Below, in pieces: positions 1 to 64,000 of a stretch of DNA of 64,000 nucleotides; within the stretch, counting starts at the first letter, position 1, and the number at the start of each line of letters is the position of its first letter. The position numbers were made by a program, and so were the translations under genes. Origin of the DNA: Limnohabitans sp. G3-2 (GTDB lineage: Bacteria; Pseudomonadota; Gammaproteobacteria; Burkholderiales; Burkholderiaceae_C); NCBI RefSeq assembly GCF_002778275.1, contig NZ_NESG01000002.1, positions 248,001 to 312,000 of the forward strand. Reading direction: 5' to 3'. Below the pieces are notes generated by a model that saw only the letters and a program-made list of their open reading frames with translations, searched no databases and was not told the origin of the DNA.

Positions 1-1286
1 ATGCGCTGGGCCTGGCGCACGCCGTCGCGCAAGCGCTGCACGTCGCGTGGGTCGCTCAAAAACTGCGGGTCAATCAGTGGCGCGCTGTTCGGGTTACGGT
101 CGGCCAGTTGCACGCGGCCTCGGCTGTCCGGTTGCAGCAAACACACATGCAAAGAGTAACCGTGCCCCAGCGTCAGTTGGCGGCCATGGTCCACCAGTTT
201 GGCGACCACAAAGTGCAGCTGAATGTCCGGGTGCGCCTCATCAGGTCGGCTTTTGTAAAACGCGCCGCCTTCGGCAAAGTTGGTGGTCAAGCGCCCGGTG
301 CGGTGCTGCCGCCAGGCCCACAGGGCCTGCAAGGTGTGCCACATGCCTTGGGGTGACACGCCGATCAAATCGGTCTGCCCCGGCGCATCGGCCACCAGCA
401 CCGCGTCAGGGTGGTCGTGCAGGTTGTCGCCCACGCCCGGCAAGTCCCGCAGCACCTCAATGCCCAGGCTTTGCAAATGCGCAGCAGGCCCAATGCCCGA
501 ACGCATGAGGATGGCGGGCGAATGGAAAGCGCCTGCACTCAAAATGATGCCGCGCCGAGCCGTCAAGGTCTTCGCCTGGCCACCCTGCAGGGTGTGCACT
601 TGCCGCGCCACGCCATCCACCAGGCCAATGCGGTCCACGGTGACCCCGGTCATGACGTGCAAGTTAGGTCGGCCCAAGTTGGGCGTGAGGTAGGCCTTGG
701 CGGCGCTGAACCGTTCGCCCGCTTTTTGCGTGACTTGGTACAAACCCACGCCTTCTTGGGTGGGGCCATTGAAGTCGGTGGTGTGCGCCAAACCCGCTTG
801 CACGCCCGCCTCGACAAAGCGTTTGGAAAACGCATTGGGGCTTTGCAGGTCGGCCACGTTCAAGGGGCCGTTTTGGCCATGCCACGCGTTGTGGATGCGC
901 TCGTTGTGCTCGGCCTTGAGAAAGTAGGGCAACACCTCGGACCATGACCACCCCGCGCAACCCATGTCGGCCCAGGTGTCGTAATCCACGGCTTGGCCCC
1001 GGATGTAGGCCATCGCATTGGTCGAGCTGGAGCCGCCCAAAGTGCGGCCACGCGGCTGGAAACCGATGCGGCCATTCAAGCCGGGTTGCGGCACGGTGTT
1101 CAGCCCTTGCGAGACGATTTCGGTGCGGGCCATGAGCGCAATGCCCGCGGGGCAATGGATCAAGGCGCTGGTATCGGGCGGCCCAGCCTCGATCAGGGCC
1201 ACCTGCACGGCAGGGTCTTCGCTCAAACGGGCTGCCAGCACACAACCGGCCGAGCCGCCGCCCACAATCACGTGATCAAATTCCAT
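1..1286 (-). CDS. GMC-family FAD-dependent alcohol/choline dehydrogenase (C-terminus off window)
   Basis: FAD-dependent oxidoreductase of the glucose-methanol-choline family, oxidising an alcohol to an aldehyde. The first 428 residues are visible and the C-terminus lies left of the window. The N-terminus carries the FAD-binding motif GGGSAGCVLAARLSE near residues 9-23, the first GMC signature around GGSSSTNAMAYIRG, and the second around GAFHSPAILMRSGIGP. The ATG at 1286-1284 begins a typical GMC N-terminus (MEFDHVIVGGGSAG). It is divergent from an AlkB-type alkane hydroxylase 178 bp away. AlkJ, which oxidises the alkanols made by AlkB in the classic alk system, belongs to this family, so an AlkJ-like role is a reasonable inference. 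A choline dehydrogenase cannot be excluded without the C-terminus. Confidence 0.9.
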   Translation of the reverse strand, partial: MEFDHVIVGGGSAGCVLAARLSEDPAVQVALIEAGPPDTSALIHCPAGIALMARTEIVSQGLNTVPQPGLNGRIGFQPRGRTLGGSSSTNAMAYIRGQAVDYDTWADMGCAGWSWSEVLPYFLKAEHNERIHNAWHGQNGPLNVADLQSPNAFSKRFVEAGVQAGLAHTTDFNGPTQEGVGLYQVTQKAGERFSAAKAYLTPNLGRPNLHVMTGVTVDRIGLVDGVARQVHTLQGGQAKTLTARRGIILSAGAFHSPAILMRSGIGPAAHLQSLGIEVLRDLPGVGDNLHDHPDAVLVADAPGQTDLIGVSPQGMWHTLQALWAWRQHRTGRLTTNFAEGGAFYKSRPDEAHPDIQLHFVVAKLVDHGRQLTLGHGYSLHVCLLQPDSRGRVQLADRNPNSAPLIDPQFLSDPRDVQRLRDGVRQAQR

Positions 1287-1464
1287 GGCTTGTTCCACCC
1301 AAAGTTTTGTGGAACCAATGTAAGGGCTGGGGGCTGCGACGGCCTGTCTTGCAGGCGTCAAACATGGCGGTGGCCAAACCCTCACAATGGCTGGACATTC
1401 GGGGACACGCCCGGTGGACTGTCATGCCTATTTCTCGCACGCATCATCTCAACAGGACCCCTCC

Positions 1465-2616
1465 ATGAGCCATCCCACGCTCGACCTCCAAGAAGAATGG
1501 CAAGACAAGCGTTGGTGGTGGCTGCTGAGCCCTTCGATCCCGCTGGCCTTCACGGCCTCCTTGCTGGCTTTCGTCTGGACGGGCCCATGGTGGTGCATGC
1601 TGCTGGCCCCGCTCGTGATCCATGTCTTGTTGCCACTGCTCGACCGCGTGTTGGGCGAAGACTTCAGCAACCCACCCGAGTCGGCGGTGGCGCAGCTCGA
1701 AGGCGATCTGTTTTACCGCGTCATGGTGTGGGCCTATGTGCCCGTGCAATGGATCGGCACCGTGTTGGGCGCCTGGATTGCGGCCACGCAGCCCTTGCCC
1801 TGGATGGGCTATGTCGCCTTGGTGTTGACCGTGGGGGCCATCAACGGCATTGGCATTGGCACCGCGCATGAGCTGGGTCACAAAAAAGAAGCCTTGGACC
1901 GGTGGCTGTCCAAGATCGCGTTGGCCCCCAGTGCGTATGGCCACTTTTTTGTAGAGCACAACCGGGGACACCACAAACGCGTGGCCACCCCAGAAGACCC
2001 GGCCAGCGCACGCATGGGTGAAAGCTTTTGGGCCTTCTTGCCGCGCTCGGTGTGGGGCAGCCTGCAATCGGCTTGGGCGCTGGAACAAGAGCGCCTGAAC
2101 AAACTGGGCCTCAGCGTTTGGCATGGGCAAAACCACAACCTGCAAGCCTGGGGCCTGACCCTGCTCTTGTTTGGCACGCTGGTGGCATGGCTAGGCTCGA
2201 TGGCCTTGCCCTTTTTGCTGTTGCAGGCCGTGTATGCGGCCTCGATGCTGGAGGTGGTGAACTATGTGGAGCACTACGGTTTGCTGCGCCAGCGTGACGC
2301 GTCTGGCCGCTATGTGCGTTGCGAGCCCGAGCACTCATGGAACAGCAACCACCTGGTGGGCAACTTGTTGCTCTACCAGCTGCAAAGGCATTCGGACCAC
2401 CACGCACACCCCAGTCGGCGTTATCAGGCGCTGCGGCATTTTGCCGCCGCGCCGCAACTGCCCGCAGGCTATGCCACGATGATCACGGTGGCTTATCTGC
2501 CGCCCCTGTGGTTCGCTTGGATGGACCACCGCGTCATGGCCCACTATGGCGGCGACTTGGGTTTGGTCAACCTGCAAGCGTCGGCTCGGAAAAACCGCCT
2601 GGAGACAGGGCACTGA
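1465..2616 (+). CDS. alkB: Alkane 1-monooxygenase (AlkB-type membrane di-iron hydroxylase)
   Basis: Integral-membrane non-heme di-iron hydroxylase that oxidises medium-chain alkanes to 1-alkanols using electrons from rubredoxin. The 383-residue protein has several hydrophobic segments and all the histidine clusters of the family: AHELGHKK, EHNRGHHKRVATPEDPASAR, NYVEHYGL, and LQRHSDHHAHPSRRYQALR near the C-terminus. NYVEHYGL separates AlkB from related desaturases and xylene monooxygenases. The ATG at 1465 is preferred over an in-frame one 26 codons upstream because AGGA lies just ahead of it and the product then has the normal AlkB length. There is no fused rubredoxin, and no rubredoxin or rubredoxin reductase gene in the window, so electron transfer must be supplied from elsewhere. 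Confidence 0.95.
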   Translation: MSHPTLDLQEEWQDKRWWWLLSPSIPLAFTASLLAFVWTGPWWCMLLAPLVIHVLLPLLDRVLGEDFSNPPESAVAQLEGDLFYRVMVWAYVPVQWIGTVLGAWIAATQPLPWMGYVALVLTVGAINGIGIGTAHELGHKKEALDRWLSKIALAPSAYGHFFVEHNRGHHKRVATPEDPASARMGESFWAFLPRSVWGSLQSAWALEQERLNKLGLSVWHGQNHNLQAWGLTLLLFGTLVAWLGSMALPFLLLQAVYAASMLEVVNYVEHYGLLRQRDASGRYVRCEPEHSWNSNHLVGNLLLYQLQRHSDHHAHPSRRYQALRHFAAAPQLPAGYATMITVAYLPPLWFAWMDHRVMAHYGGDLGLVNLQASARKNRLETGH

Positions 2617-2939
2617 GCCCTGCCGCACCTTGGGCACGCGCAGCTGGGGCGGCAACGGGTGTTTTGGGTTCGCGTGTCATGGTGAGCGCTTTCAAAAAGG
2701 GGGAAGATGCCGAGGTGTGAACCCTGTGCACCTGATTCACCCACCCATTTTTCCCACGCGCGCGCGCCCCGTCTGTCCGCCTGCACACGCAAGCACCATC
2801 CGGTTACAAAACCAGAACAATCGAGCAGATCACCCGCGAGATGTAACAAAGTTTCAATATTTGGCATACGATGGTTACATGTTGGGTGCATCAAGTCTGA
2901 GTCGACTTGGGCACACACCTCTATGAAAGTGAGACCCCC
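2617..2939. other. Intergenic region between alkB and gap
   Basis: About 320 bp without a credible gene. Short open frames here overlap in several phases and resemble no protein I know. The right half is more AT-rich than its surroundings. It holds 7-bp inverted arms ATGTAAC (2841-2847) and GTTACAT (2874-2880), plus a HexR-like box listed separately. I found no convincing -35/-10 pair for gap and no terminator for alkB. Confidence 0.5.
2842..2856. promoter_or_regulatory. HexR-like palindromic operator candidate upstream of gap
   Basis: The sequence TGTAACAAAGTTTCA is a palindrome with one mismatch and a 3-bp centre, 84 bp before the gap start. It resembles the TGTAAT/ATTACA-type boxes described for HexR, the repressor of central sugar metabolism whose proteobacterial regulons include gap. 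That link is from memory and the match is imperfect. Confidence 0.3.
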
Positions 2940-3941
2940 ATGACCACCAAGATCGGCATCAACGGCTTTGGCCGCATCGGACGCATGGTTCTGCGTGCCG
3001 CCGTGCAAAATTTCCAGGATGTGCAGATCGTGGGCATCAACGACCTGCTGGAGCCCGAATACCTGGCCTACATGCTGGAGTACGACAGCGTGCATGGCCG
3101 TTTTCAAGGCACGCTGGCCGTGGAGGGCTCCACCTTGATCGTGAATGGCCAACGCATCCGCCTCACCCAAGAGCGCGACCCATCCCAGCTCAAGTGGAAC
3201 GAGGTGGGCGCCGACGTGGTGATCGAAGCCACGGGCTTGTTTCTGGACAAGGACAGCGCAGGCCAACACCTGAGCGCGGGCGCCAGGAAAGTGGTGATGT
3301 CGGCCCCCTCCAAAGACGACACGCCCATGTTTGTTTTCGGCGTGAACCATGCGTCCTACGCCGGCCAAGCGATCATCAGCAACGCCAGCTGCACCACCAA
3401 TGCACTGGCCCCCATCACCAAAGTGCTGAACGACAAATGGGGCATCCAACGCGGCCTGATGACCACCGTGCACGCCACCACCGCCACCCAAAAAACCGTG
3501 GATGGCCCGAGCAACAAAGACTGGCGCGGCGGGCGCGGCATTCTGGAAAACATCATCCCCAGCAGCACCGGCGCGGCCAAGGCGGTGGGCGTGGTGATTC
3601 CCGAGATCAAGGGCCGATTGACGGGCGTGGCGGTGCGTGTGCCCACCAGCGATGTGTCGCTGGTGGATTTGACGGCCGAGCTCAGCCGCCCAGCCACGTA
3701 TGCGGAAATCTGCGCCGAAATGAAGGCCCAAAGCCTTGGGGCCTTAAAGGGCGTGTTGGGCTACACCGAGGCCAAGGTGGTGTCGACCGATTTCCGGGGC
3801 GAGGTCTGTACCAGCGTGTTCGACGCCGAAGCCGGCATGGCCCTGGACAGCACCTTCATCAAGGTGATGGCCTGGTACGACAACGAGTGGGGCTACTCGA
3901 ACAAGTGCGTGGAGATGGCGCGGGTGGTGGGCAAGGCCTAA
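2940..3941 (+). CDS. gap: Glyceraldehyde-3-phosphate dehydrogenase, type I
   Basis: Catalyses NAD-dependent oxidative phosphorylation of glyceraldehyde 3-phosphate to 1,3-bisphosphoglycerate in cytosolic glycolysis, and the reverse reaction in gluconeogenesis. At 333 residues it has the usual length. The Rossmann motif INGFGRIGR is at residues 7-15, Asp35 (in GIND) is consistent with NAD preference, and the catalytic Cys151 lies in ASCTTN. The C-terminus includes the conserved WYDNEWGYS. The ATG at 2940 gives the canonical start [12 protein letters not shown], and an in-frame ATG 11 codons upstream would add an atypical extension. The gene stands alone, without pgk or tkt beside it. Confidence 0.98.
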
Positions 3942-4014
3942 GGCCTGAGCCCTGCGCGTTCGTGCGAGCGAAAAGGGCAGGGTTTCACCGTCCCCCGCCT
4001 AGCCACCCGGGGCC

Positions 4015-4908
4015 TCAGTTCTTGACGATCTTGACTTGGTTGAGCTGGGCCTGTGCCTTGACCAACGAAGGCACCATCTCGCTGCCATAGCCCAAAGCCA
4101 CGGCCGTGTTCAGGGCCTGGTGCACGCTGGTGCCAATGATGGAAGGCACCTTCACACTCTCGGTCAAGTGCGAGTAATAACGCAAATCCTTGGCCGCGTT
4201 GTTCAACTCAAACTTCATCGCGCCATAGTCACCCTGCAGGGTTTTGGACATCAGCTGGAACAGGCCTGAGTTGACCCCGCCTGCCGAGATGACCTGCACC
4301 AATTTGTCCAGGTCCACGCCGGCCTTGGCCCCCACAGCAAAGGCTTCGGCCGTGGCCGTGCAAATGGCCTGCGCCACAAAGTTGTTGAGCAGCTTGACGA
4401 CGTGGCCCGAGCCCATCTCGCCCACATGGAACACGTTTTCGCTGTAAGCGCGAATCACCGGCTCGATGCGGGCAAACACCTCGGGCGTCGCGCCCACCAT
4501 CGAATTGAGCTTGCCCGCCTCGGCCTCGATGGGCGTGCGCGTGAGCGGCGCGTCCACATACACCACACCTTGCGCGGCGCACAAGGCGGCCAGGCGGCGG
4601 GTGGATTCGGGCTCGCTGGTGGAGGTGTCAATGACGACCAGGCCCGCGCACGCCTTGGACAGCAAACCGCCTGGCCCGGCCACCACCGCCTCGACCTGGG
4701 GTGAGCCGGTCACGCAGATGAGCACCGCATCACAGGCGGCCAAATCGGCATAACTGCCCACCTGGCGGGCGCCTGCGGCCAACAGGTCTTGCACGGGCGC
4801 AGTGCGTTGGTGCACCGAAATCGACAAGTCAAACCCCTTGGCCCGGATGTTCTTGGCCATGCCATGGCCCATCAAACCCGAAGCGCCGACAAATCCGATG
4901 TGTTGCAT
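4015..4908 (-). CDS. Beta-hydroxyacid dehydrogenase (3-hydroxyisobutyrate dehydrogenase / YihU-like)
   Basis: NAD(P)-dependent dehydrogenase of the 3-hydroxyisobutyrate dehydrogenase superfamily; the substrate cannot be read from sequence. The 297 residues show the N-terminal dinucleotide motif GFVGASGLMG (an Ala-Ser in place of the usual second Gly) and the catalytic Lys172 in GEMGSGHVVKLLNN. The segment usually written DAPVSGG reads DAPLTRTP, with Arg124. That is closer to the GRT-type loop of YihU sulfolactaldehyde/succinate-semialdehyde reductases than to true MmsB or GarR, as I recall those sequences. It is monocistronic, convergent with gap and divergent from the acyl-CoA synthetase. 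No valine-degradation genes are nearby, which argues against a dedicated mmsB role. Confidence 0.8.
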   Translation of the reverse strand: MQHIGFVGASGLMGHGMAKNIRAKGFDLSISVHQRTAPVQDLLAAGARQVGSYADLAACDAVLICVTGSPQVEAVVAGPGGLLSKACAGLVVIDTSTSEPESTRRLAALCAAQGVVYVDAPLTRTPIEAEAGKLNSMVGATPEVFARIEPVIRAYSENVFHVGEMGSGHVVKLLNNFVAQAICTATAEAFAVGAKAGVDLDKLVQVISAGGVNSGLFQLMSKTLQGDYGAMKFELNNAAKDLRYYSHLTESVKVPSIIGTSVHQALNTAVALGYGSEMVPSLVKAQAQLNQVKIVKN

Positions 4909-5016
4909 GTGAGTCTCTGGTGTGTGGTGGATAAGAAGTGGATTTTGGGAGAAATTTCAGGCCCAAGGTGTCGCCTGGGCAGCCTTCGCGGCGCCAATGT
5001 CTGACTACCATCGCGC

Positions 5017-6906
5017 ATGCACCTGACCACCTCATCCCCTGTCTCGTCCCTGGCCGACATCCGGCGCATCGAAGCCACCCCCTTGGCACAAAGCATGCCT
5101 TGGGCCAGCACCTACGCGCTGATTGCCGCCAGCGCTCAAGCCCATGCAGACCACCCCGCACTGACTTTTTTGGACACCGGGCAGCCGGGCGGCCCTTCCA
5201 CCACCTGGACTTACCGTGACCTGCTGCAAGGCCTTCACCAGACGGCCAATTTGCTGCACGGCCTGGGCATACACGCAGGCGATGTGGTGGCCATCTTGCT
5301 GCCCGGCGGACTGGCCTACCACCTGGCCCTGTGGGGTGGCGAGGCGGCGGGCATTGTGCAGCCGCTCAACCCTTTGCTGAGCGAAGACAAACTGCTGTCT
5401 CTGCTGCGCGCCAGTCACGCCAAAGTGCTGATCGCCCACGGCGTGGACGATGACAGCCGCATGCGCGACAAAGCGCTGCGACTGCAAGCCCAATTGCCCG
5501 ACTTGAAAACCGTGTTGCTGGTTCACCCGCAGGGCGCCCCCTTGGCACCCGATCTGCCGGCTGGCACACAAGACTTTCAGGCCCTGCGCCAGCAACAAGT
5601 CAGCGACCACCTGCTGAGCGGGCGGGTCTTCCAGCCAAGCGACATCGCCGCTTACTTCCACACCGGCGGCACCACCGGTGCGCCCAAGCTGGCCAGGCAC
5701 AGCCACGGCGCACAAGTCTTCACCGCGTGGGCCAATGCCACGATGCAGGGCTTTCGCGCGAGCGATGTGACGATCAACGGCTACCCACTGTTCCATGTGG
5801 CGGGTGTGCTGCCCGGCGCACTGTGTTCACTGGCCATCGGCATGCACGTCATCATTCCCACGCCCAGCCTGTTTCGCAACCGCGAGGTGGTGCACAACTA
5901 CTGGCGACTGGCCGAGCACCACCGCTGCACGCTGATGTCGGGCGTGCCCACGGTGCTGGCCGCTTTGGCGGGGGTGCCGCTCGATGGCGCGGACATCTCA
6001 CGCCTGCGCTCGGTGCGCACGGGGGCGGCGCCGCTGCCGCCCGAATTGGCGCAGCGCTTTGAACACACCTTTGGCCTGCAGATCAACGAAAGCTTGGGCA
6101 TGACCGAGACTGCTGGCTTGAGCACCGTGTCCCCGCCTGGCCTGAGCGCCCCGGCAGGCTGCGTGGGCTGGCCGCTGCCGCATGCGCAGGTGCGCACCGT
6201 GGCCTTGAGCAGCGACGACCAAGCCACCGGGCAAGACCTGCCCACCGGCGGCAAAGGCATGGTGCTCTACAAAGGCCCCAACTTGTTCTCGGGCTACCTG
6301 GACGCAAAAGAAACCGCCCGCAGCTTCACGCCAGAGGGCTGGCTCATCACCGGCGATGTGGGCTTCATCGACGAACAAGGTCGATTGCACCTGTCGGGCC
6401 GCGCCAAAGACTTGATCATCCGTGGCGGGCACAACATCGACCCCAAGGTGATCGAAGACGCGTTGGGCGCCCACCCCGCCGTGGACTTGTGCGCCGCCGT
6501 GGGTGCGCCAGATGCCTATGCGGGTGAACTGCCCGTGGCATTTGCCACGCTCAAGGCCGGCGCCCAGGTGAGCGAAGCCGAGTTGCTGGCCTTCACCGCC
6601 GAGCGTGTGGACGAAGGCCCTGCCAAGCCCAAGAGCCTCACCCTCCTTGAACGCATGCCCGTGACCAACGTCGGGAAGATTTACAAACCCGAATTGCGCA
6701 CCCTGGCCACGGCTGCGGTGGTGCAAGGCCTGATCGAGCAAGTGCTCAAGCCCTTGCAAACGCCTGCTGCGCAATGGCCGAGCGTGCAGGCGGCAGGCGA
6801 TGCGCCCGTCGAGGTCGATGCCCGCGCCACGCCAGCTGCTGTTTGGGCAAGCCTTCAGCCCCTGCTGGCCGCACTGCCGGTCAAACTGGTGCTGCACACG
6901 CCGTGA
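5017..6906 (+). CDS. Acyl-CoA synthetase (AMP-forming, ANL superfamily)
   Basis: ATP-dependent acid:CoA ligase that adenylates a carboxylic acid and transfers it to CoA. The 629-residue protein carries the phosphate-binding loop YFHTGGTTGAPK at about residues 214-225, the NESLGMTETAG adenylate motif, the GWLITGDVG hinge region, and the C-terminal catalytic lysine in TNVGKIYKPEL. It extends about 60 residues beyond that lysine with an Ala/Pro-rich tail. The substrate is not obvious, though a fatty acid or another hydrophobic acid is typical of the family. An AlkB-type hydroxylase 2.4 kb upstream makes an alkane-degradation role possible, but two unrelated genes lie between. A strong hairpin terminator follows. 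Confidence 0.88.
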   Translation: MHLTTSSPVSSLADIRRIEATPLAQSMPWASTYALIAASAQAHADHPALTFLDTGQPGGPSTTWTYRDLLQGLHQTANLLHGLGIHAGDVVAILLPGGLAYHLALWGGEAAGIVQPLNPLLSEDKLLSLLRASHAKVLIAHGVDDDSRMRDKALRLQAQLPDLKTVLLVHPQGAPLAPDLPAGTQDFQALRQQQVSDHLLSGRVFQPSDIAAYFHTGGTTGAPKLARHSHGAQVFTAWANATMQGFRASDVTINGYPLFHVAGVLPGALCSLAIGMHVIIPTPSLFRNREVVHNYWRLAEHHRCTLMSGVPTVLAALAGVPLDGADISRLRSVRTGAAPLPPELAQRFEHTFGLQINESLGMTETAGLSTVSPPGLSAPAGCVGWPLPHAQVRTVALSSDDQATGQDLPTGGKGMVLYKGPNLFSGYLDAKETARSFTPEGWLITGDVGFIDEQGRLHLSGRAKDLIIRGGHNIDPKVIEDALGAHPAVDLCAAVGAPDAYAGELPVAFATLKAGAQVSEAELLAFTAERVDEGPAKPKSLTLLERMPVTNVGKIYKPELRTLATAAVVQGLIEQVLKPLQTPAAQWPSVQAAGDAPVEVDARATPAAVWASLQPLLAALPVKLVLHTP

Positions 6907-6925
6907 GGGCTGAAGCCCCCAAAAC

Positions 6926-6950
6926 ATGCCACGGCTGGCGTGGCATTTTT
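6926..6950. terminator. Bidirectional Rho-independent terminator between the acyl-CoA synthetase and topB
   Basis: Perfect 8-bp stem ATGCCACG/CGTGGCAT (6926-6933 and 6939-6946) with a 5-base loop, followed by TTTTT on the plus strand and by GTTTTG on the minus strand. It sits between two convergent genes. Confidence 0.85.
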
Positions 6951-6969
6951 CAGGGCGGCCGCTGCAGAC

Positions 6970-9900
6970 TCAGCTCAGGTGCTTGCCAATGATCCCCGCC
7001 AACTCGAACATGGTGGCGCTGTCCTTGCCAAACACCGCCTGCAGTTTGCCGTCGGCCTTGATCGAGCGCTTGTCTGCCGGGTCCTGCAAGTTGTTGGCCT
7101 TGATGTAGTCCCAGATCTTTTTGACCACCTCGGTGCGGGCATAGGTGCCGTCCCCGATCACGGCGGCCAATGCGCTGCTGGGCTTCAAGGTGCCCACTGC
7201 GGCTTTGCGCGGGGCCTTGGGCGCCGCCGTCTTGGCGGCTTTTTTGGCTGCGGGGGTTTTGGCCGCCGTGGTTTTGGCTGCGGCTTTCTTCACCGCCACT
7301 TTGCCAAACGGCGTCTTCTTGGCCGCCGTCTTGCGGGGCGGGTACTTCTTGCCACCTTCGCGCTGCTCAAACTCAAACGTCACCTTGCCCTCTTCGGGGT
7401 TCCAGGCCAGCATGGCCTTGAAGCTTCGGCGGGTGCGGTTGCTGATGAATTTGTCGAGCAAATCGGTCTTGCCGGTCGCCAGCAGCTTGGTCAGCTGCTC
7501 GCGCTCCACCACTTGCTGCAAGATGATCTTGCCGCTCTTGAAGTCGCAGCTGGGCGTGGGTTGCGCGTTCGTGGGCACGGCTTTGCTGCAGACATAGTTG
7601 CTGCCGTGCTCGTGCACCGGGCTGCCGCACTTGGGGCAAGCACCCAGGGCTTCGTCACTGAACTCGACGATCTCGCCACTCTCTTCGTTCTTCTTGTCGT
7701 CGCCGAAGTCGAACTCGAGCTTCCAGTTCTTTTCTTCTTCGTTGTATTTGAGCGCCATCTCGGCCACAAATGGCCATCCTGCTTTGGAACGGAAACCGTC
7801 CAAGGGCCCAATCTTCTTGTCCCGCATGAACTGCTCGACTTCGGCAGGCTCGAAGGTGCGCCCTGCAGGCGTCTTGCCAAACGAGAACCCGCAGCCTTCG
7901 CTGGCGCCATCGGCACCCGTGCAGGTGTACCTGCGGTAGTTTTCTTTCACCACGCCACCACAAGTGGGGCAGGGCGTGGTGACGGTGGCGTAGTCACCGG
8001 GCACGGTGTCGCGGTCGTACTCTTTGGCTTTTTTGACGATGTGCTCGGTCATGGCCGCGATCTCGGCCATGAAGGTGGCGCGGCTCAATTTGCCTTGCTC
8101 CATTTGTGCCAGCTTGTACTCCCACTCCCCTGTCAGCTCGGGCTTGGAGAGTTCTTCGACCTGCAGGCCACGCAGCAGCGTCATGAGCTGGAAGGCTTTG
8201 GCCGTCGGGATCATCTCGCGGCCTTCGCGCAGCATGTACTTTTCGTTGATCAAGCCTTCGATGGTGGCGGCGCGTGTGGCCGGTGTGCCCAAGCCTTTTT
8301 CTTGCATGGCTTCGCGCAGTTCGTCGTCGTCGACCATCTTGCCCGCGCCTTCCATGGCCCCCAGCAGCGTGGCTTCTGAATAGCGCGCCGGTGGGCGGGT
8401 TTTCAGGCCCTTGACCTCGACCGAATCCACACCGACCTGTTCACCGGGCTGCACCGGCACCAGGTTCTGGCCCTTGTCACCGTCTTTGGCGTCTTCCACC
8501 TCGTCAGCCGCTTCTTTGCCGTAGATGGCCAACCAGCCGGGTTTGACCAGCACTTTGCCCACCGTCTTGAAGCTGTGGCCTGCGGCCACGCTGATGCGGG
8601 TGGTGACTTGGTATTCGGCGCTGGGGAAGAACACCGCCATGAAACGGCGCACCACCAGGTCATACAGCTTTTGCTCGGCCTCCGACAGGCCGCTGGGCGC
8701 TTGCAGCGTGGGGATGATGGCGAAGTGGTCCGAGACCTTTTTGTTGTCGAACACGCGCGGGATTTTGCGCACGTAGTTGTTGTTGAGCGCGGTGAGGGCG
8801 TGTGGGGCCAAGTGCTTCATGCCGCTGTCGGCCAGCATCTCGAAGGTCTGTTTGGCCACGGGCACATAGTCTTCGGGCAGGTGGCGCGAGTCGGTACGCG
8901 GGTAGGTCAGGGCCTTGTGGCGTTCGTACAGGCTTTGGGCCAGCGCCAGCGTGGTCTTGGCCGAAAAGCCAAACTTGCCGTTGGCCTCGCGCTGCAGGCT
9001 GGTCAGGTCAAACAGGCCCGGGCTGGCTTGCGTGGTGGGCGTGGCCTCCTCGGTCACGCTGGCTGTTTTACCGCGCACCGCCTCCACAATGGCCTGCGCC
9101 TGGGCGGCGGTCCATTGGCGGTCGGCTTTTTTCTCAGCGTCTTCTTCTTTCTTCCACTTCGGGTCGAACCATTTGCCCGGGTAGGTGCCCGCGGCCGCGC
9201 CGAACTCGGCGTGGATTTCCCAGTAGTCACGGCTCACAAATTTGCGAATCTGCTCTTCGCGCTCCACCACCACGGCCAGCGTGGGGGTTTGCACGCGGCC
9301 CACGGTGGTCAAAAAGAAGCCGCCGTCGCGCGAGTTGAACGCGGTCATGGCGCGGGTGCCGTTGATGCCCACCAGCCAATCGGCTTCAGACCGGCTGCGA
9401 GCGGCGTCGGCCAGGCCCTGCATCTGGCTGTTGCTGCGCAGGTTGTCAAAACCGTCACGGATGGCTTGGGGCGTCATCGACTGCAGCCACAGGCGCTGCA
9501 CAGGCTTGTCCAAGGTCTTGACGCCGCCCGCGTACTGCTCGATCAGGCGGAAGATCAATTCCCCCTCGCGCCCCGCGTCACAAGCGTTGATGAGGGCGTT
9601 CACGTCCTTGCGCTTGGCCTGCTTGACCACCGCAGACAGGCGGCTCTTGGTTTTGTCCACCGGTTTCAAATCAAAGTGGGGCGGGATCACGGGCAAGTTG
9701 GCAAAGCTCCACTTGCCGCGTTTCACGTCGTACTGCTCGGGGGCCTGGATCTCCACCAGGTGGCCCACAGCGCTGGTCACGACGTAGGTGTCGTTCTCAA
9801 AGTGGTCGTCGTGCTTCTCGAACTTGCCCGATGTGGGCGTCAAGGCTTTGACGATGTCTTGAGCCACCGAAGGCTTCTCTGCAATTACCAATGTCTTCAT
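6970..9900 (-). CDS. topB: DNA topoisomerase III with histone-H1-like tail and C-terminal SWIB domain
   Basis: Type IA topoisomerase that cuts and passes single strands to decatenate and relax DNA. At 976 residues it is far longer than E. coli TopB (653). Order: Toprim domain from residue 1 (VIAEKPSVA, then ACDAGREGE near 106-114), topoisomerase core with catalytic Tyr333 in LTYPRTDSR, two C4 zinc motifs (CPTCGG... and CPKCGS...), a Lys/Ala/Pro-rich stretch about 848-904 like histone H1 tails, and a SWIB/MDM2-like domain at about 905-976 (LKPSSALAAVIGDG to ELAGIIGKHLS). The ATG at 9900 starts exactly at MKTLVIAEKPSVA; the 39 codons upstream of it are not typical of the family. SWIB fusions to type IA topoisomerases are known in Chlamydia. 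It is divergent from a SET-domain gene. Confidence 0.95.
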   Translation of the reverse strand: MKTLVIAEKPSVAQDIVKALTPTSGKFEKHDDHFENDTYVVTSAVGHLVEIQAPEQYDVKRGKWSFANLPVIPPHFDLKPVDKTKSRLSAVVKQAKRKDVNALINACDAGREGELIFRLIEQYAGGVKTLDKPVQRLWLQSMTPQAIRDGFDNLRSNSQMQGLADAARSRSEADWLVGINGTRAMTAFNSRDGGFFLTTVGRVQTPTLAVVVEREEQIRKFVSRDYWEIHAEFGAAAGTYPGKWFDPKWKKEEDAEKKADRQWTAAQAQAIVEAVRGKTASVTEEATPTTQASPGLFDLTSLQREANGKFGFSAKTTLALAQSLYERHKALTYPRTDSRHLPEDYVPVAKQTFEMLADSGMKHLAPHALTALNNNYVRKIPRVFDNKKVSDHFAIIPTLQAPSGLSEAEQKLYDLVVRRFMAVFFPSAEYQVTTRISVAAGHSFKTVGKVLVKPGWLAIYGKEAADEVEDAKDGDKGQNLVPVQPGEQVGVDSVEVKGLKTRPPARYSEATLLGAMEGAGKMVDDDELREAMQEKGLGTPATRAATIEGLINEKYMLREGREMIPTAKAFQLMTLLRGLQVEELSKPELTGEWEYKLAQMEQGKLSRATFMAEIAAMTEHIVKKAKEYDRDTVPGDYATVTTPCPTCGGVVKENYRRYTCTGADGASEGCGFSFGKTPAGRTFEPAEVEQFMRDKKIGPLDGFRSKAGWPFVAEMALKYNEEEKNWKLEFDFGDDKKNEESGEIVEFSDEALGACPKCGSPVHEHGSNYVCSKAVPTNAQPTPSCDFKSGKIILQQVVEREQLTKLLATGKTDLLDKFISNRTRRSFKAMLAWNPEEGKVTFEFEQREGGKKYPPRKTAAKKTPFGKVAVKKAAAKTTAAKTPAAKKAAKTAAPKAPRKAAVGTLKPSSALAAVIGDGTYARTEVVKKIWDYIKANNLQDPADKRSIKADGKLQAVFGKDSATMFELAGIIGKHLS

Positions 9901-9929
9901 GTCATTACAATCCGTTGTCTCGCGTGTGC

Positions 9930-9965
9930 GCACGCGCCCGGGCACGCGCTCACGCACGCGCCCAC
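9930..9965. repeat. Three 12-bp tandem repeats in the topB/SET divergent promoter region
   Basis: Three adjacent 12-bp units (gcacgcgcccgg, gcacgcgctcac, gcacgcgcccac) lie 30 bp upstream of topB and 30 bp upstream of the SET gene. The spacing is close to one helical turn, which suits cooperative protein binding on one DNA face. The function is not known. Confidence 0.6.
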
Positions 9966-9995
9966 ATGAATTCACCATAACAAATTTTTGACGCC

Positions 9996-10646
9996 GTGGC
10001 CAAAACCCTTGTTTCATCCCCCAGCCGCTCCACCGACAAACCTGCTGCTTCAGGCAAACGCATTCAGGTGCGCCGCTCGGGTGTGCATGGCAAAGGCGTC
10101 TTCGCGCTGCAGGACATCGCCAAAGGCGAAACCCTGATCGAGTACGTGGGCGAGGTCATCAGCTGGGACGAAGCGCAAGACCGCCACCCCCACGACCCCC
10201 AAGACCCGAACCACACCTTTTACTTCCATGTGAACGAAGACCGTGTGATTGACGCGCTGTTTGGCGGCAACTCCTCGCGCTGGATCAACCACAGCTGCAA
10301 GCCCAATTGCGAAGCCGACGAAGACAATGACCGCATCTTCATCAAAGCGATCCGCAACATCAAAGCGGGCGAAGAGCTGAACTACGACTACGGTCTGATC
10401 ATCGACGAGCCCTACACCAAGAAGCTCAAGGCCGAATACCCCTGCTGGTGCGGTGCCAAGAACTGCCGCGGCACTTTGCTCTCGCCCAAAGACCGCGCAG
10501 ACACCCCCCCCATTCCCAAACAAAAAAAGACCGCCTCGGCAGACAAGGCCAAATCGAAGGCCAAGCCTGCAAAGCCTGCAAAGCCAGCTAAGCCTGTAAA
10601 GCCTGTAAAGCCTGCCAAGGCAGACAAGCCCAGCAAAAAGCGCTGA
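9996..10646 (+). CDS. SET-domain protein-lysine N-methyltransferase
   Basis: Predicted S-adenosylmethionine-dependent methyltransferase acting on protein lysines. The SET fold runs from about residue 22 (RIQVRRSGVHGKGVFA) to 133, with NHSC at 98-101 and GEELNYDYG at 125-133 forming the pseudoknot and active site. A complete post-SET zinc motif follows (Cys150, Cys152, Cys157 in CWCGAKNCRG, completed by the Cys of NHSC). Residues 170-216 form a basic tail of repeated Ala-Lys-Pro/Val-Lys-Pro triplets coded by near-identical 9-bp DNA repeats. Translation starts at GTG 9996. It is divergent from topB, whose own Lys/Ala tail is a conceivable substrate (inference). Confidence 0.9.
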   Translation: MAKTLVSSPSRSTDKPAASGKRIQVRRSGVHGKGVFALQDIAKGETLIEYVGEVISWDEAQDRHPHDPQDPNHTFYFHVNEDRVIDALFGGNSSRWINHSCKPNCEADEDNDRIFIKAIRNIKAGEELNYDYGLIIDEPYTKKLKAEYPCWCGAKNCRGTLLSPKDRADTPPIPKQKKTASADKAKSKAKPAKPAKPAKPVKPVKPAKADKPSKKR

Positions 10647-10673
10647 GCCATGCCGGCCCGCCGCATTGACTCT

Positions 10674-10762
10674 GTAGGAGGCCGCCCCTGCGGCCGAATG
10701 CGCTCAAAGCTTTGCGGGCGTTTGAGATGCGCCAACCTTCGCGAGCCGGGGCACGCGCCCAC
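10674..10762. repeat. Degenerate REP-like palindrome pair
   Basis: An outward-diverged copy of the REP pair found in the 16939-17392 array. A GTAGGAG head and GGCCGC/GCGGCC stem start at 10674, and an inverted TTCGCGAGC partner with a mutated second arm ends at 10762. It lies between the SET gene and birA. Confidence 0.75.
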
Positions 10763-10792
10763 AACACCCCAGCAGCGCACCCTCGACCAAGC

Positions 10793-11572
10793 ATGATCAC
10801 GCCCACACCTTGGCCCGCCGAAGCCATTTGGGAACAGGTCTTCCCCCTGTTGCCCGACTTCACGGTCGAAGTGCTGCCCGAGATCGATTCGAGCAACAGC
10901 GAGTTGATGCGCCGTGCGCGCGCAGGCCAACATGAAGCGACCTTGCTGGTGGCCGAGCGTCAAACCCAGGGCAGAGGCCGGATGGGACGTGTCTGGCAAA
11001 GCCAGCCGGGCGACTCGCTCACCTTCTCACTCAGCTTGTCCCTCGCGCCCCAGGACTGGTCCGGCTTGTCTTTGGCCGTGGGCTTGAGCTTGGCGGAGAG
11101 CCTGCACCCGGGTGTGCAGCTGAAATGGCCCAACGATTTGTGGTTCGAGGACCGCAAAATCGGCGGTATTTTGGTGGAAGCGGCCAGCATGGCTGGGCGC
11201 AGCCAAGTGGTGGTGGGCGTGGGGCTGAACATCCGCCCACGCGGCGCCGACGGTCTGAACACGGCGCCTGCGGCCTTGAGCGAGCTTCTACCCGACTTGA
11301 CCGCGCCCGCCTGTTTGGCGCGCGTGGCTTTCCCGCTCATCCAGACGCTGCTCACCTTCGAGCGCGAAGGCTTTGCCCCGCTGCAAGGGCGGTTTGGATC
11401 GCGTGACGCGCTCCAGGGCCGCCGGGTTCACACCAGCGATGGCCAAGTGGGTGAGGCGCTGGGCGTCGGCCCCACGGGCGCCTTGCGCTTGCTGACCGAT
11501 GCCGGCGTGCAAGAGATCCACAGCGCCGAGATCAGCGTGCGCCCCTTTCCTGTTTCGGACCCCAAGCCATGA
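10793..11572 (+). CDS. birA: Biotin--[acetyl-CoA carboxylase] ligase (monofunctional BirA)
   Basis: Activates biotin with ATP and attaches it to the lysine of biotin carboxyl carrier proteins. The 259-residue protein contains the catalytic loop GRGRMGRVW and KWPNDLW, followed by the GGILVEA strand of the ligase core and a short C-terminal SH3-like domain. It lacks the N-terminal winged helix of E. coli BirA, so it should not be a biotin-operon repressor. The ATG at 10793 gives MITPTPWPAEAIW; an in-frame ATG 27 codons upstream would run into the REP-like repeat and is less likely. Its stop overlaps the start of the next small gene by 4 bp (ATGA). Confidence 0.93.
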   Translation: MITPTPWPAEAIWEQVFPLLPDFTVEVLPEIDSSNSELMRRARAGQHEATLLVAERQTQGRGRMGRVWQSQPGDSLTFSLSLSLAPQDWSGLSLAVGLSLAESLHPGVQLKWPNDLWFEDRKIGGILVEAASMAGRSQVVVGVGLNIRPRGADGLNTAPAALSELLPDLTAPACLARVAFPLIQTLLTFEREGFAPLQGRFGSRDALQGRRVHTSDGQVGEALGVGPTGALRLLTDAGVQEIHSAEISVRPFPVSDPKP

Positions 11573-11769
11573 GCCGTTTTGTGATCGCTGTTTTGTTGGT
11601 GTTGAATGCCGCCACACTGGCTTGGCAGTGGGACGCTTTTGCACGCTGGGGCTTTGGCCCCCACACCGCGCGCGAGCCTGAGCGGCTGGGCCAACAGGTT
11701 CGCCCCGAAGCCTTGACCATCGAAAGCCCTGAAGCTGTGGCAAAACGCTTGGCCGCCGAGACCCCTTAA
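11569..11769 (+). CDS. Small membrane-anchored protein, likely remnant N-terminus of a SPOR-type protein
   Basis: A 66-residue protein with one N-terminal hydrophobic helix (about residues 4-19) and a short soluble tail containing EPERLGQQVRPEALTI. This layout matches the N-terminus of the membrane-anchored SPOR-domain proteins that I recall following birA in other Burkholderiales, but the SPOR peptidoglycan-binding domain is absent. The ATG overlaps the birA stop as ATGA, so translation is probably coupled. It may be a genuine short protein or a truncated relic. No function can be assigned. Confidence 0.7.
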   Translation: MSRFVIAVLLVLNAATLAWQWDAFARWGFGPHTAREPERLGQQVRPEALTIESPEAVAKRLAAETP

Positions 11770-11794
11770 TTTCCACTGAAAACCGAGATGGACC

Positions 11795-12454
11795 ATGACC
11801 TTGAAACTTTATTTTTCCCCGGGCGCCTGCTCTTTTGTGCCCCATGCCTTGCTGGAGATGAGCGGCGCCGAGTTTGAGCCGAGCATGGTCAAGCTGCACA
11901 AAGGTGAGCAAAACAGCGATGACTACAAAGCCATCAACCCGCGCGGCCAGGTGCCCGTGCTGGTGAGCAAGGGCCAAGCCATCACGCAAATCTTGGCCAT
12001 CGTGCTGCACCTGGACCAGGTGTTCCCTGAAATGGGTTTCCTGCCCACCGAGCCGCTGGCGCGCGCCCAAGCCCTGTCCACCTTGGCTTGGATGAACAAC
12101 ACGGTCCACCCCACTTTCACACACATTTTCATGCCGCAAAAGTTCTCGGACCTGCCCGAGGTGCAAGCCTCGCTCAAGCCCTACAACATCCAACTGTTTC
12201 GCGGCATGTTGGGCGAGTTGCAAGCGCTGGTGGACAAGGCCGCAAGCCAAGGCCAAGCCTGGCTCAGCGGTGAACGGTTCGGCCCGCTCGACGCCTACAG
12301 CCTGACACTCACGCGGTGGGGCACGATCGCCGGCATTGCGCCCGAAGAACACCCCACGCTGTGGGCCTTTGTGCAAAAAGTGGCGGCCGAGCCTGCCGTC
12401 GCTCGGGTGATCGAGCGCGAGCGTCTGCAACTGAACATGGGCAAGCCCGCTTGA
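11795..12454 (+). CDS. Glutathione S-transferase family protein
   Basis: Cytosolic GST-fold protein of 219 residues. The N-terminal thioredoxin-like domain starts MTLKLYFSPGACSFVPH, resembling bacterial beta-class GSTs in which a Ser/Cys pair near residues 8-12 faces glutathione. The cis-proline region is GQVPVLV and a helical C-terminal domain follows. The usual E-S pair after the cis-proline is replaced by QAITQ, so glutathione binding may differ from the classic type. It is convergent with the histidine kinase gene, with only 6 bp between the stops. The substrate is unknown; detoxification or dehalogenation roles are typical of the family. Confidence 0.88.
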   Translation: MTLKLYFSPGACSFVPHALLEMSGAEFEPSMVKLHKGEQNSDDYKAINPRGQVPVLVSKGQAITQILAIVLHLDQVFPEMGFLPTEPLARAQALSTLAWMNNTVHPTFTHIFMPQKFSDLPEVQASLKPYNIQLFRGMLGELQALVDKAASQGQAWLSGERFGPLDAYSLTLTRWGTIAGIAPEEHPTLWAFVQKVAAEPAVARVIERERLQLNMGKPA

Positions 12455-12460
12455 GCCGTT

Positions 12461-13924
12461 TCAAGCCAAAGGACTGAAGCGCAGCGTGAAGCATGCACCC
12501 GGCGGGTTGTGCCCGGGGTGTGATGCCTCCACGGTGATGGAAGCCCCGTGCTGCTGTGCAATTTCCTTCACGATGGGCAGGCCCAGACCCGATCCGTCCA
12601 CGTTGGTGCCCAGCGCCCGGTAAAAGGGCTGAAACACCAGGTCACGCTCAGCCAGCGGAATGCCGAGTCCGTTGTCTTCGACCTGCATGACCAAGGCTTT
12701 GCTGTAGGGGTCGACCAAGACACGCACCGTGACCACGCCTTGGCGCTCGGGCGTGCTGGGGGTGTAATTGACCGCGTTCTCAACCAGGTTGCGCAGCATT
12801 TCTTTGAGCAAGGTGGGGTTGCCCATCACCTGTGCGCCCGGCGTGCCCGGGTCCACGCCTTCGTAGCCCAGGTCCAGCCCTTTGTCCATGGCGCCGGGCA
12901 AACAGTCCTGCAAGACATCGCTGGCCAGTGTGACCACGTCACAGCTTTGTTGCGAGGGGTGCACGCCACCGCCTTCGGCGCGTGCCAATGACAACAACTG
13001 GTTCACGGTGTGGGTGGCCTGAACGCTGGCGCGACCGATCTGCTTCAAGGACTTCTTCAAATCCTCTTCGCTCGAACCCGAACGCTGCGCCAGATCGGCC
13101 TGCATGCGCAAACCGGCCAAAGGGGTCTTGAGCTGGTGCGCGGCATCGGCCAAGAAACGTTTTTGCGTGACGATGGAGTCTTTCAAGCGCTCGAGCAAAT
13201 CGTTCACCGAGACCACCAAGGGGGCCACCTCCATGGGCACGGCTTTGTCGTCCAGTGGGCTCAGGTCGTCGGGTTTGCGGGCGCGGATGCGCTCCTCCAG
13301 CTGCGACAAGGGTTTGATGCCGCGCACCAGCGCCAGCCACACCAACAGCACCGCCAAGGGCAACAGGGCGAACTGGGGCAGCATCACGCCCTTGATGATC
13401 TCGGCGGCCAGCACAGAGCGCTTTTCACGCGTTTCGGCCACCTGCACCAAAGCCGGATTTTTGCCATCGGCGTCCAGGCGGATCCAGGTGTAGGCCACGC
13501 GCACTTCCAAGCCGCGCATTTCGTCGTCGCGAATGTGCACTTCGTAACTGCTGCCCTTGTCCTGATCGCTCGGGGGCATGGGCAAATCGCGTTCACCGCT
13601 CAGATGCTCTTTGGCGCCACCCTGCACTTGGTAATAGACCAGGTCGGTCTCGTCGGCACGCAGCAGCTCGCTGGCCGGTTGCGGCAAGTTGAACTGCACG
13701 CGTTTGTCAGGCCCCAGCTTGACCTGTTGCGCCAAGGCTTGCACGTTGTAGACCAAGGCACGGTCAAAGGGTTTGTTGGCCAAGCCCTGCGCCACCAACC
13801 AAGTCAGGGCCAAGCTGATCGGCCACAACAAAAGCAAAGGCGTGAGCATCCAATCCAGGATTTCGCCGAACAAGGAGCGCTGCTCACGCTTGAACAGTCG
13901 CACACCCCAGCCGCGTGACTTCAT
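12461..13924 (-). CDS. Sensor histidine kinase (TctE/QseC-like)
   Basis: Membrane sensor kinase of a two-component system, 487 residues. TM1 is at about residues 27-46, followed by a periplasmic domain of roughly 130 residues. TM2 is at about 181-200, then a HAMP-like linker, the dimerisation and phosphoacceptor box with His263 in FLADAAHQLKTPLAGL, and a GHKL ATPase with N, G1 (DNGLGIP) and G2 (GSGLGLPIV) boxes. The response-regulator gene lies 50 bp upstream on the same strand, so the two form an operon. The domain plan is that of TctE, which senses tricarboxylates. No tctCBA transporter is adjacent, so the signal is open. Confidence 0.92.
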   Translation of the reverse strand: MKSRGWGVRLFKREQRSLFGEILDWMLTPLLLLWPISLALTWLVAQGLANKPFDRALVYNVQALAQQVKLGPDKRVQFNLPQPASELLRADETDLVYYQVQGGAKEHLSGERDLPMPPSDQDKGSSYEVHIRDDEMRGLEVRVAYTWIRLDADGKNPALVQVAETREKRSVLAAEIIKGVMLPQFALLPLAVLLVWLALVRGIKPLSQLEERIRARKPDDLSPLDDKAVPMEVAPLVVSVNDLLERLKDSIVTQKRFLADAAHQLKTPLAGLRMQADLAQRSGSSEEDLKKSLKQIGRASVQATHTVNQLLSLARAEGGGVHPSQQSCDVVTLASDVLQDCLPGAMDKGLDLGYEGVDPGTPGAQVMGNPTLLKEMLRNLVENAVNYTPSTPERQGVVTVRVLVDPYSKALVMQVEDNGLGIPLAERDLVFQPFYRALGTNVDGSGLGLPIVKEIAQQHGASITVEASHPGHNPPGACFTLRFSPLA

Positions 13925-13974
13925 GGCGTGAGGGTCCTGGTGGCTGCGAATGTGGAAATCAAATCAGACCGCGT

Positions 13975-14649
13975 TCAGCCCGGGATTTTTTCAAGGCAAT
14001 AACCCAATCCACGCACGGTGGCGATGCGGATCGGGCCTTTTTCGATCTTCTTGCGCAAACGGTCGATGTACACCTCGATCGCGTTGTTGCTGACTTCTTC
14101 GCCCCATTCGCACAGACGCTCAACCAGCTGGTCTTTGCTGACCAAGCGCCCTGCGCGTTGCAACAACACTTCGAGCAGGCCCAACTCGCGGGCCGACAAC
14201 TCGACCATCTTGCCGTCGATGGTGGCCACGCGGCCCGATTGGTCGTAAATGAGCGGGCCATGCTTGATTTGCGAGGTGGCACCGCCCATGCCGCGGCGGG
14301 TGAGGGCGCGCACGCGGGCTTCGAGCTCTTGCAAGCTGAAGGGCTTGGCCATGTAATCGTCGGCGCCGTAATCCAGCCCTTTGACGCGCTCTTCCACGCT
14401 GTCAGCCGCGGTCAGGATCAAAACGGGCAACACCGAACCACGCGAGCGCAAGCGCTTGAGCACTTCCAGCCCGTGCATTTTGGGCAAACCCAAATCCAGG
14501 ATCAGCAGGTCAAATTCGTTGTTGGTCATCAGCGCAGCGTCGGCCTCGCTGCCACTGGCCACATGGTCTACCGCCGCACCCGCGCTGCGCAAGGTGCGCA
14601 ACAAACCATCGGCAAGCACCTGGTCGTCTTCGGCTATCAGAATGCGCAT
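13975..14649 (-). CDS. OmpR-family response regulator (TctD-like)
   Basis: A 224-residue DNA-binding response regulator. The receiver domain has acidic residues EDD at 7-9, phosphoacceptor Asp52 in LILDLGLP and the conserved Lys in MAKPF. A C-terminal winged helix of the OmpR/PhoB class follows (LSARELGLLEVLLQ, then NAIEVYIDRLRKKI). The ATG at 14649 is fixed by the canonical start MRILIAEDDQ and a strong AAAGGAGA site 6-7 bases upstream, although the frame stays open far beyond. It is the first gene of the pair with the downstream kinase. It resembles TctD in architecture. Confidence 0.93.
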   Translation of the reverse strand: MRILIAEDDQVLADGLLRTLRSAGAAVDHVASGSEADAALMTNNEFDLLILDLGLPKMHGLEVLKRLRSRGSVLPVLILTAADSVEERVKGLDYGADDYMAKPFSLQELEARVRALTRRGMGGATSQIKHGPLIYDQSGRVATIDGKMVELSARELGLLEVLLQRAGRLVSKDQLVERLCEWGEEVSNNAIEVYIDRLRKKIEKGPIRIATVRGLGYCLEKIPG

Positions 14650-14752
14650 GTCTGTCTCCTTTGGTTGTGGCGGCGGCCCGGGCTTGCGGGCTCTGCGGTT
14701 TGATTTTAGTGTCAGGTTGGTGTCTTGCCGCCCCTTGTGCGCGGTGTTCGCA

Positions 14753-15253
14753 TCAATGGGCGTAGGCTTCCAGGCCCAAAGCCACCACCGTGGCCACCTC
14801 TTTGCCCACCGCTTCGCGGAACTCGGCCTCGGCCTGGGCCACCGCGTCCTTGAACGCTTGCAGCCAAGCCAAGCCAACGGGCGTGAACACCACGCGCCGA
14901 GCCCGGGCATCCAAGGGGTCAGGTTCGCGTTGCACCAAGCCCCACGCGGCGCATTGGTCCACCAAATCACCCATGGCCTGCTTGCTCATGCCGGCAGCCC
15001 GGGCCAAATCGGTCAAGCGGGAGCCTTGCAGGCCCAAATGCCGCGTGATGTGCACATGCGCGGCGCTGATCTGGTCACGCGAGGCCAGATTGGCCAAGGC
15101 CAAGGGCACGCCCTCGTTGCCGGCCATCAGGTGCAGCACCCGCTCGTCAAAGCGGCGCATCGCGTGGCCCAGCAAACGCCCCAAATGGGTTTGCCGCCAG
15201 CGGTCATCGCGCATGTCAGCGCTTTCGGGGGGTGTCAAAGGGAGGTGTGACAT
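14753..15253 (-). CDS. MarR-family transcriptional regulator
   Basis: A 166-residue predicted winged-helix repressor. The segment LTDLARAAGMSKQAMGDLVDQCAAWGLVQREPDPLDARARRVVFTP is written here only by its landmarks: the recognition helix around GMSKQAMGDL and the wing around DARARRVVF. Several starts are possible (15283, 15253 or an internal ATG). The ATG at 15253 is taken because it gives a normal MarR length. It is divergent from recA and shares about 145 bp of upstream DNA with it. Neither ligand nor targets can be inferred from the context. Confidence 0.87.
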   Translation of the reverse strand: MSHLPLTPPESADMRDDRWRQTHLGRLLGHAMRRFDERVLHLMAGNEGVPLALANLASRDQISAAHVHITRHLGLQGSRLTDLARAAGMSKQAMGDLVDQCAAWGLVQREPDPLDARARRVVFTPVGLAWLQAFKDAVAQAEAEFREAVGKEVATVVALGLEAYAH

Positions 15254-15321
15254 GGTCCGGTAATGATAAGGCAAACTGACCAAAAATACCGTTTACAGGT
15301 TTGTACAGGTCGTTTACAGTA

Positions 15322-15337
15322 CTGTTCACGCATCCAG
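15322..15337. promoter_or_regulatory. Candidate LexA (SOS) box upstream of recA
   Basis: CTGTtcacgcatCCAG matches the CTGT-N8-ACAG consensus at 7 of 8 core positions and lies 61 bp before the recA start, inside a run of related half sites (ACAGTACTGT at 15316-15325, and CGTTTACAG repeated at 15290 and 15311). Confidence 0.55.
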
Positions 15338-15397
15338 TAAACAGCGCATCGGCGCTGAGCCCGGTGCCCCAACCCATTGATATTCAAGGAGATTCCC

Positions 15398-16435
15398 ATG
15401 AGCGACGACAACAGCGAAAAGTCCAAAGCCCTGCAAGCCGCCCTGGCCCAGATTGAAAAACAATTCGGCAAAGGCACCATCATGCGTCTGGGCGAAGGCG
15501 AAGTCATCGCCGACATCCAGGTGGTGTCCACCGGCTCTTTGGGCCTGGACATCGCTTTGGGCGTGGGCGGCCTGCCCCGCGGCCGTGTGATCGAAATCTA
15601 CGGCCCTGAGTCTTCTGGCAAAACCACCCTGACCCTGCAAGTCATCTCCGAGATGCAGCGCCTGGGCGGCACCTGCGCCTTTGTGGACGCCGAGCATGCG
15701 CTGGACGTGCAATACGCCCAAAACCTGGGCGTCAACCTGCAAGAACTGCTGGTCAGCCAGCCCGACACCGGCGAGCAAGCGCTGGAGATCGTGGACAGCC
15801 TGGTGCGCTCTGGCGCGGTGGACCTGGTGGTCATCGACTCGGTGGCCGCCTTGACCCCAAAGGCCGAAATCGAAGGCGACATGGGCGACAGCCTGCCCGG
15901 CCTGCAAGCGCGTTTGATGAGCCAGGCGCTGCGCAAGCTGACCGCCACCATCAAGAAAACCAACTGCACCGTCATCTTCATCAACCAGATCCGCATGAAG
16001 ATCGGCGTCATGTTCGGCAGCCCCGAAACCACCACCGGTGGCAATGCCCTCAAGTTCTACGCCTCGGTCCGCTTGGACATCCGCCGCACCGGCACCATCA
16101 AGAAGGGCGACGACGCGATCGGTAACGAAACCAAAGTCAAAGTGGTCAAGAACAAAGTGGCCCCGCCCTTCAAAACGGCCGAGTTCGACATCCTGTTTGG
16201 CGAGGGCATCAGCCGCGAAGGCGAGGTCATCGACATGGGCGTGACCGCCAAGATCGTCGACAAATCGGGTGCTTGGTACGCCTACCAGGGCGAGAAGATC
16301 GGCCAAGGCCGTGACAACGCGCGCGAATTTCTGCGCGAAAACCCCGCCCTGGCCCGCGAAATCGAAAACAAGGTGCGCGAATCGCTGGGCATCCGCCTGC
16401 TGGAATCGGCGATTGCCGAGCCCAAAGGCGAATAA
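15398..16435 (+). CDS. recA: Recombinase RecA
   Basis: ATP-dependent strand-exchange protein for homologous recombination and co-protease for LexA cleavage. The 345 residues show Walker [10 protein letters not shown] at 69-77, Walker [10 protein letters not shown], the [14 protein letters not shown] segment next to loop L2, and the usual C-terminal domain. A strong AAGGAGA site stands 5-6 bases before the ATG at 15398, which is preferred over an upstream in-frame ATG. recX follows 24 bp downstream, the normal arrangement. A candidate LexA box lies upstream, consistent with SOS control. Confidence 0.99.
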
Positions 16436-16459
16436 CAGGCCGGTGCCCAGAGACCTCGC

Positions 16460-16918
16460 TTGAACAAGCCTGGCTTTCAACCCTCGCTCAAGGGGCGCGC
16501 TCTGCGCCTCTTGAGCCAGCGTGAACACTCGCGCACGGAGCTGGAACGCAAACTGGCCCCGCACGAGGAAGTGCCCGGCGAGCTGGCCAAAGCACTCGAC
16601 GAATTGCAGGCGCGGGACTTCATCAACGACGGGCGAGCGATTGAATCGGTGGTGCACCGCCGCGCAGGCAAACTGGGCGCGGCACGCGTCAAGCAAGAGC
16701 TGGCCGCAAAGGGTTTGTCGGGTGAGGCCGTGGCCGCCGCCATGGCGGGTTTGCGAGAGACCGAACTGGACCGCGCACTGGGCGTCTGGCGCAAAAAGTT
16801 TGGGCGCCCAGCCACTGACCCGAACGAGCGGGCCAAACAAATCCGGTTCTTATTGACCCGCGGCTTCAACGCCGAGGTGGTGCGCAAGATCGTGCAAGGC
16901 GCAGACGAAGACATTTGA
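16460..16918 (+). CDS. recX: Regulatory protein RecX
   Basis: RecX binds RecA filaments and restrains RecA activity. This 152-residue protein has the three-helix repeat layout of the family. It begins near LKGRALRLLSQREHSRTELERKL, of which the key features are the Arg/Leu-rich first helix and the SRTELERKL motif, and it ends with RFLLTRGFNAEVVRKIV. The start is a TTG at 16460. It sits 24 bp after recA, so the two are probably co-transcribed with partial attenuation. The REP-like array begins 20 bp after its stop. Confidence 0.93.
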   Translation: MNKPGFQPSLKGRALRLLSQREHSRTELERKLAPHEEVPGELAKALDELQARDFINDGRAIESVVHRRAGKLGAARVKQELAAKGLSGEAVAAAMAGLRETELDRALGVWRKKFGRPATDPNERAKQIRFLLTRGFNAEVVRKIVQGADEDI

Positions 16919-16938
16919 GCCCGAAGATCTTGCGCCCT

Positions 16939-17392
16939 TGTGGGAGGCCGCCACTGCGGCCGAATGACGGGCTTGTGGGAGGCCGCCCCTGCGGCCGAAT
17001 GGCGGGTTCAGCGGTGTGCCCTCCTTCGCGAGCAGGGGCTCGCTCCCACGCAGAGCAGCCCGAACCGGCAATGCAGGAATTTCGTGGGAGGCCGCCCCTG
17101 CGGCCGAATGGCGGGTTCAGCGGTGCCCTCATTCGCGAGCAGGGGCTCGCTCCCACGCAGAGCGCCCGAACCGGCAATGCAGGAATTTCGTGGGAGGCCG
17201 CCCCTGCGGCCGAATGGTGGGTTCAGCGGTGTCCTCATTCGCGAGCAGGGGCTCGCTCCCACGCAGAGCAGCCCGAACCGGCAATGCAGGAATTTCGTGG
17301 GAGGCCGCCCCTGCGGCCGAATGGCGGGTTCAACGGGTCATCTGCATTCGCGAGCAGGGGCTCGCTCCTACGGGGCGGGGGCTTGCTCCCAC
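16939..17392. repeat. Tandem REP-like palindrome array, about 4 units of 106-109 bp
   Basis: Four tandem units start at 16975, 17084, 17190 and 17297, with an extra half unit at 16939. Each unit holds hairpin A (head GTGGGAG, stem GGCCGC/GCGGCC around CCCCT, tail CGAAT) and, in inverted orientation, hairpin B (tail TTCG, stem GCGAGC/GCTCGC around AGGG, head CTCCCAC). The spacer between B and the next A contains CCCGAACCGGCAATGCAGG. The organisation matches REP/BIME elements of gamma- and betaproteobacteria. It lies between the convergent ends of recX and argC. No RAYT transposase is in the window. Confidence 0.93.
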
Positions 17393-17424
17393 GGGTCAGG
17401 GGCTGGCGCCACAGGGGCAGGCGC

Positions 17425-17445
17425 CAAGAACACTCTGGGAGAGTG
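17425..17445 (-). terminator. Weak hairpin terminator after argC
   Basis: 6-bp stem CACTCT/AGAGTG (17431-17436 and 17440-17445) directly after the argC stop, followed on the minus strand by TTCTT. A second perfect stem, TGGCGCC/GGCGCCA, lies just beyond. The T-run is poor. Confidence 0.4.
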
Positions 17446-17447
17446 GT

Positions 17448-18371
17448 TTACAAGCCCAGCATCAAGCCGATGTTTTGCACCGCCGCGCCACTGGCGCCTT
17501 TGCCCAAGTTGTCCAGACGGGCGATCACCACCGCTTGGCGGGCCTCTTCGTTGGCGAACACCCGGATTTCAAGCTGGTTGGTGTCGTTCAAGGCGGTGGC
17601 GTCGAGCTTGGCGTCCGCCGTGGCGGGCAACACACGGACCCAGCCACCCGCTTCTTGGCTGGCGGCGTAATGCGCCTGCAAAGCTGCGTGCAGATCGGCA
17701 CCTGTGGGTTTGCCGGGCAATGTGTCCAGATGCAAAGGCAACTGCACCAGCATGCCTTGGCGGAAATTGCCCACGGCTGGCACAAACAAAGGGCGGCAGG
17801 TCAGCCCGGTGTAGCGCATGATTTCGGGAATGTGTTTGTGCTTGAGGCCCAGAGCATAGGCTTCATACAGGGGGGCTTTGCCGGATTCGTAATCCTCGAT
17901 CATGGTTCGGCCGCCACCGGAGTAACCACTCACAGAAGGCAAACAGACCGCAAAGTCCCGCGGCATCAGGCCCGCATCCACCAATGGGCGCAAGATCGAG
18001 ATGGCGCCCGTGGCGTAACAGCCGGGATTGGCCACGCGCTGGGCTTGGCGCACTGCAGCCAACTGGTCTGCGGCCAGTTCTGGAAAGCCAAACACCCAGT
18101 CCGGGTGGCAACGGTGGGCGGTGGAGGCATCCACGATGCGGGGCTTGCGCCCGGGCAAGCTGTCGATCATGGCCACGGATTCGATGGCGGCATCGTCGTG
18201 CAGGCACAGCACCACCAAATCGGCGGCGGCCATCAACTCGCGTTTGGCTTCGGGGTCTTTGCGGCGGGCCGGGTCGATGCTGAGCACCTCGACCTGGGGC
18301 ATCAACGCCAAACGCTCACGGATTTGCAAACCTGTGGTGCCGGCTTCGCCATCGATGAATATTTTGGCCAT
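17448..18371 (-). CDS. argC: N-acetyl-gamma-glutamyl-phosphate reductase (short, type 2 form)
   Basis: Third step of arginine biosynthesis: NADPH-dependent reduction of N-acetylglutamyl 5-phosphate to the semialdehyde. At 307 residues it belongs to the shorter of the two ArgC forms. The N-terminal motif [13 protein letters not shown] is the dinucleotide-binding loop, and catalytic Cys118 lies in [18 protein letters not shown] and the HKHIPEI segment complete the active site. It is monocistronic here. Its 3' end abuts the REP-like array, and its start lies 174 bp from the divergent sucC. Confidence 0.95.
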
Positions 18372-18545
18372 GGGTATTACTTCCTCAATGATTCAGGTTC
18401 TCAGCGTCAAGTCAATGTAAGACGCAAGGATCAGGATTGGTGCATTGCAGCATGATACAGTCGCAGGCTGCAGTGTCCAGAGCCTACTGGCGGATGAATC
18501 ACCCCAGCGGACCGGTCAATCAACTACCCTCTGAGAGAAGACCTC

Positions 18546-19706
<1,161 letters not shown>

Positions 19707-19759
19707 TGACTTTGCAGGACGGCGCCCACGCTGCCGTCAGCAACTGATTAGGAACAAAC

Positions 19760-20656
19760 ATGTCCATCTACATCAACAAAGACACCAAAGTCATCACGCA
19801 AGGCATCACCGGCAAAACCGGTCAATTCCACACTGAGAAGTGCCAGGAATACGCGAACGGCAAAAACTGCTTCGTCGCGGGTGTGAACCCCAAGAAGGCG
19901 GGCGAGTCCATCTTCAACATCCCGATTTATTCCACCGTCAAGGAAGCCGCCACCCAAACGGGCGCCACCGTGTCTGTGATTTACGTGCCACCCGCAGGTG
20001 CTGCGGCGGCGATCTGGGAAGCGGTGGAAGCCGACCTGGACCTGGCCATTTGCATCACCGAAGGCATTCCAGTGCGCGACATGCTCGAAGTGCGCAACAA
20101 AATGAAGGCCAAAGAAGCGGCTGGCGGCAAGCGCACTTTGCTGCTGGGCCCCAACTGCCCCGGCCTGATCACCCCTGACGAAATCAAGATCGGCATCATG
20201 CCCGGTCACATCCACCGCAAAGGCCGCATCGGCGTGGTGTCCCGTTCGGGCACTTTGACCTATGAAGCCGTGGCGATGTTGACCGAAGTCGGTTTGGGCC
20301 AGTCCAGCGCCGTCGGTATCGGTGGCGACCCGATCAACGGTTTGAAGCACATCGACGTGATGAAGGCTTTCAACGACGATCCAGACACCGACGCCGTGAT
20401 CATGATCGGTGAAATCGGGGGTCCAGACGAAGCCGAAGCGGCGCAATGGTGCAAGGCCAACATGAAGAAGCCGATTGTGGGCTTCATCGCCGGTGTGACT
20501 GCCCCTCCCGGCAAGCGCATGGGTCATGCCGGTGCCTTGATCTCTGGCGGCGCCGATACGGCCGATGCCAAACTGGCCATCATGGAAGAGTGCGGCTTCA
20601 TCGTCACACGCAACCCCTCTGAGTTGGGCAAATTGCTCAAGGCCCAGCTGAAATAA
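19760..20656 (+). CDS. sucD: Succinyl-CoA synthetase alpha subunit
   Basis: Alpha subunit that binds CoA and carries the phosphohistidine. The 298-residue protein starts MSIYINKDTKVITQGITGKTG. It has the CoA-binding Rossmann fold, NCPGLITP at the succinate end, and the phosphorylated His256 in GHAGALISGG. A GGAAC site precedes the ATG at 19760. It is co-directional with sucC and ends upstream of a strong hairpin terminator. Confidence 0.98.
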   Translation: MSIYINKDTKVITQGITGKTGQFHTEKCQEYANGKNCFVAGVNPKKAGESIFNIPIYSTVKEAATQTGATVSVIYVPPAGAAAAIWEAVEADLDLAICITEGIPVRDMLEVRNKMKAKEAAGGKRTLLLGPNCPGLITPDEIKIGIMPGHIHRKGRIGVVSRSGTLTYEAVAMLTEVGLGQSSAVGIGGDPINGLKHIDVMKAFNDDPDTDAVIMIGEIGGPDEAEAAQWCKANMKKPIVGFIAGVTAPPGKRMGHAGALISGGADTADAKLAIMEECGFIVTRNPSELGKLLKAQLK

Positions 20657-20720
20657 TCAGGGTTAACCCTCGGGCATAAAGCCCGTCCCCTGAACAAGGC
20701 TGTGGTTTGCCACAATAGCC

Positions 20721-20761
20721 AAGCCGGATGTCCTACAGGACAATCCGGCTTTTCGTTTTTT
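20721..20761 (+). terminator. Rho-independent terminator between sucCD and the TerC gene
   Basis: Stem AAGCCGGAT/ATCCGGCTT (20721-20729 and 20743-20751) extended inward by TCC/GGA, followed by TTTTCGTTTTTT. It ends 44 bp before the terC start. It most simply ends sucCD transcription, but an attenuator role for terC is possible. Confidence 0.85.
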
Positions 20762-20805
20762 GAACTCATGTTTCGCCGAACCCGCGTCGGCGACTAAGGA
20801 ACACT

Positions 20806-21522
20806 GTGGAAGAATTTCTGACCCCTACTTTTTGGTTTGCCGTCGGGCAGATCATCATGATCGACATCCTGCTGGGTGGCGACAACGCTGTGGTGATCGC
20901 GCTGGCTTGCCGCCAGTTGCCTGACCACCAACGCACCAAAGGCATCATGTGGGGCACCGCCGGCGCCATCGTCTTGCGCGTCATCCTGATCTTTTTCGCG
21001 CTCACCCTGTTGGCGATTCCCTTCCTCAAGTTTGTCGGGGCGTTGTTGCTCATCTGGATTGGTGTGAAACTGCTCACCCCCGATGAAGACGACGACCACA
21101 GCAACATCCAGGGCAGCGACAAACTCTGGGGCGCGGTCAAAACCGTGATCATTGCCGACTTGGTGATGAGTGTGGACAACGTGATCGCCATCGCCGGTGC
21201 CGCTCAGACCTCGGGCAACGCCGACCACCAAATGCCTTTGGTCATCTTCGGCCTTCTGGTCAGCATCCCGATCATCGTCTGGGGCAGCCAGCTGGTGCTC
21301 AAACTCATGGACCGTTTCCCGATCATCATCACCGCCGGCGGCATGCTGCTGGGCTGGATTGCCGGCACCATGATCCAGACCGACCCGGGTCTGGTGGCTT
21401 ACCTGCCACAAGACAAAGCTTGGGGCTACGGCTTGGGCATTGCGGGTGCGTTGCTGGTGCTGGCCCTGGGTAAAGTGATCATGGCCCGCCGCACGTCCAA
21501 CGCCGAAGACGCCGCCGTTTGA
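20806..21522 (+). CDS. TerC family integral membrane protein
   Basis: Polytopic inner-membrane protein of 238 residues. The family is implicated in metal-ion (notably manganese) efflux and tellurite resistance. Family features are the acidic intramembrane motif DILLGGDNAVVIALA at about residues 19-33, its second-half counterpart DLVMSVDNVIAIAGA, and seven or so hydrophobic helices split by a charged loop (LTPDEDDDHSN). Both Asp-Asn pairs typical of the metal site are present. Translation starts at GTG 20806 with TAAGGA six bases upstream. It is preceded by a terminator-like hairpin; TerC genes are often controlled by manganese riboswitches, but I could not recognise one here. Confidence 0.9.
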   Translation: MEEFLTPTFWFAVGQIIMIDILLGGDNAVVIALACRQLPDHQRTKGIMWGTAGAIVLRVILIFFALTLLAIPFLKFVGALLLIWIGVKLLTPDEDDDHSNIQGSDKLWGAVKTVIIADLVMSVDNVIAIAGAAQTSGNADHQMPLVIFGLLVSIPIIVWGSQLVLKLMDRFPIIITAGGMLLGWIAGTMIQTDPGLVAYLPQDKAWGYGLGIAGALLVLALGKVIMARRTSNAEDAAV

Positions 21523-21588
21523 TCCTAAAGTAGGCATTTGGTGGGTGAATGATTTACCATCGAATGCCCTGCGAAAGGAAACCAATCC

Positions 21589-22071
21589 ATGACAAAAAAT
21601 CAACAAGGTTTGACACTGATCGAGCTGATGATCGTGATCGCGGTCATCGGCATCCTGGGTGCATTGGCTTTGCCCGCTTACCAGGATTACGCCATCCGGG
21701 CCAAAGTGTCTGAAATGCTTTTGGCCGCCAATGGTTGCAAAACAGCCGTCAACGAGGCCATCAGCTCGTCGGCCGATGCCAATGTGTCTGCCGCTTTGCC
21801 CACCGTCTGCGACAGCCAGGCCAGCAAGTACGTGGCCAGTGTGGCGGTCAACGGCAACGGTGTGATCACGGTGGTGGGCCAGCACAGTGCACTGCGTGGC
21901 AGCACCAGTGCTTCGGCCAACGCCATTGCGCTGACCCCGCTGCAAACGGGTGACACCCCCGTCAACGGCAGCACCGATGGCGGCAAAACCATTTCGGGCT
22001 GGCGCTGCGGGCCAGCCAGCAGCAATGGTTTGCCCGTGAAGTACCTGCCCGCTTCGTGCAAAGCGTCCTGA
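21589..22071 (+). CDS. pilA: Type IV major pilin / prepilin (PilA/PilE-like)
   Basis: Structural pilin subunit assembled into type IV pili for twitching, adhesion or DNA uptake. The leader MTKNQQG is followed by [27 protein letters not shown], here noted for its landmarks: prepilin peptidase cleavage after Gly7, Glu at mature position 5, and the hydrophobic N-terminal helix. At 160 residues it has major-pilin size. Two C-terminal cysteines (WRCGP and PASCKAS) should form the disulfide-bonded D-region, and the last residue is serine. A strong terminator follows, then a PglL/TfpO-like glycosyltransferase, which suggests pilin glycosylation. Confidence 0.9.
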
Positions 22072-22089
22072 TCTTGTTCCGCCTGTCCA

Positions 22090-22117
22090 ACGCCCTGCTC
22101 AAACCAGGGCGTTTTTC
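22090..22117 (+). terminator. Rho-independent terminator after pilA
   Basis: Stem AACGCCCTG/CAGGGCGTT (22090-22098 and 22106-22114) followed by a T-run ending at 22117. It lies 15 bp before the next start codon, so the downstream ligase may be expressed at a lower level by read-through. Confidence 0.85.
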
Positions 22118-22131
22118 ATGGTGATGCCCGC

Positions 22132-23616
22132 ATGCTGAGTCGCCCCGCACAGCGCACCGCACGCCAAAAGCCCTCGCTGCTGCAAAGCCTGCTGTGGGGG
22201 CTGCTGCTGGTGCTGCCATGGGTGGCGCCGTGGTCGCCCGGGCCGCAAGCCAATACGGTGCCCCTGCTCGTCAGCTGGGCTTGCATTGGATTGCTGTGGG
22301 TCCTTGGGCAAAGCCTGCAAACCATCGACATCGCCCGGGCCTGGGCCATCGCGGCCTTGGTGAGCAGCGCCATGGGGCTCGTCCAATACTTTGGGGCGGC
22401 CGAGGGTTTTAGCCCCTGGTTGCATGTCGCGGCTCTGGGTGAGGCGAACGCCAACTTGCGCCAGCGCAACCAGCTGGCCACCTTGCTGGCCATCGGCATC
22501 TTGGCGGTGCTGTGGTGGCAAGCGCATGGGCTCAGAACCAGGCACGCGCTGTGGATGTTGGCCCTTTTGGCTGTGGGCAATGCCGCCACGTCCTCGCGCA
22601 CCGGATTGCTGCACATGCTGCTGGTTTGTGGTTTGGTCGTGTTTTGGTCATTCCGCGCTCGGCTTCCAACCCACAGGCTGTCGGCCCGTTTGGGCTTGGG
22701 GGCCTTGGCGATCTATTTGCTGGCCAACTGGCTACTGCCTTGGTGCCTGAGTTGGGTGTCTGGGCAGGCTGTCGTCGACGCGGTGACGCGGATGGGCCAC
22801 AACGAAGGCTGCGGCAGCCGGCGCGTGCTCTGGGCCAACGTGCTGGAGCTGATCGCCCAAAAACCCTGGGCGGGTTGGGGCTGGGGTGAACTCAAATACG
22901 CGCACTACATCACCGCCTATGACGGCAGTCCCGAGAACAGGTTCTGTGACATTTTGGGCAACGCCCACAACTTGCCCTTGCACCTGGCGGTCACGCTGGG
23001 CGTCCCGTTCACGGTCCTTTTGGCTTGGGTTTTGCTGGCCGCAGTCGCCAAGTCCAAACCGTGGGCCTGCACCAAGCCCACCCAGCAATTGGCATGGGCG
23101 GTACTGGCCGTGATCGGTTTGCACAGCCTGCTGGAGTTTCCGCTTTGGTATGGGCCGTTCCAGATGGCCGTTTTTCTGTGCGGCTGGCTGCTGCTGCGGC
23201 CAGACAAAGGCATCGGGGCTGAAGCCTCACGGGGTCTTCAACTGTTGGGTGGTCTGGTGTTGCTGATCGCTTGCATGGTGGCGGCAGATTACGCCCGTGC
23301 ACGCCAAATTTACATGCCCGCCACGCAACGCTGGGCGGTGTGGCGTGACGATCCATGGGCGGTGTCCCGCAGCAGTTGGTTTTTCAAGCGTGCGGGCACC
23401 TTTGCCGAACTGACCACCACCCCCATCACACCAGAAAATGCCGCATGGGTGCTGGCCACCAGCCAGGAGATGCTGCACTACTCGCCCGAGGCCAAAGTGG
23501 TGCGCCAGCTGATTTTGAGTGCCCACAGGCTGGGCCGGCAAGATTTGGTGGACTTGCATGCCGCCCGGTGGCAAGCGGCTTTTCCTTCAGAGCCACTGCC
23601 CGGTCACAAGCTCTGA
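22132..23616 (+). CDS. PglL/TfpO-type O-oligosaccharyltransferase (Wzy_C family)
   Basis: Polytopic inner-membrane protein of 494 residues, with about 11-12 hydrophobic segments. Features of the O-antigen ligase/pilin oligosaccharyltransferase family are NANLRQRNQLATLLAIGIL (about residues 105-123), the periplasmic loop with GCGSRRVLW and WAGWGWGEL, HNLPLHLAVTLGVP, and the HSLLEFPLWYGPFQMA segment characteristic of the Wzy_C_2 domain. These enzymes move lipid-linked glycan onto Ser/Thr of pilins and other exported proteins. Its position directly after a pilin whose last residue is serine fits a TfpO-like role (inference). No glycan-assembly genes are nearby. Confidence 0.85.
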   Translation: MLSRPAQRTARQKPSLLQSLLWGLLLVLPWVAPWSPGPQANTVPLLVSWACIGLLWVLGQSLQTIDIARAWAIAALVSSAMGLVQYFGAAEGFSPWLHVAALGEANANLRQRNQLATLLAIGILAVLWWQAHGLRTRHALWMLALLAVGNAATSSRTGLLHMLLVCGLVVFWSFRARLPTHRLSARLGLGALAIYLLANWLLPWCLSWVSGQAVVDAVTRMGHNEGCGSRRVLWANVLELIAQKPWAGWGWGELKYAHYITAYDGSPENRFCDILGNAHNLPLHLAVTLGVPFTVLLAWVLLAAVAKSKPWACTKPTQQLAWAVLAVIGLHSLLEFPLWYGPFQMAVFLCGWLLLRPDKGIGAEASRGLQLLGGLVLLIACMVAADYARARQIYMPATQRWAVWRDDPWAVSRSSWFFKRAGTFAELTTTPITPENAAWVLATSQEMLHYSPEAKVVRQLILSAHRLGRQDLVDLHAARWQAAFPSEPLPGHKL

Positions 23617-23735
23617 GGTGGGTGCGTCACCGTGCGCCACCAGCACCAGCATCCAACCAAAGATTCACCGCACCCAAGCAGAGCCGGTTGATGTCTCTGA
23701 GCGGGCAGCATGGGTGTTGGACTCCAGCGGGCCAT

Positions 23736-23779
23736 GAAAAACACCCCAAAGGTTGGATTGGTGTCCAACTTTTGGGGTG
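23736..23779 (-). terminator. Terminator downstream of the outer-membrane protein gene
   Basis: Long inverted repeat: CACCCCAAA (23742-23750) with GTTGGA, pairing with TCCAAC and TTTGGGGTG (ending 23779), one mismatch, 6-base loop. On the minus strand it is followed by GTTTTTC, fitting termination of the gene at 23821-24357. It is not followed by Ts on the plus strand. Confidence 0.8.
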
Positions 23780-23820
23780 CAGTTCACGCAGGTGGTTTTT
23801 TATGGTGAAAGACGCGGTGC

Positions 23821-24357
23821 TTAGAACTTGAACCCAACGCCGACTGTGAAGCCGTTCACCTTGATACCGTCCTTGCTGAAATAATGCATGTAGTCGGCAT
23901 TCAATGAGGTGCTTGGGTTGATCGCATAACTCAAGCCTGCACCATAAGAAAAACCGCTGTCTCTGTAAGTCTCAGACCCTAGGCCAGGAACAGAGAGGGT
24001 TCCTTTGACACGCGCAAAACCAACACGACCAAACATCTCAACATCGTCATTGAGCTTCACCTTGGGCTTCAGGTACAGGCCCACAGCATTGTCAATTTCG
24101 AGTTTTGCTTCCGTTGCGACCCCATCAACTTTGACCGTCGCGTCGCTCATTCCAAAAGCAGCCATGCCCTCCACTGCCAAATTGGGGTTGAGTTCATAGC
24201 CAAGGAAGCCGCGCAATGCCGAAGGTGAGGCCTTGCCGACTTCACCGTCGCCGGTAATTTTGGCCCTTGTGGTGGTGTAGCCCACTTCGCCGTAAATCTG
24301 TGCTTGCGCAGCAACAGAGGCCAAAGCAATGGCTGCGGTGATTGCAAACTTTTTCAT
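23821..24357 (-). CDS. Small outer-membrane beta-barrel protein (OmpA/Ail-like porin family)
   Basis: A 178-residue exported protein. The signal peptide MKKFAITAAIALASVAAQA is followed by a mature domain of alternating amphipathic strands (IYGEVGYTTT, LRGFLGYELN, GVGFKF at the end). The terminal Phe after an aromatic/hydrophobic pattern is the outer-membrane assembly signal. Size and strand count suggest an eight-stranded barrel. The ATG at 24357 is fixed by the signal peptide and the AAGGAGC Shine-Dalgarno 5 bases upstream. That site is locked in a perfect hairpin, suggesting translational control. The gene and its upstream region are more AT-rich than the neighbours. Its function is unknown. 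Confidence 0.88.
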   Translation of the reverse strand: MKKFAITAAIALASVAAQAQIYGEVGYTTTRAKITGDGEVGKASPSALRGFLGYELNPNLAVEGMAAFGMSDATVKVDGVATEAKLEIDNAVGLYLKPKVKLNDDVEMFGRVGFARVKGTLSVPGLGSETYRDSGFSYGAGLSYAINPSTSLNADYMHYFSKDGIKVNGFTVGVGFKF

Positions 24358-24362
24358 ACAAA

Positions 24363-24388
24363 GCTCCTTTAAAAAATGAAAAAGGAGC
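24363..24388 (-). promoter_or_regulatory. Hairpin sequestering the Shine-Dalgarno of the outer-membrane protein gene
   Basis: Perfect 8-bp arms (24363-24370 and 24381-24388) around a 10-base A/T-rich loop. In the minus-strand mRNA the arms read GCUCCUUU and AAAGGAGC, the second being the ribosome-binding site 5 bases before AUG. It may act as an RNA thermometer or translational switch. Confidence 0.6.
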
Positions 24389-24699
24389 ACATTGTATTGC
24401 ACATTTATAAATATAAATACTTACATCGGGTCAATAAAAGAGCCTGTTTGACCAACAAGAACGTTTTGGGAATCAATGCTTTCTCAACCGGTTAGCAAGC
24501 CGCCCGCTGAGATGACGGGGAACATCGACCGCTTTTCTCCCAGACAAAGCGGGCATTCCCTGGGCACTTGGCCTTTTCGCCCGACCCGTGACGGCCAAGC
24601 AGATCCATGCTGTCTCAGACGCCATGCCTGCCCATGCGTGGGACAGAAATGGGACAAAACCTCAATCTGAGAGAGGCACCATCATTGATTTGTTAGCGT
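24389..24699. other. AT-rich upstream region of the outer-membrane protein gene, otherwise empty
   Basis: Intergenic DNA between the outer-membrane protein start and the moaC stop. The left part holds the promoter listed at 24404-24434. The rest (about 24440-24699) has a 64-codon plus-strand frame at 24476-24670 with no ribosome-binding site and no recognisable protein. I see no RNA gene. Confidence 0.5.
24404..24434 (-). promoter_or_regulatory. Sigma-70-like promoter of the outer-membrane protein gene
   Basis: On the minus strand TTGACC (24434-24429) is followed after 19 bases by TATAAA (24409-24404). The start point would lie near 24397, so the SD hairpin is fully within the leader. A later TACAAT (24396-24391) is a competing -10, which would start transcription inside the hairpin. 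Confidence 0.45.
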
Positions 24700-25191
24700 T
24701 TACTTCCCCGCCACAAAACTCCCCGACTTGCCCCCATGCTTTTCCAGCAAGGTCACGCCGTTCATGGTCATGCCGCGGTCCACGGCTTTGCACATGTCGT
24801 AAATGGTGAGCAAGGCGACATTCACCGCGGTCAGGGCTTCCATCTCGACGCCCGTCTGGCCGATGGTTTCGGCGGTGGCGGTGCAGACGATCGCGTTGTC
24901 CGCGGGCAGCACTTCAAACTCGACCGCCACACGGGTCAGGCCAATCGGGTGGCACAAGGGGATCAGCTCGCTGGTTTTCTTGGCGCCCATGATGCCGGCG
25001 ATGCGGGCAATGGCCAGCACATCGCCTTTTTTGGCGGTGCCTGAAGTGACCAGCGCCAGCGTGGCGGGCAGCATCTCGATGCGCCCCGTGGCGACCGCGA
25101 TGCGGCGGGTGCTGGACTTGCTGCCTACATCCACCATGTGGGCTTGGCCTTGGGCGTCAAAGTGGGTCAAGGCATCGGTCGACTGGGTCAT
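24700..25191 (-). CDS. moaC: Cyclic pyranopterin monophosphate synthase
   Basis: Molybdenum cofactor biosynthesis: converts 3',8-cyclo-7,8-dihydro-GTP, made by MoaA, to cyclic pyranopterin monophosphate. The 163-residue protein shows the family blocks [71 protein letters not shown] and the C-terminal [10 protein letters not shown]. The catalytic lysines and the metal-free barrel residues lie in these blocks. The ATG at 25191 gives a normal length. It is divergent from bepA, 98 bp away. No other moa genes are present here. Confidence 0.97.
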
Positions 25192-25289
25192 GGCTGAGTG
25201 GGTAAAAACCAGTTACAAAGGGTGGATCAGAATGGCGCATCATACGGGGAACACCCGGGGAAATGACGGCGCCTGCTCTCTCTTGATTC

Positions 25290-26831
25290 ATGACCACCAA
25301 GACCTTGAAACCTTTCTTTCGTTCTTCCCGTTGGCTCTCGGCCTTGCTGGTCGGCGCTTTGGCCATGCCGCCGGCCTGGGCGCAAAACAACAACTTGCCC
25401 TCTTTGGGCAATGGCGAGGGGATTTCGCTGGGGGCCGAGCGCCAATTGGGCGACCGGATTGCCCGCGAACTTTACCGCGATCCGGACTATCTGGAAGACC
25501 CTGTTTTGGACGAGTACATCCAGCGCCTGTGGACGCCCTTGGTCAAAGCCGCTGCTGCACGGGGTGAGTTGTCGCCCGAATTGCAAGAGCGTTTTGCTTG
25601 GCGCATCTTGCTCGGGCGCGACCGGTCGGTGAACGCGTTTGCTTTGCCTGGCGGCTATCTGGGCGTGCATTTGGGGCTGATCGCCGTGGTCAGCTCGGAC
25701 GCCGAACTGGCTTCGGTCTTGGCGCACGAATTGAGCCACGTCACGCAACGCCACATCGCCCGCTCCATGGATGAGCAGTCCAAAATGACGCCTTGGGTGA
25801 TCGGCTCGATGATTTTGGGGGCGATTGCGGTGAGCAAAAATCCTCAAGCCGCTCAAGGCCTGATCGTGGGGGGCCAAGCAGCGGCGATTCAGTCTCAGCT
25901 CAGCTACTCGCGCGACATGGAGCGTGAAGCCGACCGGGTGGGTTTTGGCGTGCTGAGCGAGGCCGGCTATGACCCGCAAGGCTTTGTCGGCATGTTCAAC
26001 AAACTGCAGCAGTCGGCTGGCGTGAATGACAACGGCGCGTACCCCTACCTTCGCAGCCACCCTTTGACCACCGAGCGCATCGCCGACATGCAGGCGCGTT
26101 TGCAGCTGACCGGGCCGGTCAAGAGCCCCCCCAGCGACATGGTGCAAGCGATGCTGAGCGCCCGGGCCAAGGTGATGTCACAAAATGACGTGGAAGCTTT
26201 GAAAGCTTGGACTCAAGACAGCAAAGCCGCATCAGCACAAGCCACACCCGCCCAAAAAGCGGGCGCACTTTATGCCGCCACATTGGCGCATTTGCAGCTC
26301 AGAGAGGGGCGCGCTGCCGAAAGCGCTTTGCAAAGTCTGGTGCCCTTGGCGGCCGCAAACCCGCAAGCCCATCGCTTGGTCACCTTGCTGCAAGCAGAAC
26401 TGGCCATCCGGCAAGAACGCTTTGCATCCGCCCTTCAAACCTTGGATGCGGCCAGCAGCAAACCTTTCAAGCGACCTGAGTTGATGATCGCGGCACAGGC
26501 CTTGCTGCGATTGCCACCGCGCCCTGAGCGGGCCGCCATCACGCTTCAACTGCGCGAATGGGTCACCCAAGCGCCGAACGATGCACAAGCTTGGAACACA
26601 TTGGCCAGCATGCTGAACTTGCAGGGCCAAGCACTGTCATCGCTGCGCGCCGAAGGCGAAGCCCAAATGGCCCGCATGGACTGGCCAGGTGCGGTGGACC
26701 GATTTCGTGCGGCGCAAGATTGGGCACGGAACAACCGACTTCAAGCAGGTGACCACATCGAGGCATCGATTGTGGATACGCGCTTGCGACAGGCTCAAGC
26801 CCAAATCAGGGCGATCCAAACTGAGCGTTGA
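25290..26831 (+). CDS. bepA: M48 family periplasmic metalloprotease with TPR-like C-terminus (BepA/YfgC-type)
   Basis: Periplasmic zinc protease and chaperone that monitors LptD and beta-barrel assembly in the outer membrane. The 513 residues begin with a signal peptide ending AWAQ at about residue 32. The zinc motif HELSH is at 146-150 with a third ligand in EREAD at 211-215. A hydrophobic loop at 168-180 corresponds to the active-site plug region. The C-terminal half (about 300-513) is alanine-rich and helical, matching the TPR domain of BepA. The ATG at 25290 starts MTTKTLKPFFRSSRW. It is followed by a DUF1289 gene. Confidence 0.9.
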   Translation: MTTKTLKPFFRSSRWLSALLVGALAMPPAWAQNNNLPSLGNGEGISLGAERQLGDRIARELYRDPDYLEDPVLDEYIQRLWTPLVKAAAARGELSPELQERFAWRILLGRDRSVNAFALPGGYLGVHLGLIAVVSSDAELASVLAHELSHVTQRHIARSMDEQSKMTPWVIGSMILGAIAVSKNPQAAQGLIVGGQAAAIQSQLSYSRDMEREADRVGFGVLSEAGYDPQGFVGMFNKLQQSAGVNDNGAYPYLRSHPLTTERIADMQARLQLTGPVKSPPSDMVQAMLSARAKVMSQNDVEALKAWTQDSKAASAQATPAQKAGALYAATLAHLQLREGRAAESALQSLVPLAAANPQAHRLVTLLQAELAIRQERFASALQTLDAASSKPFKRPELMIAAQALLRLPPRPERAAITLQLREWVTQAPNDAQAWNTLASMLNLQGQALSSLRAEGEAQMARMDWPGAVDRFRAAQDWARNNRLQAGDHIEASIVDTRLRQAQAQIRAIQTER

Positions 26832-26880
26832 ATTTGCATGCGGGATGGCGCTATGATCGCGCTCCGATTGGAGACAGAAC

Positions 26881-27348
26881 ATGGCCGGCATCCACATCAC
26901 CGACATCGAAGCCGCCATCAACCATTGGCGCACCAAGAACCCCTCGCCCGATGGGGTGACACTGCCGCGCGAGTTGCGGGCACTGGCCGAGGTGTATGCC
27001 TTGATGGTTTATCACAAACAGGACTTGGCGGACGAGTTCACCTTGCCCTTGGCGGCGGCCGAAGCTTGGCAGGACTGGTACGCCAGCACGCCCGATACGC
27101 CTTGCATCGCCATTTGCTCCACCAGCCAAGGCGATGAGGTGTGCAAGGGCTGCGGGCGCAGCTTTGAAGAGGTGCAGTTGTGGATCGAAATGACGCCCGG
27201 CGAGAAGCGTGGCATCTGGCAACGCATCACTGCCGACGGCACGTCGTGGCGCTTCAACAAATACGCGGAACGCGCCGCCGAAGATCGCCACTGGGCGCGC
27301 GCGGCGGCCGAGGCGCAAACCGCGCTCGACCTCAAACCCGCCGATTAA
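26881..27348 (+). CDS. DUF3717-DUF1289 fusion protein (cysteine-rich)
   Basis: A 155-residue cytosolic protein of unknown function built from two families. Residues 4-45 (ITDIEAAINHWRTKN to LMVYHKQ) match DUF3717. Residues about 75-110 match DUF1289, with four cysteines in TPCIAICS and EVCKGCGRSFEEV that probably bind a metal or iron-sulfur centre. A short helical tail follows. It starts at ATG 26881 behind GGAGA. It lies 49 bp after bepA and is convergent with yaeQ (4 bp between stops), so it may be co-transcribed with bepA. The family assignment is from memory of conserved patterns. Confidence 0.8.
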   Translation: MAGIHITDIEAAINHWRTKNPSPDGVTLPRELRALAEVYALMVYHKQDLADEFTLPLAAAEAWQDWYASTPDTPCIAICSTSQGDEVCKGCGRSFEEVQLWIEMTPGEKRGIWQRITADGTSWRFNKYAERAAEDRHWARAAAEAQTALDLKPAD

Positions 27349-27352
27349 AAAG

Positions 27353-27913
27353 TCACTTCCAGCGAATCAGCTCGATGTGCACGCTGCCCTTGTCGCTGCT
27401 GAAGGTCACGCTGCCTTCTTGAACGGTGGCTTGCAGTTGCATGCTGCGTTCGGCCAGTTGGGCCAGCTCTTGTGAGCCTTCGGTCGGGACACGCCAGACC
27501 TGCAGCTTGTCCAAACGCGTGAGTTTGGTCTCGATGCCCTTCCACCACACTTCGGCCGCATGGTTGAAGCAGTACAGCAAGACTTCATCGGCTTTTTGAC
27601 AGGCTTTCATGATGGGCTTGTCTTCGGGCTGGCCGACTTCGATCCACATCCGCGTTTGGCCCGTGAAATCGCGCAGGCTGCAATCCGGGTCATCCGGGTC
27701 TGACAAACCGGCCCCAAAAGCGAGTTTGCCGTCCCCGTTGCACACGGCCTGCAACTTGTAGGCATTGATGGCCAGCGCCAGCAGGCGGATCATCATGCGC
27801 TCGTCGGTCTCGCTGGGGTGGCGCGCGAGCGTGAGCTGGTGGTCTTCGTAATAGCTGTGATCGATGTCAGCGATCGACAGGTTGGCTTTGTAGATGGTGG
27901 ATTTGAGGGCCAT
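27353..27913 (-). CDS. yaeQ: YaeQ family protein
   Basis: A 186-residue conserved cytosolic protein. YaeQ has a PD-(D/E)XK-nuclease-like fold and was once linked to RfaH suppression, but its activity is not established. Diagnostic features are the start MALKSTIYKANLSIADIDH, HPSETDERMMIRLLA at about residues 32-46, and GLSDPDDPDCSLRDFTG with the WIEVGQP strand, which carries the nuclease-like acidic residues. It is transcribed in the same direction as purB, from which a REP-like pair separates it. The purB gene is upstream, so the two may share a transcript. Confidence 0.93.
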   Translation of the reverse strand: MALKSTIYKANLSIADIDHSYYEDHQLTLARHPSETDERMMIRLLALAINAYKLQAVCNGDGKLAFGAGLSDPDDPDCSLRDFTGQTRMWIEVGQPEDKPIMKACQKADEVLLYCFNHAAEVWWKGIETKLTRLDKLQVWRVPTEGSQELAQLAERSMQLQATVQEGSVTFSSDKGSVHIELIRWK

Positions 27914-27922
27914 GGTTTCTTT

Positions 27923-27985
27923 GTGGGAGCGCGCCCCTGCGCGCGAATGCGTCTGGCAAATTCGGCCGCAGGGGCGGCCTCCAAC
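27923..27985. repeat. REP-like palindrome pair between yaeQ and purB
   Basis: Hairpin with head GTGGGAG and stem GCGCGC/GCGCGC around CCCCT (27923-27949), then an inverted partner with stem GGCCGC/GCGGCC (27960-27985). The stem differs from the array copies at both arms in a compensatory way, while the GGGAG head, CCCCT loop and CGAAT tail are kept. Confidence 0.85.
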
Positions 27986-27995
27986 AAGAGATGCG

Positions 27996-29396
27996 TCAGA
28001 CGCGACGGGCCAACTCGGCGGCTTTGCCGATGTAGCTGCCCGGCGTCATGGCCAGCAGGCGGTCTTTGTCGGCTTGTGGGATCTCCAAGGCCTGAATCAG
28101 GCCATGCAGATCCGCCGCCGTGACGCTCTTGCCGCGGGTCACTTCTTTGAGCTTTTCGTATGCGCCTTGCACGCCATAGCGGCGCATGACGGTCTGGATC
28201 GGCTCGGCCAGTACTTCCCAAGCGGCATCCAGGTCCTGCGCCAGTGCTTCTTCGTTCAGCTCCAGTTTGTTCAAACCGGTCATGAGCGAGGCATAGGCCA
28301 GCGCGGTATAGCCCAGGCCCACGCCCATGTTGCGCAGCACGGTGGAGTCGGTCAGGTCCCGCTGCCAACGGCTGATGGGCAGCTTTTCACTCAGGTGTTT
28401 GAGCACGGCATTGGCCAGGCCCAAGTTGCCTTCGGCGTTTTCAAAGTCGATCGGGTTGACCTTGTGCGGCATGGTGGACGAACCGATCTCGCCGGCCTTC
28501 AAGCGCTGCTTGAAATAGCCCAAGCTCACATAGCCCCAAATGTCGCGCGACAAATCAATCAAGATGGTGTTGGTGCGCGCCACCGCGTCAAACAACTCGG
28601 CCATGTAGTCGTGCGGCTCGATCTGGATGCTGTAAGGCTGGAACGTGAGGCCCAAGCCCCAGTGGGTGGACTGCGTGTCGCTGATCTCAGGCGTCTCGAC
28701 CACTTGGCGAGCGAAGGCTTCCCAGTCAAAGTCTGGCCAGGCCGAAAAGTGGGCGTTGTAATTGCCCACAGCGCCGTTCATCTTGCCCATCAGCTGCACC
28801 GCCGCAATTTTGCTGCGGCAGCTGTTCAGGCGCATCACCACATTGGCCATCTCCTTGCCGACGGTGGTGGGGCTGGCCGTCTGCCCGTGTGTGCGGCTGA
28901 GCATGGGCACCTCGGCGAATTGGTGCGCCATCTCGCGCAATTTGCCGATCAGGCCGTCGAGCCCCGGCAAGATCACCTGCGCTCGGGCCCCCTTGAGTTG
29001 CAAGGCGTGGCTGGTGTTGTTGATGTCTTCACTGGTGCATGCAAAGTGGACAAACTCCGCGGCTTTTTCGAGCTCTGGCCGGTCCTTGAATTTGGATTTG
29101 ATCCAGTACTCCACCGCCTTGACGTCGTGGTTGGTGGTTTTCTCGAACTCTTTGATGGCCAAGGCATCCGCTTCCGAAAAGTGCTTCACCAAACCGGTCA
29201 AGTAACTGCGTGCGCCAGGCGTCAGTGGCTTGAACTCGTCAAAACCCGCATCGGACAAAGCGATGAACCAAGCGATTTCCACCTGCACACGGCGGTGCAT
29301 ATAACCTTGCTCGCTCATGAGCGGGCGCAAGGCATTGAGTTTGCTGGCGTAACGGCCATCCAGCGGGGACAGAGCGGCAATGGGGGTGAAATTCAT
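27996..29396 (-). CDS. purB: Adenylosuccinate lyase
   Basis: Purine biosynthesis: cleaves SAICAR to AICAR and adenylosuccinate to AMP, releasing fumarate. The 466-residue protein is of the E. coli PurB type, starting MNFTPIAALSPLDGRYASK. It has HFACTSEDINN at about residues 117-127, catalytic histidine block SRTHGQTASPTT, and signature loop GSSTMPHKVNPIDFEN containing the catalytic serine. It is slightly longer than E. coli PurB (456). It is divergent from a glutathione transferase gene 123 bp away. Confidence 0.97.
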   Translation of the reverse strand: MNFTPIAALSPLDGRYASKLNALRPLMSEQGYMHRRVQVEIAWFIALSDAGFDEFKPLTPGARSYLTGLVKHFSEADALAIKEFEKTTNHDVKAVEYWIKSKFKDRPELEKAAEFVHFACTSEDINNTSHALQLKGARAQVILPGLDGLIGKLREMAHQFAEVPMLSRTHGQTASPTTVGKEMANVVMRLNSCRSKIAAVQLMGKMNGAVGNYNAHFSAWPDFDWEAFARQVVETPEISDTQSTHWGLGLTFQPYSIQIEPHDYMAELFDAVARTNTILIDLSRDIWGYVSLGYFKQRLKAGEIGSSTMPHKVNPIDFENAEGNLGLANAVLKHLSEKLPISRWQRDLTDSTVLRNMGVGLGYTALAYASLMTGLNKLELNEEALAQDLDAAWEVLAEPIQTVMRRYGVQGAYEKLKEVTRGKSVTAADLHGLIQALEIPQADKDRLLAMTPGSYIGKAAELARRV

Positions 29397-29519
29397 GCTT
29401 TGATTGTAATTCCCACCACCTTCGCGTTCGGCGCCCCGTCAAATGGCGATAGGACCAGAAATTGGCACGGTGTTTCACCTAGAATCGGCCATCGTTCAAC
29501 GGCATTACCCGCACCCTCT

Positions 29520-30134
29520 ATGAAACTCATCGGCTCCGTCACCAGTCCCTATGTTCGCAAGGTGCGCATCGTCATGGCCGAGAAAAAACTGGACTACCAG
29601 TTTGTCACCGAAGATGTGTGGTCCGCACAGACCAGCATTCACGCCACCAACCCCTTGGGCAAGGTGCCTTGCTTGGTCATGGAGGGGGGTGAAGCGGTGT
29701 TCGATTCGCGCGTGATCGTGGAGTACCTGGACACCTTGTCACCCGTGGGCAAACTGATTCCTACCGCTGGCCGTGAACGCGCCGAAGTCAAAACCTGGGA
29801 AGCCTTGGCAGACGGCCTGCTGGATGCGGCTTTGTTGGCCCGCATGGAGGCGGTCTGGACCGAGCGCCAAGACAGCCAGCGCAGCCAAGCCTGGATCGAC
29901 CGTCAGCTGGACAAAATCCAACACGCCCTGCGTGCCATGAGCCACGGCCTGGGGGAAAAACCCTTTTGCTCGGGCATCCACCTGACGCTGTCGGACATCG
30001 CGGTGGGCTGCGCTGTGGGTTACCTGGACTTCCGCTTCCCGCACATCGACTGGCGCACGCCGCATCCGAATCTGCACAAGCTGTACGACAAATTGGCGCA
30101 GCGCCCAAGCTTCGTGGACAGCTTGCCCAGCTGA
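29520..30134 (+). CDS. Glutathione S-transferase family protein (YibF-like)
   Basis: A 204-residue GST-fold protein. The N-terminal thioredoxin-like domain starts MKLIGSVTSPYVRKVRIVMAEKK, with Ser/Pro near residues 9-10 in the position of the catalytic residue. The cis-proline loop is GKVPCLV, and DSRVIVEYLD follows, where the Asp-Ser pair contacts the glutathione glutamyl group. The helical C-terminal domain includes LTLSDIAVGCAVGYLDFR. It resembles E. coli YibF/GstB-type proteins. It is convergent with the NTF2-like gene that ends the photoprotection operon, 23 bp away. Confidence 0.9.
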   Translation: MKLIGSVTSPYVRKVRIVMAEKKLDYQFVTEDVWSAQTSIHATNPLGKVPCLVMEGGEAVFDSRVIVEYLDTLSPVGKLIPTAGRERAEVKTWEALADGLLDAALLARMEAVWTERQDSQRSQAWIDRQLDKIQHALRAMSHGLGEKPFCSGIHLTLSDIAVGCAVGYLDFRFPHIDWRTPHPNLHKLYDKLAQRPSFVDSLPS

Positions 30135-30157
30135 CATTGGGCAGCGCTTGCGCGCAA

Positions 30158-30592
30158 TCAGGTGTTGGCGCGTTTTTTCAGCCAACGCATCACGCCACCC
30201 AACACCGGCAGTTTCTCGTAGAGCTCTTCCGCCGCATCCCAATAGTCACGGTGCATCGTCACCAAGCCCTGTGCGTTGAACACCACATGGCTGGCGCCGC
30301 GCACCGCTTGCAGGGTGGTGGTGTCAAAACGCTTGAAGCGAAAGCGGAACTCCCAAGTCAAGAAGGCTTGGGCGCCGTCCACCACCTGCGCGGTCACGAC
30401 AAAGTGCGGTTGCTCCAGCGCCACGTACATGTGCCGAAAAATGCGTTCGATCTCAGGCAGGCCCTGCACTTCGTTGAACGGGTCCTTGAACGTGGCTTGC
30501 GCGTCATAGACCGTGCGCAACTGCGCCACGCTTTGCGGCGACAGGGTCTCAAAAAACGTGGCCAGATTTTGTGTGGCTTGTCGTGTGTCCAT
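30158..30592 (-). CDS. NTF2/SnoaL-like family protein
   Basis: A 144-residue small alpha+beta barrel protein. The ring of aromatic and charged residues (LRTVYDAQATFKDPFNEV, then WEFRFRFKRFD, HRDYWDAAEELYEKL) is typical of SnoaL-like hydrolase/isomerase folds, and Asp/His residues line the expected pocket. It is the last gene of the nine-gene leftward operon, 20 bp after the SDR. Homologues recur beside photolyase, Cfa-like and FAD-oxidoreductase genes in light- and singlet-oxygen-induced clusters of proteobacteria, as I recall. The reaction is unknown. Confidence 0.85.
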   Translation of the reverse strand: MDTRQATQNLATFFETLSPQSVAQLRTVYDAQATFKDPFNEVQGLPEIERIFRHMYVALEQPHFVVTAQVVDGAQAFLTWEFRFRFKRFDTTTLQAVRGASHVVFNAQGLVTMHRDYWDAAEELYEKLPVLGGVMRWLKKRANT

Positions 30593-30612
30593 GATCGGCT
30601 TTCATTGCAGGC

Positions 30613-31383
30613 TTACAAGCCTGTGAACCAGCGCACCAAGGGGAAGTAGATGCGGTACGGCAGCACGCGCAACAGCTTGAGCCAAAGCGTGAAGCGCTTG
30701 GGGAAATGGATGTCAAACTGGCCCTGGGCCCAGCCCTTGAGCATTTCGCGCGCGGCCTCTTCGGGGCTGATCAGGGCGGGCATGGTGAACTGGTTTTGTG
30801 CGGTCAGCGGCGTGGCCACAAAGCCAGGGTTGACCACGCTCACGCCGATGCCCCGGTCCTGCAAGTCCACATAAAGCGTTTCGGCCAAGTGGGTGAGCGC
30901 GGCCTTGGTCGGGCCATAGGCCAGGCCATTGGGCAAACCGCGCCAGCCCGCCACACTGCTGACCAACGTGATGTGGCCGCGACCTCGCGCGAGCATGTCG
31001 GGCAGCACCGCATCGATGACCTGCAGCGCGCCTTGATAGTTGACTTTGTCGTGCTGCAGCATCTGCGCCAGATCCATCGCGTGGGCGCGTTGGGCTTGGT
31101 AATAACCTGCGGCATAGACCACCATGTCGAGCGGGCCTTCGGCCAGCAGGGCCCGGGCCGTGGCCTGCACTTGGGGGGCGTCGCACACATCGAGCACGCG
31201 CCACTGCACGCCAGCATCTTGCGCGGCCCAGTCGAGCACGCCTTGCGGGTTGCGGGCCGAGACCACCACCTGGGCGCCTGCCGCACGCAGTGCCTGCGCA
31301 CAGGCCAGGCCAATGCCGGTCGATGCGCCCACCAGCCAAACGCGGCGGCCATGCCAATCGGAGATCTGCGGGTTCAAGCTCAT
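30613..31383 (-). CDS. Short-chain dehydrogenase/reductase (photoprotection operon)
   Basis: Classical SDR of 256 residues. Cofactor motif VGASTGIG at about 18-25, NAG-equivalent segment AAGYYQ, catalytic Ser142/143 in LVSSVAG, and Tyr156-x3-Lys160 in YGPTK are all present, so it should be active. NAD(P) preference and substrate are unknown. The C-terminus is basic and hydrophobic (LWLKLLRVLPYRIYFPLVRW) and may sit on the membrane, consistent with a lipid substrate. The ATG at 31383 lies 5 bp after the stop of the DUF3833 lipoprotein gene. Confidence 0.9.
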   Translation of the reverse strand: MSLNPQISDWHGRRVWLVGASTGIGLACAQALRAAGAQVVVSARNPQGVLDWAAQDAGVQWRVLDVCDAPQVQATARALLAEGPLDMVVYAAGYYQAQRAHAMDLAQMLQHDKVNYQGALQVIDAVLPDMLARGRGHITLVSSVAGWRGLPNGLAYGPTKAALTHLAETLYVDLQDRGIGVSVVNPGFVATPLTAQNQFTMPALISPEEAAREMLKGWAQGQFDIHFPKRFTLWLKLLRVLPYRIYFPLVRWFTGL

Positions 31384-31388
31384 GCGGC

Positions 31389-31982
31389 TCAACCTGGCTT
31401 GGCCGTCAAAGGCGTGCGGCGTGTGAAGGACAAGGTGACCTCGCCCAACTTCACGCCCCATTTGCTCATGGTGGCCTTGTTGAGCATGACGCGCTCGTCC
31501 ATCAGGTACATCCAGTCGTCAAAGTCAACGTGCCAAACCCGGCCATCCACCGGCAAGGCCATTGTGTAGCCCCAGCGGAATGCGTTGCCGCTGACTTGGC
31601 CCCTGGCCTCGCCCACCACGTCGTCGGCGCGGCCCGTGTAGCTGCCGTTCGCTCCGGCCTGGAGTTTCCAGATGCGGCGCTGCTTCGTACCGTCCGAGTA
31701 CACAAAGGCTTCGTCCAGCACGCCTGCATCGCCATTCCAGCTGCAATCCATCACCACGGTGAAGCGTTTGACCACTTGGCCGCTGCGGTCCGTGAAAACA
31801 CCCCAAGCATCGAGGGTGCCGTTGAAGTAGGTGCGCAAATCCAAGAGCGGTTTTTCTTGTGCGTAGCTTTGCACCTGGGGCCCCGCGCAACTGGCCAGAA
31901 AAGGTGTGGCCGCTGCCACGGGCAACACGGCCAATCGGGTCAAAGCGGTGCGGCGGTGGATGAGGCGGGTTGGCTGGCGCAT
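31389..31982 (-). CDS. DUF3833 family lipoprotein
   Basis: A 197-residue exported lipoprotein. The N-terminus has basic residues (RRTALTRL), a hydrophobic stretch and the lipobox LASC, with the lipidated Cys near residue 33. The mature domain (LLDLRTYFNGTLDAWGVFTDRSG, VMDCSW, DDWMYLMDE) matches DUF3833, a lipocalin-like family found in clusters with Cfa-like methyltransferases. The ATG at 31982 is chosen because AAGGAAAG lies 8 bases upstream; an in-frame ATG nine codons earlier is possible. It may bind or shuttle a modified lipid (inference). Confidence 0.85.
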   Translation of the reverse strand: MRQPTRLIHRRTALTRLAVLPVAAATPFLASCAGPQVQSYAQEKPLLDLRTYFNGTLDAWGVFTDRSGQVVKRFTVVMDCSWNGDAGVLDEAFVYSDGTKQRRIWKLQAGANGSYTGRADDVVGEARGQVSGNAFRWGYTMALPVDGRVWHVDFDDWMYLMDERVMLNKATMSKWGVKLGEVTLSFTRRTPLTAKPG

Positions 31983-32016
31983 GGTGGGGCTTTCCTTGTG
32001 GGGGTTCAAAACGGCT

Positions 32017-33351
32017 TCAAGCTGAGGGGTGGGCCGTGGCGGGGCCCGCCATCAAATCGGGGCGGCGCATCAGGCCGGCGTACAAAGCCCATCCGGCCAG
32101 AAGCTTGAGCACGCAGGGCAGCAAGCCATAAGCCAGACTCAAAGCCAGCACGGCATCGGCGCCCTGCTGACCCGGTGCGTAGCCCCACAGTCCCAGCAAG
32201 GGCAGGGACAGTCCGGCCGCCAAGGCCAGATTGAGCTTGGTCGCCAGATTCCACCAGCCCATGAAAGCGCCGTCTGTGCGGCCACGCTCACCACAGCGGT
32301 CAATCAATTGGTTGAGCAGGGCGCTGGGCACGGTCAAATCCGCGCCCAGCGCCATGCCCGACAAGGCGCACACCCACAAAAATCCTGTGGTGTCGCCCGC
32401 GCCCAGTGTGACCACGCTCACAAAGGCCAGCACCGACAAAGCCATGCCTGTGGCCCAAGTGCGCAGCAGACCCATGCGGTCAATCACCTTCAACCACAGT
32501 GGAAACGACAGGGCCCCGGCGGCAAAGTACAAACCCAAAAACAAGGGCTCCATGGCCTTGGGCGCTTGCAAAAGGTCTTGCACAAAAAACAGCACCAAGG
32601 TGGCGGGCACGGCGCTGGCCAGGCCGTTGAGCATGAACACCATCAGAAGGCGGCGAAAACCAGCGTGCTGCCAAGGCTGCCAAAGGCTGCCATCTTGGGC
32701 ATGGCTTTGCGGCACCGTCACAGCAGATGTCAAGGCGCGGCGTGCAAGGCGCTGCCAAGTGAACAGGCCCAGCGCCAGCATCGCCACCAGCAGCCCCGTG
32801 GTCAGTGGCCAACCCCACAGCGCAGGCAAAGCCGATGCCAACAACACGCCCACCAGCGCAAAGCCCTCACGCCAAGCGACCCAGCGACTTTGCACCAGGG
32901 CGCCACCGCCCTGCCGCGCCGCCCAGGCCTGGTGCAAGATGCCCAAGCCGCTGTAGGCCAAGTGGCTGAGTGTGAGCGCGGCGCCCACCCACACCCACAA
33001 GCCCGCAGCGGACAAGGCTGTGGCCGGCGGAAAAAACAAGGCCGCAAAACCCAGCGCCACGGCCAGCGCCAACAACACCGCCGCCAGCCACACAGCCTGC
33101 CAGGAGTGACGGTAGAGGCGGTCGCCCCAACGCCCCAGCCACGGATCCACCACCGCGTCGACGGTTCGGCTGATCAGCAACACCCCCCCCAGTGCGGCCA
33201 AGGGCACACCGTACTGCTGGGCATACACATTGGGCAAATGCACATAGACAGGCAGCGCCACAAAGGCCAGCGGCAAACCCAGCAAGCCATACGACGCGAA
33301 GGCAGGGCTGGGTGCGGTGGTGCTGCCGACGTCTGGGGTCACAGCGCTCAT
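32017..33351 (-). CDS. MFS transporter (GPH/melibiose-symporter-like)
   Basis: A 444-residue polytopic membrane protein with about 12 hydrophobic helices. Features of the glycoside-pentoside-hexuronide/MFS group are ISRTVDAVVDPWLGRWGDRL at about residues 55-74 and the second-half counterpart beginning LPILWLKVIDRMG-like (observed as FPLWLKVIDRMGLLRTW). The cargo is unknown; in this operon a lipid-related or sugar-head-group substrate is conceivable. The ATG at 33351 overlaps the stop of the preceding chalcone-isomerase-like gene by 4 bp, implying coupled translation. Confidence 0.87.
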   Translation of the reverse strand: MSAVTPDVGSTTAPSPAFASYGLLGLPLAFVALPVYVHLPNVYAQQYGVPLAALGGVLLISRTVDAVVDPWLGRWGDRLYRHSWQAVWLAAVLLALAVALGFAALFFPPATALSAAGLWVWVGAALTLSHLAYSGLGILHQAWAARQGGGALVQSRWVAWREGFALVGVLLASALPALWGWPLTTGLLVAMLALGLFTWQRLARRALTSAVTVPQSHAQDGSLWQPWQHAGFRRLLMVFMLNGLASAVPATLVLFFVQDLLQAPKAMEPLFLGLYFAAGALSFPLWLKVIDRMGLLRTWATGMALSVLAFVSVVTLGAGDTTGFLWVCALSGMALGADLTVPSALLNQLIDRCGERGRTDGAFMGWWNLATKLNLALAAGLSLPLLGLWGYAPGQQGADAVLALSLAYGLLPCVLKLLAGWALYAGLMRRPDLMAGPATAHPSA

Positions 33352-33998
33352 GGCTGCAAGCCTTGCAAGAGCTGGGCGCGCATTTGCGGCTCGGAGGTGC
33401 GCTCGTCCAGCCAGATGCCAAAAAACAAGCGCGCAAAGGCCACATCCTGGATGGCCCCTGCGCGCTGGCCGTTGACCCAAAACTCGGCACCTATGCCTGG
33501 CAGGTTCACGCCGGTGATGCGCTCGCCTGCAGACACATTGGGGAACAGGTCTCGCATGGCTGATTGCCAGTTTTGCACTTGCGCCTCGCTGAGGCTGCCC
33601 ACACGCCGCATTTCGTCGATCGAGCGGCTGGCAATCGCAGCGCCTTCGAGCTTGCGCAGGTACTGCAACTCCAGCGCGAAGGGGAACTGAACCGCTTGCC
33701 CGTAGCGAAAGCCAACCGGCGTCCAGAGTCGGGCGTCATACACCTCAAAACCCCAGACCCGCAAGCGCACGGGCGGGGTGGGCACGACGCCCTTGAGCGC
33801 CGCCACTTCGGGTCGACTGAACTGCGCGGTAAGAGGGTGACCCCCAGCCTGGGTCTGCGTCTGCGTCTGCGTCTGCGCTTGTGCAGGGCTGAAAAGAGCG
33901 AGCACCAGCCAAGCACTGACGATGAGCGCCACACAAGAGGCTGGGTGCGCAAACGGCCGGCTGCGCATGGCTTGCATCGTTTTCAGAGGCTTGGGCAT
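33348..33998 (-). CDS. Chalcone isomerase-like exported protein
   Basis: A 216-residue protein with a signal peptide (hydrophobic VALIVSAWLVLALF, cleavage near AQA) and a C-terminal domain of the bacterial chalcone-isomerase-like family (VRLRVWGFEVYDARLWTP, LELQYLRKLEGAAIASRSIDEM, FWVNGQ). These proteins share the fold of plant chalcone isomerase and fatty-acid-binding proteins but have no demonstrated isomerase activity. Directly after the signal peptide is a (Gln-Thr)n stretch coded by a hexanucleotide repeat. The ATG at 33998 is 7 bp after the cfa-like stop. A fatty-acid ligand would suit the operon (inference). Confidence 0.85.
   Translation of the reverse strand: MPKPLKTMQAMRSRPFAHPASCVALIVSAWLVLALFSPAQAQTQTQTQTQAGGHPLTAQFSRPEVAALKGVVPTPPVRLRVWGFEVYDARLWTPVGFRYGQAVQFPFALELQYLRKLEGAAIASRSIDEMRRVGSLSEAQVQNWQSAMRDLFPNVSAGERITGVNLPGIGAEFWVNGQRAGAIQDVAFARLFFGIWLDERTSEPQMRAQLLQGLQP
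33846..33875. repeat. Hexanucleotide (CTGCGT)n microsatellite inside the chalcone-isomerase-like gene
   Basis: About four to five tandem CTGCGT units on the plus strand encode repeated Gln-Thr at the mature N-terminus of the exported protein. The unit is a multiple of three, so slippage would change the linker length without shifting frame. Confidence 0.75.
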
Positions 33999-34005
33999 GT
34001 TCTGT

Positions 34006-35280
34006 TCAACCGGGTTTGGCCAAAGTGAACTGCACCACGTCGATGTTGGCCTCATCGAACGCGGCTTCGCAATAGGCCAGATAAAAGGACCACAAACGGA
34101 TGAAGCGGTCGTCAAATTTCAGGGTGCGCACGGTGTCGAGTTGGGACATGAAACTTTCGCGCCAGCGGCGCAGGGTCTCGGCGTAGTCGGGGCCGAAGTT
34201 CAATTCATCAACCACCTGCAAGCCCGCCGCTTGTGCCTGCTTGCGAAACTCACTGGGGCTGGGCAAACAGCCGCCCGGAAAAATGTACTGTTGGATGAAA
34301 TCGGTCGATTGCACATAGCGCTCAAAAAAGCGGTCGTCAATCGTGATGCTCTGCACGCACGCGCGGCCGCCGGGCTTGAGCATGCGGCTGATGGTTTGAA
34401 AGTACGTTGGCCAATATGCCTGGCCCACCGCCTCGATCATCTCGATGGAGCAGACCGCGTCATAGGGCCCATCGTCGATGTCACGGTAGTCTTGCAAACG
34501 CAAATCGGCGCGTTGTGGCACGCCCAGCGATTGCATGCGGGCGTTGGCAAACGCCAGCTGCTCGGTCGACAAGGTCACACCCGTGATGTTCGCCCCAAAC
34601 TCGGTGGTGGCCGCTTCGGCCAAAGCGCCCCAGCCGCAGCCGATCTCCAGCACGCGGTCACCCGGCTTCGCGTTGACCATGCGCAGGGCGCGGCGCACCT
34701 TGGCTTTTTGGGCCTCGGCCATGTCTTTGCCGTGGTCGCCTTCGAACCAGGCCGACGAGTAGTTCATGGTGCCGTCAAGCCACAGCTCGTAGAAAGCATT
34801 GCCCAAGTCGTAATGGGCGTGGATGTTTTTGCGGCTGTTGCTGCGGTTGTTGCGGTTGAGCAGGTGCTTGATGCGGTAGAACAAACGCCCCAACCAATGG
34901 CCATATATCGCGCTCTCGATGTGGTCGCGGTTGGCAATCGTCAAGCGCAGCAAGGCCGCCAAATCGGGGGTGGTCCAGTCGCCCGCCATGTAGCCTTCGG
35001 CAAAACCAATGTCACCCGATTTGAGCACCTCGGCACACATGTCCCAGCGGTGGATGTGCAGGGCCGCAAACGGCGCTTCGTGGGTGCCAAAAACCTGGTG
35101 GTTGCCATCGGGCGCGTGCACCGTGAGCGTGCCGATTTTCAGACGGGTCAAGAGGCTGAGCAAACGCGCGGCGGCTTTGGGCAGGCTGGCGTGCGAAATG
35201 GTGGTGGCGCGTGCGCCCAAGGCATGGGCAGCGTCGGCGGTCTTCATGGTGGGTGGCATCCGGTGGGGTCCTGTGTTCAT
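34006..35280 (-). CDS. Cyclopropane-fatty-acyl-phospholipid synthase family methyltransferase (Cfa/UfaM-like)
   Basis: SAM-dependent methyltransferase acting on double bonds of phospholipid acyl chains, 424 residues. An N-terminal lipid-binding domain is followed by the methyltransferase fold, with motif I VLEIGCGWGALAEAA, SIEMIEAVG, and YIFPGGCLPS containing the active-site Cys typical of CFA synthases. The ATG at 35280 overlaps the DUF1365 stop as ATGA; a second ATG at 35259 is possible. In this operon type, Cfa homologues can make methylated or furan fatty acids rather than cyclopropane rings, so the product should not be assumed. Confidence 0.93.
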   Translation of the reverse strand: MNTGPHRMPPTMKTADAAHALGARATTISHASLPKAAARLLSLLTRLKIGTLTVHAPDGNHQVFGTHEAPFAALHIHRWDMCAEVLKSGDIGFAEGYMAGDWTTPDLAALLRLTIANRDHIESAIYGHWLGRLFYRIKHLLNRNNRSNSRKNIHAHYDLGNAFYELWLDGTMNYSSAWFEGDHGKDMAEAQKAKVRRALRMVNAKPGDRVLEIGCGWGALAEAATTEFGANITGVTLSTEQLAFANARMQSLGVPQRADLRLQDYRDIDDGPYDAVCSIEMIEAVGQAYWPTYFQTISRMLKPGGRACVQSITIDDRFFERYVQSTDFIQQYIFPGGCLPSPSEFRKQAQAAGLQVVDELNFGPDYAETLRRWRESFMSQLDTVRTLKFDDRFIRLWSFYLAYCEAAFDEANIDVVQFTLAKPG

Positions 35281-36053
35281 CGGGTCACAAAATCGCGGGG
35301 CGGTTCGGGCTTGTGCCAAAACGGTACTTTTTTCAGCCACAGCAGCAAGGCGTGCCAATGGATGCGGGCCACCACACCCAAGGTGAGCAGCGGAAACCGC
35401 CACACCACGCGGCGCAAGGCCGAAGCGGTGGCGGGCTCGAGCACACCGCTCCAACTGGTGTCGATCAAGGGGCCGTCGTCATCGCCATGGTCCACACGCG
35501 CGACGATGCGGTCTTGCCCGCCGTGCATCACGCGCATGAAGCGAAAGCGGTACTCGCCCTGCACATCACAAAAAGGCGAGACGTGGAAAACCTTGTGGGC
35601 CAGCATGGTTTGACCATATTGGGGCTCGGGCAGCAGGTAGCAATGGCGTTCGCCAAAGGTGTTGTTCACCTCCGCCACGATGGCGGCCAGGCGGCCATCG
35701 GCTCGGTGCACGTACCAAAAACTCACGGGTTTGAAGGCGTGGCCCAGCACACGCGGAAAGGCCTGCAGCCAAACTTCGCCGGTGGCGTCTTCAATGCCTT
35801 CGCGCTGCAGCAACTCATCGAGCCAGGCCAGTGCACCGCCGGTCTCGATGGGGCGGCCATCGCCGTGATCGGCATCGTGGAAGGCAAACCAAGCGCGGCG
35901 GTTGATGGCCAGGGCCGTGGTGCAGCGGCCCTCTTGAATGCTGCGCATGGGCAGCATCAAAAACGCGCTCGGGTATGCAAAAGCGTGGTGCGCCGGGCGG
36001 TGGCGCGTGTGCCGCACCTGGCCCCAACCGATGAGCGCAGTGGCAGGCTTCAT
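35277..36053 (-). CDS. DUF1365 family protein
   Basis: A 258-residue protein of unknown function. Conserved family blocks are HAFAYPSAFLMLPMRS, RRAWFAFHDADHGDG, GHAFKPVSFWYVHRADG, AIVAEVNNTFGERHCYLL and VFHVSPFCDVQGEYRF. DUF1365 genes almost always lie next to an FAD-dependent amine-oxidase-like gene and a Cfa homologue, as here. The C-terminus has a hydrophobic segment (LLTLGVVARIHWHALLLWL) that could associate with the membrane. It overlaps both neighbours by 4 bp. Confidence 0.93.
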   Translation of the reverse strand: MKPATALIGWGQVRHTRHRPAHHAFAYPSAFLMLPMRSIQEGRCTTALAINRRAWFAFHDADHGDGRPIETGGALAWLDELLQREGIEDATGEVWLQAFPRVLGHAFKPVSFWYVHRADGRLAAIVAEVNNTFGERHCYLLPEPQYGQTMLAHKVFHVSPFCDVQGEYRFRFMRVMHGGQDRIVARVDHGDDDGPLIDTSWSGVLEPATASALRRVVWRFPLLTLGVVARIHWHALLLWLKKVPFWHKPEPPRDFVTR

Positions 36054-37393
36054 GCCGCCCACTTGTCTTGCAAGGGGCCGCGTTGATCGGCGATGCGCTG
36101 AAGCAAAGACCGGCCCACTTGCAGGCCCGACTTGAGGCCGTCTTCGTGAAAGCCGTAACCCGTCCAAGCCCCGGCGTACCAAGTGTGCTGCTGGCCTTGC
36201 AGCAGCGGCAAGCGCTTTTGTGCCTCGATGGCGGCCAGGTCAAACACCGGGTGGGCGTAGTCGTATTCACCCACGATGGTGGCCGGATCGATGTCGTGCA
36301 GCGGATTGAGCGAGACCACCACAGGCTGCGCAAACGGGATGCGTTGCAAGCGGTTGAGCAAATAATGCAGGCACACCCGGGAAGACTCCCGCTCACCGCT
36401 GGCGGCGCGTTCGTAGTTCCAGGCCGCCCAGGTCTTGGGGTTGGCCGGCAGCACGCTGGCATCGGTGTGCAGCACAGCGCGGTTGTCCTGGTAGCGGATG
36501 GCCCCCAGCAAACTGCGCTCGTAGGTGCTGGCCTCACGGAGCATGCCGAGTGCCTGGTCGGTGTGGGTGGCAATGACCACTTGGTCAAAACGCTCGGCAT
36601 GCCCATCGGTGACGATGCGCACGCCTTGTGCGTCGCGCTCGATCAAGCGCACCGGGGTGTTCAGGCGCTTGTCGTGCACACCCGCCAGAATCTTCTCGAC
36701 ATAGTTGCGCGCGCCGCCCACCACACTGAACCACTGGGGGCGGTTCGTCACCTGGATGAGGCCGTGGTTGTGACAAAAGCGGATCATGGTCACCACGGGG
36801 AACTGCAGCATCTGGTCGGTGGGGCAACTCCAGATGCAGCCCAGCATGGGCAAGAAATACCAGTCACGGAAAGGCTCGCTGAAACGGTGCGTGCGCAAAA
36901 ATTCGGACAGGGGCTGCTGCAGCTCGGTTTCACGCTGCTCTTTGGCGATGCGGGTGCACAGGGCGTTGAAGCGCATCACATCGGCCAACATGCGCCAAAA
37001 GCGTGGGTTGACCAAATTGCTGCGCTGCGCGAACACGCTGTTCAAGTCGGTGCCGCTCCACTCCAACGTTTTGCCGTTCAATGCCCCCGGGACTTTCACC
37101 GAAAACGACATGTCGGACGGTGCGGTCTCGACATTCAATTCGGCAAACAGCTGGATCAGGTTGGGGTAGGTGCGTTCATTGAACACCAAAAAGCCCGTGT
37201 CCACGCCGTGCGTGAGCATGCCTTGCGGCGTGGGCAGCGTGATGTCGACCGTGTGGGTATGACCGCCAAAGTAGTCGCCGGCCTCGAACACGGTGATGTC
37301 GGCATGGTCTTTCAGGGTGTGGGCCACGGCCAAGCCGGATATGCCCGAGCCCACGATGGCCAGTTTCATGCGCGGCGCTGTGGTCGCGCTCAT
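36050..37393 (-). CDS. NAD(P)/FAD-dependent oxidoreductase (amine-oxidase family, desaturase-like)
   Basis: A 447-residue flavoprotein. The FAD-binding motif KLAIVGSGISGLAVAHTL is at about residues 10-27, followed by FEAGDYFGGHTHTV. The family includes phytoene desaturase-like and amine oxidases. In alphaproteobacterial furan-fatty-acid pathways a desaturase acts after the Cfa-like methyltransferase, and this gene is the natural candidate for that step (inference from gene order, not from catalytic residues). Its start overlaps the glutathione peroxidase stop by 4 bp. Confidence 0.9.
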   Translation of the reverse strand: MSATTAPRMKLAIVGSGISGLAVAHTLKDHADITVFEAGDYFGGHTHTVDITLPTPQGMLTHGVDTGFLVFNERTYPNLIQLFAELNVETAPSDMSFSVKVPGALNGKTLEWSGTDLNSVFAQRSNLVNPRFWRMLADVMRFNALCTRIAKEQRETELQQPLSEFLRTHRFSEPFRDWYFLPMLGCIWSCPTDQMLQFPVVTMIRFCHNHGLIQVTNRPQWFSVVGGARNYVEKILAGVHDKRLNTPVRLIERDAQGVRIVTDGHAERFDQVVIATHTDQALGMLREASTYERSLLGAIRYQDNRAVLHTDASVLPANPKTWAAWNYERAASGERESSRVCLHYLLNRLQRIPFAQPVVVSLNPLHDIDPATIVGEYDYAHPVFDLAAIEAQKRLPLLQGQQHTWYAGAWTGYGFHEDGLKSGLQVGRSLLQRIADQRGPLQDKWAA

Positions 37394-37983
37394 GGCTGGG
37401 CTTTCAAGGCTTTGTCGATGGCCGACAACAGCGTTTTGCTTTCCGGCCCGGTCATGCTGCTGTACTGGTCAATGACCTTGCCGTCACGCCCGATCAGGTA
37501 TTTGTGAAAGTTCCAGCGCGGCTTTTGGCCGCTTTGTGCGGTGAGCTGTTTGAACAGCGGCGCTGCGCCATCGCCCGTGACCTGGGTTTTGGTGAACATG
37601 GGGAATTTCACGCCAAACGTACTTTCGCAAAAGTCAGCAATCTCTTTGTTGCTGCCTTTTTCTTGGGCAAAGTCATTCGAGGGAAAGCCCAAAACCACCA
37701 AGCCTTTGTCTTTGTATTGGCTGCTCAGCGTTTCCAAACCCTTGTACTGCGAGGTGAAACCACAAAAGCTGGCGGTGTTGACCACCAAAACCACTTTGCC
37801 CGCGTATTGACACAAAGACTGCGGCTTTTCGTCCTGCAGACGGTCAAAGGTGTGGTTCAACAAAGCGGGGCACGAGGCTGTTGGGCTGGCGGCTTGGGCC
37901 ATCTGCACCACCAAACCGAGCACGGCCACCAAGATGGCCCAAGCCAAGCGGCTGACCCAAGGATTGACTCGTAAGTTGTTCAT
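37390..37983 (-). CDS. Exported glutathione peroxidase family protein
   Basis: Thiol peroxidase reducing hydroperoxides, probably in the periplasm. A hydrophobic N-terminus (LAWAILVAVLGLVVQMAQA) acts as signal peptide or anchor. The peroxidatic Cys74 lies in NTASFCGFTSQYKGLE, with GFPSNDFAQEKG and KFPMFTKTQVTG carrying the other family residues, including the resolving-Cys region (DFCESTFGV). The ATG at 37983 is used; a GTG two codons upstream is equally possible. As first gene of the nine-gene leftward operon it may clear lipid peroxides formed under light. Confidence 0.92.
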   Translation of the reverse strand: MNNLRVNPWVSRLAWAILVAVLGLVVQMAQAASPTASCPALLNHTFDRLQDEKPQSLCQYAGKVVLVVNTASFCGFTSQYKGLETLSSQYKDKGLVVLGFPSNDFAQEKGSNKEIADFCESTFGVKFPMFTKTQVTGDGAAPLFKQLTAQSGQKPRWNFHKYLIGRDGKVIDQYSSMTGPESKTLLSAIDKALKAQP

Positions 37984-38013
37984 TTGCACTTAAAAACCTA
38001 TTTTGTGACCGAT

Positions 38014-38025
38014 GAGTTTAAACTC
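38014..38025. promoter_or_regulatory. 12-bp perfect palindrome in the divergent photoprotection promoter region
   Basis: GAGTTTAAACTC lies midway between the divergent starts at 37983 and 38072. It is flanked by GTGAC (38005-38009) and GTCAC (38038-38042), a second, wider inverted repeat. It is a good candidate operator controlling both directions. Confidence 0.45.
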
Positions 38026-38071
38026 GATTCCTCCGATTGTCACTTTTGCCCTTGCGCTCAAAGAAAGCACC

Positions 38072-38239
38072 ATGACCAAACCCTCAGGTTTCAAAGGGAA
38101 CAAACAGGATTTGCCCCAAAAACCCTGTCTGGTTTGCGGCCGTCCCATGAGTTGGCGCAAGAGCTGGGCCAAGAACTGGGACCAGGTTTTTTACTGCAGC
38201 GACCGCTGCCGAGCCGCCAAAAACAAAGTGCCCGCATGA
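38072..38239 (+). CDS. DUF2256 small zinc-ribbon-like protein
   Basis: A 55-residue basic protein with the pattern CLVCGRPMSWRKSWAKNWDQVFYCSDRCR, whose four cysteines (two CxxC-type pairs) should bind zinc. DUF2256 genes are regularly found directly upstream of photolyase/cryptochrome-like genes. Its stop overlaps the photolyase ATG (ATGA at 38236-38239), indicating coupled translation. The ATG at 38072 leaves an 88-bp shared promoter region with the leftward operon. The role is unknown; a partner or maturation factor for the photolyase is plausible. Confidence 0.92.
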   Translation: MTKPSGFKGNKQDLPQKPCLVCGRPMSWRKSWAKNWDQVFYCSDRCRAAKNKVPA

Positions 38240-39774
38240 CACGCCACCTGATCTTGGTGCTGGGTGACCAGCTCGGCTGGGACAACCCCGCACTGGCCGA
38301 CTTTGACCCGAGCCAAGACCGCTTGTTGCTGATCGAAGCCGACAGCGAAGCGCAAGAGGTCTGGAACCACAAAGCCCGCATCGCCTTGTTTTTGTCCGGC
38401 ATGCGCCACTTTGCCAACGAGGCCCACCGCCGCCGCTGGCCCTGCACTTGCATGAAGCTGGACGACCCCGAGCTGCCCTCCGACTTCGCGGGGCGCTTGG
38501 CCCATGCGCTGCACACACACGCCCCCCAAGCCTTGGTGGTGATGGAGGCTGGGGCCTGGCGCATGGAGCGGCTGATCGAAGACGCTGCCGAGCAGCACCA
38601 GACGCTGCTGCGCTGGGTGGCCGACACGCACAGTTTGTGCAGCCGCGCCGCATTTGCCAAATGGGCGGGCGACAAAAAAGAGCTCCGCATGGAGTTCTTT
38701 TACCGCGAGATGCGCAAGCGCCACGGCATCCTGATGGCGGGCAAGGAGCCCATCGGCGGGCAATGGAATTTTGATGCCGACAACCGCAAAGGCTTTGGTG
38801 CCAAAGGGCCAGGCAGCGTGCCCGCGCCTGCGCGCTTTGCGCCCGACCGCGTCACGCAAGACGTGATCGACATGGTCAACACGCGTTTTGCCCAGCACCC
38901 GGGCTCGTTGGAACAGTTTTCTTGGCCCGTGACCCGCGAAGACGCCTTGGTGGCGTTGCAGCACTTCATCGACCAGCGCCTGGAAAACTTTGGCGCCTGG
39001 CAAGACGCGATGTGGACCACGCTGCCCTTTGGCTGGCACGCCCTGGTGGGCAGCAGCCTGAACCTGCACCTGCTGAACCCACGCGAAGTGATCGTGGCCG
39101 CCGAGCAGGCCTACCACGCACGCGGCTTGCCGCTGGCCAGCGTAGAGGGTTTCATTCGCCAAGTGCTGGGCTGGCGCGAGTTCATTCGGGGGGTGTACTG
39201 GTTGGACATGCCGCACATGGCCGAGGCCAACCACTACGGCCACACCCGCGACCTGCCCAAGTGGTACTGGACAGGCGACACCCACATGGCCTGCATGCAA
39301 GCGACCATCGGCCAAACCTTGCAACACGGCTATGCCCACCACATCCAGCGGCTCATGGTCACGGGGCAGTTTGCGGTGCTGGCCGGGCTGTCACCGCAGC
39401 AAGTCAGCGCCTGGTACCGCGCCATGTACGTGGACGCGGTCGAATGGGTGGAAACGCCCAACACGCTGGGGATGGCCCTGCACGCCAATGGCGGACGCTT
39501 CACCAGCAAGCCCTATGTGGCCAGCGGCCAATATGTGAGCCGCATGAGCAACTACTGCAAAGGCTGCCGCTACCAACCCGAGGTCCGCACAGGCCCCAGC
39601 GCCTGCCCCATGACCACGCTGTACTGGGACTTTTTGATCCGCCACGAACAAGACTTTGCTGGCAACCCGCGCACCGCCCTCATGGTCAAGCATGTGGGCC
39701 GCATGGACGAGGAAGGCAAAGCCCAGATACGGGCCCAAGCCGATGCCACGCGTGCGGGGCTGGACAGCGTCTAG
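38236..39774 (+). CDS. Iron-sulfur bacterial cryptochrome/photolyase (FeS-BCP, PhrB-type)
   Basis: Flavin-dependent DNA photolyase of the prokaryotic (6-4) class, 512 residues. The N-terminal antenna domain starts TRHLILVLGDQLGWDNPAL. The C-terminal catalytic domain holds VEGFIRQVLGWREFIRGVYW and HHIQRLMVTGQFA. Four cysteines, Cys353, Cys441, Cys444 and Cys457, have exactly the spacing of the 4Fe-4S ligands that I recall for Agrobacterium PhrB. It should repair UV (6-4) photoproducts using blue light. It is coupled to DUF2256 and divergent from the GPx-Cfa operon. Confidence 0.95.
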   Translation: MTRHLILVLGDQLGWDNPALADFDPSQDRLLLIEADSEAQEVWNHKARIALFLSGMRHFANEAHRRRWPCTCMKLDDPELPSDFAGRLAHALHTHAPQALVVMEAGAWRMERLIEDAAEQHQTLLRWVADTHSLCSRAAFAKWAGDKKELRMEFFYREMRKRHGILMAGKEPIGGQWNFDADNRKGFGAKGPGSVPAPARFAPDRVTQDVIDMVNTRFAQHPGSLEQFSWPVTREDALVALQHFIDQRLENFGAWQDAMWTTLPFGWHALVGSSLNLHLLNPREVIVAAEQAYHARGLPLASVEGFIRQVLGWREFIRGVYWLDMPHMAEANHYGHTRDLPKWYWTGDTHMACMQATIGQTLQHGYAHHIQRLMVTGQFAVLAGLSPQQVSAWYRAMYVDAVEWVETPNTLGMALHANGGRFTSKPYVASGQYVSRMSNYCKGCRYQPEVRTGPSACPMTTLYWDFLIRHEQDFAGNPRTALMVKHVGRMDEEGKAQIRAQADATRAGLDSV

Positions 39775-39846
39775 CCCAGGTGGGTGTGCGCCATTGCCTT
39801 TCCATATGATGCGGGTTAATTTAAAAAATCAAATCCATCACTTGCC

Positions 39847-41784
39847 ATGAAACACATGTCAGCGCCCAAAACACTTCAGCGCAAAGTCAAGCGTGCGGTC
39901 TCAACGCTGTTGTTGGGCGGCATGTTCTTTTCCTACAGCACCAACGCAGAAGCACCGCTGGACATCCGCGTGGCCCTGGTCATCGGTAACGCTGCCTACA
40001 AAAACGTGCCCGCTCTCGTCAACGCCACCAACGACGCCAAGTCGATGTCCACGGTGCTGCGCAAACTGGGCTTCAACGTCGTGGAAGTGGTCGATGGCAG
40101 CAAAGACCAAATGAACAAAGCCATTGAGCAGTTGCAGCTGCAGCTCAAAGGCCGTCAAGCTGTGGGCATGCTTTATTACGCAGGCCACGGCCTTCAGCTG
40201 GACTGGCGCAACTTCATGGTGCCCGTTGACGCCAAGCTCGAAGAAGCCTCCGACGTGCCCAAGCAAACAATTGACATTGAGAGTGTCATGGATGTGCTCA
40301 AAAAATCTGGCACCCGGATGAACATCATCGTGCTGGACGCTTGCCGCGACAACCCCTTCGCAGAAAAAGCCAGTGGCAAAGGTTTGGCACAACTGGATGC
40401 GCCGCCTGGCACCTATTTGGCATTTGCCACATCACCCGGCAACGTGGCCGAGGACGGCGACGCCGCTGACGGCAATGGACTTTTCACCCAGTATTTGCTC
40501 AAAGAGCTGCAGCGACCCGCCAAGATCGAAGATGTATTTAAGCGGGTGCGTTTGCAGGTCAGACAGAAAAGCCAAGGCCGTCAAATCCCTTGGGACTCGA
40601 GCAGCCTGGAGGATGACTTCGCTTTCAACGATGGCAAGAAGTTCACTTTCAACCCCGATGATCTGATCCAAGAAGCGCAACGGGCCAAAGACAAAGAGGC
40701 CAAGCTCAAGCAAGAGGCCGAAGCCGCGGTTCAGCGCGAAAAAGCATTGGCAGAGCTGCGAAAAATGGAACAGCAACGGCTGGCTGAAGCGCAGAAGATT
40801 CAAGAGACCGCGGCAAGGCAAAAAGCCGAAGCCGAGGCCAAAGAAAGAGAACGGCAGTTGGCCATCGCTGCAGAGCAAGAGCGTCTCAAATCCGCAGCGG
40901 CAGCTCAAGCGCTGGAGCGGGCGCGCGCCGCTGAAGTGCAACGCTTGCAAGACATTGAGCAAGCCAAGCTGCAGGCTGCGCAAGAGGATCGCAAGAGCAA
41001 GCTCTCGCAAGAAGCCGCGCGCGAGCAGCAGTTTGCCGAAGAAAAAGCCGAGTGGGACAAAATCAAAGACAGCAAAAATGTCAAAGATATTTATGCTTTC
41101 ATGAACAAGTTTCCCAGTGGCATGCTCAGTGAGTTAGCAGGGACGAAGCTTGAAATTTTGGAAAAAGCCCAAATCAAGCCACAAGCAGACAAACAAGGGC
41201 GGGTCCAAGAATTTGCACCAAGACGGTATGCGAAAGATGATGCATTTGAGTTCGTTGGCAAGGACGGCCTGACGGGTTTGGTGACTTGGCGGCAGACCTT
41301 CAATGTGTTGAGCGTTGACGAAGAAGGGGCCGAGGTACAAGGCACCAGGACTGGCAGTCCAGCGTGGAAATTGCGGGTCTCACACGCAGGCCTTCAATAC
41401 AGCGACCGCTCGGGGAAATACGACCCCCCGATCACGCTGATGCCCGCCGGTCTGCTTCAAGTGGGCTACAAATGGAATGCGCGAACCCAAGTCATCAGCG
41501 CAACAAAGCAAAAGCAAGAGTGGGCCGAGATTTCGGCCAAGATCGTTGCCCGCGAATCCATTGAGGTGCCTGCCGGCAAATTTGACACCTTCAAAATAGA
41601 AATTTCTTGGGTCTTTCAGTCAGGGCTGAGGGCCAAGCAAACCATTTGGACCGACCCCTCCGTTGGCGTTGCCATTCGAATTCATTGGCAGGAGTATCGA
41701 TCAAATGGAACGAGAGATTTTACTGTTCGGGAACTGACCTCGATGAAGCGGTTGAACACCATTGCCGCCATTTCCAAGCCGTGA
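39847..41784 (+). CDS. Caspase-family (C14) protease with coiled coil and C-terminal beta-rich domain
   Basis: A 645-residue exported prokaryotic caspase homologue. An N-terminal signal or anchor segment (STLLLGGMFFSYS) precedes the p20-like domain at about residues 40-250, with catalytic His114 in YYAGHG and Cys166 in LDACRDNPF. Residues about 275-400 form a long Ala/Glu/Lys/Gln-rich coiled coil (repeated QEAEAA/KAEAEAKERERQ-like segments). The last 200 residues form a separate domain with LVTWRQTFNVL, SPAWKLRVSHAGLQYSD and IVARESIEVPAGKFDTFKIE, resembling a beta-sandwich lipocalin-like fold. It stands alone, so no substrate or partner is suggested by context. Confidence 0.9.
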   Translation: MKHMSAPKTLQRKVKRAVSTLLLGGMFFSYSTNAEAPLDIRVALVIGNAAYKNVPALVNATNDAKSMSTVLRKLGFNVVEVVDGSKDQMNKAIEQLQLQLKGRQAVGMLYYAGHGLQLDWRNFMVPVDAKLEEASDVPKQTIDIESVMDVLKKSGTRMNIIVLDACRDNPFAEKASGKGLAQLDAPPGTYLAFATSPGNVAEDGDAADGNGLFTQYLLKELQRPAKIEDVFKRVRLQVRQKSQGRQIPWDSSSLEDDFAFNDGKKFTFNPDDLIQEAQRAKDKEAKLKQEAEAAVQREKALAELRKMEQQRLAEAQKIQETAARQKAEAEAKERERQLAIAAEQERLKSAAAAQALERARAAEVQRLQDIEQAKLQAAQEDRKSKLSQEAAREQQFAEEKAEWDKIKDSKNVKDIYAFMNKFPSGMLSELAGTKLEILEKAQIKPQADKQGRVQEFAPRRYAKDDAFEFVGKDGLTGLVTWRQTFNVLSVDEEGAEVQGTRTGSPAWKLRVSHAGLQYSDRSGKYDPPITLMPAGLLQVGYKWNARTQVISATKQKQEWAEISAKIVARESIEVPAGKFDTFKIEISWVFQSGLRAKQTIWTDPSVGVAIRIHWQEYRSNGTRDFTVRELTSMKRLNTIAAISKP

Positions 41785-41923
41785 CTGGGTGGGTAGCGCT
41801 CAGCTTCAAACCAGCGCATTTCAAGCTGCAAAGACCTCAAACCAACATCGGGGCGCTGAAAACTGGCACCCACACCGACACCCGATGCGAGGCCTTAAGA
41901 ACAGATAAAAATGATGGCGCCGC

Positions 41924-42820
41924 TCATTTGCGCCGACCGATTTGTTGGCGCACATGCCGCTGAAAGGCCAGGGCCAGTGGCGAGAGTTTTTTGCCGGCTG
42001 GGTAGACGATGTGCCAGGCCGAGGGCAAGGGAAAGCCCTGCACATCGATCACGCTGACACCATTTTCTTTTTGATGGCCATGCAGCGCGTGCCGCGAAAC
42101 CACGCCGATGCCCAAACCACCCGCCACCGATTCCTTGATGGCCTCGTTGCTGCCCAGCTCCAAGCGCACATCGGGGCGAAACTTCATTTGGCGGAAAAAT
42201 TGATCGCCCGCCATGCGCGTGCCGGAGCCTTTTTCGCGAAAAATAAAGCGGCGCTCGGCCAAATCTTGCAAAGACACCTCGCGGCGTTTGGCCAGCGGGT
42301 CTGCGCTGGGCGCAATCACCACAATCGGGTTGGGCATGAAGGCCTCATCGCCCAAGTCCATGTCTTTCGGGGGCATGGACATGATGTACAAATCGTCCAA
42401 GTTGTCACGCAAGCGCTGCACCACGCCGTCGCGGTTCAAGATTTCCAGCGACACGTCAATGGCCGGGTGGCGCTTGCAAAAGCTGCCGATCAGGTGCGGC
42501 ATGAAGTACTTGGCGGTGCTGACCACCGCCACACGCAGCTTGCCGCGCGACAAGCCCTTGGCGGCGTCCACGTTTTGCTCAAAGGCATCCCAAGTCTGTG
42601 CCACCGCTCGGGCTGTTTGCGCCAGCTCCTGGCCCACCTGGGTCAAGTAAAGCTTTTTGCCCACCAGCTCGTACAAGGGCAATCCCACGGCCACCGCCAT
42701 GTCCTTGAGTTGCATGGAGGCCGTGGGCTGGGTGACGTGCATCACTTTGGCCGCGGCACTCACGCTCCCAGTTTCGGCCAGTGCCAAAAAAAGTCGCAAT
42801 TGACGGAAACTGACATTCAT
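41924..42820 (-). CDS. LysR-type transcriptional regulator (CbbR-like)
   Basis: A 298-residue LysR regulator. The winged helix-turn-helix is at residues 1-60 (FRQLRLFLALAETGSVSAAAKVMHVTQPTASMQLKDM), and a type 2 periplasmic-binding-protein-like effector domain covers about 90-295. It is divergent from an SbtA-type bicarbonate transporter 84 bp away, so it probably controls that gene. LysR regulators of this kind (CbbR, CmpR, CcmR) govern inorganic-carbon genes in autotrophs. An exact palindrome overlaps its own start codon and may be the operator. Confidence 0.92.
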   Translation of the reverse strand: MNVSFRQLRLFLALAETGSVSAAAKVMHVTQPTASMQLKDMAVAVGLPLYELVGKKLYLTQVGQELAQTARAVAQTWDAFEQNVDAAKGLSRGKLRVAVVSTAKYFMPHLIGSFCKRHPAIDVSLEILNRDGVVQRLRDNLDDLYIMSMPPKDMDLGDEAFMPNPIVVIAPSADPLAKRREVSLQDLAERRFIFREKGSGTRMAGDQFFRQMKFRPDVRLELGSNEAIKESVAGGLGIGVVSRHALHGHQKENGVSVIDVQGFPLPSAWHIVYPAGKKLSPLALAFQRHVRQQIGRRK

Positions 42821-42834
42821 AGATTTTTATCTAT
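42819..42834. promoter_or_regulatory. LysR-type operator candidate (16-bp palindrome)
   Basis: ATAGATTTTTATCTAT is a perfect inverted repeat with a 4-base T centre. It overlaps the lysR start codon and lies 22 bp upstream of the -35 of the sbtA promoter, where a LysR activator/autorepressor would bind. Confidence 0.55.
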
Positions 42835-42856
42835 ATTCAAAGGTTGAAGAATCGAT

Positions 42857-42885
42857 TTTACAAATGTTCTGTCCATTTTTATGAT
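42857..42885 (+). promoter_or_regulatory. Sigma-70 promoter for the SbtA transporter
   Basis: TTTACA (42857-42862), 17-bp spacer, TATGAT (42880-42885): each hexamer matches the consensus at five of six positions. The predicted start near 42892 leaves a very short leader that begins at the AAGGAA ribosome-binding site. Confidence 0.55.
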
Positions 42886-42904
42886 CGGCGCAAGGAACAC
42901 ACCC

Positions 42905-43912
42905 ATGCACAATCTGATCGACCCCGCCATCCTCTTTTTCATCTTTGGCGTGCTGGCGGGCACCGTCAAATCCAACCTCGAAATCCCGCCCGCCATCTCG
43001 CGCTTTTTGTCGCTCTACCTCTTGATGGCCTTGGGCCTGAAAGGCGGCTTTGCGTTGTCGACATCAGGCTTGACGGCCACTGTGGGCATCAGCTTGGCGG
43101 CCGCGGTGGCACTGGCCATCGTCATCCCCCTGATCGGTTACACCGTGTTGCGCCGGTTTGTGTCGGGCTTTGACGCAGCGGCTGTCGCAGCCACTTATGG
43201 TTCGGTCAGCGCCGTGACCTTCGTCACGGCGGTGCAGACCCTCGAGAACCAAGGCGTGCCTTACGGCGGGCACATGGCTGCGGCCATGGCCTTGATGGAG
43301 TCACCCGCCATCATCCTGGCGGTGGTGTTGGCCAATTCATTGCGGCAAAAGCAAGCCTCGGGCGTGGTGATGCAAGCCGGTGGCGGGGCCGCACTGGGTG
43401 GCGCTGGCGCGCCGCATGGCGCATCGATCGGGAAAATTCTGCACGAGTCTTTCACCGATGGGGCGCAGTTGCTGCTGCTGGGCGCCATGGTCATTGGTTT
43501 GATCACAGGCGATGCTGGAAAAGAGGCGATGGCACCGTTTTCGGTGGACCTGTTCAAAGGCATGCTGGCCTTCTTTTTGCTCGACATGGGCTTGATGGCA
43601 GCGCGCAACTTGCCCCAAGTCAAAGGCCAGTCGCCCGTGTTGATCGCCTACGCCGTGCTCGGGCCCATCGTGCATGCCGCTTTGGCCCTGGGCCTGGCTG
43701 TGGCCTTGCAACTGAGCGCAGGCGATGGGGCCTTGCTCATGGTCCTGGCCGCCAGCGCCTCCTACATCGCGGTGCCCGCCGTGCTGCGCACCGCTTTGCC
43801 CGAAGCCAAGCCCGCGCTGTATTTCGGACTGAGCCTGGGCTTGACCTTTCCCCTGAACATCGTGCTGGGCATCCCGGTTTATCTGGCGGTGGCGCAGGCT
43901 GTTCTGACCTGA
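42905..43912 (+). CDS. sbtA: Sodium-dependent bicarbonate transport family permease (SbtA-like)
   Basis: Polytopic inner-membrane transporter of 335 residues with about ten hydrophobic helices in two inverted halves. Family landmarks are the start LIDPAILFFIFGVLAGTVKSNLEIP, ALGLKGGFALS, YGSVSAVTFVTAVQ and, near the C-terminus, AASASYIAVPAVLRTALPEA. SbtA imports bicarbonate with sodium in cyanobacteria; in heterotrophs homologues may feed carboxylases. The ATG at 42905 has AAGGAA at the proper distance and begins MHNLIDPA. No SbtB PII-like partner follows, unlike cyanobacterial operons. Confidence 0.9.
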   Translation: MHNLIDPAILFFIFGVLAGTVKSNLEIPPAISRFLSLYLLMALGLKGGFALSTSGLTATVGISLAAAVALAIVIPLIGYTVLRRFVSGFDAAAVAATYGSVSAVTFVTAVQTLENQGVPYGGHMAAAMALMESPAIILAVVLANSLRQKQASGVVMQAGGGAALGGAGAPHGASIGKILHESFTDGAQLLLLGAMVIGLITGDAGKEAMAPFSVDLFKGMLAFFLLDMGLMAARNLPQVKGQSPVLIAYAVLGPIVHAALALGLAVALQLSAGDGALLMVLAASASYIAVPAVLRTALPEAKPALYFGLSLGLTFPLNIVLGIPVYLAVAQAVLT

Positions 43913-43935
43913 CGCTCACGGGTTTTCAGTGCGCT

Positions 43936-44317
43936 CTAAACCGAGCGCATCAAACCACCGTCCACCCGGATGTTCTGGCCCGTGATGTAGGCGGCGCCTT
44001 CTGAAGCCAAAAAAGCGATGGTCGCGGCCACTTCCTCGCTGGTGCCATAGCGCTGCATGGGCACGCTCTCGCGGCGCTCTTCTTTGGCGGGGAGGCTATC
44101 GATCCAGCCAGGCAAGACGTTGTTGATGCGCACATTGTGCGCAGCGTGCTCATCGGCAAACAGCTTGGTGAAAGCCGCCCAACTCACGCCCCAGCGCCTC
44201 GCCCTTGCCGGACGAGGACAAGACGGCCACCTGAAAGCCATCCTGAGCCAATCGGCGTGCCGCAGCCGCCCCCATGCCGCTGCCACCCCCCACCACCACC
44301 GCCACTTTGTTGCTCAT
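43936..44317 (-). pseudogene. Short-chain dehydrogenase pseudogene (internal deletion and frameshift)
   Basis: Only 382 bp of an SDR normally near 750 bp remain. The 5' part (from ATG 44317) encodes the cofactor-binding start VAVVVGGGSGMGAAAARRLAQ and runs to about residue 46. The frame then shifts, and the downstream frame resumes at WAAFTKLFADEHAAHNVRINNVLPGW, which is the part after the catalytic Tyr-x3-Lys; landmarks are NVLPGWIDS and ITGQNIRVDGG. About 110 residues with the Ser and Tyr of the active site are missing near 44170. The start overlaps the RND permease stop by 4 bp, so it once belonged to that operon. Confidence 0.85.
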
Positions 44318-47300
44318 GCTTTGCTCCTGGTGTGTGTGATTTTTCTGTACATCCGCCCGCTCCACTGACCCAAGTCATCCAAGTAAGTGAACACCACGGG
44401 CACCACCAACAAGCTGAGCACGGTGCTGGTGAGCAAGCCACCGATCACGGCGATCGCCATCGGTGAGCGGAAACTCGCGTCCGCTGCGCCCCAGCCCACC
44501 GCAATTGGCAGCATGCCTGCACCCATGGCAATCGTCGTCATGACAATCGGTCTGGCGCGTTTGTGGCAGGCGTCCAGGATGGCGTCCCAGCGGCTCATGG
44601 GGGCCACGGCAGCTTGGTCGCCCTCGGCCGCCTTGCCGCGCCGGGCTTCAATGGCGTACTCCACCAACAAGATGGAGTTTTTGGTGGCGATGCCCATGAG
44701 CATGATCAGGCCAATGAGCGAAGGCATGGAAAAGCTCTTTTGCGCGATCAACAAGCCCACAAAGGCACCCCCCAAAGACAGCGGCAGCGCCGCCAAGATC
44801 GTGATGGGGTGCAAGAAGCCTTTGAACAACAACACCAGCACGATGTAGATGCACAGCACGCCGATCATCATGGCCAGACCAAAGCTGGCAAAGAGTTCGC
44901 CCATGACTTCGGCGTCACCCACTTCCACCACCTTCACGCCCGGCGGCAGGGTTTGCAAGGCGGGCAGTTTTTGGACGGCTTGCGTCACGTCGCCCAGCGG
45001 CATGCCCGAGAGCTCGATTTCGAAGTTGATGTTGCGCTGGCGGTCGTAACGGTCAATCACCGCCGGGCCACCCGCCACCTCGATGCTGGCCACCTGGCCC
45101 AACATGACCGGGCCACGGCTGCCGGGCACCATCAGGCGCGCCAGCGTGCTCAGGTCGTGGCGGGATTCTTCGCCCAGTTTCACAACAATGGGCACCTGCC
45201 GCTCGGACAGGTTGAGTTTGGGCAAAGCCGCGTCGTAGTCGCCCAAAGTGGCCACACGCAAGGTGTCGCTGATGGCCGCGCTGGTCACGCCCAGGTCAGC
45301 GGCTTTGGCAAAGTCGGGGCGCACCGCGATCTCGGGGCGCACCAGACTGGCCGTGGAGGCAATCGAGCCCAGGCCTTGGATGGTGCGCAGGTCACGCTCG
45401 ACCGACATGGCGGCGGTTTGCAGGGCCTGCGGATCTTCACCCGTGAGCACCAGCACGTATTTCTCACCCGAGCCGCCCAAGCCCACCTTGCTGCGCACAC
45501 CAGGCAGTTGCTGCAAGGCGGTGCGGATGTCGTTTTCAATCGCTTGCTTGCGCGGCCGTGTGCCGCGCTCGCTCAGCTGAATGGTGAGCGTGGCCTTGCG
45601 CACTTCGGCGGCCCCACCGCCCGCAAACGGGTCACTGCCTGCACTGCCGCCGCCAATGGTGGTGTAGACGCTTTGGACGTCCTTCACCGTCATGAGCAGG
45701 GTGCGGGCGTGCTCGGCGCTGGCCTGGGTTTGCGCCAAGGTCGATCCCGGGGGCAGCTCCACATAAACCTGGGTTTGCGAGTTGTCGTCCGGCGGAATGA
45801 AGCCTTTGGGCAGCAAAGGCACCAGCATGATCGATCCGATGAAAAACAGCGTGGCCAGCACCATGGTGACCAAGCGGTGCTTCATGCACCAAGTGGCCCA
45901 AACCATGTAGCGCTTGAGCCAGCCCGGCTCGTGCGCGGCCGTGACGATGGGCTTCAAGATGTAAGCCGCCATCATGGGCGTGAGCACCCGTGCCACCACC
46001 AGCGAGGCGAACACCGCGAGTGACGCTGTCCAGCCAAACTGCTTGAAAAACTTGCCCGGAATGCCGCTCATGAAGGCCGTGGGCAAAAACACCGCGATCA
46101 AAGTGAAGGTGGTGGCGATCACGGCCAAACCGATCTCGTCGGCCGCTTCCATGGCCGCCTGGTACGGCGACTTGCCCATGCGCAAATGGCGCACGATGTT
46201 TTCCACCTCGACGATGGCGTCGTCCACCAGCACGCCGATCACCAAAGACAGCGCCAGCAAAGTCACCACGTTGATGGAAAAACCCAGATACGCCATGCCA
46301 ATGAAGGCCGGGATGACGGACAGCGGCAAGGCCACCGCAGACACAAACGTCGCCCGCCAGTCGCGCAAGAACAACCACACCACCAGCACCGCCAACAGCG
46401 CGCCTTCGTAAAGCAAGACGAGCGAGCCGTCGTATTCCTCTTCCACCGGGGTCACGAAGTCAAAGGACTCGGTGATCTCGATGTCCGGGTTTTGCAAGCG
46501 GTATTCGGCCAGCGCCTGGCGCACCAAGCGGCCCACGGCCACTTCGCTCTCGCCTTTGCTGCGCACCACCTCAAAGCCGACCACGGGCACGCCGTCCAAG
46601 GTGGCGGCCGAGCGGGCATCGGCCAAGGTGTCACGCACCGTGGCCACCTGGTCCAGCCGGACCCGGCCACCGCGCGATGTGGCCAGCTCAATCTGGCCGA
46701 CCTCTTGCGCGGTTTTCACGGTGGCCAGGGTGCGCACAGGCTGCTCGCCCACGCCCAAATCCATGCGCCCGCCCGAGCCTTCTTGCTGCACCTGCTTGAG
46801 TTGGCGGGAGACTTCGGCCGCCGTGATGCCCAGCGATTGCAAGCGGTTCACATCGAGCGCCACACGCACTTCGCGTGTCACGCCGCCCACGCGGTTGACC
46901 GCACCCACGCCGCGCAGCGACAAGAGCTTGCGGGTGATGTCTTTGTCCACCAACCAGGACAGGGCCTCGTCGTCCATGCGCGAGGAGCGCACGGTGTAGG
47001 CCAACACGGGCGAGCCGGCCAAGTTGAGCTTTTGCACCACCGGGTCGCGCAGGTCGCCGGGCAAATCGGCCCGCACGCCCTGAATGGCCGAGCGCACATC
47101 GTCCACCGCTTCTTGGGTGGGCTTTTCCATGCGGAACTCGGCGGTGATCGACACCACGCCGTCTTGCACCTTGGTGGTGATGTGTTTGAGCCCTTGCAAG
47201 GGCGCCAGCGCGTTTTCGAGCTTGCGGGCCACATCGGTTTCAAGCTGAGAGGGCGCCGCGCCTGGCAGGCTGGCGGTCACGGTGATGGTGGGCACGTCCA

Positions 47301-47421
47301 GGTCCGGAAAGTTTTGCACTTTCATGGACCCAAAGGCGATGAAGCCGGCCACCGTCAGCAGCACAAACAGCATGACGGCCGGAATGGGGTTGCGGATCGA
47401 CCATGAAGAGACGTTGAGCAT
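44314..47421 (-). CDS. RND-family multidrug efflux permease
   Basis: Proton-driven inner-membrane pump of a tripartite RND system, 1035 residues. It starts MLNVSSWSIRNPIPAVMLF. It has the twelve-helix plan with two large periplasmic loops, the proton-relay Asp-Asp in VDDAIVEVENI (TM4), GEALLAVLVVWLFLRDWRAT-like TM2 region (observed EGALLAVLVVWLFL), and FIPPDDNSQTQVYVELPPG in the second porter half. It lies 9 bp after the membrane-fusion-protein gene. No TolC-type outer-membrane factor is nearby, so one must be recruited. The substrate spectrum is unknown. Confidence 0.95.
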   Translation of the reverse strand: MLNVSSWSIRNPIPAVMLFVLLTVAGFIAFGSMKVQNFPDLDVPTITVTASLPGAAPSQLETDVARKLENALAPLQGLKHITTKVQDGVVSITAEFRMEKPTQEAVDDVRSAIQGVRADLPGDLRDPVVQKLNLAGSPVLAYTVRSSRMDDEALSWLVDKDITRKLLSLRGVGAVNRVGGVTREVRVALDVNRLQSLGITAAEVSRQLKQVQQEGSGGRMDLGVGEQPVRTLATVKTAQEVGQIELATSRGGRVRLDQVATVRDTLADARSAATLDGVPVVGFEVVRSKGESEVAVGRLVRQALAEYRLQNPDIEITESFDFVTPVEEEYDGSLVLLYEGALLAVLVVWLFLRDWRATFVSAVALPLSVIPAFIGMAYLGFSINVVTLLALSLVIGVLVDDAIVEVENIVRHLRMGKSPYQAAMEAADEIGLAVIATTFTLIAVFLPTAFMSGIPGKFFKQFGWTASLAVFASLVVARVLTPMMAAYILKPIVTAAHEPGWLKRYMVWATWCMKHRLVTMVLATLFFIGSIMLVPLLPKGFIPPDDNSQTQVYVELPPGSTLAQTQASAEHARTLLMTVKDVQSVYTTIGGGSAGSDPFAGGGAAEVRKATLTIQLSERGTRPRKQAIENDIRTALQQLPGVRSKVGLGGSGEKYVLVLTGEDPQALQTAAMSVERDLRTIQGLGSIASTASLVRPEIAVRPDFAKAADLGVTSAAISDTLRVATLGDYDAALPKLNLSERQVPIVVKLGEESRHDLSTLARLMVPGSRGPVMLGQVASIEVAGGPAVIDRYDRQRNINFEIELSGMPLGDVTQAVQKLPALQTLPPGVKVVEVGDAEVMGELFASFGLAMMIGVLCIYIVLVLLFKGFLHPITILAALPLSLGGAFVGLLIAQKSFSMPSLIGLIMLMGIATKNSILLVEYAIEARRGKAAEGDQAAVAPMSRWDAILDACHKRARPIVMTTIAMGAGMLPIAVGWGAADASFRSPMAIAVIGGLLTSTVLSLLVVPVVFTYLDDLGQWSGRMYRKITHTRSKA

Positions 47422-47430
47422 GACGTCCCT

Positions 47431-48552
47431 TTATTTGCTGGCAGGCGTTGGCACGGGGGCATCCACCACGCGCACCGTGTCGCCGTGGTTGAGGAATGCA
47501 CCACCACTGGCCACCACACGGGCATCGGCTTTCAAGCCGCTCACCACCTCCACGCGGCCCCCGCTTTGGCGTCCGGTTTGTACCTTGATCTGGCTGACTT
47601 TTTGCTCGCCCCCGACGGTGTAGACATAACTGAAACCATCGCGCACCACCACCGCCGTTTGCGGCACCGTGAGCGCCTGGCTTTGGCCCAGCGCAATCTC
47701 GCCTTGGGCATACATGCCTGCGCGCGCGCTGCCCGTCTGCGCGAGCAAGTCCACATACACCAGCGCGTTGCGGGTTTGCGCATCGACCGATGGCGCCACC
47801 ATGCGCACTTTGCCTTGCAGCTGCTGGCCACTGGCCGCCGTGATCTGCACAGGCGCACCCACCTGGATGCGGCCCAGCTCGGCTGCCGTCACTTCAGCGC
47901 GCCACTCGATGCGGCCTTGGCGAATCAGCCTGAACAACTCGGTGCCCGCGCCCACCACACTGCCCACAGTGGCCTGCCGGGCAGAGATCACGCCCGCATC
48001 GGGTGCGCGCACCTGGGTTTGCGACAGGCGCACGTTGTGCAGCTGCACCAGGGCGCGGGCGGACTGCACACGGGCCACCGCCGAGGCTTGCGCCGCCAAT
48101 GCCTGACTGAGCTGAGCGGCACTGAAAAAGCCTTGCTGCTGCAGGCTGCGCGCCCGCTCGGCTTGGGCCTTGGCTTCTTCGGCGCTGGCGTTGGCTTCGG
48201 CCCATGCCGCTTCGGCTTGCGCCAATTCGGCTTGCAAGCTGTCGGCTTGCAACACCGCCAGCACATCGCCGCGCAGCACCCGGTCGCCAACGTTCACGCG
48301 CACCTCGTTGATCTTGAGGCCATTGGCCTCGGCCCCGATGATGGCTTCTTGCCAAGCAACCAGGTTGCCATTGGCGCTGATTTTTTGCGCCATGCTGCTC
48401 GCTTGCGGGGTGGTGACCGTGACCGTCAAACTGGGCTTGCTGACTGCGCTGGCCGGGCGCTCATCAGCCGCCCATGCGACGCTGCCGCCGCCCAGCGCAA
48501 CACACACCCAAACCGCCAAACCGCCACCCACTTTTTTCATGACACTTCTCAT
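47431..48552 (-). CDS. RND efflux periplasmic adaptor (membrane fusion protein)
   Basis: A 373-residue periplasmic adaptor linking the RND permease to an outer-membrane channel. A signal peptide ends near VAWAA. It is followed by the lipoyl-like domain (IIGAEANGLKINEVRVNVGDRVLRGDVLA), an Ala/Gln/Glu-rich alpha hairpin at about 100-150, a second lipoyl half (TQVRAPDAGVISARQATVGSVV), then beta-barrel and membrane-proximal domains. The ATG at 48552 has AAAGGGG upstream; an ATG four codons later is possible. It is first in the operon with the permease. It has no lipobox, so it is probably soluble or held by its signal anchor. Confidence 0.93.
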   Translation of the reverse strand: MRSVMKKVGGGLAVWVCVALGGGSVAWAADERPASAVSKPSLTVTVTTPQASSMAQKISANGNLVAWQEAIIGAEANGLKINEVRVNVGDRVLRGDVLAVLQADSLQAELAQAEAAWAEANASAEEAKAQAERARSLQQQGFFSAAQLSQALAAQASAVARVQSARALVQLHNVRLSQTQVRAPDAGVISARQATVGSVVGAGTELFRLIRQGRIEWRAEVTAAELGRIQVGAPVQITAASGQQLQGKVRMVAPSVDAQTRNALVYVDLLAQTGSARAGMYAQGEIALGQSQALTVPQTAVVVRDGFSYVYTVGGEQKVSQIKVQTGRQSGGRVEVVSGLKADARVVASGGAFLNHGDTVRVVDAPVPTPASK

Positions 48553-48642
48553 TGTTGAACGCCCCTTTGGCGTCTCAAGAGTTTAGCGGTTGAACATGAC
48601 CGTCGGGGGTTTATACCTGCCAATCAAGGGGTGTAAGCAGGC

Positions 48643-51387
48643 TCATTGCATGATGATTTGCCAGACTTTCAAGACCGCATCACGCTCAGAGGTCAATTGC
48701 GCCATGGGGACATCGGTGGGCTCTTCGTTCAGCCGAGCATGGTGTTGGACCCGGCGCATTTCTCTGTAGGCATTGGCCGCAGCCTCGCCCACCCCATCGG
48801 GCAGCAAGCCCACGGTTTGCGCACGTTGCAGCAGTGCAATATTGCCCACATTGGCCGCCAACTCGGGGTGCGCTGCGGTGTGCAACAGCACCAAAAACTG
48901 GACGGCAAACTCGGCATCCACCATGGCACCCGGGCTGTGCTTGACATCGAAGCGATCGGCCTTGACCGGATGACCTTGGCGTACCCGCTCGCGCATGGCC
49001 ACAATTTCGGCTTTCAAACTGGCGGCGTCACGGTGCGCTCCAATGACCGCGCAGCGCACGGCGTCAAACCGGGCCGCCAAGCTGGGCAGGCCCATGACAA
49101 AGCGGGCCCGTGTCATGGCCTGGTGCTCCCATGTCCAGGCGGTGTTGCTGCCGCGTTGCTGCTGGTAGTCGGCATAGGCTTCAAAACGTGTCACCAGCAG
49201 ACCCGAGTTGCCATTGGGGCGCAGTGCGGTATCGATCTCGTACAAATCACCTTCGGCGGTTTTGACCGTCATCCAATTGATCAACTTGCGCACATAGTTG
49301 GCATAGATTTCCTGGGCGCGTTCGTCTTCGTCTTCGTACACAAACACGATGTCCAGGTCACTGCCATAACCCAACTCCTTGCCGCCCAACTTGCCGTACG
49401 CAATGATGGCGATCGCGGGCTCTTCGCGGTGCCTGTTTTTCAGCCGCCCCCAACACCAGCGCGCCGTCACACGCAGCACGGCGTCGGCCAGGGCGCTCAG
49501 GTCGTCGGCCACTTGCTCCACCGTGAGCACCCCTTCCACGTCACGCGCCAGTGTTCGGAACTGCTCGGCATGGTGGGCGCGGCGCAGCAAATTGAGCAAG
49601 CTTTCCTCGTCATCTTCGCCCGTGCGTTGCAGGGCCAGCAAGCGGGCCTGTAACTCGCCTTCAAATTCGGTGGCATCAAAGCGGCTGTCAAACAGATTGC
49701 CGCCCGCCAGCTCATCGATCACTCCCGGGTGCTGCAGCAAGTAGCGGGCGGGCCACTTGGCCGCGCCCAAAAGGCGCAACAAGCGCTCGTGAACCGACGG
49801 CCGCTCGAGCATGAGGGCCAGGTAACTTTCGCGGCGCAGCAAGGGCTCGATCCAGTCGACCATGCGCAGCACGGCTTCCTCGCTCACGCGGCCCACCGCC
49901 AACCACTGGGCCGTGCGTTGCAACAAACGCATCAAGCGGCCCCGCGCGTCGTCGCGCAAGGCTTGCACGCGTGGGTTGTCTGCCCACAGCGCCAAACGCT
50001 CACGCACCACGCCATGGAACTCGGTCAGCACCGCATCCAGTTCGGCAGGTTCACGCGTGTTTTTACCGCTTTTGCTGTTGCAGGTTTTGCAATCGCGGTC
50101 TCCGCCCAACAAGGTGTCGAACTCTTGCGCCACCACTTCGCGGTGCGCATCCAAGTCCACGAGAAATGCCCCGGTATCGGTGTAGGCCATCGTCTGCGCA
50201 ATCCAGGCCAAGTCGTCGTCGCGGGTGGGCAACACATGGGTTTGCTGGTCATCCAGGTACTGGATGCGGTGCTCCACCTGGCGCAAAAACACATAGGCCG
50301 CGCCCAGCGCTGTGGCGGTGCTCTGCGGCATGAGCCCGGCTTTGGCCACGCGTTGCAAGGCGTCCAGGGTGGGGCGGGTGCGCAGCTCCGGAAACTGACC
50401 GCCTCGCACCACCTGCAAAAGCTGAACGGTGAATTCGATCTCGCGGATGCCACCGCGCGACAGTTTCACGTCGTTGGCGCGTTCGGGATGGCCCGCGCTG
50501 CGCTTGGAGGCGTGGTCACGGATTTGTTGGTGCAGCGTGCGCAGCGACTCAAAGACGTTGTAGTCGAGGTAGCGCCGGAACACAAAAGGCAGCACCACGC
50601 TGCGCAGCGCCTGGGCTGAACCATTGAGCACCGCACTGCGTGGGGCCACCACGCGGCTTTTCATCCAGGCAAAGCGCTCCCATTCGCGGCCTTGCACGAG
50701 CAAATACTCCTCCAGCGCATCGAGCGACACCACGCTGGGGCCAGAGTTGCCGTTGGGGCGCAGCGCCAGGTCCACCCGGAACACAAAGCCATGCTCGGTG
50801 GTCTCGCCAATGAGCGCGTACATGCGCTTGACGGCGCGGGTGAAGTACTCCTGACACGAGACTTTGTTTCGCCCTTCGCTGTTGCCCAAACTCTGGCCGT
50901 CTTGGTCGTAGACATAAATCAGGTCAATGTCACTCGACACATTCAGCTCGCGGGCGCCCAACTTGCCCATGCCAACGATCCACATCTCGGCACGTTGGCC
51001 ATCGGCTTTGGTGGGCGCGCCGTGCAGTGCGTCCAAATCTGCCGACACCCTCTGCCAAGCGATGTCGAGCGTGACCTCGGCCAGCCAAGTCATGCCGTAA
51101 GTGACGGTTTGCAGGTCCGCTTTGCCCGAACAATCCAGCCAAGCCAGGCGCTCCAGCGTGAGTTGACGCAAGACGCGCAAGGCGGCGCTGGTGTCCAGCC
51201 CTTTGGCGACCAAGGCGTCGTAGGCGGCGCTCAAGCTGTCGGAGGTGGGTGGGCCAGGGGGCAAAAGTGGCAACTCAGCGCCATAACGGCGGTGCAGGCG
51301 CTGCAGAAAGCGAGAATACAGCGGCAAATCGTCCAGGCCGACATCATTTGTGGCGGTGATCACGTCCATCGGCTGGCTGCGGGTCAT
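48643..51387 (-). CDS. glnE: Bifunctional glutamine synthetase adenylyltransferase/adenylyl-removing enzyme
   Basis: Controls glutamine synthetase by adding or removing AMP in response to PII and glutamine. The 914-residue protein has two nucleotidyltransferase domains: the N-terminal adenylyl-removing domain with GMGKLGARELNVSSDIDLIYVY, and the C-terminal adenylylating domain with AYGKLGGKELGYGSDLDIVFVYE. Each is followed by a helical domain, with DLALRPNGNSG and DTALRPNGNSG in matching positions. The ATG at 51387 has AGCAGGAA just upstream. The start is only 25 bp from the divergent yhdP start, so the promoters of both genes must overlap the other transcript. Confidence 0.97.
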   Translation of the reverse strand: MTRSQPMDVITATNDVGLDDLPLYSRFLQRLHRRYGAELPLLPPGPPTSDSLSAAYDALVAKGLDTSAALRVLRQLTLERLAWLDCSGKADLQTVTYGMTWLAEVTLDIAWQRVSADLDALHGAPTKADGQRAEMWIVGMGKLGARELNVSSDIDLIYVYDQDGQSLGNSEGRNKVSCQEYFTRAVKRMYALIGETTEHGFVFRVDLALRPNGNSGPSVVSLDALEEYLLVQGREWERFAWMKSRVVAPRSAVLNGSAQALRSVVLPFVFRRYLDYNVFESLRTLHQQIRDHASKRSAGHPERANDVKLSRGGIREIEFTVQLLQVVRGGQFPELRTRPTLDALQRVAKAGLMPQSTATALGAAYVFLRQVEHRIQYLDDQQTHVLPTRDDDLAWIAQTMAYTDTGAFLVDLDAHREVVAQEFDTLLGGDRDCKTCNSKSGKNTREPAELDAVLTEFHGVVRERLALWADNPRVQALRDDARGRLMRLLQRTAQWLAVGRVSEEAVLRMVDWIEPLLRRESYLALMLERPSVHERLLRLLGAAKWPARYLLQHPGVIDELAGGNLFDSRFDATEFEGELQARLLALQRTGEDDEESLLNLLRRAHHAEQFRTLARDVEGVLTVEQVADDLSALADAVLRVTARWCWGRLKNRHREEPAIAIIAYGKLGGKELGYGSDLDIVFVYEDEDERAQEIYANYVRKLINWMTVKTAEGDLYEIDTALRPNGNSGLLVTRFEAYADYQQQRGSNTAWTWEHQAMTRARFVMGLPSLAARFDAVRCAVIGAHRDAASLKAEIVAMRERVRQGHPVKADRFDVKHSPGAMVDAEFAVQFLVLLHTAAHPELAANVGNIALLQRAQTVGLLPDGVGEAAANAYREMRRVQHHARLNEEPTDVPMAQLTSERDAVLKVWQIIMQ

Positions 51388-51412
51388 AATTCCTGCTGAC
51401 TTTCTAATTCAA

Positions 51413-54400
51413 ATGGTTGCGCCGTCCTTGCCACTTCTCCCCCGCCTGGTCCATGTGCTGTCGCGCTTTGTGCGGCTGATCGCGTGGCTCTTGTTGTGCG
51501 TGGGTCTTGTGCTGGGCATGGGCTGGGCAACCCTGCATTTTTGGATTGTGCCGCGAATCGGCGAGCACCGCCCAGCCTTGGAGCGCTTGGCCCAGCAAAC
51601 CCTCGGGGTTCCGGTTCGCATCGGCCACATCTCGGCCGAATCGACCGGCTGGGCCCCTTCTTTTGAATTGCGCGACATCGCTTTGCTGGACCCCGAAGGC
51701 CGCACCGCTTTGAGCCTGCCCAAGGTGTGGGTCGCCATCAGCGTGCGCTCGGTGATGGGTCTGAAGTTGGAGCAACTGGTCTTGGATGCGCCCGATCTGG
51801 ACATCCGCCTCTTGGCCAATGGCCAATGGCGCATCGCTGGGCTCGATCTGGAACAAAGTTCCAGCGGCGACAACGCGGTCACCGATTGGTTGTTCGCCCA
51901 ACGCGAAGTGATTGTGCGCGGCGGCACCGTGCACTGGACGCAAGAAAAGCCAAGCGCTTCTGCCGCTTCTGCCGCGCCCCAAACGCTGTCCCTGCGGGAT
52001 GTGGATGTCTTGTTGCGCAATTCGTCCCGGTACCACGATGTCCGTGTGGACGCCACCCCGCCCGAAGCGGATGGTCAGCGCTTCTTCACCGTGGGTCGCT
52101 TCAAGCGCAATTTGCTGTCGCTGCATCCAGGTCGGTGGGCCGACTGGACAGGGCAGGTGTATGCCTATTTTCCGCACGTCGATGTGGCGCAATTGGGCAA
52201 GCACTTGCCACTCCAGACCCCATTGGCCTCTGGCCAAGGCAGCCTGCGCTTGTGGAACGACGTGGCCCAAGGGCAATGGGTGGGTGGCCTGGCCGATGTC
52301 AACCTCACCGGGCTGCAGGCGGCATGGGCCCCCGACAAAGCCCCTCTGGGGTTTGAACGCTTGTCCGGACGTTTGGCCGCCAAGGTCAGCCCACTGGGTT
52401 TTGAAGTCTCGACCCAGCAACTGGCTTTTGTGAGCGATCAAGGCTTGGCATGGCCTGGCGGCAATGTGGCCTTGAGCTTCACCCACCCTCAAGGCAAATC
52501 CCCCGCCCAAGGTCAGCTGCAAGCCGATCAACTGGACCTCAGGGCGCTGCGCGACATCGCCTTGCGCATGCCTTTGCCAGAAACTTGGCGGCAGCGCTTG
52601 CAGCTGCAAACCGTCCGAGGTCAGGTGGATGCACTCCAATGGCGCTGGCAAGGTGATTGGGAAAAACCCCTCACTTACGACGCGCAAATGTCGGTGCAAA
52701 ACCTGTCGCTCCCAACGCCTGAAGTCAAGCCCGCACAGCCAGCGATCCGCTGGCCCGGCATGCAGGGGGCCAACGTCAAACTCAAACTGAACCAAGACGG
52801 TGGCCGCATCGATGTGGACATGGGTGCAGAGGGGGCCGTCTTTTTGCCCGGCATTTTGGATGAACCCGATGTGCCCGTGCAGAGCTTGCACGCGCACGCA
52901 TTGGTCAAACAAAAAGCGGGGCAGTGGCATGTGCCCGAGTGGAAACTGCAGGTCAGCAACGCAGACCTCCAAGGCGAGTGGCAAGGGCAGTGGCATCCCA
53001 GCGCCCAAGGCGAGGGGCCGGGCCAATTGGACCTGCAGGGCAAAATCAAACAAGTCAATGCGTCCAGGGCATACCGCTATTTGCCTTTGACGCTGCCCAA
53101 AGACGTGCGCCAATACGTGCGCGACGCGGTGCGCAAAGGGGTGTATTCAGATGTCCAAATAAAGGTCAAAGGGGACTTGGCGAAACTGCCCTTCGCCAAC
53201 CCCAAAGATGGCGAATTCCGCTTCTCTGGTCGCATTCAAGACGTCGAGCTGGACTACTTGCCAGCAGCCCTGCTGCCAGCCCAAAGCCTGCCTTGGCCTC
53301 GCTTGCACCAACTGACGGGCCAGCTGGTATTTGACCGCTTGGGCATGAAGCTGAGCAAGGCCTCCGCACGGGTCGACGACGCACGGTCTGGCCTGACTTT
53401 GAACGACGGCGAAGTCGAGATCGCCAACATGGCCAATGCGGCCGTATTGAACGTTTCGGCCGAATACAAAGGCCCGGCCAATCTGGTGCTGGGCTTGGTC
53501 CAAAAGTCCCCTTTGGATGCCCTGTTGTCGGGCGCCTTGCGACAAACACAGGCCACAGGCAACGTGCAAACCCGCTTCAAGTTGACGGTGCCCTTGCTCA
53601 ACCCGGTCAACACCAAGGTGCAAGGCACCGTGGCGCTGGCCGGTAACGATGTGCGCATGACGCCTGACACGCCCTTGCTGGAAAAACTCCAAGGCAACGT
53701 GCAATTCACCGAGTCGGGCTTCAGCCTGAATGGTGCACAAGCGAGGCTGCTGGGCGGCACGGTTCGCATCGAAGGGGGCATGCGGCCCATGCCAGGCGGC
53801 TCTGGCGCAGCGAGCAATGAGCTCAGCTTGCAGTTGCGTGCACAAGGCCAAGTGAGCGCCGAAGGACTGCGTCAAGCCAAAGAACTGGCGCCGCTGAATG
53901 AATGGGCCCAACAAGCCAGTGGCGCCACCAGCTACAGCGCACAACTGGGCTGGCGGCAAGGACAACCGGAAATCACGCTGCAAAGCCAGCTGGACGGTCT
54001 GTCGCTGAATTTGCCGGCGCCCTTGGGCAAATCTGCGGCGACCCTTGTGCCCATCTCTTTGCGCACGCGTGTGAGCGGCGCCGGCAGCAGTCTGCGGGAG
54101 CAAATGCAACTGGAATGGGGGCGCATCGCTTCTGCCCACTATGTGCGGGACTTGTCGGGCAAAGCACCCGTGGTGCTGCGCGGCAGTTTGACCTTGGGTT
54201 TGCCCGCCTCCCAAGCCCCGGCCATGCCAGCCTCTGGCGTGAGCGCCACGGTGGCACTCGATCAGCTGTTGCTGGACGATTGGCAAAATCTCCTGCCCCA
54301 AGACCCCAACCCCGCGACGCGCTCAGGCAGCGCAGCGGTCAGCAGTTGGGAAGCCTATGCGCCCACGCGCATAGGCCTGCAAGCCAACACCATCCAAGCC

Positions 54401-55492
54401 GACGGCCGCACTTTGCACCAGGTGGTCGCAGGGGGCTTGCGTGAAGGCAACACCTGGCGCGTGAACGTCGATGCACGCGAACTCAATGGCCATGTGGTCT
54501 ACCGTCAGCCCTCGGGCGATCAATTGGGTCACCTGTTCGCCCGCTTGTCGCGCCTGAACTTGCCGCCCTCGAGCGTATCCGATGTCGAGGGCCTTCTAGA
54601 GGCCCCGCCCGTCAGTTTGCCGTCGCTCGACATCGTGGTGGAACAACTCGAGTTGCGGGGCAAAAAACTCGGCCGTGTCGAAATTGAAGCCCTCAACCCA
54701 GAGCAACCCAGATCACGCGCCAGGGCGGCAGCCGAATGGCAGTTGAGCAAACTCAACGTCACCTTGCCCGAAGCCACTTTGCGCAGCACCGGGCGATGGC
54801 TCAAAACCTCGGAAGGCAACGCACAACGCAAAACGGAAATGAACTTCAAGCTGGACGTTTCCGATGCGGGCGCATTGTTGACGCGCCTGGGCACGCCCGA
54901 TGCTTTGCGCGGGGGCTCGGGGCAACTCGAGGGCGTGGTGTCTTGGCAAGGCTCGCCCTTGGCTTTGCACTACCCCAGCCTGTCCGGCCAATTTGGCGTC
55001 AGCATGGGTCGCGGTCAGTTCCTCAAAGCCGATGCGGGTGCGGCCAAATTGCTCGGCGTCTTGAGCCTGCAGGCCTTGCCGCGTCGTTTGCTGCTGGATT
55101 TTCGCGACGTGTTCTACGAAGGTTTTGCCTTTGATTCGGTGCGCGGGGATGTCACCATTGCACAGGGGATAGCCCAGACCCGAAACATGCAAATCAAAGG
55201 GGTCAATGCGCTGGTGCAACTCGACGGCTCGGCCGACATTGCCCAAGAAACCCAAAAATTACGGGTGGTGATTTTGCCCTCGCTGGATGCGGGCACGGCC
55301 TCCTTGGTCGCAGGCATCGCGGTCAATCCCGTGGTGGGCCTCACGGCTTTTTTGGCCCAATTGTTTTTGCAAAAGCCCTTGATCAAAGTGAACACCCAAG
55401 AGTTTCTGATCGATGGCAGCTGGGCGGACCCCCGGGTGACCAAGGTCAACAGTGACGGCAAAGCGTCTCCTGCTGACGCCACCTCTCCTTGA
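51413..55492 (+). CDS. yhdP: YhdP/AsmA-like family protein
   Basis: A 1359-residue envelope-spanning protein of the AsmA-like group. YhdP, TamB and YdbH form hydrophobic-groove bridges that carry phospholipids from the inner to the outer membrane. One N-terminal transmembrane helix (about residues 22-45, LIAWLLLCVGLVLGMGWATLHF) anchors it, and the remainder is repetitive beta structure without catalytic motifs. The end contains KADAGAAKLLGVLSLQALPRRLLLDFRDVF, noted for the conserved LLGVLSLQALPRRL of the YhdP C-terminal domain. The ATG at 51413 has a weak ribosome-binding site. It is slightly longer than E. coli YhdP (1266). Confidence 0.93.
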   Translation: MVAPSLPLLPRLVHVLSRFVRLIAWLLLCVGLVLGMGWATLHFWIVPRIGEHRPALERLAQQTLGVPVRIGHISAESTGWAPSFELRDIALLDPEGRTALSLPKVWVAISVRSVMGLKLEQLVLDAPDLDIRLLANGQWRIAGLDLEQSSSGDNAVTDWLFAQREVIVRGGTVHWTQEKPSASAASAAPQTLSLRDVDVLLRNSSRYHDVRVDATPPEADGQRFFTVGRFKRNLLSLHPGRWADWTGQVYAYFPHVDVAQLGKHLPLQTPLASGQGSLRLWNDVAQGQWVGGLADVNLTGLQAAWAPDKAPLGFERLSGRLAAKVSPLGFEVSTQQLAFVSDQGLAWPGGNVALSFTHPQGKSPAQGQLQADQLDLRALRDIALRMPLPETWRQRLQLQTVRGQVDALQWRWQGDWEKPLTYDAQMSVQNLSLPTPEVKPAQPAIRWPGMQGANVKLKLNQDGGRIDVDMGAEGAVFLPGILDEPDVPVQSLHAHALVKQKAGQWHVPEWKLQVSNADLQGEWQGQWHPSAQGEGPGQLDLQGKIKQVNASRAYRYLPLTLPKDVRQYVRDAVRKGVYSDVQIKVKGDLAKLPFANPKDGEFRFSGRIQDVELDYLPAALLPAQSLPWPRLHQLTGQLVFDRLGMKLSKASARVDDARSGLTLNDGEVEIANMANAAVLNVSAEYKGPANLVLGLVQKSPLDALLSGALRQTQATGNVQTRFKLTVPLLNPVNTKVQGTVALAGNDVRMTPDTPLLEKLQGNVQFTESGFSLNGAQARLLGGTVRIEGGMRPMPGGSGAASNELSLQLRAQGQVSAEGLRQAKELAPLNEWAQQASGATSYSAQLGWRQGQPEITLQSQLDGLSLNLPAPLGKSAATLVPISLRTRVSGAGSSLREQMQLEWGRIASAHYVRDLSGKAPVVLRGSLTLGLPASQAPAMPASGVSATVALDQLLLDDWQNLLPQDPNPATRSGSAAVSSWEAYAPTRIGLQANTIQADGRTLHQVVAGGLREGNTWRVNVDARELNGHVVYRQPSGDQLGHLFARLSRLNLPPSSVSDVEGLLEAPPVSLPSLDIVVEQLELRGKKLGRVEIEALNPEQPRSRARAAAEWQLSKLNVTLPEATLRSTGRWLKTSEGNAQRKTEMNFKLDVSDAGALLTRLGTPDALRGGSGQLEGVVSWQGSPLALHYPSLSGQFGVSMGRGQFLKADAGAAKLLGVLSLQALPRRLLLDFRDVFYEGFAFDSVRGDVTIAQGIAQTRNMQIKGVNALVQLDGSADIAQETQKLRVVILPSLDAGTASLVAGIAVNPVVGLTAFLAQLFLQKPLIKVNTQEFLIDGSWADPRVTKVNSDGKASPADATSP

Positions 55493-55497
55493 AACCC

Positions 55498-57585
55498 ATG
55501 AACCCGCTTGGCGTCACCCGCCCACTGACGGCCCAGAGACGGTTTCTGAACCAGGCCCGCGCCAAGCTCGACGAATCATTGCCATGGGATTCGGGGCGTC
55601 GCTCCTTGTGGGCTGCGCTGATTGCCTTGGTGTTGGCGGTCTTGGTCACGCTGGTCTGGCTGGCAGGGCGTTATGAGGCCAGCCAAGTGCAAGCCGAATT
55701 GGAACAAGACACTAGCAACGCGGTGGGCGACTTGCGTGGCGGCTTGCAGCGCCAAGTGCAGGCCTTGCAGGCCCTGCAATCGGCCCATTTTTCCCCGCCC
55801 GACTGGCAAACCAGGGCACTGGAATTGCTGCGTGACAACCGGGACTGGTTGCGCGTGGAGTGGCGTGACCCATCATGGCAGCTCCAAGCTTTTGCCGACT
55901 CGCCTTTGCGCGCGCCGGCATTTGAACGCATTGCCCGCAGCGACGTGCTCAACGATGCCAACCAAGCCTGCCAGCGAACCAAGCGACTCAATGGCCCCGC
56001 CTACTCCAGCACGTATTTTTTACCCCAAAGCGATGGCCTGGGCATGGAGGTGATGGAGCTGTGCTTGCCTGTGATGCAAGCGGGAGATCTTCTGGGCTAC
56101 ATGGTGGTGACCTACAGTTTGCAGGAATTGCTGACCGAGCGACTGGGCGCCACTTTTGGGCGCAAAAACGAGTTGTCCTTCATCGAGCCCGATGGCACAA
56201 GGCTGGCGATCGCGGGCACGCAAAGACGCGAGCAGCGCATCTTCACCAGTCAGCAGTTGGTTGATTTGCCGGGCAACACTTTGCTGCTGCGCATGGACGG
56301 GCGTCGCGGCGCGCCGGACTTGTTTCCGAACGTCTTGACGGCCTTGGTCACGGGCATGTCGATCGCGCTGATCACGGTGATGGTGCTGCTCACCAAAGAC
56401 GCCCGAAGGCGGCAAAAAGCAGAACGTGATCTGGCGGAAGCATTGGCTTTTCGCAAAGCCATGGAGGACTCGCTGGTCACCGGGCTTCGGGCCCGGGACC
56501 TGAATGGCTGCATCACCTATGTGAACCCTGCGTTTTGCCAAATGGTCGGATGGGAAGCCGAAGCCCTCATTGGAAAAAATGCACCCATGCCCTACTGGCC
56601 GCCCGAGATGGTCGACGAATACCAGCAGCGTCAGGCGATTCGCATGGCGGGCAATGTGCCACCACGGGAAGGTTTTGAGTCGGTGTTCATGCGGCAAGAC
56701 GGTGAACGCTTTCCGGTGCTCATCATCGAAGCCCCGCTGATCAGTGTGCAAGGCGAGCAAACCGGGTGGATGGGGGCCGTGATCGACATCAGTGAGCAGC
56801 GCCGCATTGAGGAAGTGTCCCGTGCCAGTCAAGAACGGCTGCAAGCCACCGCCCGTTTGGCCACCGTGGGTGAGATGGCGTCCTTGCTCAGCCATGAACT
56901 GAACCAGCCCCTGGCGGCCATTGCCAGTTACGCCAACGGTTCGCTCAACCTGCTCCAAGACCCGCAAGCCGTGCCGCAAACCTTGGACGATGTGCACATG
57001 GCCTTGCGGCGCATCGCCGAACAGGCCGAACGGGCCGGTCGGGTCATCAACAGCGTGCACGACTTTGTGCGCAGACGCGACCAAAGCCGAGAACCGGTGC
57101 CCCCTCACGCCCTGCTCGATGCCATCGCACCCCTCATGAACCTGCAAGCTCGCAAACTGCAAGTGCGGGTGCACATGCGGGTTGAGCCCGGCTTGCCTTC
57201 TGTCTGGTGCGACCGCACCATGGTTGAGCAAGTTTTGCTCAATTTGGCACGCAATGGCATGCAAGCCATGGACACGCCGCCATGCCTGGACCGGGTCTTG
57301 GTGCTGCAAGTGCGGCGGACCCTGACACACGCCGAAGATGCGGGCGTTGAGTTCAGCGTCACCGATCTGGGCGCGGGCATCGGAGCCGATGTGGCAGCGC
57401 AATTGTTCAACCCCTTTTTCACCACCAAGCCCGAAGGCATGGGGCTGGGTCTGAGCCTGTGCCGAACCGTCGTTGAACAACATGGGGGGCAATTGGAGTT
57501 TGAAGAACTGCAGCCCAAAGGCACGGTATTTCGCTTCACATTGCCTGTGGCCGACAGCGGCAAGCCCAGCTTGTCCAAGGCCTAA
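55498..57585 (+). CDS. PAS-domain sensor histidine kinase (FixL/DctS/TtrS-like)
   Basis: Membrane sensor kinase, 695 residues. TM1 at about 38-58, a periplasmic sensing region of about 210 residues, and TM2 at about 275-298. Then come a PAS domain (about 315-430, with GCITYVNPAFCQMVGWE) and a HisKA box with His466 in LLSHELNQPLAAIASY. The ATPase domain carries the N box in NLARNGMQAM, G1 in DLGAGIG and G2 in GMGLGLSLC. Such kinases pair with FixJ-type regulators, and one follows after 9 bp. The ATG at 55498 is chosen over a TTG at 55489 that overlaps the yhdP stop. The ligand is unknown. Confidence 0.9.
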   Translation: MNPLGVTRPLTAQRRFLNQARAKLDESLPWDSGRRSLWAALIALVLAVLVTLVWLAGRYEASQVQAELEQDTSNAVGDLRGGLQRQVQALQALQSAHFSPPDWQTRALELLRDNRDWLRVEWRDPSWQLQAFADSPLRAPAFERIARSDVLNDANQACQRTKRLNGPAYSSTYFLPQSDGLGMEVMELCLPVMQAGDLLGYMVVTYSLQELLTERLGATFGRKNELSFIEPDGTRLAIAGTQRREQRIFTSQQLVDLPGNTLLLRMDGRRGAPDLFPNVLTALVTGMSIALITVMVLLTKDARRRQKAERDLAEALAFRKAMEDSLVTGLRARDLNGCITYVNPAFCQMVGWEAEALIGKNAPMPYWPPEMVDEYQQRQAIRMAGNVPPREGFESVFMRQDGERFPVLIIEAPLISVQGEQTGWMGAVIDISEQRRIEEVSRASQERLQATARLATVGEMASLLSHELNQPLAAIASYANGSLNLLQDPQAVPQTLDDVHMALRRIAEQAERAGRVINSVHDFVRRRDQSREPVPPHALLDAIAPLMNLQARKLQVRVHMRVEPGLPSVWCDRTMVEQVLLNLARNGMQAMDTPPCLDRVLVLQVRRTLTHAEDAGVEFSVTDLGAGIGADVAAQLFNPFFTTKPEGMGLGLSLCRTVVEQHGGQLEFEELQPKGTVFRFTLPVADSGKPSLSKA

Positions 57586-57594
57586 AATCGACGC

Positions 57595-58275
57595 ATGCAA
57601 CTTCCTTTTGACAGCATGGTCTACATCGTGGACGACGACATCGGCGTGCGTGAAGGCATGGCCTGGTTGCTGCGCACACGGCGCTTGCTGAGCGAGTCGT
57701 ATGACAGCGCCGAAGCGTTTTGGGACATGCTGCAAACCACCCTGCCCAGTCCATGGCCTGCCGCAGCCCCCACACCCAGCCATTTGCCCATGGCCTTGCC
57801 CCGGCAAGCGGGTTGCATTTTGCTGGACGTGCGCATGCCCGGCATGAGTGGTCTGGCCCTGTTTGAACAGCTTCAAGCCAGCGGCATCGCACAAGCTTGG
57901 CCCGTGATTTTTTTGACCGGCCACGCGGACGTCCCGACCGCAGTGGACAGCGTCAAACGGGGCGCCTTTGATTTTTGCGAGAAGCCTTTTTCGGACAACG
58001 CTTTGGTCGACCGGGTTGAACAAGCACTGCTGCTGTCCGAAGAGCGCCTCAAAGCGCGCACGCAGCAAGCCTTTTTGCAGTCGCGCCTGGGTGAGTTGAC
58101 CGAGCGCGAACGCGATGTGATGCGCTTGGTGGTGGAAGGTTTGCCCAACAAACTGATCGCCGACCAACTGGACATCAGCGTGCGCACGGTCGAGGTGCAC
58201 CGCTCGCGCGTGTTTGACAAAATGGAAGTCAAGTCGGCGGTCGAATTGGCCAATTTGTTGCGGGCGCTGACATGA
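57595..58275 (+). CDS. FixJ/NarL-type response regulator with an inserted loop
   Basis: A 226-residue response regulator with an N-terminal receiver and C-terminal LuxR-type helix-turn-helix (LTERERDVMRLVVEGLPNKLIADQLDIS, then VRTVEVHRSRVFDKM). Acidic residues DDD are at 13-15, the phosphoacceptor is Asp78 in CILLDVRMPG, and Lys lies in CEKPF. In typical FixJ proteins the Asp is near position 54; here a Pro/Ala-rich insertion of about 24 residues (TTLPSPWPAAAPTPSHLPMA) separates helix 2 from strand 3. Conserved motifs flank it, so the protein should still fold. It is cognate to the kinase 9 bp upstream and overlaps the NlpC gene by 4 bp. Confidence 0.92.
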   Translation: MQLPFDSMVYIVDDDIGVREGMAWLLRTRRLLSESYDSAEAFWDMLQTTLPSPWPAAAPTPSHLPMALPRQAGCILLDVRMPGMSGLALFEQLQASGIAQAWPVIFLTGHADVPTAVDSVKRGAFDFCEKPFSDNALVDRVEQALLLSEERLKARTQQAFLQSRLGELTERERDVMRLVVEGLPNKLIADQLDISVRTVEVHRSRVFDKMEVKSAVELANLLRALT

Positions 58276-58829
58276 TCCGCACCCAGGTGCCGCCCTTGAG
58301 AAACAGCGTGCGCCGCGCCCATCCGCACGCAGGCCTGCTTTTGGTGCTGGCCTTGTGCTTGTCAGGCTGCTCGGTCCCCCCGAAGTTGAGCGACAGCGCG
58401 CAAGCACCAACACCAGCGACAACGCCCGCGCACAGCCGCAGCACCTACCACCCCCAGCGCAACGACTTGGCCTTGTTCGCTTTGTCCTTGCTGGACACGC
58501 CTTACAGCTCGGGGGGTCGTGGGCCCGCCACAGGTTTTGACTGCTCCGGTTTGGTGTCGCATGTGTACCGCGAAGCCGCAGGTTTGCCCGTGCGCGGCAG
58601 CTCGGCCGATTTGGGCAAAAAATCACGGCCGGTCGAACGCGCGCACATCCAGCCTGGCGACTTGTTGTTCTTCAACACCTTGGGCGCGCGCCATTCGCAT
58701 GTGGGCATCTATGTGGGCGACGGCCGTTTTGTGCATGCCAGCAACCCGCGAACAGGCGTTCGGGTCGACCAGCTGAGCAACCGCTATTACGCGCAGCGCT
58801 TCGAAGGGGCGGGCACGCTGCTGGACTGA
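58272..58829 (+). CDS. NlpC/P60 (C40) family lipoprotein peptidase
   Basis: Envelope peptidoglycan endopeptidase of the Spr/NlpC type, 185 residues. Signal peptide with lipobox LSGC (Cys near residue 35), a short linker, then the papain-like domain with catalytic Cys in GFDCSGLVSHVY, His in HSHVGIYVGDGRFVHAS, and the polar third residue downstream. The ATG overlaps the regulator stop as ATGA, so the enzyme is translationally coupled to a two-component system. The cut bond is most likely in stem peptides (D-Glu-diaminopimelate), from family knowledge. Confidence 0.92.
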   Translation: MIRTQVPPLRNSVRRAHPHAGLLLVLALCLSGCSVPPKLSDSAQAPTPATTPAHSRSTYHPQRNDLALFALSLLDTPYSSGGRGPATGFDCSGLVSHVYREAAGLPVRGSSADLGKKSRPVERAHIQPGDLLFFNTLGARHSHVGIYVGDGRFVHASNPRTGVRVDQLSNRYYAQRFEGAGTLLD

Positions 58830-58850
58830 TGCGGCCCCCGCGCTGGACGG

Positions 58851-58988
58851 TCAGGGCGCTTTGTCCTCAGGGTCTTGGGGTTCGGCAGGCGGCAGCTCAC
58901 CATTTTTGCGCCCAGAAAACATGGTCCACCACACGATCACGACGAACAGCAGCAAGGCCAACAAGGCTTCCAGCAAAATAAGCGCCAT
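58851..58988 (-). CDS. Small single-pass membrane protein
   Basis: A 45-residue protein with one strongly hydrophobic helix (ALILLEALLALLLFVVIVWW, residues 2-21) followed by a basic turn (SGRKNG) and an acidic, proline-rich tail. The orientation rule predicts a cytoplasmic tail. Its ATG (58988-58986) shares two bases with the ATG of mltA on the other strand. The pattern of a clean start, a membrane helix and a charged tail supports a real gene, but I recognise no family. It faces the NlpC gene convergently. Confidence 0.65.
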   Translation of the reverse strand: MALILLEALLALLLFVVIVWWTMFSGRKNGELPPAEPQDPEDKAP

Positions 58989-60162
58989 GAACACGTTCCC
59001 ATTTCTTGGTTTGCACCGGACGGCCGCCAGCGCTTTGATCGCTGCGATTGTAGGCAGCCTCGTGGCCTGCTCGGTCGCGCCCGTGTGGGATGAACCCGAA
59101 CCGCCACGGTCATCCGCCACCCCTCAGGCCACCAACGCACCCACGGTGGAACCCGGCCCTTTGCCACCGGTCATCACACAAGCCAAAAGCCGCTGGGTTC
59201 CCGTGCCTTGGTCGGACTTGCCGGGCCTGGAGACCGATGACCTGCAAGAAGCTTGGCCTGCCTGGTTGCAAAGCTGCACGCGACCCGCACCAGGTTGGGC
59301 GGCCTTGTGCCCCGACATCCGGCAATTGGCCAGTGCCCCAGCACCGGTGCAGCGGCAATGGATGCGGCAAAAGTTGCAAGCCTATCGGGTGGAGTCGCCC
59401 ACGCCAGCTGGCAACGGTTTGTTGACCGCCTATTACGAACCCGTGCTGAACGCGCAGCGCCAAGCGCGGCCGGGCTTCCAAGTGCCGCTGTATGCCCCAC
59501 CCGCGCAGCTGCAAACGCGCAAGCCCGGGTACACCCGCCAAGAGATGGAGACCGTGCCCGCCGCCCGCGCCGCATTGCGGGGGAAAGAGCTGGTGTATCT
59601 GGCCGACCCGGTGGACGCCATGGTGCTGCACATCCAAGGCTCAGGCCTGATCAACGTCACCGAGCGCGATGGCAGCCAACGCAGGGTGCGCCTGGCCTTT
59701 GCCGGCACCAACGACCAGCCTTACAAAAGCATCGGCCGCTGGCTGCTGGACCAAAACCTGATCCGCGACGCCTCTTGGCCAGGCATCAAGGCCTGGATAG
59801 ACCGCAACCCCTCGCGGGTCAACGAGTTGCTGTGGCAAAACCCGCGCGTGGTGTTCTTCAAGGAAGAAACACTGCCCGCAGGCGGGGTGCCACCGGGCCC
59901 CAAAGGCGCGCAAGGCGTGCCCCTCACCGCAGGCCGCTCGATCGCGGTGGACCGGGGCAGCATCCCTTACGGCACACCCGTTTGGCTCAAATCCAACGGC
60001 CCCCAAACCAACTTGGATCGCTTGGTGCTGGCCCAAGACACCGGCACCGCCATCGTGGGTGCCGTGCGGGCCGACTATTACGCAGGCTCTGGGCCCGAAG
60101 CCGGTGAGTTGGCCGGGCGCGTGAAACAGCCCTTGCAACTGTGGGCCTTGTGGCCACGCTGA
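58987..60162 (+). CDS. mltA: Membrane-bound lytic murein transglycosylase A
   Basis: Outer-membrane lipoprotein that cleaves glycan strands of peptidoglycan with formation of 1,6-anhydromuramic acid. 391 residues: signal peptide with lipobox VACS (Cys near residue 29), MltA domain with [26 protein letters not shown] and [13 protein letters not shown], then the 3D domain with catalytic Asp in [17 protein letters not shown]. The ATG at 58987 gives a normal lipoprotein signal; a longer frame upstream runs through the small gene on the other strand. It may act together with the NlpC/P60 peptidase just upstream in wall turnover. Confidence 0.95.
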
Positions 60163-60181
60163 ACCCGATGCCTTTGACCGG

Positions 60182-60463
60182 ATGACTTTCACCTGCCGCC
60201 CCGGCTGCGCCGCTTGCTGCACCGCACCCTCTATCTCATCGCCCATCCCCGGCATGCCCCAAGGCAAACCCGCGGGCGTGCCCTGCATCCAACTCGACGA
60301 GCAGCTGCGGTGCAAAATTTTTGGCCACCCAGAGCGCCCAGCGGTGTGCGGTCAATTGCAAGCTTCGGCAGAGATGTGCGGGCCTGTGGACGATCAAGGG
60401 GCTTTTGCCCGTGTCTACCTGATGCAGCTGGAAGACCTCACGCGGCCGGGGAGCCCCAACTGA
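60182..60463 (+). CDS. YkgJ-family cysteine cluster protein
   Basis: A 93-residue cytosolic protein with the start [15 protein letters not shown], later [14 protein letters not shown] and [15 protein letters not shown]. The cysteine spacing is that of the YkgJ/CxxCxxCC family, which probably binds zinc or an iron-sulfur cluster. The function is not established. The ATG at 60182 lies 19 bp after mltA, so the two are likely co-transcribed. Confidence 0.85.
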
Positions 60464-60536
60464 GCCAGTCACCAACACGTCATGGCGCTCGGCGGTTCAT
60501 GGGTAAGCTGAATTTTTTGACCTTGGGAGCACCGCC

Positions 60537-61322
60537 ATGGCGTTTGAGATTCCTTCCTTGAAAGACAGCGTTCACCCCGACGAATGGCAGCTGCGGCTGG
60601 ACTTGGCGGCGTGCTATCGGCTGGTGGCGCTGTACGGCTGGAGCGACTTGGTGTTCACCCACATCAGCGCCAAACTGCCGCATTCGGTGGCGGGCGATGA
60701 CCACCAGTTTTTGATCAACCCCTACGGCCTGATGTTCGACGAGATCACCGCGTCCAGCTTGGTGAAAGTGGACATGCAGTGCAACAAACTGCACGACAGC
60801 CCTTTCCCGGTCAACCCGGCGGGCTTTGTGATCCACAGCGCCGTGCACGAGGCCCGGCCCGATGCCGGTTGCGTGCTGCACACCCACACGCGCGCTGGGG
60901 TGGCGGTGAGTGCACAGGCGCATGGCGTGCTGCCCATCAGCCAACAAAGCACGTTTGTGCTGGCTTCGCTGGCCTACCACGGCTACGAGGGCGTGGCCAT
61001 TCGCGATGACGAAAAGCTGCGCCTGCAAGCCGACTTGGGTGATGCCAATTACCTGATGCTGCGCAACCACGGCCTGCTGACGGTGGGCAAAACCATTGCC
61101 GATGCGTTTTTGTCGATGTACACGTTTGAGAACACCTGCCGCATCCAGGTCGACGCCCTGGCCGGACAGTCAGGCCCGAAAGACCTCACCGCTGTGAACC
61201 CTCAAATTCTGGACGGCGTGGCCAATGCCATGCGGGTGCAAACCGGGGGCTTGGGCGGCGCGTTTGTTTGGCCATCGTTGCTGCGCAAACTGCAGCGCGA
61301 AAGCCCCGATTACGCACTTTGA
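60537..61322 (+). CDS. Class II aldolase/adducin family protein
   Basis: A 261-residue zinc-dependent aldolase-fold protein of the fuculose-phosphate aldolase/adducin group. The metal-binding histidines lie in CVLHTHTRAG and in LRNHGLLTVG, and a glutamate-containing loop (DLVFTHISAKL) belongs to the substrate site. Many proteins of this subgroup in proteobacteria are annotated only by domain, and the substrate here is unknown; no sugar-kinase or isomerase partner is adjacent. The ATG at 60537 begins MAFEIPSLKDSV. It is followed by an Old Yellow Enzyme gene 34 bp away. Confidence 0.88.
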   Translation: MAFEIPSLKDSVHPDEWQLRLDLAACYRLVALYGWSDLVFTHISAKLPHSVAGDDHQFLINPYGLMFDEITASSLVKVDMQCNKLHDSPFPVNPAGFVIHSAVHEARPDAGCVLHTHTRAGVAVSAQAHGVLPISQQSTFVLASLAYHGYEGVAIRDDEKLRLQADLGDANYLMLRNHGLLTVGKTIADAFLSMYTFENTCRIQVDALAGQSGPKDLTAVNPQILDGVANAMRVQTGGLGGAFVWPSLLRKLQRESPDYAL

Positions 61323-61356
61323 GCTGCTGCGCCCCTGTGCTTCGGATGACCTTTGA

Positions 61357-62490
61357 ATGGAATTTATGAACGCCTTGTTTGAACCCTGCCAAGTCGGCAG
61401 CATCGCTTTGGCCTCGCGCATCGTGATGGCTCCACTCACCCGCAACCGCGCACCGGGCTCGCTGGCCAACGCCCGCATGGCCACCTATTACCGCCAACGC
61501 GCCAACCCGGCCACGGGGGCGGGGCTCATCATCACCGAGGCCACGGCCATCAGCCACCAAGGCCAGGGCTACGCGGATGTGCCCGGCATTTGGAGCGATG
61601 CGCAAGTGGCCTCTTGGAAGCAAGTGACCGACGCTGTTCACGCCGAAGGCGGCAAGATCGTGATGCAGCTGTGGCATGTGGGCCGCGTCTCGCACACCAG
61701 CTTGCAGCCCGGTGGCGCGGCACCTGTGGCGCCATCGGCCCTGACGGCCCAAACCAAGACCGTGCTGCTGGTGGACGGCCAGGCCCAATTTGAGCCCGTG
61801 TCCGCGCCGCGTGCGCTTGAGGCCGCCGAACTGCCAGGCATCGTGCAAGACTACCGCCGAGCAGCGGCCAACGCCATCGCCGCTGGGTTTGACGGTGTCG
61901 AGGTGCACGCGGCCAATGGCTACCTCATCGACCAATTCATGCGCAGCAGCAGCAACCACCGCACAGACCTGTATGGCGGCTCGGTTGAGAACCGCGCCCG
62001 CTTTTTGCAAGAGGTGGTGCACGCCATCGTGGCCGAGATCGGTGGCGCGCGCACGGGCATCCGCCTCTCACCCGTGACACCCGCCAACGGGGTGAGCGAT
62101 GACCTGCCCCAGCCCTTGTTTGAGCATGTGGCGCGCTTGTTGGGCCCCATGGATTTGGCTTTTGTGCATGTGATCGAGGGCTCGACAGGCGCTGCGCGTG
62201 ACCACCAGCAAGGCGAGAAAGCCTTTGACTACGCCGCCTTGCGACAGGCCTACACCCAAGCGGGCGGACGGGGGGCCTGGATGCTGAACAACGGCTACGA
62301 CCTGGCCTTGGCGGATCAGTCATTGGCCCGCGGTGCGGACCTGATCGCTTTTGGCCGCCCCTTCATCGCCAACCCCGATTTGGGTGCCCGCCTGCGCCAA
62401 GGCGGCCCCTTCAACACCCCCGACCGCGCCACCTTTTACGGCGGGGGGGATGCAGGGTATACCGACTACCCCTTCCTACCCACAGCTTGA
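61357..62490 (+). CDS. Old Yellow Enzyme family alkene reductase (NemA-like)
   Basis: FMN-dependent, NADPH-using ene-reductase, 377 residues, acting on alpha,beta-unsaturated carbonyls, nitroesters or nitroaromatics. Landmarks: RIVMAPLTRNR near the start, EATAISHQGQGY, QLWHVGRVSH, GVEVHAANGYLIDQFMRSSSN with the substrate-binding His-Asn-type motif, and LYGGSVENRARF. ATG 61357 is used; a second ATG three codons later (MNALFEP) may be the real start. It is convergent with the copper ATPase gene, 13 bp between stops. Confidence 0.93.
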   Translation: MEFMNALFEPCQVGSIALASRIVMAPLTRNRAPGSLANARMATYYRQRANPATGAGLIITEATAISHQGQGYADVPGIWSDAQVASWKQVTDAVHAEGGKIVMQLWHVGRVSHTSLQPGGAAPVAPSALTAQTKTVLLVDGQAQFEPVSAPRALEAAELPGIVQDYRRAAANAIAAGFDGVEVHAANGYLIDQFMRSSSNHRTDLYGGSVENRARFLQEVVHAIVAEIGGARTGIRLSPVTPANGVSDDLPQPLFEHVARLLGPMDLAFVHVIEGSTGAARDHQQGEKAFDYAALRQAYTQAGGRGAWMLNNGYDLALADQSLARGADLIAFGRPFIANPDLGARLRQGGPFNTPDRATFYGGGDAGYTDYPFLPTA

Positions 62491-62503
62491 CGCAAACGGG
62501 TGC

Positions 62504-64000
62504 TCAGGGTTTCCAGCGTTTGAGCAGCAAAGCATTGGCCATGACGCTCACCGAGCTGAGCGCCATGGCCGCGCCCGCCATCATGGGGTTGAGGTAACCC
62601 AAGGCGGCCAAAGGGATGCCCGCCACGTTGTAGGCAAAAGCCCAAAAGAGGTTCTGCCGGATCTTGGCCACGGTGCGGGCCGAGATGTCGAGCGCCGCGC
62701 CCACCAAGGCTACATCGCCACGCATGAGGGTGATGCCCGCCGCATGCATGGCCACATCGGTGCCGTTGCCCATGGCCATGCCCACATCGGCGGCGGCCAA
62801 GGCCGGTGCATCGTTCACCCCGTCGCCCACCATGGCCACCACCTGGCCAGCCGCACGCAGTTTTTGCACCTGCGCCGACTTGTCAGCGGGCAGCACATCG
62901 GCCAACACCTCGCCCATTTCGGGGCGCAAGCCCAAGCGGCGTGCCATGGCTTGCGCGGCGGCTGGGTTGTCACCCGAGATCATCACCAGCTTCAGGCCGC
63001 GCTCGCGCAGTGCGCTCAAGGCTTGCGCAGCGCCCGCTTTGGGCTCGTCGCCAAAACCCATGAGCAACAGGGCCTGCAAGCCGGCATCGGTGCGCTCGGC
63101 CAAAGCCGACAGACTGGCACCTTGCGCGCCCAACGCGTCGATGTCTTGCTGCCAAATGCCGATGTCCAAGCCTTCGTCTTGGAGCCAGCGCAAACTGCCC
63201 AAGAGCAGCTGCCGGCCGTCCACTTTGGCCAGCACGCCTTTGCCCGGCACCGCTTGCACGTCTTGGGCGGTGGGGCCTGTCAGGCCCTGCGCCTGGGCGG
63301 CACCCACCACCGCTCGCGCCAAAGGGTGTTCACTGCCGCTTTGCACCCGTGCGGCCAGGGCCAGGGCCATTTGGGCATCGTGTCCTGGAGAGGGCACATG
63401 GGCCAACAAACGCGGCTGGCCCACGGTGAGCGTGCCGGTTTTGTCAAAGGCCACGGTTTGCACGCGGTGCGCCAACTCCAGTGCCTGCACGTCTTTGATC
63501 AAAATGCCGTGCTTGGCCGCCACACCGGTGCCCGCCATGATGGCCACGGGTGTGGCCAGACCCAGGGCGCAGGGGCAGGCAATGACGAGCACCGCGACAG
63601 CGTGGATGAGCGCCGTTTCAAAATGGGCCCCCATCACCATCCATGCACCGAAGGTGAGCAAGGCGATCAGCAGCACCACGGGCACAAACACTTCGGCCAC
63701 TTGGTCCACCAAGCGCTGAATGGGCGCTTTGGCCGCTTGCGCATCTTCTACCAGGCGAATGATGCGCGAGAGCACGGTTTCGTGGCCCACGGCGGTGACG
63801 CGCATGAGCACACGCCCTTCGCCATTGATGGCGCCGCCCGTCAAGGCGGCACCGGGCGCTTTGACCACAGGCAAGGGCTCCCCAGTCAGCATGGATTCGT
63901 CCACCTGGGTTTGGCCTTCGACCAGTTCGCCGTCCAGCGGAAAACGTTCCCCGGGCCGAACCACAATGCGGTCGCCCACCAGGATTTCATCTACTGGCAC
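62504..64000 (-). CDS. copA: Copper-translocating P1B-type ATPase (N-terminus off window)
   Basis: Heavy-metal-exporting P-type ATPase. The last 498 residues are visible, and the N-terminal metal-binding domain and first helices lie right of the window. Actuator motif TGEPLPV, intramembrane metal site [11 protein letters not shown] (CPC), phosphorylation site DKTGTLT, HP-type motif SEHPLA, nucleotide-binding [10 protein letters not shown], and the last two helices with [10 protein letters not shown] and [15 protein letters not shown], which carry the Tyr-Asn and Met-Ser residues typical of Cu(I) pumps, are all present. It probably exports Cu(I) from the cytoplasm. Confidence 0.95.

Follow-up and report, generated by a model that had tools for sequence, protein, structure and literature searches.

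REPs, a RAYT gene set between two different REPs (E. coli), a betaproteobacterial RAYT (Thauera) and REPINs in genomes without a RAYT are all already in print. In E. coli, two different REPs, Y and Z2, bound the RAYT gene, BIMEs lie to either side of it, and within BIMEs the REPs alternate in orientation (PMC2817692). Pseudomonas fluorescens SBW25 carries 430 inverted REP doublets with a less conserved spacer (PMC3116915). In the betaproteobacterium Thauera, REPs occur together with a Pseudomonas-like RAYT, for which the authors infer horizontal acquisition (PMC2817692). E. coli genomes without a RAYT that still carry REPINs have been reported, and REPINs are commoner there where a RAYT is present (PMC8049555). 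Our literature search returned no report of REPs in Limnohabitans, and the genus is unmentioned in the main text of PMC3733652 and PMC6006769, which is no proof of absence.

A REP array in Limnohabitans sp. G3-2

The analyzed stretch of 64,000 nucleotides (the window) comes from the 3.25 Mb genome of the freshwater bacterium Limnohabitans sp. G3-2, referred to as G000 among the 90 genomes of the genus. It contains an array of nine 24-nt REP hairpins (16942-17369) in the order A> A> <B A> <B A> <B A> <B, with a tandem unit of about 107 bp; TRF returned a period of 106 with 3.7 copies at 16975-17372. Each REP consists of GT(G/A)GGA, a 6-nt arm, the loop CCCT, a second 6-nt arm and GAAT, with the arms GGCCGC/GCGGCC in class A and GCGAGC/GCTCGC in class B. 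The array lies between two convergent genes that we take, following the earlier sequence-only reading, to be recX and argC, and not at recA-recX, where that reading had also placed it. With up to three mismatches allowed, the window yields 14 pattern matches versus 2.13 expected in dinucleotide shuffles, the largest shuffled count being 6 and none of 100 shuffles reaching 14. Nine of these matches form the array, two lie at 10676-10760, two at 27925-27983, and one, at 63859, is unrelated. The features of the three loci are as follows (single REPs by pattern match, gene names as above).

10676-10699, plus strand: REP A of the second locus, head GTAGGAG
10737-10760, minus strand: decayed REP B of the second locus, 3 mismatches
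16460-16918, plus strand: recX, left neighbor of the array, 152 aa
16940-17371, no strand: nine-REP array between recX (plus) and argC (minus), by pattern match and TRF
16942-16965, plus strand: REP A with loop CACT, 1 mismatch, first unit of the array
16977-17000, plus strand: REP A, exact
17024-17047, minus strand: REP B, 1 mismatch
17086-17109, plus strand: REP A, exact
17131-17154, minus strand: REP B, exact
17192-17215, plus strand: REP A, exact
17237-17260, minus strand: REP B, exact
17299-17322, plus strand: REP A, exact
17346-17369, minus strand: REP B, head GTAGGAG, 1 mismatch
17372-17424, no strand: decayed half-REP units past the array, by eye, with TRF rows at 17354-17421 and 17397-17426
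17448-18371, minus strand: argC, right neighbor, convergent with recX, 307 aa
27925-27948, plus strand: REP B-type of the third locus, stem GCGCGC/GCGCGC
27960-27983, minus strand: REP A of the third locus, 1 mismatch

As judged by eye, all three loci are intergenic. The head, loop and tail that the sequence-only reading had described as common to them are indeed shared, and the array and both other loci are real. The latter, at 10674-10762 and 27923-27985, had been called single pairs; they belong to the same family, but the B arm at 10737-10760 has decayed. Just before the second locus, at the end of a coding frame, the window also holds AAGCCTGCA-type 9/27-bp repeats (10560-10630).

Across the genome, the hairpin search that had been proposed, run with the pattern GGGAGN5CCCTGN4CGAAT, gave 322 matches when one mismatch was tolerated (170 on one strand, 152 on the other), compared with none for the reversed pattern used as a control. 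With 175 exact matches among them, the family exceeds the 100 copies per genome that mark REP elements.

Stem pairing was examined in a sample of 464 kb; besides the window, it includes 20 stretches of 20 kb that were picked, with one exception, around known sites. A search free of any stem constraint found 167 sites here, and 2 with the control pattern. Six stem pairs are formed in 154 of the sites, five in 11 and four in 2. Overall, pairing reaches 98.5% of the pair cells, while re-dealing the right arms 1000 times gave 73.8% (maximum 79.1%). The two arms therefore vary jointly. The GT(A/G)G head typical of REPs is present in 162 of the 167 sites (GTGG 144, GTAG 18). Class A comprises 69 sites and class B 66, while compensatory minor stems are few: GGCTGC/GCAGCC (7), GCGCGC/GCGCGC (3), GGCAGC/GCTGCC (2), GGTCGC/GCGACC (1) and GCCCGC/GCGGGC (1). 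Stem covariation is thus mainly a matter of two fixed classes, and their joint share of 135 sites rules out many independent events. Of the proposal that the hairpin rather than the sequence is maintained, the pairing holds, but the variation is mostly that between the two ends of one asymmetric element rather than free drift. A strand-selection test counted G-T against A-C pairs at 7 versus 7 in G000, 9 versus 3 in G169 and 0 versus 1 in G154.

This asymmetry is apparent from the arrangement of REPs lying within 150 nt of each other in the sampled 464 kb. Of 88 opposite-strand neighbor pairs, 86 combine the two classes (+A-B 29, +B-A 21, -B+A 20, -A+B 16), the other two being +A-A and +B-B. 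Same-strand neighbors are like with like in 24 of 24 (+A+A 11, -A-A 5, -B-B 5, +B+B 3), with no mixture of A and B. Apart from two exceptions, every cluster has A on one strand and B on the other. From this strand and class grammar, it follows that the unit is a single asymmetric REPIN, A>-spacer-<B, in either orientation and often in tandem. The inverted pairs, as in BIMEs, had been recognized correctly in the sequence-only reading.

The spacing is regular, as in BIMEs and REPINs: among 50 convergent A-B pairs, the gap is 21-24 nt in 36 and 19-24 nt in 37. Taking one REPIN per locus, the arms are 95.5% identical between loci for a gap of 21 (8 elements) and 97.5% for a gap of 22 (11 elements), whereas the corresponding spacers reach only 40.5% and 41.8%, with 27% after shuffling. 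The arms, and not the spacers, are therefore the conserved part, another trait of BIMEs and REPINs; by these identities, the spacer retains a faint common ancestry and the arms are almost fixed. Of the 55 clusters in the sampled stretches, which were picked around known sites, 20 have at least four REPs, 3 have three, 20 have two and 12 have one, so that tandem amplification, which had been supposed to be unusual, is not unusual here. Home-made gene calling left 27 of the 55 clusters unplaced, for which reason counts of gene orientation were dropped.

In single-stranded DNA folding, the idealized A-spacer-B element forms a cloverleaf, and controls with one REP type form a long hairpin that is 18-20 kcal/mol more stable. 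Natural strands (n = 76) fold into a cloverleaf in 55 cases, into other forms in 18 and into a long hairpin in 3, two of these from a one-type pair. Idealized GCCCCG/GCGxCG elements, in turn, give an interrupted long hairpin. Since only 55 of 76 natural strands adopt the cloverleaf and the GCCCCG/GCGxCG elements fold otherwise, we do not claim it as the form of the REPIN.

A candidate cognate RAYT, not found in the REP-richest genome

The family is distributed unevenly. At up to one mismatch, 64 of the 90 Limnohabitans genomes have at least one REP match, with a range from 0 to 322 and the highest count in G000. For 11 genomes, we determined the two-class share, defined as degenerate two-class matches over all general-pattern matches at up to one mismatch. 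It amounts to 151/322 in G000, 111/299 in G169, 82/240 in G209, 43/157 in G216 and 42/125 in G172, followed by 10/52 in G161, 10/46 in G154, 17/41 in G168 and 14/39 in G151. All other genomes have at most 12 matches, among them G178 (8/12) and G170 (0/11); G000 therefore ranks highest in two-class share among the REP-rich genomes, not among all. In a draw of 150 genomes of the family, an exact match was found only in G000 and in 0 of the 149 others. A genome scan gave, among the 80 entries listed, 18 with at least two matches, of which 14 belong to Limnohabitans and 4 to one Burkholderiaceae assembly. The resemblance of the head to Pseudomonas REPs had suggested a tie to that genus; no Pseudomonas appears in the titles among the matches listed (110 stretches), and the RAYT clade described below occurs in 24 of 90 Limnohabitans genomes. 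As far as the titles among the matches listed go, a Pseudomonas origin of the family is not supported.

In G154 and G172, a gene for a RAYT of 147 aa lies amid A and B REPs, between genes which, from their sequences, are presumably fdhD and an ABC permease gene. The two proteins are 90% identical and match NF047646 with 145.7 (G154) and 145 bits (G172; cut-off 80; E 8.7e-43) and the Y1/HUH domain PF01797 with 27.5 and 27.3 bits (cut-off 23). Alignment with E. coli TnpAREP (PDB 4er8; E 7.2e-9) makes the HLH and an aligned tyrosine visible. In G169, the RAYT is split between two contigs (C1:1225978 and C2:332-547); both pieces have A/B REPs next to them, and the C-terminal one adjoins fdhD. Seemingly the same inverted end sequence is seen at both break points, which suggests an insertion and then a rearrangement.

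The corresponding gap between fdhD and the permease gene in G000 is assembled unbroken, contains four REPs (<A B> <A B>) and shows nothing recognizable of the RAYT. A protein search of the G000 assembly with the cognate RAYT gave a best match of 31% identity. At the DNA level, the gene and its edges returned 37 short matches up to E 10, scattered over the contigs, the best being 36 bp at 83% (E 0.0026). A RAYT flanked by A/B REPs was accordingly found in the congeners G154 and G172 and not in G000 itself. Thus, the idea of RAYT-driven spread gains a cognate gene with A/B REPs on both sides in congeners, but none was found in the genome for which it was put forward.

Nor does the 1.5 kb examined next to fdhD contain a RAYT in G168, G151 and G209. 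The G216 contig ends just past fdhD, amid three A REPs, and G161 has one B-like REP near fdhD and a RAYT with another REP type elsewhere. REP count and RAYT are not coupled, a point against the explanation given below: genomes without a RAYT have 322 (G000), 240 (G209) and 157 (G216) matches, the one with two RAYT pieces has 299 (G169), and those with the gene have 125 (G172) and 46 (G154). The completeness of these assemblies is 84% for G209, 82% for G216 and 100% for G000, the latter in 25 contigs.

At orthologous sites, REPs are present in some genomes and absent from others. We sought argC in 20 genomes and matched it in 19; in 11 of them, G000 included, recX adjoins it in the fetched stretch. 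The comparison of the array between genomes, as had been advised, found it in G000 only and in none of the 10 others. In nine of these, the recX-argC gap is free of REPs at up to three mismatches; that of G154 holds a single B REP and a doubtful A. Nine G000 clusters, the array included, could be compared with the fetched parts of G169, where three sites are empty and six occupied. The third locus of the window also occurs in G169; two changes in the A stem there give G-T wobbles at two positions of the REP strand (by eye). The recX-argC gap of G169 (L309 9932-10131) has a different inverted repeat, CCTTTTGAGGGCTCCCC ... GGGGAGAGCCGTCAAAAGG, where G000 has the array.

Taken together, the REP hairpins form an apparently mobile family with hundreds of copies in G000, a REP/REPIN family whose cognate RAYT was probably lost. 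Very probably, the G000 REPs are REPIN copies that were moved by the 147-aa RAYT before its loss. The mobile unit would be a non-autonomous element of about 70 bp with inverted A and B REPs and a spacer of mostly 21-24 nt. An HUH-type RAYT, in this case the 147-aa protein encoded between fdhD and the ABC permease gene in related species, would recognize each REP as a folded single strand by its GTGGGA or GTAGGA head, CCCT loop and paired stem. The constant head and loop and the changing stems would fit a reading of head, loop and pairing. By analogy with TnpAREP of E. coli and Stenotrophomonas (PMC8266576), the RAYT may cut near the REP, and it would copy the unit to new sites. Subsequent tandem duplication could then build arrays such as the one beside recX. 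Loss of the RAYT from G000, and not its original absence, is the most likely course, and a recent loss at that, because G000 has more REPs than any other genome of the genus and retains many standard copies. Dating the loss by a two-gene species tree was given up, as support was 54-57% at the forks that decide between loss and late arrival.

Alternatively, the host may keep the hairpins for work of its own, at transcript 3' ends, in mRNA protection or in binding gyrase or another protein, with the RAYT link being historical. The position of the array between convergent genes, the big REP population without a detected RAYT and the much better conservation of arms than of spacers would all agree with such a use. 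However, a scan of 16800-17600 for intrinsic terminators (a stem, then a T run) found 0 sites, none of 10 relatives has the array at the corresponding position (G154 has one REP there), and copy number varies from 0 to 322 within one genus, and we consider a host function an unlikely explanation. It is less likely still that the strain has the cognate RAYT and the assembly misses it. The 25 contigs leave gaps that could conceal the gene, and REP-rich loci can break assemblies, but completeness is 100% and the fdhD-permease gap is unbroken and without a RAYT.

The search of G000 for a RAYT gene, also advised at the outset, returned two Y1 transposase genes (contigs C21 and C24), neither of them the cognate one. 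The C24 gene (G000:C24:95326-95736) encodes a second RAYT with 175 bits on NF047646 and is flanked by GTAG-type palindromes of its own (GTAGGTCGGTGGCT-type, GTAGGTCGGTGGCTTNAGC...). The C21 gene (G000:C21:208219-208608) encodes a Y1 transposase of 231 aa that scores 79.1 bits on NF047646, just under the cut-off of 80, and its flanks have short AATTGGG(G/A)TC-type inverted repeats. Some Y1 match is present in 85 of 90 genomes of the genus. With two such genes at hand, one of them a high-scoring RAYT, A/B REPs might be moved in trans and the family might still be active. We regard this as very unlikely: no A/B REP lies within 1.5 kb of either gene when three mismatches are allowed, the C24 gene shares 31% identity with the cognate RAYT and has a palindrome motif of its own with no further exact copy in the sampled 464 kb, and genes of the C21 kind, going by score and length, seem to occur across most of the genus irrespective of REP count. 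Chance palindromes or low-complexity sequence, which the recurrence of short GC-rich motifs in G000 might bring to mind, are already refuted by 322 matches versus 0 for the control and by the strict strand and class grammar, and carry next to no probability.

One-stem and two-stem REP sets within one RAYT clade

The RAYT clade (at least 53% identity) comprises 28 loci in 24 of the 90 genomes of the genus. REPs were searched within 600 nt of 27 clade loci, with the G169 pieces taken as one and locus G159:C50 left out, and of two distant ones (33-35%), giving 30 rows. At least two REPs on each strand were found at 20 loci, 16 of them two-stem, with sense and antisense stems that differ and form disjoint sets, and 4 one-stem. 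The stem sets are as follows.

Two-stem, A/B: G154, G172, G169
Two-stem, GCGGCG or GCGACG with GCCCCG: G170, G221, G156, G225, G162, G191, G161
Two-stem, bulged GCGCAC with GCGCGC: G164, G159, G190, G189
Two-stem, GCGCAC with GCCCAC: G195
Two-stem, GCCAGC with GCTTGC: G152
One-stem, GCGGTC: G215, G220, G218
One-stem, GCCCAC: G170 at its second RAYT, with loops one base longer on one strand than on the other

At the remaining nine loci, REPs of this form are too few or lacking, and one of the nine (G185) is mixed. At G162:C45 (L209/L223), same-strand GCCCCG REPs with a spacing of 40 bp lie downstream of the RAYT. The stem sets largely follow the RAYT clades of the tree (28 rows, G161 and G169 left out; 8 of 25 inner branches well supported). 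With 16 two-stem and 4 one-stem loci, the two-stem form of the REPIN is therefore frequent, though not a necessity, and the four one-stem loci weaken the notion that two different stems are a requirement.

A broader reading, which we offer tentatively and think rather doubtful as a whole, is that one RAYT family has had its REP stems repeatedly rewritten, with switches between one and two stems and with head and loop staying similar. The two ends of a two-stem element would fold on themselves and pair less with each other, and so be distinguishable, and the population would stay large, perhaps growing, after the RAYT is gone.

Comparison with known systems

Two aspects are worth following, namely that copy number peaks where no RAYT was detected and that one RAYT family mixes one-stem with two-stem sets. 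Limnohabitans offers a natural series of RAYTs that are 55-100% identical to the A/B one, many of them beside their own REP set. As the series spans perfect and bulged stems and one or two stem types, it would make it possible to test directly which of head, loop and stem the RAYT reads and why the ends differ. REP-rich genomes in which the RAYT is present, broken or undetected bear on whether REPIN persistence needs the RAYT. The trend of RAYT-REPIN co-occurrence reported for E. coli (PMC8049555) is not the pattern in Limnohabitans.

The closest counterpart is the E. coli REP/BIME system with TnpAREP (yafM), which shares the different REPs around the RAYT and a sequence-related HUH Y1 protein (PDB 4er8). 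Unlike the bulged palindromes of E. coli, the Limnohabitans A/B REPs have perfect 6-bp stems with a 4-nt loop. They also have their own REP sequences and a RAYT of about 147 aa, which was not found in the genome with most copies. The REPINs of P. fluorescens (GI-GIII) are likewise inverted REP doublets with a less conserved spacer, but those doublets are symmetrical and predicted to form one long hairpin, whereas the Limnohabitans doublets are of two types. REPtron Sm (group 3) of Stenotrophomonas maltophilia resembles the present REPs in its GTAG-type head, perfect palindrome and short loop and differs in its 8-bp stem and 3-nt GCT loop (PMC8266576). With Thauera, Limnohabitans has in common betaproteobacterial REPs with a RAYT; in contrast to Thauera, its RAYT family has diversified within one genus.
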